This document shows positions 1-32,400 of a stretch of DNA of 32,400 bases, piece by piece. The stretch lies in the IMG/VR virus record IMGVR_UViG_3300043544_000301, positions 1-32,400 of that record, one strand, 5' to 3'. The position numbers and the translations under genes were made by a program. Every line of letters starts with the position of its first letter. The first letter of the stretch is position 1. This DNA comes from a virus. The notes beneath the pieces were generated by a model that had not been told where the DNA came from, did not search any database, and worked only from the letters and a program-made list of their open reading frames with translations.

Positions 1-248
1 GATCTTCAATCACAACTTGCCCATTTTCGACCCTTACTTCGCGCACCACCAACTGCAAACGTTTCCGTGGTTCACGAAGTGCAATGAAAATATCCTCCAA
101 TCGTTTTTGTGCCGTGTTTCTGTTGACGGGCTCTCCGGTTTGCTCATTCAATAGCCACGTTCCCGGAGAATGCTCGTGCGCACCGACGATTCCCTCAACG
201 GCAATAAAAAACTTTGTGTAGAGGTAGTCAGTGCCTGAATCATCATAT
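1..248. repeat. Left copy of terminal direct repeat (circle junction)
   Basis: These bases are repeated in the same orientation at the right end of the window with an offset of 32,152. Only three positions differ (128, 138 and 185 against 32280, 32290 and 32337). The reading frame runs smoothly through both copies, which fits a circular or concatemeric genome sequenced past its own start. The three differences look like population variants: two are synonymous and one changes Thr to Asn in the encoded tail protein. Confidence 0.93.
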
Positions 249-322
249 ACTACCTCTTGCCGAAACTCACGGATCCGGCAGTTAAAAATATCTACGTTGT
301 TGTAGCGCACAATTGTAGGCAT
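1..322 (-). CDS. Large tail protein, N-terminal part (continues at right window end)
   Basis: This is the 5' part of a gene cut by the window edge. The ATG at 322 directly follows the TAA of the tape-measure-like gene (TAAATG), so the two are translationally coupled. The protein begins MPTIVRYNNVDIFNCRIREF and runs off the left edge in frame. Joined with the right end through the terminal repeat it gives one protein of about 675 residues. I recognise no domain in this piece. Its place immediately after the tape-measure-like gene is where distal tail or baseplate proteins of siphoviruses are usually encoded, so a tail-tip or minor tail role is inferred from position only. Confidence 0.85.
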   Translation of the reverse strand, partial: MPTIVRYNNVDIFNCRIREFRQEVVYDDSGTDYLYTKFFIAVEGIVGAHEHSPGTWLLNEQTGEPVNRNTAQKRLEDIFIALREPRKRLQLVVREVRVENGQVVIED

Positions 323-1342
323 TTATAGGACTCCCGGACGCCGTTTAGGTGGAGGTGCAGGTCGCCAATGGGCCGGTGGATTTTGATTGCGTAGGACTTG
401 CTTGAGAGCCTCAACGATTGGATGTAATGGCTGTTGTGCTGGCGTTGTCTCTTTGGTTGCTTCACCAAAAAGATATGTGTAGATGCCTGAAACAGCATTC
501 AAAATGTCCGCAACAAAAGTAACAAGTTTCATCATGGCTACACGAAATTGAGATGCCAACTGATGACCAATAATTCGCAAGTCTCTCGTGTTGTCCAGCA
601 ATTCACGATAGGTTACGAGCTCACGTCTCCATTGTGGAGTTAAAGCAGCGGCAACCGCCATTCGATCCCTCCGCCCATAAACCTCCAGGATGCTGCGCAT
701 GCCAGCGACTGCGGGAGACACGTCTGCAAATTGATCGAAAATGCTCATGAGACGCGCCCCCGCCTTTTCTGCAGCCCCAGCCACCCATTGAAAAGTTTTA
801 ACGACCAAAAAACCGGCGCCGGCAATTAGGCCTAACACACGAAGCACAGGCCAAAACGCCGCTCCAATTTGTGCTGTTGCCAGGATACTTCCACCAACAT
901 TCGCATCACCAGTTGCGCGTTGTGGTTGTCTTATGGGGGCAGCTTGTCTTGCGCCATAGCCACGAAACAGAGGCCGCGGCTGCGCTGCGATTTGAACAAC
1001 ACGCCTAGTCCCTATTCCAAGTAGCGGAGGGACTGAACGCGGTTGTTCTTGCGTGTATTGTTGTGTGTGTTCCTCAACGCGTTGAATCCCTTCAAGTGTA
1101 TCGTGCGAAACTTCTTTGACCTCTTCAATGTCATCTGTAAGATCGCGTTGTCGTGCTGCGATATCAGCAAGCTGAGAGCTGAGTGACTGACCCAAACCAA
1201 CATTTTGTGCTAGCTCCGTAAGGCGCAAAGGCTCCCCCACCGTTTGTCCTCGGCCCGTGCCGAGCACATTGCGAGTCCTGCCAAGTCGTTCAATCCCACT
1301 TCGCACTTGCTTTAGGATGGAGGCAAATAGTCGCGCAATCAT
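323..1342 (-). CDS. Putative short tail tape-measure / tail-associated protein
   Basis: The 339-residue protein has a helical, charged N-terminal region (about residues 60-100, rich in Glu, Asp, Gln and Arg), a Pro/Arg/Ala-rich linker, a hydrophobic stretch (about 160-190) that could insert in a membrane, more helices, and a basic Pro-rich C-terminus. It follows the two overlapping tail-chaperone frames and precedes the large tail protein. That is the canonical position of the tape measure protein, which sets tail length and enters the host membrane. It would be unusually short: most tape measures exceed 600 residues. The ATG overlaps the upstream stop (ATGA). No tape-measure repeat is visible, so the call rests on order plus the hydrophobic segment. 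Confidence 0.55.
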   Translation of the reverse strand: MIARLFASILKQVRSGIERLGRTRNVLGTGRGQTVGEPLRLTELAQNVGLGQSLSSQLADIAARQRDLTDDIEEVKEVSHDTLEGIQRVEEHTQQYTQEQPRSVPPLLGIGTRRVVQIAAQPRPLFRGYGARQAAPIRQPQRATGDANVGGSILATAQIGAAFWPVLRVLGLIAGAGFLVVKTFQWVAGAAEKAGARLMSIFDQFADVSPAVAGMRSILEVYGRRDRMAVAAALTPQWRRELVTYRELLDNTRDLRIIGHQLASQFRVAMMKLVTFVADILNAVSGIYTYLFGEATKETTPAQQPLHPIVEALKQVLRNQNPPAHWRPAPPPKRRPGVL

Positions 1343-1665
1343 TTGTAGAGCTCATTCCGAGCGCGGTACAGCTCATACTGTAGTTTCGCTAACTCCGGAT
1401 CTTCTAATATCGCCTCAAAAAATTGTTGAGGGATCTCTCCTAAAGCCATTGAAATCCCCAGAAGCACGGGCCATGCACGCAAGTAAGCAATCTCGGTTTC
1501 CATGAGGTGGCATGCCACTATGACGCTTGGATCGTTTCTCGGGGCATTGGGGAGGTCCCACACCCAATCGCCGCAGAGGCATGCAGCTCTAATCCACGGA
1601 GCACTTTTTTTTTCAATTGATCCAAATGCTCTAAGAAGGACATAAAAACGCCAATAACTTCCCAT
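1339..1665 (-). CDS. Tail assembly chaperone, -1 frame extension (T-like part)
   Basis: This frame overlaps the preceding 145-residue gene by 148 bases and ends in an ATGA overlap with the tape-measure-like gene. Its only early ATG (at 1665) has no Shine-Dalgarno sequence and lies where the upstream frame is clearly coding. The sensible reading is that ribosomes shift -1 on a run of nine A in the mRNA (1613-1605) and continue here for 88 codons. That gives a fusion of about 205 residues beside the 145-residue product. In lambda-like phages the G and GT tail chaperones arise this way just before the tape measure gene. The extension is helical and ends in a Glu/Leu-rich tail. A separate gene or a homopolymer sequencing error are the alternatives. 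Confidence 0.65.
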   Translation of the reverse strand: MGSYWRFYVLLRAFGSIEKKSAPWIRAACLCGDWVWDLPNAPRNDPSVIVACHLMETEIAYLRAWPVLLGISMALGEIPQQFFEAILEDPELAKLQYELYRARNELYK

Positions 1666-1955
1666 TCAGTTAAGCCTTTCCCAGAGGTTTGATCATATGG
1701 CGTCAACCCGAAAATCTCTGTGACGGCTTCTAAAAATTGACTTGTTTCAGGTTCCTCCTGTTTATCCACTGCAGGTAGCAATGATATTATGTCCGCTTCG
1801 TGATGAATTATTCGTCGATACAACGAAAGAACATCAGCCCACACAATTCGTTGGCCGTTATAGTATCGAAATAATGCACCACTCTTTTTAAGACGCCACC
1901 GCCGATACCATCGCAACAGCATATTCAATGACTCCTCAAAGATTCCACGCTCCAT
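1518..1955 (-). CDS. Tail assembly chaperone, short product (G-like)
   Basis: A 145-residue, mostly helical protein starting MERGIFEESLNMLLRWYRRW. Its ATG lies two bases after the portal stop codon. Tail chaperones G/GT hold the tape measure protein and help tail tube polymerisation; they diverge strongly in sequence and are recognised mainly by order and by two overlapping frames. Both criteria hold here: the gene precedes the tape-measure-like gene, contains the codons Leu-Lys-Lys-Lys encoded on an A9 run at 1613-1605, and the -1 frame stays open to the next gene. The last 28 residues after the slip site are read only without frameshifting. Function is inferred from architecture. Confidence 0.65.
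   Translation of the reverse strand: MERGIFEESLNMLLRWYRRWRLKKSGALFRYYNGQRIVWADVLSLYRRIIHHEADIISLLPAVDKQEEPETSQFLEAVTEIFGLTPYDQTSGKGLTEWEVIGVFMSFLEHLDQLKKKVLRGLELHASAAIGCGTSPMPRETIQAS
1605..1613 (-). promoter_or_regulatory. Putative -1 ribosomal frameshift slippery site (A9)
   Basis: The mRNA strand carries nine consecutive A, read as three Lys codons in the zero frame. This permits tandem slippage of the A-AAA-AAA type. About 40 bases downstream a 6-bp stem (ATTGGG/CCCAAT, 1568-1563 with 1551-1546) could act as a stimulator. The shift would join 117 codons of the upstream frame to 88 sense codons of the next. Confidence 0.6.
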
Positions 1956-1957
1956 TT

Positions 1958-3397
1958 CTAGAGGGCCGCAGAACCGTCTGGCATTGATGGAGGGGTGTTG
2001 CGGAACATTGGATTTTGGAGCGTTTCCTCATCGTCTGATGGCGCTCCTAAACCTGTCGCATCCCGCAGGTCTTGTGCACGGATCCGCAAGCCCATGTCGA
2101 AGGCGGTTCTAATCGCGTGGAGACGTTCCTCGATGTTGGGCTTCTCGACCTCAATCACAAACCTAAAGTAGGATGGGTCGAGAGTGGGAAAATTCCACAT
2201 TACAAGACGACGGACGAGTTGATCTGTTAATGTCTCTGCTAAATTGGCGGCATCATATTTAACGATTTGCAGGAAGGTGTCTAAATGAATGCTCGCCAGA
2301 TTCGATCCAAGTCCTGTAGCGTGCGCTTCTGTGGTGAGTGTTTGTCCTAGAATGTAGCGCTTTATCTGATGCCCGAAATATTCAATCAAAATATTTTTCA
2401 GCACTTCAGCGCCTGCCATAGACGGCTCGATGCGTTCGACGCCGTAAATAGCACCGTCAGCGCCCGGCGGTCTAGGCACAAGTAAAATGTTCTTACCTGT
2501 GCCCACCCGTTGACTTGCCGCCTTAAGTGTTTCTTCTCTAGCGCTCGGATTCCCCGCTGGATAATACCACAACTCAATCCCGAACGCTGAACGTTCCAAG
2601 AATTCCATTAACCAGCGTAAAGCTTCTTGCTTCTGATACCAGCACCAGTAAACGCGCGTGCGAATGCCCACCCCAAAAATGCGATCTGCAGTCACGCCGT
2701 CTTCGTATTCGCCATCTTCAATCAAATGTCGATGAATAATGACCAGATCACGCTTTTCACGTGGTGGAAAATATGCTAATCCTCGATGTGTGATAGCAAT
2801 GTGTTGACTATTTTCCTCTTTCCATTGCCGTACCTTTTCTGAGAGCCCTGCACCGACTCCGATAAGAATGCCCCACTCTTCTAGACTTGGAAGTCCCAGA
2901 GGAGAATCGATGCGCCAAACAAGCTTATCGCCGTGTATCGGCATCCACGAGCGAATTCCAACGCGTTTTTGATTGTCTACCCAAATCCATTGATATTCAT
3001 TGGCTACAGCATATCGGCCGTACCAAATTGCTGACATAAGGACATCACGCATTTGTGTGAACCGCGGCACACGCTTGATAATGCGCGTTACGACATCCGC
3101 GGCAGCTTTGTATTCGGGATCTTTAGTCTCAACTTCTATGTGCCAATCGAGAAGTGCTGTTGCGCGTTGACGCAGCTCCACGCATTCCATGATCGTAGGA
3201 TCATAGCGCATAAAACGAGCGTGGGCCGCTGCCTGTCGCAACGCTTCGTCAGAAGGCCGATATACTCGTACCGTTCCACCTGTGACAAGACCAACGAACG
3301 TGATGGCGTGAGGGACAAGAGGTTGCCCGTTCCCGGGCGGCATCCCGGGGATTAGCGTTACGGTTCCATTTTCGACGAGGTATAGTGGGTCATGCAT
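1958..3397 (-). CDS. Portal protein, Mu gp29-like (DUF935 family)
   Basis: The portal forms the dodecameric DNA gate at one head vertex. The best family marker is the segment around residues 341-403, with IKRYILGQTLTT, then GLGS-LASIH and a long helix ending in LVRRLVMWNFP. This closely follows the pattern of Mu gp29-like portals. Length (479 residues) fits the family. I chose the ATG at 3397, which overlaps the upstream TGA as TGATG; a TTG at 3424 would add nine residues. Oddly the gene does not sit next to the terminase but about 5 kb downstream, between a neck/tail gene and the tail chaperone. Confidence 0.82.
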   Translation of the reverse strand: MHDPLYLVENGTVTLIPGMPPGNGQPLVPHAITFVGLVTGGTVRVYRPSDEALRQAAAHARFMRYDPTIMECVELRQRATALLDWHIEVETKDPEYKAAADVVTRIIKRVPRFTQMRDVLMSAIWYGRYAVANEYQWIWVDNQKRVGIRSWMPIHGDKLVWRIDSPLGLPSLEEWGILIGVGAGLSEKVRQWKEENSQHIAITHRGLAYFPPREKRDLVIIHRHLIEDGEYEDGVTADRIFGVGIRTRVYWCWYQKQEALRWLMEFLERSAFGIELWYYPAGNPSAREETLKAASQRVGTGKNILLVPRPPGADGAIYGVERIEPSMAGAEVLKNILIEYFGHQIKRYILGQTLTTEAHATGLGSNLASIHLDTFLQIVKYDAANLAETLTDQLVRRLVMWNFPTLDPSYFRFVIEVEKPNIEERLHAIRTAFDMGLRIRAQDLRDATGLGAPSDDEETLQNPMFRNTPPSMPDGSAAL

Positions 3398-3915
3398 CAG
3401 GTGAATGACTTGTATAGCACCCAAGCAGAATCAATAAATTTGGGATAGCAATCGAAAGTAATAACCATAATCGAAGGCCGAGACCCTTTGTTAATTTCAA
3501 TGGGTTCTCGGGGTACGGCTCTCGGGAATTCCCAATCCTGGATTCCCTGTTTTTGAAAGTCTAACACTAAGCGATAGGCAAGTCCATCACTAAAAACAAG
3601 CAAACCTGGACCCGGAACAATCCCAGTATTGTGCCCTTGTATCGAGCTCAGACGTTTCGCGATTGCATCAGCAACAGTAGCATCCCACTTCGTCAATTCA
3701 AGCTGGACAATCGCCCGCTCACCATGATAAATGATTTCTGTTGGGGGTCCGGCATCCCCACCCCACTCGTCTGTGTGAACCTCTTCCCAATAGGCCTCCG
3801 TTCTGATGCGCGCGCCGTCACGGGTATAGCCCAATACTTGCAATTGGGCATTGGAACACCCTTCCGGACCAATGCGAATCAGTGCTGGCCCAGCGACATG
3901 GACTGCTAACGGCAT
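3397..3915 (-). CDS. Putative neck or tail tube structural protein
   Basis: The 172-residue protein starts MPLAVHVAGPALIRIG and is rich in beta-prone stretches such as RAIVQLELTKWD and YRLVLDFQK, with few helices. That suits a tail-tube or head-tail joining protein. It lies between the head-tail adaptor and the portal, with only six bases between the upstream stop and its ATG, and its stop overlaps the portal start. I do not recognise a specific family. The tail tube protein is otherwise unassigned in this genome, which makes it a reasonable candidate. Confidence 0.5.
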   Translation of the reverse strand: MPLAVHVAGPALIRIGPEGCSNAQLQVLGYTRDGARIRTEAYWEEVHTDEWGGDAGPPTEIIYHGERAIVQLELTKWDATVADAIAKRLSSIQGHNTGIVPGPGLLVFSDGLAYRLVLDFQKQGIQDWEFPRAVPREPIEINKGSRPSIMVITFDCYPKFIDSAWVLYKSFT

Positions 3916-3921
3916 TGTTGC

Positions 3922-4422
3922 CTAACCCCCTAAAACGTGCCCTTCAATTCGTGGTGGATAATAGCGCACACATCGATCGACTAACAAATTCTGCCGATAG
4001 ACGTCGACAAGAGAAACACCTTCTGTGCGTGGCAGTCCTGCGTCCTGCGCAGCTTTCGTAGCGAAAATTAATTCACCTGACTCTAGCTGCTTGAGGATTT
4101 CCGTCGTTTGTTCTCGCAGCGATTCGTACAACTGACTGCCCAACGTGTTAACCCTACATGCAGCCAGTCGTAACATAGCGAGTGAACATATGATGTCCTT
4201 GAGAAAGGCGAGATCTTCAGGCTCAAGATTTTCAAGCTCTTCTAGCGTGTATCTCCGGCCTTTCAGAATAGCGCTTCGCACCTGGCCTTCAGCGCCTTTC
4301 AAAGCTGCTAGGATTCGGCGATTCGACTCAAGATTCTGCTCCGGTTGCCCATCGTCTCTAGCGAGTTGGGCAATCAATCGCCGATCCCACCGATCTAGCA
4401 GATCTTGAACCTCTGCTAACAT
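3922..4422 (-). CDS. Putative head-tail adaptor (Mu gp36 / DUF1320-like)
   Basis: A 166-residue, almost entirely helical protein. Its pattern of an N-terminal helix, an NLESNRRILAALKGAEGQV segment, a middle helix (LAFLKDIICSLAMLRLAACRV) and a C-terminal LKQLESGELIF motif resembles Mu gp36-type adaptors, which bind beneath the portal and connect it to the tail. The start codon lies one base after the capsid gene stop. The position directly after the major capsid gene supports the adaptor role. The family match is by eye and not certain. Confidence 0.6.
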   Translation of the reverse strand: MLAEVQDLLDRWDRRLIAQLARDDGQPEQNLESNRRILAALKGAEGQVRSAILKGRRYTLEELENLEPEDLAFLKDIICSLAMLRLAACRVNTLGSQLYESLREQTTEILKQLESGELIFATKAAQDAGLPRTEGVSLVDVYRQNLLVDRCVRYYPPRIEGHVLGG

Positions 4423-4423
4423 A

Positions 4424-5455
4424 TTAGGCTACGTTTGTGAAAAGGACTGCCGCGGACGGAGCCACAAGACGACAATCAAAGTCCTCAACAACTCGCCCCA
4501 AAGTCCGACGATTGTCAGGATCTTCTTTAGTTTCGACTGTCATTTCTTCCTTCATGAAGAACACAAGCGCACTGAAATTAATCACACCAGGCGATCCTTC
4601 CATTCCACCCGGGCGAGCCAAAAGCACAGCCATATTGTTCGGCAGCACAGACTCTACAGCGCGTGTGCCACCTTTGCGGCTAGTGACTTTTCTCGTTTCA
4701 TCAACAACCACGGGGTAGCCATAGAGAACCTCAGGCACACCGTAGCTGACGTTTGTGCGTTCTGTGGCCCCGCGCAGAAAGTCCCAACCAGCTTGCCAGC
4801 GCAGGAGCTCAAGCACCTCAGGCGCCTGTGCCACGGCTTTAGCTACGCCGGAGCCCATAACTAGCACCAGATCATCCTTTGTTACTGCACCAAGTGTGTC
4901 GTTGAGAATGATATCAGCGGCGTCGTTTAGGCTCCTGAGAATTCTCCGGCTTGTGAGATCTGAAGTCGCCCACGTTCCTCCGTATGTGGACTGCACGTTG
5001 ATCACGTGTCCTGAGTCATATTGTGTGGAATCAAATAGAATATTCGCTGCTGCCTGTGTCCGTGCAGTCATTGCTCGCTGGGCTGCCGCTGCAGCATGCT
5101 TTGCGACAATATCCCAGCTTGCTTGCTCAACAGCTTTCCATCCCAACACAAACTCGTAGGCATAACGCTGGGTTCGATACGGCCTAAATTCAAATTCACG
5201 ATTAGCATCATGCCTACGAGGAGCATCTGCCCCATCGTACCACACGAGATCCCGCAGGTCAGAATACAGAATTCTGCCTGCTTCGTCAGGACTCAAGTAA
5301 AGGTAATATCCCGTATCACGCTCTACAGGAACCACTTGTGAATATCGAGCAATTTTAAATCGCTTCGGATCACGTGCGAAATCAACAAGCAATTTGTCCC
5401 CAGCAAGAGCAACAGGGACATACGTGTTTGATTGACCTGGCATTGCCAACGGCAT
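4424..5455 (-). CDS. Major capsid protein
   Basis: The 343-residue protein follows a decoration protein and a head protease, the typical place for the major capsid gene. It has a strong Shine-Dalgarno (AAAGAGGAGG) before the ATG, as expected for a very abundant protein. Sequence features fit capsid proteins: a mixed alpha/beta fold, an Ala-rich long helix (AKHAAAAAQRAMTARTQAAA), and C-terminal beta segments. The first residues carry AMPGQSNTYVP (residues 4-14), which also occurs in the head protease and may mark a processing site. If cleaved there, only a very short N-terminal peptide would be removed, unlike the 100-residue delta domain of HK97. Confidence 0.85.
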   Translation of the reverse strand: MPLAMPGQSNTYVPVALAGDKLLVDFARDPKRFKIARYSQVVPVERDTGYYLYLSPDEAGRILYSDLRDLVWYDGADAPRRHDANREFEFRPYRTQRYAYEFVLGWKAVEQASWDIVAKHAAAAAQRAMTARTQAAANILFDSTQYDSGHVINVQSTYGGTWATSDLTSRRILRSLNDAADIILNDTLGAVTKDDLVLVMGSGVAKAVAQAPEVLELLRWQAGWDFLRGATERTNVSYGVPEVLYGYPVVVDETRKVTSRKGGTRAVESVLPNNMAVLLARPGGMEGSPGVINFSALVFFMKEEMTVETKEDPDNRRTLGRVVEDFDCRLVAPSAAVLFTNVA

Positions 5456-5477
5456 AGTAGGCCTCCTCTTTCAACGA

Positions 5478-5894
5478 TTAGGTCAACGCTGGTCGGACTT
5501 TTCCAAACGGAATCACAAGCACACGAATCTTCTGTCCAGCCGCTGTTGCACCGTCAAGCGCAACTGCACCGTAGTTTTGAATTGTCGTACCACTTGTGGC
5601 AATTGGCACCGCTCTTCCCTGTGAATCGCTTTTCAGCAGGTTCCCAGCACTAATGCTACCACCAGCCTCGACTAAACACACCTCACCGACGCTATAGACA
5701 GCCACAGACTGTCCAGTTTCTGCCGCATATAAAGTGCTCACATAATCCTGTAGCGGTGCTTTCTGTGTGCCCTCGAAAGCGACACCGACAATTTCTTGGT
5801 TGTCGCCAGCCTGCGTGACTGTTGCGTTGTTGGTGAGCGTTACAAAGCGGCTTGGTATAATGTTGCCTCCAGCGCGAAATGATAAGATAGCCAT
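5478..5894 (-). CDS. Head decoration protein (DUF2190-like)
   Basis: This 138-residue protein is Gly/Ala/Val/Thr-rich and beta-rich, with the alternation typical of small capsid decoration proteins of the DUF2190 type: an N-terminal GGNIIPSRFVTLTNNATVTQ and a central SVAVYSVGEVCLVEAGGSIS segment. Such proteins trimerise on the capsid surface and stabilise the shell. It lies between the protease/scaffold gene and the major capsid gene and has a good ribosome site (AAAGGAG) before its ATG. Both position and composition support the call. Confidence 0.7.
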   Translation of the reverse strand: MAILSFRAGGNIIPSRFVTLTNNATVTQAGDNQEIVGVAFEGTQKAPLQDYVSTLYAAETGQSVAVYSVGEVCLVEAGGSISAGNLLKSDSQGRAVPIATSGTTIQNYGAVALDGATAAGQKIRVLVIPFGKVRPALT

Positions 5895-5906
5895 CTCGTG
5901 TCTCCT

Positions 5907-6599
5907 TTAACTTTTTGTGGTGACTCGTGCTAAGGCCTCTTCAAATGTAAGCTCCACTCCCCGTTCCCGTTCACGCAATACAAGCTCACGCGCGCGCCTT
6001 CGATCCTCTTCAGAATATTGCTCTCTCTGAAGCTCCATTGGGGGTGGAGACGGAAGAACGGGAAGACGTTCTCCAATAGGAATGCGCCTGTAGTTTTCGC
6101 GAATGCACTCAACATGTTCTTGGAATTGTTCGTCACTCATCTTGGGCCAGCGGCAGCGCTCCATTTCCTTGCTCAGGTCAAACGCATACTGCTGCCGTAA
6201 AGCAACTAATGTGGCGTGACGCTGAGCATTGATTCGTTCCGCTCGCTCCTCTTCAAGCTGTCGTTGTAGTCGTTCGATTTCAGCTACAATAGCCCGATAG
6301 GACTCTCGCGGACCATCAGCGCTATTTTTCTCTCTGTTTGCCGCTGCCCAAAACATTTTCCTTTGCGCCTCAGTGAGAGGCTGTCCGTGCACTTCACCGT
6401 GTTCGAGAATTTCCTTCGCTTTCTCTGAATCAATCTTCTCGGAAGGTAACTCTGAATACGATTCTGTTTGATCGGGTTCAGTATTCTCTTCCGGCGCGAC
6501 TTGTGCGTTTGCTTCCTCTGCCATTTTTCGCTTGACCCACTGCACCCAGTCCAATTGTTCTAAGGCTTCGATAATCGCTTTCAGTTGTTCGTCGTTCAT
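5907..6599 (-). CDS. Nested scaffold protein (internal start inside protease gene)
   Basis: An in-frame ATG at 6599 is preceded by a perfect Shine-Dalgarno, AAGGAGGAG at 6617-6609, with a nine-base spacer. That is much better than the site of the full gene. Initiation here would give a free 230-residue protein starting MNDEQLKAIIEALEQLDW, which is exactly the charged, coiled-coil scaffold half. Known parallels are Mu gpZ inside gpI and lambda Nu3 inside C, where scaffold is made in excess over protease from a nested start. The internal site is seen in the sequence; its use is inferred. Confidence 0.72.
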   Translation of the reverse strand: MNDEQLKAIIEALEQLDWVQWVKRKMAEEANAQVAPEENTEPDQTESYSELPSEKIDSEKAKEILEHGEVHGQPLTEAQRKMFWAAANREKNSADGPRESYRAIVAEIERLQRQLEEERAERINAQRHATLVALRQQYAFDLSKEMERCRWPKMSDEQFQEHVECIRENYRRIPIGERLPVLPSPPPMELQREQYSEEDRRRARELVLRERERGVELTFEEALARVTTKS

Positions 6600-7166
6600 G
6601 TTTGCGTACTCCTCCTTCAAACCACAAGTAGGAACATAGGTGTTGCTGGGCCCAGGCATTGCAGCCGCATAGCGTTCCACCCGAGCCCCATCAACAATCG
6701 CAGAATACAACAATGTTAATCCTAAATCCAACCGAGGTGGCTCTCCTCCTAAAAGAGCAATCGGATCGAAATAGGTTTTCGATAAATCCTCGTGGAGGAT
6801 AAACTCTGGGCTTCTCCTCGGATAACGCCGCAGGGCATCAGCATGTTCAGGAAACAAATGGAAATCTGCGAAGATTGCCAGCTTGCCATTTAACAGTCCT
6901 AAAGAAAACGGTCCGGCAAAGCCAATAACTGGGGGATTGTCGCCAGGACCTTTTGTGTGCCCAATGATTACTGTTGCGTAATCACCAGTTTGGGCAATTC
7001 TCTCGTTGCAATTGCGAACAATCGCGGTCAGCAATCGCCAATCAAAAACAACACGCCTGCCATCCGAAAGCTGAGCCTCATGCTCAACGAACACTGGGAC
7101 GTTCCGAATAGTAACGAACGCCCGATTAGGTAAGCGTTGACTTAATACGACGGCAGGCTTTGGCAT
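5907..7166 (-). CDS. Head maturation protease fused to scaffold (Mu gpI-like)
   Basis: Residues 1-165 look like a Mu gpI-type prohead protease: a VIIGHTKG segment (67-74), then RRSPEF (117-122) and IALLGGEPPRLDLG (136-149), matching the R-S-[AP]-E and ALxGxEPP signatures of phage I-like proteases. A motif AMPGPSNTYVP (169-179) matches the capsid N-terminus and may be the point of self-cleavage. Residues 190-419 are highly charged and helical, with Glu/Arg-rich coiled-coil character (AEIERLQRQLEEERAERINA), as expected of a scaffold. This half also has its own start site. The gene is the first of the virion operon, behind a 153-base regulatory gap. No strong Shine-Dalgarno precedes the ATG at 7166. 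Confidence 0.78.
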   Translation of the reverse strand: MPKPAVVLSQRLPNRAFVTIRNVPVFVEHEAQLSDGRRVVFDWRLLTAIVRNCNERIAQTGDYATVIIGHTKGPGDNPPVIGFAGPFSLGLLNGKLAIFADFHLFPEHADALRRYPRRSPEFILHEDLSKTYFDPIALLGGEPPRLDLGLTLLYSAIVDGARVERYAAAMPGPSNTYVPTCGLKEEYANMNDEQLKAIIEALEQLDWVQWVKRKMAEEANAQVAPEENTEPDQTESYSELPSEKIDSEKAKEILEHGEVHGQPLTEAQRKMFWAAANREKNSADGPRESYRAIVAEIERLQRQLEEERAERINAQRHATLVALRQQYAFDLSKEMERCRWPKMSDEQFQEHVECIRENYRRIPIGERLPVLPSPPPMELQREQYSEEDRRRARELVLRERERGVELTFEEALARVTTKS

Positions 7167-7219
7167 CGATAATTACTACGCACGAAAAACTCAAAACACA
7201 CACATCAAAACACAGAAAT

Positions 7220-7261
7220 TATGCACGTCTGCGTTTTAACTATACACGTCTGTGTTTTATA
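7220..7261. repeat. Two tandem 21-nt repeats in the virion operon leader
   Basis: TATGCACGTCTGCGTTTTA and TATACACGTCTGTGTTTTA begin at 7220 and 7241, a period of 21 bases (two helical turns). They lie between a putative -10 element and the protease start, so they would fall in the 5' leader or act as an operator. No gene occupies this gap (7167-7319). Confidence 0.7.
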
Positions 7262-7278
7262 CTTTGACTTTTCATTAG

Positions 7279-7317
7279 ATTATAAACACAGGAACACAAC
7301 TAAAAATGATACCACAA
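7279..7317 (-). promoter_or_regulatory. Putative late promoter: 19-nt box plus TATAAT
   Basis: On the minus strand TTGTGGTATCATTTTTAGT (7317-7299) is followed 14 bases later by TATAAT (7284-7279). The same box, with one change, recurs at 12563-12545 before the lysis/packaging operon. The virion operon starts about 110 bases downstream. No good -35 hexamer is seen at 17 bases, so the box may be an activator site or an alternative recognition element. Confidence 0.55.
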
Positions 7318-7319
7318 TT

Positions 7320-8417
7320 TTAACTCAGACCAAGAAGCGGTCTCATTTCTGGCCGTGGCGGCTTCACAACTTTCAAAACCTGAACAACCTCAAGCGGAAG
7401 TTGGCTTGTCACGTGCACTCCGCTCAAAATCACGGTTCTAGGAGCAAACACCTCCGCAAGGTACGGTTTTCCTGTCTTCGGATGTTTTATCCACTGCAGG
7501 GTGGCTTTTCTGGGGACATAACCACGCGCAACGCCTGCCAAAAAATAATCTTTTTGATGCCCCGAAACGGTTCCACGAATACGCAAATGATCCCAAACCC
7601 AATTCCCTTTTGATGGAGCCGACAGGAAATCCAGAAATTCATCAGGAGTCACATTACGATAGCCATAAAGCGCCCCGGGATACCTGTATACCTGGCCGTC
7701 TCTAACGTGTTCGACTAGGAACCTCACATAAAGGGTATTAGTGTTTAAATCATAACCAATGGAATGCACATTCGTAGAATCGACTTGAACCATTTCGCCA
7801 GTTACTATTGGATGATCGGCGGGGAATTGGCGCCCCCCAGTAGCAAATGGAACGATGACATATTCGCCTTGGGCTGCCGCCGTTCGTTTTGTCTCAATAA
7901 CGCGTTCTGCTGTCTTTGCGGGCTGAACGGGGCGTCGTTCTGGGATCGGTTGGAATTGTGCAGCCCAATCGAGGAATTGCTGCGCAGCCTGAATCGCCCG
8001 GCGCAGCTCTTGTGGAGATAGCGGCAGGCCAGGCCGCGGAAGAACCTCAAATCCAAAAGCCCGAAGTAACTCTGCGGCCACCCGAACGGCATCTAGACGT
8101 CCTCCCTTAGTTAAACCGCCAACAATTACCTCTAAAAGCCGCCCAGCTGGCCCTAATTGCTTTAGAAATTCGCTGAGATACCGTCGATAGTCAAAAGCGG
8201 CGTATCGCTCGATTAAACGCAATTCTTGCAAAATTGATGGCGCGTAATCGCGAAATCCGCCAGCTTGCTCGACTAGCCTTAAAACCTCCGCATAACCAAT
8301 TCTTCCCGTCCCATGAAATCGACGTACCAACTGCCCGAAGGGAGTCTGCCAAAAGGCAGTCTCCAGCTGCCGCTGAATCTCCCGTTCGGCTTCTCGAAAC
8401 AAGTCACCGTTGATCAT
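7320..8417 (-). CDS. Virion-associated protein with KTSC domain
   Basis: The 365-residue protein begins with a long helical region (about residues 1-155), followed by a Pro-rich linker and a KTSC-like domain at about 209-283 (QVDSTNVHSIGYDLNTNTLY, then YRYPGALYGYRNVTPDEFLD and SAPSKGNWVWDHLR). KTSC is a small domain found alone or at the end of phage proteins; its biochemical role is not established. The gene overlaps the terminase end by 14 bases and is last of its operon. In many phages a portal or minor head protein sits here, so a minor capsid role is plausible but not shown by sequence. Confidence 0.6.
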   Translation of the reverse strand: MINGDLFREAEREIQRQLETAFWQTPFGQLVRRFHGTGRIGYAEVLRLVEQAGGFRDYAPSILQELRLIERYAAFDYRRYLSEFLKQLGPAGRLLEVIVGGLTKGGRLDAVRVAAELLRAFGFEVLPRPGLPLSPQELRRAIQAAQQFLDWAAQFQPIPERRPVQPAKTAERVIETKRTAAAQGEYVIVPFATGGRQFPADHPIVTGEMVQVDSTNVHSIGYDLNTNTLYVRFLVEHVRDGQVYRYPGALYGYRNVTPDEFLDFLSAPSKGNWVWDHLRIRGTVSGHQKDYFLAGVARGYVPRKATLQWIKHPKTGKPYLAEVFAPRTVILSGVHVTSQLPLEVVQVLKVVKPPRPEMRPLLGLS

Positions 8418-9921
8418 AACTCGGCGTCCACGGCAGCACGATCGGGCCTTCCCATGGGACTGTTTGGCGTTCGGGAGTAAATGCTGCTGTAGCTGTTAAA
8501 ATTCGCACGGCCATTTCAAGAGCATCAGGACCGTCATCATGCCGTCCCAAAGGAAACTCTTGCAGTTGTTCTACAAGCAAGCGGCAATGAGGAGTATCAC
8601 GGAAGCGAAGCTCTCGATGCGCTAGGTACGGGGAAAGTCTTCGAATGCGCATGACTTTCGGCTCGATGTTCATGATAGGCCAAGCAGGAATTCGAATCCC
8701 AAATCTTTGCATGGATTCTCGCTCGAAAAGTCTTTCAAGCAAACCGTGATATTGATTAGTTTCTACAGCAACCCATACCGGGCGATAACGACCGTAAAGC
8801 TCTAATGCTGTTCGTATCAACTCCTCTGGCGGCCTGACCGCAATATCGGCATCGACATAAAGCAGGTGTCGATCTGGAGCAACTCCCACAATCACAATCG
8901 CGGCATAATCACCCGGTAAATCAACACGTCCCTTTGATGGATCAATGGCCATAACCCAGTGACTCACAGCGGGCGGCCATCGATCTTCGTCCACCCATAA
9001 CCAATCACCGAAATAAGACTCTGGAAATTCAGTGCCCTGAGCCTCCACAGGATCTTGTTGATATAGGGCTGCAAATGCTCGTGGATCCTGTTTCCGTATT
9101 TCGAGCAACTTTTCCCTGGATAAGAAATCAGGCCATAACGCTTCATCAGGCTCCCGTGGATCGTTTACGTCGTTGATGGCGTTAGTGGCCAGCGCAGGGA
9201 AGGACAACACTTTCCAGGGCTCAGTAGACAATCGCAACAATCGCCCAACAAGATCATCACGGTGCCAGCGTGTCGAGCACACGATAATTCGCCCGTCACG
9301 ACTTAATCGCGTGTAAAGATCTGATGTAAACCACTCCCACAATCGTTGCCGATAAACAGCGCTTTCCGCTTCTTCGCGGGACTTTATTGGGTCATCAATA
9401 ATCGCCAAATCTGCGCGAAGCCCTGTAATCGCCCCGCCAATCCCAGTAGCACGCAGATACCCGCCCTCCGGCCATTCCCAGAAATCCTCACGATCTCGGC
9501 AATCGACACTTCTGTCTGCAAATTTCGCGTTCGGGAAGACGATTTGAAACCATCTGTCAGCAATAATTCTCCGCACATCTCGGCTGTGAGCTTCGGCTAG
9601 AGTGGCTGTGTGTGTGACGAGAATGATGCGCGTCCGCGGATCGCGTCCAAACACCCACGCGGGAAATCTGCGACAGACTAATTCGCTTTTCCCGTGCCCC
9701 GGAGGCATGCAGACAATTAAGCGGCGAATTTTCCCCTCCGCTAACTCTGTCAGTCGCTGCGCAAGCAGCACATGATGCCAATTCGCTCGGTAGTCTGATT
9801 TTGTGAGGAGTGTAAAGGTGAGAAGATCATTTTGCGCTTTCGCCGCTACACGACGAGTCAGCAGCTCCAGCGTCCACTTTTTGATATCCAAGGATTGCGA
9901 GTAATCTTGATAATTCGGCAT
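8404..9921 (-). CDS. terL: Terminase large subunit (ATPase/nuclease)
   Basis: This motor packages DNA into the head and cuts the concatemer. Visible motifs: Walker A PPGHGKS (73-79), Walker B LAIIDDP (172-178), coupling motif CSTRW (215-219), and an RNase H-like nuclease with Asp in MAIDPS (327), Glu in VAVETN (387) and a late Asp cluster HDDGPD (461-466). The length (505 residues) fits. The ATG lies inside the small subunit gene, giving a 95-base overlap between two frames. No pac or cos site could be identified. Confidence 0.93.
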   Translation of the reverse strand: MPNYQDYSQSLDIKKWTLELLTRRVAAKAQNDLLTFTLLTKSDYRANWHHVLLAQRLTELAEGKIRRLIVCMPPGHGKSELVCRRFPAWVFGRDPRTRIILVTHTATLAEAHSRDVRRIIADRWFQIVFPNAKFADRSVDCRDREDFWEWPEGGYLRATGIGGAITGLRADLAIIDDPIKSREEAESAVYRQRLWEWFTSDLYTRLSRDGRIIVCSTRWHRDDLVGRLLRLSTEPWKVLSFPALATNAINDVNDPREPDEALWPDFLSREKLLEIRKQDPRAFAALYQQDPVEAQGTEFPESYFGDWLWVDEDRWPPAVSHWVMAIDPSKGRVDLPGDYAAIVIVGVAPDRHLLYVDADIAVRPPEELIRTALELYGRYRPVWVAVETNQYHGLLERLFERESMQRFGIRIPAWPIMNIEPKVMRIRRLSPYLAHRELRFRDTPHCRLLVEQLQEFPLGRHDDGPDALEMAVRILTATAAFTPERQTVPWEGPIVLPWTPSYDQR

Positions 9922-10306
9922 CGATTTCTGCTTCCGTTAGGTGCTGTTCACGAGGAACCTGTGCAATTTCAACCCGTGATACACCATATTCTGGCCTCCA
10001 GCGCTTGATCAAAAATGTAAGCAAGTAGGCGCTAGCACGGTCTTTGCGATCTAACGCACGCTTGTAAGCCTCTGAAATTAAACGATCTGCAGCTATCTCC
10101 TGAGCTTGTCGAAACGCTTCGCGATACGCTGGCTTTCTTTGTAGCCAGAAATAATGTCTTCTTCGCGAAATTCCAACAGCATCGGCGGCCCCTTGAATAG
10201 AGCCGCACGCAATAAACGCTGCCAGAAACTGTCGCTGCCGGACACTGACCCCAGGTGGAAAGATGTCGCGCGGCAGCTTAAAATCCAAGGGCTGTTCTGA
10301 TGACAT
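9827..10306 (-). CDS. terS: Terminase small subunit
   Basis: The 159-residue protein has the form of small terminases: an N-terminal helix-turn-helix (VRQRQFLAAFIACGSIQGAA, then VGISRRRHYFWLQRKPAYRE, about residues 22-62), a central helical oligomerisation region, and a C-terminal tail that would contact the large subunit. It directly precedes and overlaps the large subunit gene. It would recognise the packaging start on phage DNA. The start overlaps the end of the holin-like gene by 29 bases and has only a weak ribosome site, so coupling to that gene is likely. Confidence 0.85.
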   Translation of the reverse strand: MSSEQPLDFKLPRDIFPPGVSVRQRQFLAAFIACGSIQGAADAVGISRRRHYFWLQRKPAYREAFRQAQEIAADRLISEAYKRALDRKDRASAYLLTFLIKRWRPEYGVSRVEIAQVPREQHLTEAEIDAELSRLLAILGYQKVDAGAADSSCSGESAK

Positions 10307-10529
10307 TTCCGACAGAAATCGTTAATAGACCTGCTATCGCTGATGCAAGCCATATTAAAGTATTTACTTTTGCCGACAACCCAACACGACCGTCACCCCA
10401 AACTTCCTTTTCTAAGCGAGATAGTCGTTTGCAGACTGACGGAAACATTCCATTTAATTCAGCTATTTGTATTCTCAGATCATCAATTTTTTCTTCAATT
10501 CGTTGTAGTTTCTCAAGGTCACTACTCAT
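10278..10529 (-). CDS. Holin-like protein (coiled coil plus one membrane helix)
   Basis: An 83-residue protein with a heptad-like N-terminus (residues 4-42: LEKLQRIEEKIDDLRIQIAE and RLSRLEKEVWGDG), then one hydrophobic helix (about 56-77, NTLIWLASAIAGLLTISVG). This layout, including the KEVWGDGRVGL hinge, resembles XhlA-type accessory holins, which insert in the inner membrane and help release the lysin. It overlaps the protease gene by ATGA and so is coupled to it. A different membrane function is possible. Confidence 0.65.
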   Translation of the reverse strand: MSSDLEKLQRIEEKIDDLRIQIAELNGMFPSVCKRLSRLEKEVWGDGRVGLSAKVNTLIWLASAIAGLLTISVGNVIRTALGF

Positions 10530-11302
10530 TCTGGACCCTCCGGATCAACGACAACACGGATAGCCCATCCGTCAGTCCAGACAGGATCGCGAAAGTAGCT
10601 TTCGGGAATAATCGCAAAGCCGCCTTTTCCCCACTTATCTCCCCAACTGTTGACAATTTTTATCCCCCAAACATCTCCTTTCCGAGCTAGCCCAACGGCA
10701 CACATAGCATGCCCACCGGCACGACCGACTCGCTCAGGAATCCACCCGTCGGGCCCTGGGTTAAAATTCGGCCCGATCAAAATGCCAACATTAACCCCAA
10801 ATCCTAATTGAATTGCACTTGCAATGTGATCAAACGCGGGGCAGTCCCAAGCCTCAAGAACCCGAAATCGCTTTGCGTCTTCTTCCCACTCTTTAGGCCA
10901 TCGATGAGGTTGCCATTCAAGATGACCTATTAATGTTGCTCGACACACACCGCGTTTTTCTAACTCACGAATGGCATCCACTAATGTAGACCCGGCATCT
11001 CTGCCACCATTGATTCGTCCATAAAGATTGCCAGCGGATAATTCCACATATGGCAGACCCGCCGCTGCCCTCAACATGTGAAGAGCCTGCACACTTGCAA
11101 ATGCATTACAAGCCCCTGTGTTGCCTTGATCAAGAACCCGATTGATAAAATGACTCCAGTCGCATTGAACCCATTGTGCTCGCGGAATCAACCGAGCTGG
11201 GCCGCGCTCGCCAAAAATCGGATAGACCGTACCCGGGGGTACAACTCTCGGTAAACAACCAAGAGTCCTTTCCACCCCAGCAATCAATGCCTTTACGGCC
11301 AT
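10526..11302 (-). CDS. Papain-family (C1) cysteine protease, candidate lysin
   Basis: The 258-residue protein keeps all key positions of papain-like proteases: oxyanion Gln59 in DQGNTGACNAF, catalytic Cys65, His198 in GGHAMCAVG, and Asn218 in VNSWGDKWGKGGF. The usual Trp after the catalytic Cys is Asn here. There is no obvious signal peptide; the N-terminus has a short proregion-like segment. It is coupled to a holin-like gene and follows a secreted protein gene. No lysozyme, amidase or transglycosylase was recognised anywhere in the window, so this enzyme may take the lysin role by cutting envelope proteins or peptide bridges. That role is inference from context. Confidence 0.85.
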   Translation of the reverse strand: MAVKALIAGVERTLGCLPRVVPPGTVYPIFGERGPARLIPRAQWVQCDWSHFINRVLDQGNTGACNAFASVQALHMLRAAAGLPYVELSAGNLYGRINGGRDAGSTLVDAIRELEKRGVCRATLIGHLEWQPHRWPKEWEEDAKRFRVLEAWDCPAFDHIASAIQLGFGVNVGILIGPNFNPGPDGWIPERVGRAGGHAMCAVGLARKGDVWGIKIVNSWGDKWGKGGFAIIPESYFRDPVWTDGWAIRVVVDPEGPE

Positions 11303-11311
11303 ATTGCTACC

Positions 11312-12091
11312 TCAAGGAACACAAAATGAACCTGTACAACTCGGCGCTAGATACGGAGTGATATATCTCGACGGCGCTGGGCGAGTAGATGGAAGTTGTT
11401 CTGCTCGCTGAATCACCAAGCCCAAATCCGTCAAAATTTTCAGAAACTCGCCACGATCTCTCGGTGCCGAATATGACAAATACCTCCCAGTTTTGTCGAT
11501 AACAAATAATCGCGGCAAACCAAGCTTGACGGCTTTTTCAATCCATGGGGCCAAATCACTCGGCGGCTCGCCTTTCTCGTTTCGTATGTCCTTGTCAACG
11601 ACTCGCAACTGCCAACCCGCTCTCTGCAAAGCTTGACGAATTGCCAAGTCATTCTGTGCTTGGGCTTGAGCCGCGGTTCGTTCTGTAGTTTCTTCAATCC
11701 ACAGCAGGATAAATGGCGGGACGGGACGGGGAGGTTTGGGATCGTCAGGATTAGGTGATGGGCCTGGGCCAGGGTTGGGAGGGGTGGGTGAATTAGACCC
11801 ATTTATGAATGAATGAAAAGTCAGATACACCTGCCCCCCAACATACCCTGCCGCCACTATAACAACTTGCATCGGACGCCCTGACGAAAACACCAGCGCC
11901 CGCTTGCCGTCAGGCAAAAGCACCTCCAAGAATCGCTCCTTGGCCGATTCCGGAAGCACACTCCAAACTACTGGGACATCTGCCGGCTCAAATCGAAAAA
12001 CAGCTAGATCCCCCGCCTCCACTTGCGAAGGGCCCGCAATTTGCAAAACCCCAAAAAGCGCACAGAATAGTAAGTTAATCATTATTTTCAC
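11312..12091 (-). CDS. Secreted thioredoxin-fold-like protein without CxxC
   Basis: A signal peptide is clear: basic start MKIMINLL, hydrophobic core FCALFGVLQIA, and a likely cut after SQVEA (about residue 26). The first mature domain is beta-rich; a Pro/Asn/Gly/Asp linker (about 107-126) follows; the rest resembles a thioredoxin-fold domain (PFILLWIEETTERTAA, GLPRLFVIDKTGRYLSY) but lacks the redox CxxC. The C-terminus has two Cys (PSCTGSFCVP). The start may be the GTG at 12091, which gives the basic residue expected of a signal peptide, or the ATG at 12082. It lies just before the protease and holin-like genes, so a periplasmic role in lysis is possible but unproven. Confidence 0.7.
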   Translation of the reverse strand: MKIMINLLFCALFGVLQIAGPSQVEAGDLAVFRFEPADVPVVWSVLPESAKERFLEVLLPDGKRALVFSSGRPMQVVIVAAGYVGGQVYLTFHSFINGSNSPTPPNPGPGPSPNPDDPKPPRPVPPFILLWIEETTERTAAQAQAQNDLAIRQALQRAGWQLRVVDKDIRNEKGEPPSDLAPWIEKAVKLGLPRLFVIDKTGRYLSYSAPRDRGEFLKILTDLGLVIQRAEQLPSTRPAPSRYITPYLAPSCTGSFCVP

Positions 12092-12278
12092 TGCCTAAAG
12101 CTTTCTCAAGATCCGCCGCCCAAGGCTTAACACCAGCAGCAAAAATTTGATACAACACATAAATAAGATCCGCCATTTCCTTGGCGATTCGCAGCGCCTC
12201 GATGGGAGTAATGCGCCCGTCATCTAACGCCGCCCGAATTTGTAATACAATCTCTCTGAGCTCTTTTACGATGTCCAT
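12075..12278 (-). CDS. Small conserved-looking helical protein, unknown function
   Basis: The ATG at 12278 has a clear ribosome site (AAAGGAGA) seven bases upstream, preferred to a GTG at 12302. The 67-residue product is MDIVKELREIVLQIRAALDD and onwards: helical, acidic and amphipathic, with a modestly hydrophobic middle (ALRIAKEMADLIYVLYQIFA) that is too charged for a typical membrane helix. It overlaps both the regulator gene before it and the secreted protein gene after it. I do not recognise the family. Position at the head of the lysis genes is the only hint. Confidence 0.65.
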   Translation of the reverse strand: MDIVKELREIVLQIRAALDDGRITPIEALRIAKEMADLIYVLYQIFAAGVKPWAADLEKALGSENND

Positions 12279-12505
12279 AGTTGTCTCCTTTCTGATTCGC
12301 ACAGTTTGCAGCTACCAATAACCAGAGCACCACAAGATGAGCAACGTCGTCTAGGCTGCGCTAGCATATATCGCGGCCGTGGGCGCTTAAACCACCGTAT
12401 TACTGTGGCTTTCCCAACGCCAAGAATCTCTCCAACCTGCCGAATCGGCAAGCCTCCACGAGTGCGAAGAGCCCATGCGCGAACACGCAGCCACTCTGGG
12501 TGCAT
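12266..12505 (-). CDS. Small HTH transcription regulator with zinc ribbon
   Basis: The 79-residue protein has a helix-turn-helix at about residues 18-42 (LPIRQVGEILGVGKATVIRW), followed by basic RPRPRY and a two-CxxC zinc ribbon (CSSCGALVIGSCKLC, residues 55-69). It is first of the lysis/packaging operon, with ribosome site GGAGAGGTG before the ATG. A near-palindromic AT-rich element and a 19-nt box lie just upstream, so it may regulate its own promoter or act as late activator. Target and sign of regulation are unknown. Confidence 0.75.
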   Translation of the reverse strand: MHPEWLRVRAWALRTRGGLPIRQVGEILGVGKATVIRWFKRPRPRYMLAQPRRRCSSCGALVIGSCKLCESERRQLWTS

Positions 12506-12516
12506 ATTATCACCTC

Positions 12517-12563
12517 TCCAATATTATAATAATATGAGAGCTAGACTATAAATGATACCACAA
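12517..12563 (-). promoter_or_regulatory. Putative late promoter/operator of lysis-packaging operon
   Basis: TTGTGGTATCATTTATAGT (12563-12545, minus strand) matches the box before the virion operon at 18 of 19 bases. It is followed by an AT-rich near-palindrome (ATATTATAATAATAT, 12521-12535) flanked by short CTC/GAG arms, which holds TATAAT on the minus strand (12528-12523) and also on the plus strand (12525-12530). The arrangement could serve both the regulator gene and the divergent plus-strand gene. Transcription from this -10 would start very close to the ribosome site. Confidence 0.5.
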
Positions 12564-12580
12564 CTGGCGAGACTCTAGCC

Positions 12581-12829
12581 ATGAATTCCATGACCCTAGT
12601 CGTCAAGCTCCAGAAAAGCCTTCGACTGACGCTGTTAGAAGCCTTACGACTAACTTCTAATCTTCACCTTTTTGACTGCGAAAACTGCAAATGCCAACCT
12701 CCAGAAGAGGCCAGTAAGAGCTCTAAAATCCCTGTTGTCATAAGCGACGATTGCGTCTGCGTCCCCCTCGACAAACTGGCTGACTTTTCTTACGAAATTC
12801 AAAAGGCCATCGCTGGCGAATATCTCTAA
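12581..12829 (+). CDS. Probable small plus-strand protein, unknown function
   Basis: This is the only plus-strand reading frame not shadowing a minus-strand gene. The 82-residue product has a plausible composition: an N-terminal Leu-rich helix (KLQKSLRLTLLEALRLTSNL), a Cys cluster FDCENCKCQPPEE that could bind metal, a beta-like VVISDDCVCVPLDKL, and an acidic helical end. No good Shine-Dalgarno precedes either ATG (12581 or 12590). It diverges from the regulator gene and ends just before the minus-strand terminator. No family recognised. It could be noncoding, but the frame is open for the whole gap. Confidence 0.5.
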   Translation: MNSMTLVVKLQKSLRLTLLEALRLTSNLHLFDCENCKCQPPEEASKSSKIPVVISDDCVCVPLDKLADFSYEIQKAIAGEYL

Positions 12830-12839
12830 CTTAAATCAT

Positions 12840-12872
12840 AAAAAAGTTGTGATCTTTCGGGACCCACACAAC
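12840..12872 (-). terminator. Rho-independent terminator of replication operon
   Basis: On the minus strand a 6-bp stem GTTGTG/CACAAC (12872-12867 with 12851-12846), with possible further pairing inside, is followed directly by six T (12845-12840). It lies downstream of the primase-helicase gene and the left iteron cluster and would stop transcripts before the plus-strand gene. Confidence 0.65.
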
Positions 12873-12927
12873 AATCTCCTCAGCCTTACACCCCTCACTC
12901 GTGGTACACCTGCAGTGGGCACCCGTG

Positions 12928-13073
12928 CCCCGCCAGAGTATATGACGGATGACGGTTATGACGGTTGATGACGGTTGAAGTTTTTCAACCGTCACTCAAC
13001 GTAAGTCCTTGTGCTACCAACACTTACATCCACTTATGACGGTTGTGACGGTTATTTCCGGGGTACAAAAAAA
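12928..13073. repeat. Left iteron cluster (candidate origin or partition site)
   Basis: Six direct copies of TGACGGTT or TGACGGAT (starting at 12943, 12950, 12959, 12969, 13037 and 13046) and one inverted copy (12987-12994) lie within about 110 bases. TGACGGTTG and CAACCGTCA (12969-12994) form a 9-bp hairpin. GTAAGT and ACTTAC (near 13001-13027) form a second stem. An inverted copy of the whole element lies at 17191-17336, so the pair brackets the replication genes. The stretch 12830-13181 otherwise holds only the terminator and a short GC hairpin near 12918; I see no gene. Confidence 0.8.
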
Positions 13074-13181
13074 TGGGCAGAATGGAGCAATGAAACCAGA
13101 AGCACACTTCTAAGGCTAATTCTTCCACATCAAGCGTTCCTGTGGTGTTTTATCAAAAGGGGGGGATGGAGGAAGGACGAT

Positions 13182-15566
13182 TCAGTAATCTGCGAATTCT
13201 TCGTCAGGAAAAGACTCTTCATTAGAAAAGTCATCATGATTCATCCCTATTTTTGGAATAGAATACCTCTTTGCTATCCGCTCTATGTCACTACGATAAT
13301 ATATTCTCGACGTAGCTATTCTTTCGGGTTTAATACCAAACCTTCTCAAATATCTCCCCACCGACTCCGGAGAAATGGGCCTGCCGTGGCGATATGTAGC
13401 CCACGGTGATTCCTCTAGCACGGCCAAACGTTCTGCTAATTCACGGACAGTTAACTTTTCATCAGAGTCAAACACCTCTAAGACGTCAAGCAGTAACCGC
13501 ACAGCTATCTCCTCGTTATCTTCAGTTTGTTCGCTTCCACTAAGAGCTATCGCGGCCTTCCGGGCTTCTGTTGGCCAGTTGCCGCCAGCAATGTCAGCAA
13601 TGCACAACAAAGGTCGCCAGTTATCAGCGGCCCTGTCATCCAAACACTCAGGTACCTCTGGAAAACGCTCCGCAAGTGCTGCTTTAATTTCGTCTGTTGC
13701 CACCGCTGTGTAAATTTTTCGAGATAACACATCTAAATAAGCCTTTGCTTGTGGAGTTAACCGTTCGATTGTTTCATTTTTCGCCTTACGTATCATGCGA
13801 ATCGTAATGGATCGGTCACTCCACGTGCTTGGTTGGTTACCAATAGAAGCGATCGCCTTCGCACACCATGTTGAAAACATACCAACATCATCAGTGCCAT
13901 CTGCCTTTTTTAAGACCCGCGCCACATTAGCACTTTCTCGATCGTGACCAGAATTAATAATGCCACGCAACTCTTCGTTATCTTTAGCAAACGTGTCTGC
14001 TTCGTCGATCAACAGCGTCAAAGGACCATATTTTTCTATGACTCGATAAACGGCCGCTGGGCTGATATTACTTGCAAATACCCCACGTGCAACTAAGCGA
14101 AACAGAACCGTTAACAATGTGGTTTTCCCACAGCGGCGTGTTGGACTGACTATGCTCAGCATCGGAGCAATTGAGCTGCTGTTATAAACGTAGGTCCATG
14201 CCGTCCATAAAGTGATTGCTACAGCGTCTTCGTGTTTCAGGATCACATAACGACGAATCGCGTTATAAACTTCACAAAGCACATCATCTAACACAACTGG
14301 CTCTGGCCATATGTCTGGCCAAGGCCGAACAACACTTTTCGATAGACCACAAGCACCATTACTCAGTGGATCCTCCATAACTTCATCTGCCATTCTTGGT
14401 AATTCTTTATCACAAAGATCGATTATCTTCTTGACATCGACGTTTCTCCCGAGTTTACGTGCAACTTCTTTTGCAAACTCCTTTCTTGCTCGGCCTCGGT
14501 TAACATTTATCTCCTCACGATAAATCTCTTCATCGCCCACCCACGCAATAACTATCGGATTCTTCCTCCCAGCTCTAAAGTGCACAGAGAATCTAAGCTC
14601 TGATTGTGTTTTAGTTTCAGTGGCGGGTTTATGTTGCTCTTCTGTTTGTGTTGATTTAGGACGCAATGGTTCAACTTGCTGAGCAATTTCTAGAAGCAGG
14701 CGACCTATGTCTTTCTTTGTAGCCCCCTCACTAATTGGCAACGCGCATCGATTCGGAGAGTCGATAATGTCGGCTAAATCGCCCCCTGGAGGTAATTCTT
14801 TCGCATAATTTGCAAGCTTTATGATTCGAATGTCTGTTACTCCAGCCGCCAGGCATAACTGAGCTACAGTTTCAGCGTAACGCTCTCCAGCTTCGTCGTT
14901 GTCAGGCAAGATAACGACTTTTCGCCCACGTAAAGGGCTCCAGTCCGTTAGATGAGCGGCGCTAGCTCCTCCAGCTGATGTTGTGCTCACGAGCCCGCAA
15001 TCCCACCCAGCGTCAGCCGCTTTTTCACCCTCCATGATAAAGACAGGTGCGTCTTTGTGGTAAAGTATTCCCGGTAGCGCGTACAGTGGCCGAGGAGTTG
15101 GCATGCCTGCGAGCCGCCAGCTGCCGTCGTAGAGTGCAATTGGGCGAATTATTTTGCCGTCTGGTTTATCCCAGCGGAGAACATATCCCACGTCATTGCC
15201 ATTAGCATCAGAATACATCCATTCATAATCGTGACGCCGGCCAATCTGTTTCGCCCAAGCTTCCATTGCTTCTTTAGCTGTTGCATAAGCGGTTTTATTA
15301 GCGTGCTCTTTCTCGTTGGCGCGACACGCTTCTCTGCCTGTATTCACTGGCATGAGATCTTTCATCTGTAAGCCAAGAACGGCAACGATATCTTCGACTT
15401 TGCACCCAGCGAAACAACGCATTAACACTCGCCCATTGTGGCCTTCTCGAATTGATAGGCTAGGGACTCTATCGTCATGCGCAGGACAGTGCGCTTTCCA
15501 TCCAACGCCACACTTCTTGGGGCGACAACCCATGCTCTCTAAGGCGTTCAGAACATGTTCTAACAT
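13182..15566 (-). CDS. Primase-helicase fusion (CHC2 zinc, TOPRIM, DUF3631-like ATPase)
   Basis: The 794-residue protein combines a DnaG-type zinc finger (C27, H30, C51, C55), a TOPRIM domain (EGEK at 179-182, DNDEAG at 222-227), a charged linker (about 300-330), and an AAA ATPase with Walker A SPTRRCGKTTLL (474-485) and Walker B LLIDEAD (518-524). The region after about 640 (ADNWRPLLCIADIAGGNWP) matches DUF3631-type helicases of plasmids and phages, and the C-terminus suggests a winged-helix (RPISPESVGRYLRRFGI). It would unwind the origin and make primers for the host polymerase. It overlaps the small zinc-finger gene upstream by seven bases. The second catalytic segment of a full DnaG fold is not evident. 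Confidence 0.88.
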   Translation of the reverse strand: MLEHVLNALESMGCRPKKCGVGWKAHCPAHDDRVPSLSIREGHNGRVLMRCFAGCKVEDIVAVLGLQMKDLMPVNTGREACRANEKEHANKTAYATAKEAMEAWAKQIGRRHDYEWMYSDANGNDVGYVLRWDKPDGKIIRPIALYDGSWRLAGMPTPRPLYALPGILYHKDAPVFIMEGEKAADAGWDCGLVSTTSAGGASAAHLTDWSPLRGRKVVILPDNDEAGERYAETVAQLCLAAGVTDIRIIKLANYAKELPPGGDLADIIDSPNRCALPISEGATKKDIGRLLLEIAQQVEPLRPKSTQTEEQHKPATETKTQSELRFSVHFRAGRKNPIVIAWVGDEEIYREEINVNRGRARKEFAKEVARKLGRNVDVKKIIDLCDKELPRMADEVMEDPLSNGACGLSKSVVRPWPDIWPEPVVLDDVLCEVYNAIRRYVILKHEDAVAITLWTAWTYVYNSSSIAPMLSIVSPTRRCGKTTLLTVLFRLVARGVFASNISPAAVYRVIEKYGPLTLLIDEADTFAKDNEELRGIINSGHDRESANVARVLKKADGTDDVGMFSTWCAKAIASIGNQPSTWSDRSITIRMIRKAKNETIERLTPQAKAYLDVLSRKIYTAVATDEIKAALAERFPEVPECLDDRAADNWRPLLCIADIAGGNWPTEARKAAIALSGSEQTEDNEEIAVRLLLDVLEVFDSDEKLTVRELAERLAVLEESPWATYRHGRPISPESVGRYLRRFGIKPERIATSRIYYRSDIERIAKRYSIPKIGMNHDDFSNEESFPDEEFADY

Positions 15567-15883
15567 TGCTTTCCACTATGTTTATTGCGCACTTTGCGAA
15601 TGTACGAGAAGACCTCTTTCCACTTAAGTCTCCAGCACTTTGTGTACAAAGCATCCCAATCTAAACCCAACTTAGTTAAGATCAATGTTGTGCGACAACC
15701 TTTAGTGCAAAATATGTGCACGTGACTGCCATCTTCTGATAATCGCACAACAAGTGTGGGCCGCCAGCGATGGTGGCGATTGTAATGATTAGGGCACAAT
15801 GCCATCCAAGTCCCATCGACTTCTTGAGGATACAATCGCTTAGCTTTTAGTCTGTTTAAAACTAGGATTAGCGGTGGATTCAT
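15560..15883 (-). CDS. Small primase-type zinc finger protein
   Basis: The 107-residue protein keeps the CHC2-like pattern seen at the start of the downstream primase: CPNH (C-x2-H), a beta hairpin, then CTKGC (C-x3-C) and a LTKLGLDWDAL helix. The C-terminus is basic (KVRNKHSGKQC). It is a stand-alone zinc-binding unit overlapping the primase-helicase start. Primase zinc domains read template DNA, so this one may add template recognition to the primase or bind the nearby iterons. Both roles are inference. Confidence 0.65.
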   Translation of the reverse strand: MNPPLILVLNRLKAKRLYPQEVDGTWMALCPNHYNRHHRWRPTLVVRLSEDGSHVHIFCTKGCRTTLILTKLGLDWDALYTKCWRLKWKEVFSYIRKVRNKHSGKQC

Positions 15884-15886
15884 TGT

Positions 15887-16186
15887 TTACTTCTTCCTCT
15901 TGTTCTTCTTCTTGGGGCTTTGTTCAGCGGTAGTTTCAGGTTGCAATCCCATGGCCGCCAGAATTCGATTAGCTAGCCACACCTGACTTTCCGAGGACAA
16001 CTTGTTCACGTGCTCAATTAAATAAATCCATTCTTCTTTGCCGCTGCGGCTTATCAAAAAGCCCATGCGATCTCTGAGGCGGGGCCAGTCTCGAGCTTCC
16101 GCCCACTTAAGCACTACATCGCGAAAGTATTCAAGGAATTCTGTGTGATTATTTTCACGAGACATTGCTTGTCGCACTCGCAGCAT
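15887..16186 (-). CDS. Small helical protein with Lys-rich tail, unknown
   Basis: The 99-residue protein is helical and Trp/Arg/Glu-rich (FLEYFRDVVLKWAEARDWPR) and ends in a highly basic run, PKKKNKRKK, typical of nucleic-acid contacts. An internal ATG at 16165 is a possible alternative start; neither has a strong ribosome site. It overlaps the gene before it by 32 bases. It lies in the replication block, which suggests a DNA-binding accessory, but I do not recognise the family. Confidence 0.6.
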   Translation of the reverse strand: MLRVRQAMSRENNHTEFLEYFRDVVLKWAEARDWPRLRDRMGFLISRSGKEEWIYLIEHVNKLSSESQVWLANRILAAMGLQPETTAEQSPKKKNKRKK

Positions 16187-16559
16187 GAGTTGCCCTAATT
16201 TCGCTTCTTACTCGGTGCTCTAACTCTGCTAACAGTGACGCAATGCGTTTAATTACAAGCTCAGTAGCGTGCTTTTCAAAAGCGACTCGCTCTTCGCTTG
16301 GTGCATCAATGTGCATTTCAGACAGGAAGCGACTGATTGTCGCACGAATAGACGATCCATTTCTTAAAGCATCAAAGAAAATAACTTCGCAAGATATCCC
16401 GGGTCCTAACAGCGAAAACTCGATGTTTTCAACACTGTCTTCCAGCCCAAGAAGGATCTTGTGATACGATCTTATAACTGACGTAGCCTCGTGCTTAGGA
16501 AGACGTACCACCCAACCCCACCAACAATACAACCAATCAGAAAGGTGTGACACTGACAT
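16155..16559 (-). CDS. Hypothetical protein in replication block
   Basis: The 134-residue protein starts MSVSHLSDWLYCWWGWVVRL behind a good ribosome site (AGAGGAGGA). The Trp-rich start is followed by helical segments; the C-terminal half is a likely coiled coil (RVAFEKHATELVIKRIASLL, AELEHRVRSEIRA). No known motif is visible. It lies between the RusA gene and the Lys-rich small gene in the same direction, so it is probably co-expressed with replication functions. Confidence 0.6.
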   Translation of the reverse strand: MSVSHLSDWLYCWWGWVVRLPKHEATSVIRSYHKILLGLEDSVENIEFSLLGPGISCEVIFFDALRNGSSIRATISRFLSEMHIDAPSEERVAFEKHATELVIKRIASLLAELEHRVRSEIRATHAASATSNVS

Positions 16560-16587
16560 TGCGTGGTCCTCCTCTATCTAAAAGCGC

Positions 16588-17067
16588 CTACCCGTCAACA
16601 AGCTTGGCGACAACAGTAACACCAGGACGACCGTTGATGTTTACATACTTTTTGACTGCGTGTAAGCCCACAATTTGAGAATCGTCTTGAATGAGAACGC
16701 CTGTAATAGCATCTAAAACAGATCGAATTAATTTGTCTAAATCAGGCCGCCGCGTTACAAACGAAGGGGCATCATATTTCAACCCCTTGGCGCCAGGTTC
16801 CATGGATATGAAATGAGATTTAGGACGAGGGAACCGAAAAGAAGTGTGCACAACGACAGGGCCAGTCCATGGCAAATTTGGAGCGGAAAATTTAGAAGCC
16901 GCGAACCTAATAGCGGCCTGCCATTCCACAAGCCGTGGAAAGGGAAGAAATTTGACCCCTAGCTGTCCAGCCTTCTTCTTAATCGGGATCACTCGGAATG
17001 ACCCCTTAGGGACTGGAATGCCAGGCACAGAAAAGCGCACAAACTTTATAAACTCACTGTCGTACAT
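16588..17067 (-). CDS. rusA: RusA-family Holliday junction resolvase
   Basis: The 159-residue protein begins with FSVPGIPVPKGSFRVIP, the typical RusA opening strand, and carries the family's acidic core: TRRPDLDKLIRSVLDAITG (D109, D111, K112, D119) and IQDDSQIVG (D128, D129). RusA dimers cut four-way junctions formed during phage recombination and replication, which clears branched DNA before packaging. It is first gene of the replication block, directly downstream of the right iteron cluster, with ribosome site AGGAAA before the ATG. Length fits the family. Confidence 0.87.
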   Translation of the reverse strand: MYDSEFIKFVRFSVPGIPVPKGSFRVIPIKKKAGQLGVKFLPFPRLVEWQAAIRFAASKFSAPNLPWTGPVVVHTSFRFPRPKSHFISMEPGAKGLKYDAPSFVTRRPDLDKLIRSVLDAITGVLIQDDSQIVGLHAVKKYVNINGRPGVTVVAKLVDG

Positions 17068-17190
17068 ATTCTATTTCCTGGCGACTGGTCGGTTCTGTAA
17101 TTATTATTAATAGGGCTTGCACACCCCACCACAGTATGGCGGCGATGGACTAGATAGATACATTCATTCCTGTGACATCCACCACCCACT

Positions 17191-17336
17191 TTTTTCTATA
17201 CCCGGGAAATAACCGTCACAACCGTCATAACTCGTCGCAAGTCCTTTGGGCGCAATCACTTGCGTTGAATGACGGTTGCAAAACCTCAACCGTCATCAAC
17301 CGTCACAACCGTCATCCGTCATATACTTAAGCGGGG
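17191..17336. repeat. Right iteron cluster, inverted copy of the left one
   Basis: Read on the minus strand this matches the left cluster without gaps over about 138 bases at roughly 80% identity or more. It has the same seven TGACGG units, the same 9-bp hairpin TGACGGTTG/CAACCGTCA, and a second stem CGCAAGT/ACTTGCG at the same place as GTAAGT/ACTTAC on the left. It separates the small zinc-finger gene from rusA. The rest of the 17068-17395 gap contains only an AT-rich patch near 17100; no gene is seen. Confidence 0.8.
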
Positions 17337-17395
17337 TATTCAGTAACACCATCGTGGCATTTGACATTGTTGATCTCCAAGGTGTGGTACAAGCG

Positions 17396-17644
17396 CTAAT
17401 GTCCCAGGCTCGCGTCGGCCCTGGGTTTATCGCCAGGGCAACGTTTGGGGCAGTGCTTACTACAACAAAGTAGCCAATGTCCATCAGATAAATCCACTAT
17501 GTGTAGAACAGAAAGGCTATTTTGCCCCAGAGGACATTGTGCCGTCCACTCACGTTTCACCGGGTCCCACTGAGGGTTACATCCATGGCGTTCCATGGCT
17601 TCAAGGAGCTTTTCTAAAGGTGTTTTGCTTGCAGATTTTGACAT
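17396..17644 (-). CDS. Small degenerate primase-type zinc finger protein
   Basis: The ATG at 17644 has a good ribosome site (AAAAGGAAA) and is preferred to a TTG six bases upstream. The 82-residue product resembles the N-terminus of the primase: LEKLLEAMERHGCNPQWD, then REWTAQCPLGQ, a beta hairpin, and CCSKHC (C-x3-C). The His of the first C-x2-H pair is replaced by Gly (CPLG), and additional Cys follow (KRCPG), so metal binding may differ. It is the last gene before the right iteron cluster. Confidence 0.65.
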   Translation of the reverse strand: MSKSASKTPLEKLLEAMERHGCNPQWDPVKREWTAQCPLGQNSLSVLHIVDLSDGHWLLCCSKHCPKRCPGDKPRADASLGH

Positions 17645-17717
17645 CGACAAATTTCCTTTTCTTTTGTGACCAGTTAAGGACCAATCCGTTATCTTCCGGG
17701 GCAGTCAGCTTCTTGTG

Positions 17718-19139
17718 CTATTGCAGGACTTCGACTCTGATTTTTTCGCTGTCATCGGCCTCTGCCGTGAAGATAGTCACGCCTAATTGTCGGGCTAAAG
17801 TGACAATTTCCTTCTTGTTGATAGGGTCGAGGGATTCCCAGGCCTCTTGCTTGGCAACCATTATTCCTTGAGGAGGTAACATTGTTGCGAAGATACTGAG
17901 TGCCTTAGCCCAGCGTTCGCCGACAGAAAGATCTGCAAAGAATTCTGCCCCGCGTTCTGACTCCACGACAAGTCTCCCTCCTTGGATTCGCAGCTCGTTA
18001 GTTACTCGGGCCACCATAGCTGTGAGCACGGTGTCGGTAGCCCATGCTGCATTTCGAAGTTGTACCGCCCTTTCTTCAGTTATCTTGGCTGCTTCCTCAA
18101 GGTCACGTAGTTTTTTGACGAGCTTTGTGATTTCTAGACCTTTGATGACATTGTCGTAATGGGCCTGGGCGGCCTCGCGTCGTTTTCTAGCTGCTGACAA
18201 TTCAGCTTCCGGGACTAGCGGTATTTGTTTATCTAGGATTTCTTGCAAACGCAGCAACTGATTCCGTGTTTGAGTGGCCCTTTCTTTTTGTTGCAGTAGT
18301 TGTTTTTTACGCTCCTTTGCTGCTGCAAGCTGTTGTTCTAGCTGCAGAATGGTAGTGTCCAGCTCGGCAATCTCCGAATCGTAGGCCTCTGGTTCTTTGT
18401 AATCCCGCTGCAATTCTGCTAATTGCGCGCGGGCAGTTCCTTGAAGGCTGCTAAGGCGTTCTGCTTCCTGAAGCTGAGTTTCTAATTTTGTCAGTAGCGC
18501 AAGAGCCTCTTGTAATTCATTAAGAGCTTGAGCGCGGTCGTCCTCTGTAATTTCGTGATCTTTAGCATGTGGTGGGATTTGTTTCTGCAAAGCGTCCACC
18601 TCAGCTCGAAGTTGCTGAAGCGCACGTTCGTAGCGTCTGGCTTCTTCTTCCAGTGCCCTTTTTATCTGCCCAGCTAAAACGACAGGATCATCACTTCGTT
18701 CTGCTGCAGGAACAAGCTCATCAAGCGTAACCCCAGGGGGCAAAATTGCTGTAAACTCCTCCGGCTTTGCTTTCTCCCCGCTCAGCTGCAAGAGAGCCTT
18801 AATTCTCCGCTTATCTGCCGCTTCAGGGTCGGCAATTGGTGGAGTAACAAATTCAGATATGTCAAATCTGCCATCAAGACTAACAACTTCAGCAGTCCCG
18901 CTTCTTTTCACAGATTTTTCGACGGTGAGTGTAACCCCAGCACCACTAACCGTTCCGCGGGTAGCTCCGTCACGGACGGGAAGCGAGCCGCGCCCTGACG
19001 CAAGGCAATCAACGGCTTGAAGGGCCCAGCTCTTTCCTAAACCGTTTCTGCCGCGCAACACGACAACGCCGCCGTTTTCAGGAATAGGGATTTCGAGATA
19101 CTCAATAGGACCGATTTTTTGAATCGAAATGCTCTTCAT
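17718..19139 (-). CDS. SMC/Rad50-like ATPase with atypical Walker B
   Basis: The 473-residue protein shows an ABC-type head split by a coiled coil: Walker A GRNGLGKS (30-37), a long Glu/Gln/Leu-rich coiled coil (about 165-345), the signature LSVGER (404-409) and a D-loop-like SLDP (436-439). Where the Walker B Asp-Glu should stand it reads IMVAKQEAWE. Such proteins (SbcC/Rad50 or RecF-type) handle DNA ends with a nuclease partner. Here the partner is probably the 3'-5' exonuclease encoded just upstream. Ribosome site AAAGGAT precedes the ATG. A role in recombination or end processing is inferred. Confidence 0.78.
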   Translation of the reverse strand: MKSISIQKIGPIEYLEIPIPENGGVVVLRGRNGLGKSWALQAVDCLASGRGSLPVRDGATRGTVSGAGVTLTVEKSVKRSGTAEVVSLDGRFDISEFVTPPIADPEAADKRRIKALLQLSGEKAKPEEFTAILPPGVTLDELVPAAERSDDPVVLAGQIKRALEEEARRYERALQQLRAEVDALQKQIPPHAKDHEITEDDRAQALNELQEALALLTKLETQLQEAERLSSLQGTARAQLAELQRDYKEPEAYDSEIAELDTTILQLEQQLAAAKERKKQLLQQKERATQTRNQLLRLQEILDKQIPLVPEAELSAARKRREAAQAHYDNVIKGLEITKLVKKLRDLEEAAKITEERAVQLRNAAWATDTVLTAMVARVTNELRIQGGRLVVESERGAEFFADLSVGERWAKALSIFATMLPPQGIMVAKQEAWESLDPINKKEIVTLARQLGVTIFTAEADDSEKIRVEVLQ

Positions 19140-19151
19140 GGTGTTATCCTT

Positions 19152-20006
19152 TCAAATCGTTAAGCCCATGGACGCCAAAATTTCTCTAACACCACGTGAC
19201 ACACCCTGAGACTCAGTTTGTGATTGCGAATCAGTGATGTTCTCTGTGTTGGGAATATTCTGAGGCGCAACATCACGCCGCTGCGCTTCCTGAATTGCAA
19301 TCAGTCGATCCTCTGCTTGACCCGTCATGCATAAAAAAAGTGCTCTTTCGGCAAGCGCGTCGAGCACAGCATAGAGGGCCAAAGTTTTGTGATCCCCTGA
19401 CTCATAAAGTTGCTGGACGTCAGAACCTGAAATCATGGTTTTATGAGAGGGGATGTGGGCTATCTCTAGACAATCGTGCAGCGATACGTAACGGGCCCCC
19501 TCAACACTAAAAAGCTCACCCCACGCAAGCATGGTGTCGTAAACTGGCTGATGCGTGGTAGTGAGAGGTCGAGGAAGGCGAAGTCCGTTAGCAAGATATC
19601 TCATCCGTAAGCGCGGCAAATCAAATCCTACGATGTTGTGCCCGACAAAAAGCGTGTTATCACTGCACGATTCAAGATATTCCCGTAATCGAATAAGAAG
19701 CATTCGTTCGTCTGGGTAGGCCTCTAATGGAATGCCATAAATTGCAGGTTCTGCAAGTGACAGGGTATGCAACAACCTACAATCGGCATCTGTCGCCATA
19801 GATACTGTCACAATAGGGCTGGCGTCCAGAAGAGACAATCGCTCCCGTCTTTGTTGCAGACCATCTAAGTATCGCTCTCCAATTGTTGTGGCTTTCCAGT
19901 TTGGGTTGGGGCAGAAGCTGCGTCGAAAAGCGGCCTCCGCGTCTTCTGGGCAGCCAGCAATTGTTTCAACATCAATAACAACGTACCTAGGCGGCACCAG
20001 CCACAT
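19152..20006 (-). CDS. DnaQ-like 3'-5' exonuclease (RNase H fold)
   Basis: I chose the ATG at 20006 because AAAGGAGGA lies just upstream and the ATG follows the previous stop by one base (TAACATG). The 284-residue product has the DEDDy set: VVIDVET (D12, E14), FVGHNIVGFDLPRL (N124, D129), VYDTM (D157), and YAVLD (Y212-x3-D216). It would remove 3' ends, possibly together with the SMC-like ATPase made from the next gene. The C-terminal 50 residues are polar (NTENITDSQSQTESQG) and probably disordered. Confidence 0.8.
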   Translation of the reverse strand: MWLVPPRYVVIDVETIAGCPEDAEAAFRRSFCPNPNWKATTIGERYLDGLQQRRERLSLLDASPIVTVSMATDADCRLLHTLSLAEPAIYGIPLEAYPDERMLLIRLREYLESCSDNTLFVGHNIVGFDLPRLRMRYLANGLRLPRPLTTTHQPVYDTMLAWGELFSVEGARYVSLHDCLEIAHIPSHKTMISGSDVQQLYESGDHKTLALYAVLDALAERALFLCMTGQAEDRLIAIQEAQRRDVAPQNIPNTENITDSQSQTESQGVSRGVREILASMGLTI

Positions 20007-20007
20007 G

Positions 20008-20379
20008 TTATGTCCTCCTTTTATAGGAGCTTCCATAGTTAAAGGATCCCCACGAACGCCGACTGGCAAGTGCAGGCCCATAAAGCATTGCGCAGTAATT
20101 AACGATGTGTTGTAGGCTGGGCACACCTTCCACAGAGAAATGTAGGCGTACTGTCACCTCTCGCCCATCAGGCAGTTGCACAACAACAGGAACCGATACT
20201 TCCACAAGCCGTGGCATAGGCCCAGCTGCAGGTGCTTGCTGAGGAGTTGTGGGTAGCATATTAAACGCCCCGCTATCCTGAGCAATGGGAGTTGCTTGTG
20301 GAGTTGCGATGCTTTGATTTAAAGTCAACCTCTGCAGGTGCTCAGCAATCAATTTTGCCAATGCTTCAGTGTCACTCAT
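20008..20379 (-). CDS. Hypothetical protein, disordered start and beta-rich end
   Basis: The ATG at 20379 follows a good ribosome site (GAAGGAG), preferred to an upstream in-frame start. The 123-residue product has a helical start (MSDTEALAKLIAEHLQRL), a Thr/Pro/Gln/Ala-rich flexible stretch, and a beta-rich part (PVVVQLPDGREVTVRLHFSV) that may be a small barrel. No family is recognised. Its stop lies one base before the exonuclease start, so the two are probably translated together. Confidence 0.65.
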   Translation of the reverse strand: MSDTEALAKLIAEHLQRLTLNQSIATPQATPIAQDSGAFNMLPTTPQQAPAAGPMPRLVEVSVPVVVQLPDGREVTVRLHFSVEGVPSLQHIVNYCAMLYGPALASRRSWGSFNYGSSYKRRT

Positions 20380-20446
20380 AGTTACTCCTTCACGCCCACC
20401 CACCCAACCTACGAGGTTTAACACTTACGTACAACCAACACAACGA

Positions 20447-20731
20447 CTAAAACAATTGCCGCACAATAACCACAGCCACAAACAAGGCAATCCATACAGC
20501 AGTTGCAGTTAAGGCGCCCATTATAAATCCTAGTTTTGGGGCTTTACGTGCCGGCCCGCACAGGCCACACAAATCAGTGTCTGTTGGGATTTCAAAGTGG
20601 GCCACCGGAAGTCCCTTGTAAGCTAGATCCATCACTACGGCTTCGGCATGTTCCCTGTTTCTAGCTAGGGCAACAACATAATTTCGTCTGGTTGAAGCAA
20701 GTTGTTGCATGCCCATGTTGGTTCCCTTCAT
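20447..20731 (-). CDS. Small C-terminally anchored membrane protein
   Basis: The 94-residue protein has a soluble N-terminal part with TRRNYVVALARNREHAEAVV, a CGLCG pair of Cys (residues 55-59), and one C-terminal membrane helix (about 67-92, LGFIMGALTATAVWIALFVA). An ATG at 20716 has a better ribosome site (AAGGGA) and would remove five residues. Expression with the early genes and the tail anchor suggest a host-takeover or superinfection role, but nothing in the sequence proves it. Confidence 0.65.
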   Translation of the reverse strand: MKGTNMGMQQLASTRRNYVVALARNREHAEAVVMDLAYKGLPVAHFEIPTDTDLCGLCGPARKAPKLGFIMGALTATAVWIALFVAVVIVRQLF

Positions 20732-20830
20732 TTCAGGAACATTCCATCAATAGTCGATTGGCGGGCAAAGCAAGCCAGACACACCATTCTTTGTGTAACG
20801 CGTGTTGTAGGTTGCGATCAAAATGCGGAA

Positions 20831-20877
20831 CCCCGTCGTCTCCCGACGATGGGGCCCAGCTAGCGGTCGGAGCTGGG
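20831..20877. other. Two adjacent strong hairpins in an intergenic gap
   Basis: CCCCGTCGTC pairs with GACGATGGGG (20831-20840 with 20845-20854, one G-T pair, four-base loop). Immediately after it CCCAGCT pairs with AGCTGGG (20855-20861 with 20871-20877). They sit in the transcribed gap 20732-20903 between two early minus-strand genes. Neither is followed by a T run on either strand, so a structured RNA, an RNA processing site or an attenuator is more likely than a simple terminator. Confidence 0.65.
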
Positions 20878-20903
20878 TGATTTAAATAACATTCGCCCAC
20901 AAA

Positions 20904-21413
20904 TTAGCTGGCCACCATCTCTGCTGCGGTCTTTACTGCTGTTGCAGCCTTAAGAAGGAGTCCGGCAAAGTGCCGGCCAGCATCTTCGAGCACCTTGTGA
21001 GCGAATTCGGCAACATCCATGTCATCGGCTTCCGCAGTGCTGGCTACAAACTCCCAACTGCGAGACTTTAACCGGGAGTCTATTAGGCTCCACACGTCAG
21101 GCCTGCAGTTAGATGCTTTATCGATGCCGGCGAAGACCTTAGCCATAGCCACTGCTACGACACCGCGCTCTTCGACAGGTAGCCTGGCTATTCTGCGGAA
21201 CCATTTGTTGATCGTTTCCACTAGCTCGGTTTGTGTTAATTCAGTCGCAACTTCCCAAATGTCCTTGGGCTTACAGATCACCCAGCCAAGTCCTTCCGAA
21301 CGCAAGATCGTGCCGTCAGACATCTGTATCGAACGCTCATCGACTAAAACCGAGTGCCCATTGGCCACCATCAAACCACAGGTACTGTTGCGCACACGGA
21401 ATTGTTGTGTCAT
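20904..21413 (-). CDS. Hypothetical early protein
   Basis: The 169-residue protein has a very strong ribosome site (AAGGAGGAGG) before its ATG. The N-terminal half looks beta-rich (RNSTCGLMVANGHSVLVDER, SDGTILRSEGLGWVI), while the C-terminal half is helical with a coil-like end (LKAATAVKTAAEMVAS). No known motif. It is the second gene downstream of the strongest promoter in the window, so it is probably made early and in quantity. Confidence 0.7.
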   Translation of the reverse strand: MTQQFRVRNSTCGLMVANGHSVLVDERSIQMSDGTILRSEGLGWVICKPKDIWEVATELTQTELVETINKWFRRIARLPVEERGVVAVAMAKVFAGIDKASNCRPDVWSLIDSRLKSRSWEFVASTAEADDMDVAEFAHKVLEDAGRHFAGLLLKAATAVKTAAEMVAS

Positions 21414-21535
21414 AGCTAGACCTCCTCCTTAAAATTGTTGGTGAAAACCTTTACAACACCACGTCGGGAACCGCACCCGACAACCCTTGCAAACAACCCG
21501 CATAGCTAGTTACCCAGCTGCCGACCGCCATTTGG

Positions 21536-21856
21536 TTACACACCGTCGACTTCGATGCGAGTGTTGGCAGCCACAGCTGCCCAACGAGCGTCATAGAACA
21601 CAAATAGCACTCCAGGCGTAGGCTTGTCGGCCCATACGCCCAGCAAGCACACCTCAAAGGGGTTGAGGGCGTAGGCCTGCACCTCGGCGGGCTGGGTGTC
21701 AAGCTCCGAAGTCGGACGCTGGTCCCAACCCAGCTCCCGCCAGTATTGCCAAACCCTGTCGTCCCACTGGGCAATTCGCTTCCCGCAACCGCTGCGAAGA
21801 AGATCCATCGCACGATCCCAATCGACACTGCAAGTCCAAACACACTGCGTCGTCAT
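21536..21856 (-). CDS. Hypothetical early protein, Trp-rich
   Basis: The ATG at 21856 has GGGAGGG upstream and is preferred to an in-frame start 15 bases earlier. The 106-residue product starts MTTQCVWTCSVDWDRAMDLL and is Trp-rich (DDRVWQYWRELGWDQRP), with a beta-rich end (GVLFVFYDARWAAVAANTRI). No family recognised. It is the first gene after the promoter at 21997-22025, which makes it a candidate early regulator or host-takeover protein. The next 122 bases hold a small hairpin around 21463-21484 and the following ribosome site, nothing else. Confidence 0.65.
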   Translation of the reverse strand: MTTQCVWTCSVDWDRAMDLLRSGCGKRIAQWDDRVWQYWRELGWDQRPTSELDTQPAEVQAYALNPFEVCLLGVWADKPTPGVLFVFYDARWAAVAANTRIEVDGV

Positions 21857-21996
21857 GTTAGACCCTCCCATACAAAGCCATCAAACCAAACAAACCAACC
21901 GAAACACACACCCCCAGGCAGAGGGGAGGCCTGCCTGTCTTGCTTGCCCGCCAAATTGTCAAAGACCATTCTCGTTTATCGCTCTCTTCTGCCTTT

Positions 21997-22025
21997 ATTT
22001 TACCCTAGGGCAAATTACCTGTCAA
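21997..22025 (-). promoter_or_regulatory. Strong sigma70-type early promoter
   Basis: On the minus strand TTGACA (22025-22020) is followed after exactly 17 bases by TAAAAT (22002-21997). This is near-consensus. The spacer holds the palindrome CCCTAGGG. The leader to the first ATG is about 135 bases and includes a CAGGCA/TGCCTG hairpin (21915-21937). Confidence 0.82.
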
Positions 22026-22110
22026 GAGGGTAGTTGAAAAATTTTTTCTGGGGTAACCCTAAGGGCATATTTAGGAATAAGACGAGAGGATGCCCTAAAT
22101 CTAGGCAGGC
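22003..22110. promoter_or_regulatory. Operator-like cluster around the early promoter
   Basis: Three related sites lie over and upstream of the promoter: CCTAGGGCAAATT (inside the spacer), CCTAAGGGCATATTT (near 22058-22072) and, inverted, TTTAGGGCATCC (near 22103-22092). They share TAGGGCA or TAAGGGCA. The adjacent gene encodes a small helix-turn-helix protein that could bind here. Confidence 0.55.
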
Positions 22111-22397
22111 AAGTGGTCTGGCAAGGTCAGTGAAATCTTATCAATGTCTATCATAGTAGTAGGTGCTGAATGTTTTTGGGGCTTACGGCGCGGATTTGGA
22201 TTTTCCCTCTTCCAGCGGAGGACGTCTTCTAGGCACACTGCTATGGCGTTTTTGGGCAATCTGACGTAACGTACCTGGCCGTAGTTTACAGCCAACATTC
22301 GGACCCATTGCCGCGAGGAGCCAATTATTTTGGCGGCATTGACCGTCGATACCCAGTGAATTGTGTCCGTCTTATTTTGTTGTTTAGCCATTGTCAT
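22101..22397 (-). CDS. Small helix-turn-helix DNA-binding protein
   Basis: The 98-residue protein has a MerR/excisionase-like winged HTH: WVSTVNAAKIIGSSRQWVRM (about 15-34), a wing around QVRYVRLPKNAIAVC, and a terminal helix EDVLRWKRENPN, followed by a basic and then acidic tail. It has its own promoter and sits directly before the strong early promoter with its operator-like repeats, so it is the best candidate for the regulator of the early block. Whether it represses or activates cannot be told. An in-frame ATG at 22391 is an alternative start. Confidence 0.72.
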   Translation of the reverse strand: MTMAKQQNKTDTIHWVSTVNAAKIIGSSRQWVRMLAVNYGQVRYVRLPKNAIAVCLEDVLRWKRENPNPRRKPQKHSAPTTMIDIDKISLTLPDHLPA

Positions 22398-22445
22398 AGT
22401 CCAAGCACTGGAGACAACGCCGTGTCACTGGTTTTCTCTAAAGTA

Positions 22446-22474
22446 AAAATACCCGAAGAATTAAGAAAAGTCAA
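22446..22474 (-). promoter_or_regulatory. Promoter of the HTH regulator gene
   Basis: TTGACT (22474-22469) and TATTTT (22451-22446) on the minus strand are 17 bases apart, about 50 bases before the regulator ATG. The gap 22398-22504 also contains the end of the virion operon, but no T-tailed terminator hairpin was seen there. Confidence 0.6.
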
Positions 22475-22504
22475 GTCACCCTTGGCGTCGCCAGTAAAAG
22501 CGAC

Positions 22505-23260
22505 TCAAGTGGGGTCATTTACGGGCAAAACGGGGGGTCTCCAACTGGAGCGGTCTAGCTTGTTAAGCCATTTCTGTGCTTCTGGCGGGAGCTTTGGTTC
22601 AATGTCAATGTCTCGTCGATATGTTTCCTTGGCTATGCGGTCATACCAAGTCTCATCGTCTGGGGACCGCATGAATAGCTGGGAGTGCCACAGTCCGTTC
22701 GAAAACCAGTGAACAAAAGTAGGCCCCCAAAAGGATGACGAGTCAGCAGCCGGTCCAAACGTATCTTTAAGTCGAGCAAGGAGTTGTTGATCAAAGTCAG
22801 CCCGGCGTGTCCGTGGCCAGCCGCCTATCGCCATGCACGCATCCCACCGCATAGCTAGAGCTCCATGAAACCTTCCATCACTGCGTTCTAATCGCAACGC
22901 TCCACCATAAATCGAATAGACATAACGAGGATGGGCCCACGAAGCTCGTTGGAGTGCCGAAACAGAGGCCTCGATATGGCGTGACATATAGATGTCGTCA
23001 TCGTCCCAGACTATAAGCCCCTCGGTATGGGGCGGACACATTTCCAGCATTGCGGCATATTTTTCAGGAAGTGACGGAAAGCGATGGGGGACGCTAACAA
23101 TCTCCCAATTCGGTCCTTTCTTTGGGCGCAGTTGTCCAGCATCGTCTAGGATTAGCAGAAAGCGGCTCTCAGCAGGATAGGTTTGCCGCTCAAATAGAGC
23201 GATTGTCTGAGCTACACAGTCTGGACGCAGATAGGTCGGACACAGGCACGTTACAAACAT
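22505..23260 (-). CDS. Glycosyltransferase family 2-like protein
   Basis: The start at ATG 23260 follows the previous stop (TGATATG) and gives a standard GT-A opening, MFVTCLCPTYLRPDCVAQTI; a longer in-frame start would overlap the upstream gene by 107 bases. The 251-residue product has the metal-binding DxD motif in LIVWDDDDIYM and a later GALAMRWDACMAIGGWP segment typical of acceptor regions in this fold. It would transfer a sugar from a nucleotide donor; acceptor unknown. It is the last gene of the virion operon, after another glycosyltransferase and two Thr-rich tail proteins. Confidence 0.8.
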   Translation of the reverse strand: MFVTCLCPTYLRPDCVAQTIALFERQTYPAESRFLLILDDAGQLRPKKGPNWEIVSVPHRFPSLPEKYAAMLEMCPPHTEGLIVWDDDDIYMSRHIEASVSALQRASWAHPRYVYSIYGGALRLERSDGRFHGALAMRWDACMAIGGWPRTRRADFDQQLLARLKDTFGPAADSSSFWGPTFVHWFSNGLWHSQLFMRSPDDETWYDRIAKETYRRDIDIEPKLPPEAQKWLNKLDRSSWRPPVLPVNDPT

Positions 23261-23261
23261 A

Positions 23262-24938
23262 TCACCACTTCCCAATTGGACATTTACTTGAAGCCCACCT
23301 AGCTTTCCGATAAATCGGACAACCACACTTAACGCAAACGCTGTCTTGTCTCCATTCACAAAGGGCACAAATTTCTACCCGCCTCCGATACACATCATCA
23401 GGCGCTGTGGCGGCACCTGTGGCAATATGCTGCGCCGCGCTTACTGCGAAATTTCGCAGCTTCTCCCACCAACCAGGCAGCTGTGCCTGCTTATAAACGG
23501 GATCGCGTGAAATTATGGCGTAGCCATTGCCCTCATTTTCTAGAGTGATAACCACGTAGGGCGAACCTGTGCTAGACAACCATTCACGGAGGCACCGAAG
23601 CACTGTTTTTTCCTCTCGCACGCCATGAGTGCGAGTGCGCGGATCATAGACATGTACCGAGATAGTATCGGCAAATCCCAGATTGCAAATCACCACGGTT
23701 GGCCAGACATGGAGTTGTTCTCGGATAATCTCAAACATGGGGCCAATAGGCTGTGGTGGATCCCAAATCAAGACAGCCTGCCCATTCTCTGGTTGAGGGA
23801 GTTTGCTGAACGACTGCATGACGACGTTTGGCCCCTTGAGATCGTTATTCATAGTCGCAATACGAGCGTTGGGGAATTTGTCCAACCAGCGTCTGTCAAG
23901 AGTGACGATGGTTAGTTGTTTTTCGCTAATGTTCAATTCACCAAGCTTAGCAGCAACATGATCGATCTCGGGCCGATGGCGGTCAGGACACGATCCACAT
24001 CCACGACGGCGCTCCCCTTTTTCCTCCTGGCTTGACGGTGAAGGGATCGGAGGGGCATAGGGCTGATCGAGGTTTTGTAACAGATTATGAAACTCCTCTT
24101 CTGTCATGAGATGTGGAGAGACTTCGCAAACTTCCCCATCCGAAGCCACTTCTGGCACAGTGTAGCCTTGAACAAAGTGACGCTTGATCCGCTCAATATC
24201 CCAATTCAGTAATTTAAACCAAAGCAGATAGTTTCGCACCTTGTCATGGAGATACAGAGGATAGCGCACCTGCAATTGATGGAAGTTGTGCCAATATTTC
24301 AGGCCCGGGAAGCACATAACCCGCCCGCCGGCTCGACGGAATGCTTCGTGGAAACAGATCTCTTCTCCACCGAACCCACGGGCCGCAGGGTGAAATCCCC
24401 CAGCCACAAAGAAGTCTTTCCTCCTCACCAAGAAAATCCCAAACCCACTTCCTGGAATTTCAAACGGTTCGCCTTTCTCAGCTCGGGGATCATATCGCCA
24501 AATCCCCAGCATGCCATAACGGAAAACAGGTTCAAAGTGCGTGGCCGGATTACTGCGTAGGTCATCATAGACTTTAACGCCGTGAAACAGAATTGAGTCG
24601 TTGCCGGCGTAGTCAATTGCCTGCTGCAGGTTGTTTACTAAATCGGGCGGGAATAGCACATGGCAATCAAAGCATAACACCCAATCGTTTTGAGCTTCCA
24701 AAATCGCTTTGTTGCGGGCTGGAGATGTTCCGATAGCGTAATCGAACGGGACATATCTTACGCCTGCCTTTTTGCAGAAATCACTAATTTTCTCGCTTTC
24801 TGGAGACCCTGGAGCATTATCGACAACGACAATGTCGGCATCGACTAGTCCATGGTGAAGTCGGAGAGATTGAATTGTTTCAATTACTCGAAGATCACGA
24901 TACGTGGCAGTGACAAAGCTGACGTTCATAGTAGGCAT
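23262..24938 (-). CDS. GT-A glycosyltransferase with C-terminal zinc module
   Basis: The 558-residue protein opens with a GT-A nucleotide-binding fold (NVSFVTATYRDLRVIETIQS, VDADIVVVDNAPGS). Its metal motif reads FDCHVLF (D-x-H rather than D-x-D), and the acceptor site carries RGFGGEEICFHEAFRRAGG. A D-x-H plus GGE pattern is known from polypeptide GalNAc transferases and relatives. A middle domain (about 320-480) of unknown function follows. The C-terminus (about 520-558) has CALC, CVKCGCP and KCPIGKW, a Cys cluster likely to bind zinc and seen in other phage tail-linked proteins. Ribosome site AAGGGAGGT. It lies directly after the Thr-rich protein genes. Confidence 0.8.
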   Translation of the reverse strand: MPTMNVSFVTATYRDLRVIETIQSLRLHHGLVDADIVVVDNAPGSPESEKISDFCKKAGVRYVPFDYAIGTSPARNKAILEAQNDWVLCFDCHVLFPPDLVNNLQQAIDYAGNDSILFHGVKVYDDLRSNPATHFEPVFRYGMLGIWRYDPRAEKGEPFEIPGSGFGIFLVRRKDFFVAGGFHPAARGFGGEEICFHEAFRRAGGRVMCFPGLKYWHNFHQLQVRYPLYLHDKVRNYLLWFKLLNWDIERIKRHFVQGYTVPEVASDGEVCEVSPHLMTEEEFHNLLQNLDQPYAPPIPSPSSQEEKGERRRGCGSCPDRHRPEIDHVAAKLGELNISEKQLTIVTLDRRWLDKFPNARIATMNNDLKGPNVVMQSFSKLPQPENGQAVLIWDPPQPIGPMFEIIREQLHVWPTVVICNLGFADTISVHVYDPRTRTHGVREEKTVLRCLREWLSSTGSPYVVITLENEGNGYAIISRDPVYKQAQLPGWWEKLRNFAVSAAQHIATGAATAPDDVYRRRVEICALCEWRQDSVCVKCGCPIYRKARWASSKCPIGKW

Positions 24939-24947
24939 CTACCTCCC

Positions 24948-27044
24948 TTACACATAACATGGTGTAGATGTTGAATCACCGACATATTGCGGACTACGTT
25001 GCGGCGGCTGACAACCTGTGCAGGCACCACAGTCGAGTCCACCCGTGCACCACTCATATAATTCCCAGTATAGATTCCCGCCACTATCTTCAACAGCCCA
25101 CCAATAGCAGTAGCAAGACGAACACCCATACGAGTCTCCAGTTGTTGTCGTCGTTGTGGTGCTCGTCGTTGTAGTTGTTGTGCTTGTTGTAGTGCTTGTA
25201 GTCGTGGTCGTTGTGCTTGTTGTGGTGCTTGTAGTCGTGGTTGTGGTGCTCGTTGTGGTGCTTGTCGTTGTGGTCGTACTGGTTGTGGTTGTAGTGCTTG
25301 TGGTCGTAGTGCTTGTCGTTGTAGTTGGCTCAACTTCTGGTGTCGTTGTGGTAGTTGTGGTAGTTGTGGTCGTAGTCCGCCCCTCCACGCACGTGGTGGT
25401 AAACAAGTGCTCGGAATAGGGGTCTGCCGGAATAAAGTCTGGAAACGGACAATGGCAGTCTGGGTGCGCAGAAGGACACAGGTTCATCAGCAGTATCCAC
25501 TGGACGGTAGGATATCGTGGCCACCACCTGGGAAAGCCGCCCCAATACCAAGAGCACTGTAAAGACGCACAAGGGACTTCACCAGTGGTTGTAGTAGTCG
25601 TTGAGGTGGATGTAGTTGTTGGCCATGGCGGATCGGGCGGTGGAGGCGGCGGAGGCGGTGGTGGAGGTGGAGGAGGGGGAGGCTGTTCACAGAAGTGATA
25701 GCCGAATATTTTGAATATACTGTCGCATACGAGTTGTCCAGCTTGGTACCGCGGATAAAGAATATCAGTGGGCTCAAAATCGTACCAGCCTAGCTCAGGT
25801 GACCAATTTCGTGCCCACTCACAGCGACAGTAAAGGCTTCCATCTATCCATGGAACACAATTTACGCGAGAGCGATATAGGTAAACATCGCCATAAGGCG
25901 CCAAAAAATCGGAGTATTGATACAGAAAACCGATGTTCGCATCGTCTATTGATGCCCCTTTGCATGAGGTATAGACCTCATCACCAACTTTCTTTGGTGG
26001 ACGATCTGGATACGGGCAATAACAAAGCTCTGGCACCGCCCTCTTCCGGAAACGACATTGACACGGTCTTCTGTCTTGCGGTTCTTTCTTAGACCAAAAC
26101 TTCCCGTCATAGGATACCCAATAGCAGCGCCCGCGACATTGGCAATCGATGTTTGGATTCCATCCTGGATAGCGGTTAGAGAGTTGGCTATCAACCTCGA
26201 TGCACGGCATCCATACTTCCTGTGGCCCATTAAAAACATACCAGTCGTTCTCACATGGATGTTCGTATGGTTCGCACCCTTCGAGGCACTGGGCATTTTT
26301 AGCTAGTATGTAGTCGGCGCCTGTCTGCCACGGCGTCTGTTGGCTGCGATAGAAGAGTGCCCACCCGAAACAATGTGCTGGCTGCCAATCAGCATCTCGC
26401 TCCTCACAAGGTACGATAAAAGCCGCTGGCGGACGAGAGTCGAGCTTGATTGCATAAGAATCACCTTCCCACGGATAATGAAACCTTGTCCAGCGCCAAT
26501 ATTTGGCCAAATTGTATTCGCCCGCCGGATAACTCAGGATAGCTTCGCCACAATGGCAGTTTTGCCCTCTGCATCGCTTAGCAACTAGGTGATATCCTAC
26601 CCGCCCTTGACTTGCATAGTATTCACACATCCTGCCTTCGCATGGGCATTCTTCTTCTGGTTCTTCTTCGGGGATGCACTCGCGCCGCACAGATATGCCT
26701 TGCCAATTGCAGGGAGGTCCCGGGCATTTATAACCCACCATACAACTTTGTTCGATAAGCACATAGCTTTGGCGCCCAAAATCAAAATCATAAACACAAT
26801 AACCGTAGACCCAATCACGTGTTGTTGTGGTAGTTGGTGGTGGCGGCGGAGGCAAGTCGTAACTTGTGGTTGTTGTTCGCGATGGTTTGCAAGAAGAGAG
26901 AAACGTGTCCCCGTTTCGTAGGACGATGGTGCCCGGCAACTTAGGGGGCTCGCATTCACAATGGGCCGGACAGTCCCTGTCCCCGTGAGGGACCCACTGC
27001 CCATTCCAATAAGCCATTCGACACCTAACGGCACAAGGGATCAT
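24948..27044 (-). CDS. Cys-rich, poly-Thr/poly-Pro virion adhesin-like protein
   Basis: The start at ATG 27044 overlaps the upstream stop (ATGA). The roughly 698-residue product alternates Cys/Trp-rich modules with low-complexity linkers: a Thr/Pro linker near residue 60-75, a run of 16 Pro followed by Thr near 465-495, and a Thr/Ser tract of about 70 residues before the last module. Modules have the pattern CxxC...W...C...CxC...G-D...C (for example CAVRCRMAYWNGQWVPHGD and the final CSSCYCYWW module). It resembles a mucin or multi-domain adhesin and is probably a tail fibre or host-contact protein. No known receptor-binding domain is recognised. Confidence 0.7.
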   Translation of the reverse strand: MIPCAVRCRMAYWNGQWVPHGDRDCPAHCECEPPKLPGTIVLRNGDTFLSSCKPSRTTTTSYDLPPPPPPTTTTTRDWVYGYCVYDFDFGRQSYVLIEQSCMVGYKCPGPPCNWQGISVRRECIPEEEPEEECPCEGRMCEYYASQGRVGYHLVAKRCRGQNCHCGEAILSYPAGEYNLAKYWRWTRFHYPWEGDSYAIKLDSRPPAAFIVPCEERDADWQPAHCFGWALFYRSQQTPWQTGADYILAKNAQCLEGCEPYEHPCENDWYVFNGPQEVWMPCIEVDSQLSNRYPGWNPNIDCQCRGRCYWVSYDGKFWSKKEPQDRRPCQCRFRKRAVPELCYCPYPDRPPKKVGDEVYTSCKGASIDDANIGFLYQYSDFLAPYGDVYLYRSRVNCVPWIDGSLYCRCEWARNWSPELGWYDFEPTDILYPRYQAGQLVCDSIFKIFGYHFCEQPPPPPPPPPPPPPPPPDPPWPTTTSTSTTTTTTGEVPCASLQCSWYWGGFPRWWPRYPTVQWILLMNLCPSAHPDCHCPFPDFIPADPYSEHLFTTTCVEGRTTTTTTTTTTTTPEVEPTTTTSTTTTSTTTTTSTTTTTSTTTSTTTTTTSTTTSTTTTTTSTTTSTTTTTTSTTTTTTTGDSYGCSSCYCYWWAVEDSGGNLYWELYEWCTGGLDCGACTGCQPPQRSPQYVGDSTSTPCYV
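25182..25280. repeat. Three tandem 33-bp repeats encoding an 11-residue Ser/Thr unit
   Basis: Ser codons (AGC on the coding strand, gct on the plus strand) fall at 25182, 25194, 25215, 25227, 25248 and 25260. This fixes a 12+21 base pattern, that is S-TTT-S-TTTTTT repeated three times. Thr codons vary among all four synonyms between units while Ser is always AGC. Confidence 0.8.
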
Positions 27045-29956
27045 GGTTGGCCCATACAATCATATTCTTCACACTGGCACACGCAACTCGGCAAGGACAA
27101 TGTGCCGCAAACTGGAAATGTGTTGTGGCCTACGCATGTGCCACTCACTTTGTCTCCGTGCCTACAATTCGGGCGGAGCTCGACTTCAGGACATTTGCAT
27201 CCTGGCCCATCATTAAACTGCTCGCAAGTGGCCACTTGAACCCACTGACCGTTCTGGCATTCCCACGCACAATAGCCCATACAAGGATATTGGCCTGTGT
27301 TCGGGTCACCGCAAACGCACCGGTGGCACGGCGACCTCCTGATTGATCCTCTCCAGGTCTTCCATTCACATTCTAAGGCTGTACCGTTACGGCAGTTGCT
27401 TTCAAGCAGAACCCATCCGGCCCAACCATCTGGCCATTCGCACCACACATAGATACAGAGACCACGACATCGAGTTTCTGGCGGTCGAGGAGGCCGTGGT
27501 GGTTCAGGACGGCAATAAGTAATTGCTGTATCGCACAATTCTATTTCCGTCGGCTCCGGACATGGGCACTCGGGACAGCAATCTGACCGCAATAGCACGA
27601 GAGTGCCAGGGGCAGGTGGCGCGAGATACCAGATACACCGCCCTTCTCTACCGCACACACAAGAACGCGGCGGGGGCGGAGGTGGTGGTGTTTCGTCACA
27701 ACACGGATGTCCCGGCGGCCAGGGGCCACAAAGCGGATCTACAGGAGCACACTCCTCTGGCACCTCTTCACAATCCGCTTGACTTTTAACACATGTGCCA
27801 AGGACTACATCTCCTTCTTCTACGTCTGAACACTCAACTGGATAACAGCAGGTACAACCCTCAGGACAGTCTTCGTGTTCAGGATCCGTGGGTTTAGTCC
27901 TGACGTAGCCCTGCTGTGTCCATATCCACGTGCACTGGCCTTCGCATGACTCGGGTGTCGTTGTTGTTGTAGTGGTTGTGGTTGTGCCGCAATCGCGCCC
28001 CTCTGGCCAGTCGCCCCCTTTCGGACATTCACGAGAATTAGAACGGAAACATTCCGTGTAGGTGGTTTTGCACTCGTAATCCTCTGTTGTGGTTGTGCCA
28101 TCATCGATCGTTATTGTTTCGTCTTCGCAACAAAATTCAGGATAGCATGTCTCGCAGCCCTCAGGACATGGGTCCTCAAGCTCCCAGTGGCCTTCTGAGT
28201 ATCGTTCACCATCCTGCACCCATCGCCAGCGCGCGTAGTGGCCGAAACACTTGTCTTCGGGTTCCTCTTCACAAAAAACAGTCCACTGTGCGCCAACAAA
28301 TTCTTGGTCACACTCTACCTCTATAGGTTCTGGGCAGTGACACGGCTCCGTACACTCATCCAGCTCGTCAATGCGCACCCAATAGTATCCACCCTCAGTG
28401 CTCTGACAGGTCCAGTAACAATGACATCGTGTGCAAGGGTGCGGATCACGCCGCGGACCCGTTTTTGGTTCGTGTCGTGGCCCAAATAGCCCCGGGGCTG
28501 TTGTAGTCGTAGTCGTGGGGCATTCCCACGCCCAAAACCTGGGCATATGCACCGCGCCTAGGCTGCGTATCGCGGCCGTGCCTTCTGCGATATTTATTGC
28601 TATCCAGTCAGTTTGCTCTGGCAAGAACGGTGTTCCACTGAGAACAAAACTTGCATGTTTGCTGCCTCTACCAAGCCGCCGCCACAGGGCTTTGTGAATT
28701 TTAAAAAGACGAGAATACAAACAGTCCTTGGAACACGTGGATTCAGTGATCGTTATGTGCAGATCCCCTCTAGCGATAGGAAGCACCCAGTCGCTTAACA
28801 GGCGCTTACTCGGATACTTACCGCCGTCACATTGTGGTGCCAATACTGTTAGTTGATGGACTCCTGTGCCTTCCTGAATGCGTCCAGCAAGATGATATCC
28901 AGTCATTACTGCTGGGCGTGCTATTTTGCGAAAATAAATCAAATCGGTTACGTGGGGGATTGCACAAAGATGTGCTGCAACTGCATCAATAGCGCAATCA
29001 GCAGGCACATCAGACGCATACCAGATAGTCGGATTAGGGACGGTCAAACAATCATATTCTGCATCACTTGTTGTAGTTGTTGTAGTTGTTGTGGTTGTGG
29101 TGCTTGTTGTTGTGGTGGTCGAGCCTTTCGGCACACACTGAAATGTGGTAGTTGTTGTGGTCGTGGTTGTTGTGGTTTCGAGGTACTCGGGTAGTGTATC
29201 CCAGCCTGGTATTGGGACTTCTTCGTCGTCTTCGCGGTAAATAAACAACTCATACCAATTCCTAATCTGTAGAAATTCCAGATATGCACTAATACGAGGA
29301 TGTTGTGTTAGTGCCTGAAAAATTTGGCGGCAAATGACAGCCCACGAGCTTGTATCTGTAATGCGCACACGAATTTCGCGCAAGAAATAAGCCCATGACA
29401 CAAGGACAGTAAGATACAAACCATGAGGCACGATAACTTCCGGTTTACCAACTTTGGGTGGAGGTTCGGTCCAATCTTTTGTCGTTGTTGTAGTCGTTAT
29501 TGATGGTCCGAGGGGATATTCTGATTCCACCCACCCAATACGGATCCATGACAGAGGGAAAAGAGGGATATAAAAGTAATCAGTTTCTCGCAAATCATCA
29601 TCAAGAAAACCGAATTCAAAAAGAGGACAGGGATTTCTAAGAGCATTGAGGAGAAGTGACCCAGGCAGTGTGATTATCAAAATAGCTGGTCTTGTCGCAC
29701 CAGTGGCCCAATACAAAACACCAGGCTTGATCTCGGGCATAGGGTCCCACTCGAAGGCGCCAACAGGCTGTCCCAGTCCGTGGGGCCCTGCATCTGCTTT
29801 CCCACCGATCCATCCAGGAACCCATTGGCGTTTTTCGTGTAATCGCTTAACCGCCGGCAGTGCCAGCAACTTCTCGACGTGTTCGCGTAGGACCCCCTTC
29901 TCGTCCCATAATGGAATTGGACTGCCTGAGTAACGATAAACAATGCGAAGGCTCAT
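27041..29956 (-). CDS. Giant modular Cys-rich/poly-Thr tail protein
   Basis: The 971-residue protein has a conventional globular part (about 1-255, broken by a TTTTTT linker near 154-159), a second globular part (about 300-480) between Thr tracts (261-271, 280-297, 482-487), and a C-terminal half of at least six Cys-rich modules at about 509-563, 571-630, 672-723, 767-816, 831-864 and 893-942. The modules share CxGxCxWxW, W-V, a CxxxCxC cluster, and a final G-D...G-T-C. Linkers are poly-Thr or poly-Pro. Such an architecture suits an extended, disulfide-stabilised fibre or adhesin. It is coupled on both sides by overlaps of four bases. The baseplate-like N-terminus may anchor it to the tail. 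Confidence 0.72.
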   Translation of the reverse strand: MSLRIVYRYSGSPIPLWDEKGVLREHVEKLLALPAVKRLHEKRQWVPGWIGGKADAGPHGLGQPVGAFEWDPMPEIKPGVLYWATGATRPAILIITLPGSLLLNALRNPCPLFEFGFLDDDLRETDYFYIPLFPLSWIRIGWVESEYPLGPSITTTTTTKDWTEPPPKVGKPEVIVPHGLYLTVLVSWAYFLREIRVRITDTSSWAVICRQIFQALTQHPRISAYLEFLQIRNWYELFIYREDDEEVPIPGWDTLPEYLETTTTTTTTTTTFQCVPKGSTTTTTSTTTTTTTTTTTSDAEYDCLTVPNPTIWYASDVPADCAIDAVAAHLCAIPHVTDLIYFRKIARPAVMTGYHLAGRIQEGTGVHQLTVLAPQCDGGKYPSKRLLSDWVLPIARGDLHITITESTCSKDCLYSRLFKIHKALWRRLGRGSKHASFVLSGTPFLPEQTDWIAINIAEGTAAIRSLGAVHMPRFWAWECPTTTTTTAPGLFGPRHEPKTGPRRDPHPCTRCHCYWTCQSTEGGYYWVRIDELDECTEPCHCPEPIEVECDQEFVGAQWTVFCEEEPEDKCFGHYARWRWVQDGERYSEGHWELEDPCPEGCETCYPEFCCEDETITIDDGTTTTEDYECKTTYTECFRSNSRECPKGGDWPEGRDCGTTTTTTTTTTPESCEGQCTWIWTQQGYVRTKPTDPEHEDCPEGCTCCYPVECSDVEEGDVVLGTCVKSQADCEEVPEECAPVDPLCGPWPPGHPCCDETPPPPPPPRSCVCGREGRCIWYLAPPAPGTLVLLRSDCCPECPCPEPTEIELCDTAITYCRPEPPRPPRPPETRCRGLCIYVWCEWPDGWAGWVLLESNCRNGTALECEWKTWRGSIRRSPCHRCVCGDPNTGQYPCMGYCAWECQNGQWVQVATCEQFNDGPGCKCPEVELRPNCRHGDKVSGTCVGHNTFPVCGTLSLPSCVCQCEEYDCMGQP

Positions 29957-30450
29957 AAGTCGTCACGAACGGCCCAATCAAAATCAGCACGAAAATCAAT
30001 TGCTGTAGTCAGAAATGCCAATTGCCCATCGGGCGGTGCTACCCATTCCACCGGCGAGGACACTTCCGCAGCAAAACATCCTCGCAAATTTCCAGACGGT
30101 GGTGCAGTTTTCAAGACACCTGAAATCAATTGCTGACATAGGGCATACAACCCTACCTCATCATCAAGCAACGCCCTGGCAATGCTACCCGGCTGATCCA
30201 CTGAATAACGCAAATATAATCGCACTCGCACCCGAAATTCACAAACAACTTGCTCGGGTGATTGCTCTTCAATAACAAATCGCATATCCCGCGGTGATAT
30301 GAGGCAGAATACACTCGCAGGCGGAATTGTGTCTGGTGCGTTGTCAGTTGTGGATATAAGCACGGTGCTAATATCGAGGCCTAAAGACTCGGCCACTGTA
30401 TTAGCAAACCATGAAATAATCGCATTTGGAGTTACGTCACTCATGGTCAT
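29953..30450 (-). CDS. Putative tail terminator / completion-like protein
   Basis: The 165-residue protein starts MTMSDVTPNAIISWFANTVA, with overlapping ATGA at both ends, so it is tightly coupled to its neighbours. A long N-terminal helix, a central beta region (QVVCEFRVRVRLYLRYSVDQ) and a late helix/strand part resemble small tail terminator or completion proteins, which cap the tail tube as a ring. These normally lie before the tube gene, so the place here, after the tail proteins, is unusual, and a baseplate or collar role is equally possible. Confidence 0.5.
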   Translation of the reverse strand: MTMSDVTPNAIISWFANTVAESLGLDISTVLISTTDNAPDTIPPASVFCLISPRDMRFVIEEQSPEQVVCEFRVRVRLYLRYSVDQPGSIARALLDDEVGLYALCQQLISGVLKTAPPSGNLRGCFAAEVSSPVEWVAPPDGQLAFLTTAIDFRADFDWAVRDDL

Positions 30451-32400
30451 GCCATTACAGGCCCAATACGCCGACTCACGTTTAAGGCAAGCCCCTTATA
30501 TTGTAATTGCTCTGCTGGTGGTGTGAGATAAGGCCGCACCGTCACGGGCAGAGGCGCTTGTGGTGGCGGTGCTCTGTCAAGAGCCCATACAGCTTTTAGC
30601 TTTACACGATAAATATACGTGTCTCCTGTTGGTGATAGCGCCGGAGGATAAACGCGAATTTTCGGACGCCCCACTACCCATCCAGTAATAGTGATTTGTG
30701 CGTTACTCGGGCCGACTTTTGCGACAAAATCTTCGATTGCAGGTATTTCTGGCATCTGTCCGTGTCGTTCGCAGTCGTATTCGAGAATACGATAACACGC
30801 CATCGGTCCTACATTGATCACAACATGAGAAGGACCTCCAAAATCTGAAAGTCGCAAAGCCTGTCTTGCAGAGTTGTAAACGTACGTATCTGAAATGCGG
30901 GTATATGTGTATAAACCGTACTTGTGCTGGTTATCGTAGCGACCCAGGATGTAGTCAGGCCATAAGCCCTCGTATGGATCAAACTCCTCACTAGTGCGAT
31001 ATACAACAGCTTCCACTGGAAAGTCAGGCTTGTTTTGTTGTGTGTTTTCTTGAGTATTGTCACTAGATTCTGTTTGCGCGTTATCTTGCGGTCGTGCCTG
31101 AAATCCCTCTGGAAGATCTTCTGTGGGAAATCCTTTTTCGAATGTGTAGGGATATTGGAGGTAGTTTATGAATGGATCGAGAATTGCAGGATTGCGATAC
31201 TGTATTCGGGGCATTGCGGTCAAACCAAATGGATCGCCTTTCCAGCTAATGTAGGGACTATATAACTCGTTACCAAATGGATATGGTAAATCATGCCCCT
31301 CTGGAAGCTTGGGAATATCATCCTTATCCTTTTCAATGGCCTCCAATTCTTTTCCACAAGCAAATAAGTGACCGCGAATGAAATTCGTCAGGTTGCCATC
31401 TACATCTTCTGGCAACGTTTCCACGTCCATGTTCAACGTTACTCGCGACTCCTGTCCAAATTCCTCTATGATTTCACAGTTTTGGATTATCCATGAGTAG
31501 CCGTATCGCGCAGCTACACGATCATCACGAAAATGCAGAAACGCATCTGCTAGCTGCACTGCTCTGCGAATCAGCATGTAACGCGGAATGGCGGGTGGTG
31601 CTGTGAGTGTGATTTGAAGCCCAACAATACAAGTGGCTCCGTCCTGCACTCGACGTCTGTGTGCGATGTTCATTGTTGTGCATGGCCAGGGTGCCGCATC
31701 TTTGATTTGACGGTCAGTGATTTCATAATCAAGCCGTAAGCCGTCTTCGCGATACGAAAATCGCGCACTTTCTCGGCGAAAACCAGGCTCTAGCGGAGGC
31801 CAGCAATAAAAACGGGCAACGCGCGCAGACAATTTGAAAGGACGTGACTGAACGAGGGTCCCGCGAATAGTGCGCGTAATTTGGAAGTTAGTGTCAAATG
31901 ATTCGTCAATAGCCCATCTGTTGCTCAGTATCAGCGGCGAGTGTTCGTCTTCTGGCCAATCGTGAGTTGCAGCTCGTTGGTGTGAGTCAGTGGGAGCTTG
32001 AAGAGCACAACTTTCTACCTGCCACGAAATTGTGCACAAACGGCTGCCTATCACAGAAAGAATTCGTAATTCTTTGGGTTGGGGGCCATTGCGAAAGTCT
32101 CTGACAACATATTCATCAGTAGCGTCAGCTGGGTGGATATCGAGAATCGGGCGATCTTCAATCACAACTTGCCCATTTTCGACCCTTACTTCGCGCACCA
32201 CCAACTGCAAACGTTTCCGTGGTTCACGAAGTGCAATGAAAATATCCTCCAATCGTTTTTGTGCCGTGTTTCTGTTGACAGGCTCTCCGTTTTGCTCATT
32301 CAATAGCCACGTTCCCGGAGAATGCTCGTGCGCACCAACGATTCCCTCAACGGCAATAAAAAACTTTGTGTAGAGGTAGTCAGTGCCTGAATCATCATAT
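30447..32400 (-). CDS. Large tail protein, main part (5' end at left window edge)
   Basis: This reading frame runs off the right end and continues in the left 322 bases through the terminal repeat; the full protein is about 675 residues, starting at the ATG at 322. An internal Met at 32303 is not the true start. The protein is mixed alpha/beta with many charged turns; a Gln/Asn/Thr-rich linker (AQTESSDNTQENTQQNKPDF) separates two larger parts. No known domain is recognised. Following the tape-measure-like gene and preceding the fibre-like genes, it is probably a distal tail or baseplate hub component. Its stop overlaps the next start by ATGA. Confidence 0.78.
   Translation of the reverse strand, partial: YDDSGTDYLYTKFFIAVEGIVGAHEHSPGTWLLNEQNGEPVNRNTAQKRLEDIFIALREPRKRLQLVVREVRVENGQVVIEDRPILDIHPADATDEYVVRDFRNGPQPKELRILSVIGSRLCTISWQVESCALQAPTDSHQRAATHDWPEDEHSPLILSNRWAIDESFDTNFQITRTIRGTLVQSRPFKLSARVARFYCWPPLEPGFRRESARFSYREDGLRLDYEITDRQIKDAAPWPCTTMNIAHRRRVQDGATCIVGLQITLTAPPAIPRYMLIRRAVQLADAFLHFRDDRVAARYGYSWIIQNCEIIEEFGQESRVTLNMDVETLPEDVDGNLTNFIRGHLFACGKELEAIEKDKDDIPKLPEGHDLPYPFGNELYSPYISWKGDPFGLTAMPRIQYRNPAILDPFINYLQYPYTFEKGFPTEDLPEGFQARPQDNAQTESSDNTQENTQQNKPDFPVEAVVYRTSEEFDPYEGLWPDYILGRYDNQHKYGLYTYTRISDTYVYNSARQALRLSDFGGPSHVVINVGPMACYRILEYDCERHGQMPEIPAIEDFVAKVGPSNAQITITGWVVGRPKIRVYPPALSPTGDTYIYRVKLKAVWALDRAPPPQAPLPVTVRPYLTPPAEQLQYKGLALNVSRRIGPVMA
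32153..32400. repeat. Right copy of terminal direct repeat
   Basis: Same 248 bases as the left end except for three substitutions. It closes the circle and lets the split tail gene be read through. A fixed terminal repeat, as in some linear phages, would normally be identical in both copies. Confidence 0.93.

Follow-up and report, generated by a model that had tools for sequence, protein, structure and literature searches.

The window analysed here, a 32.4-kb stretch of viral DNA (IMG/VR record IMGVR_UViG_3300043544_000301), carries two 146-nt clusters of short repeats that form an inverted pair around five minus-strand genes encoding RusA, two unknown proteins, a zinc-domain protein and a primase-helicase (Table 1). 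This gene content had been given in a preliminary description of the sequence and was confirmed by domain searches. The clusters lie in the two largest intergenic gaps (352 and 328 bp in the gene set chosen for this analysis) and are separated by 4117 nt. Cluster 1 starts 108 bp beyond the stop codon of the primase-helicase gene and is flanked by convergent genes (stops at 12829 and 13182), and cluster 2, with co-directional genes on either side, precedes the start codon of rusA by 124 bp. The end of the record repeats its start (248-bp terminal repeat, 245/248 identical), so the genome is probably complete and the clusters number exactly two; the end-start junction is crossed by matches to L142, the nearest phage relative.

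Table 1 Coordinates of the clusters, their elements and the enclosed genes
Feature	Position	Strand	Basis
Cluster 1, proposed half-origin in usual place	12928..13073	+	Repeat, unit and layout analysis
Cluster 1 outer group of direct units: three TGACGGTT preceded by truncated TGACGGA	12942..12976	+	Unit scan
Cluster 1 hairpin, unit/inverted unit, 10-nt loop	12969..12994	+	Stem search, folding
Cluster 1 second stem, GTAAGT..ACTTAC	13001..13027	+	Stem search, folding; compensatory change in cluster 2
Cluster 1 inner tandem unit pair	13037..13053	+	Unit scan
Primase-helicase, 794 aa, proposed initiator: zinc/Toprim primase and DUF3631 AAA+ with predicted C-terminal winged helix	13182..15566	-	Domain searches, structure model
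Free-standing primase-type zinc-domain protein, 107 aa	15560..15883	-	Domain search
Unknown protein, 99 aa, in enclosed module	15887..16186	-	ORF list, domain searches
Unknown protein, 134 aa, in enclosed module	16155..16559	-	ORF list, domain searches
RusA Holliday junction resolvase (PF05866), first gene of enclosed module	16588..17067	-	Domain searches
Cluster 2, proposed inverted partner half-origin, upstream of rusA	17191..17336	-	Repeat, unit and layout analysis
Cluster 2 inner tandem unit pair	17211..17227	-	Unit scan
Cluster 2 hairpin, unit/inverted unit, 10-nt loop	17270..17295	-	Stem search, unit scan, folding
Cluster 2 outer group of direct units: one truncated and three TGACGGTT	17288..17322	-	Unit scan

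Two inverted clusters built from one repeat unit

The inverted pairing is established at the sequence level: a repeat search aligned the two copies over their whole length with no gaps and 121/146 identical positions, and the best ungapped inverted 146-mer in 12500-17700 has these 121 matches, compared with 65-74 in ten shuffles. Similarity between the arms stops at 146 bp, and none was found further out. The coordinates, length and gapless alignment first reported therefore stand, but the copies are not perfect reverse complements (83% identity, 25 differences). Exact TGACGGTT occurs 12 times in the window, every time within the clusters (0.89 expected; shuffle maximum, 4). Each cluster holds five exact direct units, one exact inverted unit and one truncated direct unit (TGACGGA) that merges with the next, so the earlier count of six direct units and one inverted unit holds if the truncated unit is included. 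None of the 25 mismatches falls in the 55 unit positions, an outcome equalled by 0 of 200,000 random placements; selection thus acts on the units of both copies.

With CCGTCA cores read as forward, both clusters have the arm layout >9>48<20>10>9>7>. Both of the stems described earlier were found in both copies: a hairpin formed by a unit and the inverted unit, and a second stem whose sequence, GTAAGT..ACTTAC in copy 1, shows one compensatory change in copy 2 (GCAAGT..ACTTGC). Single-strand folding scores are modest (z = -2.0 and -2.4 for the two copies). No Rfam family matched the window at gathering score, and a known structured RNA was accordingly rejected; the papers listed by a literature text search for TGACGGTT were all unrelated. 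GC skew, proposed earlier as a check for the replication start, was calculated for the window and is dominated by the coding strand, making it uninformative on this point.

The nearest phage relative shares the terminase (TerL, 82%), DNA identity of 68-74% over several kb and, at the protein level, the neighbour gene at 12581-12829. Its replication gene encodes a different, 425-aa protein, and no clusters were found on its 23.6-kb contig, a fragment, which limits the comparison to the near side of the module. Similarity to this relative ends shortly ahead of cluster 1, at 12.3 kb by DNA and at 12.8 kb by protein comparison. Such a break, together with the different replication gene, could arise if the clusters were inverted repeats ending a mobile replication cassette, or if the segment inverted between them. 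We consider either very improbable, since a target-site duplication was looked for at the outer ends and is absent, no recombinase or transposase family was seen among the proteins scanned (not all small ORFs), the arms show no similarity beyond 146 bp, and elsewhere the element occurs as a close pair; transposon ends were accordingly rejected, as were the cassette ends and inversion sites raised in the preliminary description.

A primase-helicase as the candidate initiator

The primase part of the 794-aa protein matches phrog_6088 and, weakly, Toprim, and its DUF3631 domain scores 116 bits against a cut-off of 24. DUF3631 corresponds to RepAM, which initiates replication in elements of the pMEA300 type (PMC3218068). 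An AlphaFold model of the last 375 residues, together with 35 relatives, reached a pLDDT of 90 and gives the helicase part a predicted AAA+ core and a C-terminal winged helix; Foldseek matches in the PDB included MCM, African swine fever PrimPol, the NrS-1 helicase part and SaPI PriRep1 (7pds). Modelled alone, the C-terminal part reached a pLDDT of 78 and gave winged-helix matches at weak E-values. For winged-helix homology between DUF3631 and the Prim-Pol replicases, hhalign gave a weak probability of 36. Of the binders suggested in the preliminary description, the zinc proteins and the primase-helicase, the candidate reader of the units narrows to the C-terminal winged-helix part of the latter.

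The winged-helix model also weakly resembles plasmid TubR. Partition or segregation sites typically consist of repeat clusters, and this role would also agree with the TubR resemblance, but no partition gene was recognised adjoining the clusters and we regard it as extremely improbable.

Iteron clusters at the 3' end of DUF3631 genes

An alignment scan of IMG/VR for DUF3631 yielded 51 loci. In each of 47 loci that could be used, the strongest 7-mer cluster with both orientations was searched for, assuming no unit. In 26/47 this cluster lay at -150 to +600 relative to where the DUF3631 match ends; 3.4 were expected (P = 5e-15, a value that overstates independence because the loci are partly related to one another). 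In about half of the 47 loci, no strong cluster was found at the gene end. A position on the 3' side of the gene, that of cluster 1, is thus established from sequence as common among DUF3631 loci. The unit varies among loci (CCGTCACA, CCGCTACC, CCTCTACA, CCGGCACA, CGAAACAA and others), and in many of them the spacing is kept: a tandem pair, 42-44 bp, a hairpin unit, a loop and the mirror image. Near the gene end, 8/53 loci match a strict symmetric template, which occurs twice in the remaining 570 kb and in no shuffle. The Streptomyces plasmid L174 and locus L205 have >9>44<23>11>, which is nearly the arm of the window. In Phipami28 (L126), the closest primase homolog, no TGACGGTT was found; a different unit has the same inverted layout inside the 3' end of the gene.

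The search in relatives and plasmids that had been recommended earlier recovered the arm layout but, in DUF3631 loci, no widely spaced pair of clusters. A second distant cluster was present in 0/26 of the DUF3631 loci with a cluster, several of which are short; each has one, so the split form rests on one genome. That one cluster place per genome suffices in these relatives is in keeping with cluster 1 alone being the origin and cluster 2 an operator heading the operon, through which the initiator represses its own synthesis. Inverted iterons at the rep promoters of many plasmids serve initiator autorepression in this way, and the position of cluster 2, close upstream of rusA between co-directional genes, would suit it. 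Yet cluster 2 is a full arm, with hairpin, second stem and 55/55 unit positions kept, which exceeds what an operator needs, and no promoter-like site was found at either cluster in a scan for sigma-70 types, which may not be those of the host. We judge this division of roles rather unlikely. A promoter or operator role for both clusters was rejected, because an operator makes little sense at cluster 1, between two convergent stop codons.

The same arm beside unrelated replicases

Pattern scans covered viral contigs and a collection of ~85,000 species genomes; L133-L135, L137, L139-L141, L167 and L172 were left out of the comparison of elements, as were most of the loci among the matches listed for a first, looser pattern, which resemble chance or coding repeats. 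The sequences establish that the arm of the window recurs beside replication genes of other families, where two inverted copies lie close together on or near the gene's 3' side. Arm pairs lie beside Prim-Pol proteins in L108, L055 (the same phage type as L127, L128 and L129) and L132, where a 140-aa ORF separates the replication gene from the element, beside BT4734/VapE in L131, and beside a zinc primase and DUF5906-like helicase in L136. The element lies ~0.7 kb past the DnaB gene in L068, near an ArdC-like gene in L138 and directly past a 681-aa ORF in L169. L056 and L138 are less clear cases.

In the best cases, spacings agree within a few bp (L068, >9>46<20>11>11>9>; L108, >8>46<19>11>9>; L132, >9>46<21>10>18>). 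Most pairs, like that of the window, converge and have their tandem units on the inner side; those of L068 and L131 are divergent. The spacer between paired arms is ~20 to 320 bp in these other pairs, versus ~4.1 kb in the window, and is clearly AT-rich in L108, L136 and L169. The complete L108, L055 and L068 records each show the tandem-unit pattern at this single place; the units of L136 and L138 are degenerate, and the pattern misses them. In many phages and plasmids, such a compact repeat element 3' of a replication gene is very probably the replication start site.

Because unrelated replicases are accompanied by a single arm layout, and often by almost the same unit, it becomes a question what recognises the arm. 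Nearly identical units and spacing beside Prim-Pol, VapE, DUF5906 and DnaB proteins could mean that a host protein or another phage protein (for example, the HTH protein at 12266-12505) binds the units instead of the replicase. Within DUF3631 replicons, however, the unit changes from locus to locus, as expected with a coevolving phage-borne binder, and we hold binding by such another protein to be unlikely.

Comparison with described origins

The preliminary description knew of no phage element with exactly this layout; close analogues exist, and the ~4.1-kb spacing is what stands out. In SaPI Rep, the C-terminal domain acts on iterons that follow immediately after the protein's own gene (PMC7581432). 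As in SaPI Rep/PriRep1 and SCCmec Cch2, the window has an AAA+ helicase with a predicted C-terminal DNA-binding domain and iterons directly downstream of its gene. Those systems have a single compact origin, whereas the window has two inverted clusters ~4.1 kb apart around the module, and its helicase belongs to another family, DUF3631. That family is shared with the RepAM replicons of pMEA300 type and with DUF3631 phages, where the gene's 3' end likewise carries inverted iterons of matching spacing; these elements mostly use other units, have a single cluster each and usually encode the primase separately. By the criterion derived from them here (unpublished), the window has an inverted iteron cluster at the gene's 3' end, with a partner half 4.1 kb away.

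In pRN1 and Bordetella phage BIP-1, which encode a PrimPol-SF3 replication protein, an origin element containing a stem-loop likewise lies 3' of that protein's gene (PMC4234260), but that origin is without iterons; the BIP-1 stem-loop was rejected as a homolog of the clusters, with no TGACGGTT units in the BIP-1 region. RSF1010 resembles the window in combining iterons (oriV) with two stem-loop initiation sites, ssiA and ssiB, which are on opposite strands. It differs in using three separate proteins, stem-loops distinct from the iterons and a short distance.

Satellite phage P4 has two iteron sites kilobases apart: crr lies some kilobases from ori1 and has identical iterons, but the two differ in make-up and are not equal inverted copies. 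Its alpha protein is, like the protein of the window, a primase-helicase of Toprim type, and it has a winged helix that binds the origin (PMC4234260). In the window, two separated iteron sites, which may share one binder, flank the primase-helicase module; cluster 1 could be the origin and cluster 2 a distant, required crr-like site, the two looped together via the initiator. The resemblance to alpha and the P4 layout of like iterons kilobases apart favour such an arrangement, and the equivalence of the two clusters as inverted copies speaks against it; we think it improbable.

A proposed split origin

Among the roles offered for the clusters in the preliminary description (paired origin, origin and terminus, partition sites, cassette ends and inversion sites), a paired origin is the best supported, given the close pairs elsewhere and the 3'-end clusters of DUF3631 loci. 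We consider it likely that the two clusters are two halves of one iteron origin, such as those served by self-loading AAA+ initiator helicases (SaPI Rep, P4 alpha, DUF3631/RepAM), with the primase-helicase as its initiator. That cluster 1 is origin DNA is the most probable part of this reading, and the chances that the two halves are used jointly are about even. More tentatively, and less likely than not, the recurrent arm architecture of phages with unrelated replicases (two units, 44-48 bp, an inverted unit, a loop and at least three units, as an inverted pair) may be split here into equivalent half-origins that take one helicase ring each.

From these comparisons, we infer binding to the units, origin activity, fork direction and joint use of the halves as follows. 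The C-terminal winged helix of the primase-helicase would bind TGACGGTT units, its AAA+ part would assemble as a ring on each half and melt the DNA, and the fused primase part would begin synthesis. In related replicons, adjacent inverted halves at the 3' end of the replication gene would give opposed helicase rings and two forks. In the window, the halves would lie ~4.1 kb apart at both ends of the module running from rusA to the primase-helicase gene, with cluster 1 as the usual site and cluster 2 as its inverted partner upstream of the operon, and either one ring would be loaded per half or the halves would be joined by looping, as is thought for P4 ori/crr. The meaning of the ~4.1-kb distance is the least certain step, and may lie in two separate ring loadings, in looping or in extra autoregulation by cluster 2.

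If this reading holds, origins in many uncultured phages and plasmids could be found by a simple sequence rule: inverted iterons with conserved spacing but a changing unit would mark them, on or close to the 3' side of the initiator-helicase gene. Split half-origins, if true, would mean that forks start kilobases apart, or only after looping, and this phage would then be a natural system for testing if two helicase rings need a common spot or may be separated by kilobases.

Iterons within coding sequences

In many comparison loci of the DUF3631 group (L177-L226), iterons form part of the helicase coding sequence at its 3' end, and their translation yields repetitive protein tails such as VADVAD and ATSATSAT. 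Arrays of TGACGGTT/TGATGGTT with the same hairpin are also present in prophage-like loci of isolate genomes (L158, L159, L161-L165, L168, L170 and L173). The L168 array lies within a helix-turn-helix-like ORF, and its placement inside an ORF resembles that in lambda O.

Features of the window and comparison loci
Feature	Location	Strand	Remark
TGACGGTT/TGATGGTT array	L168:3219-3351		example
Helix-turn-helix-like ORF	L168:2787-3821
Iterons in helicase 3' coding end	L180:9055-9183		example
Iterons in helicase 3' coding end	L197:3709-3879		example
Primase-type zinc domain	window, N-terminus of 13182-15566	-	part of primase-helicase
Free-standing primase-type zinc-domain protein	window 15560-15883	-	aligns with primase N-terminus
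Free-standing primase-type zinc-domain protein	window 17396-17650	-	aligns with primase N-terminus
Papain-family cysteine protease (PF00112)	window 10526-11302	-
Family 2 glycosyltransferase	window 23262-24938	-	C-terminal DUF6171-like stretch fused
425-aa ORF	L142:295-1572	-
Terminal direct repeat	window 1-248 and 32153-32400

Gene content and apparent replication module exchange

The window encodes three primase-type zinc-domain proteins; both free-standing ones share ~31% identity with the primase N-terminus in alignment, and one sits immediately outside iteron cluster 2. The phage-encoded protease gene lies between the packaging and replication genes. The terminal repeats (248 bp) differ at 3 positions, unlike an exact assembly overlap. 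In L142, the nearest phage relative, an unrelated ORF with a tandem-repeat middle (TPSGPHTDPI) occupies the place of the DUF3631 module, an apparent exchange of replication modules.
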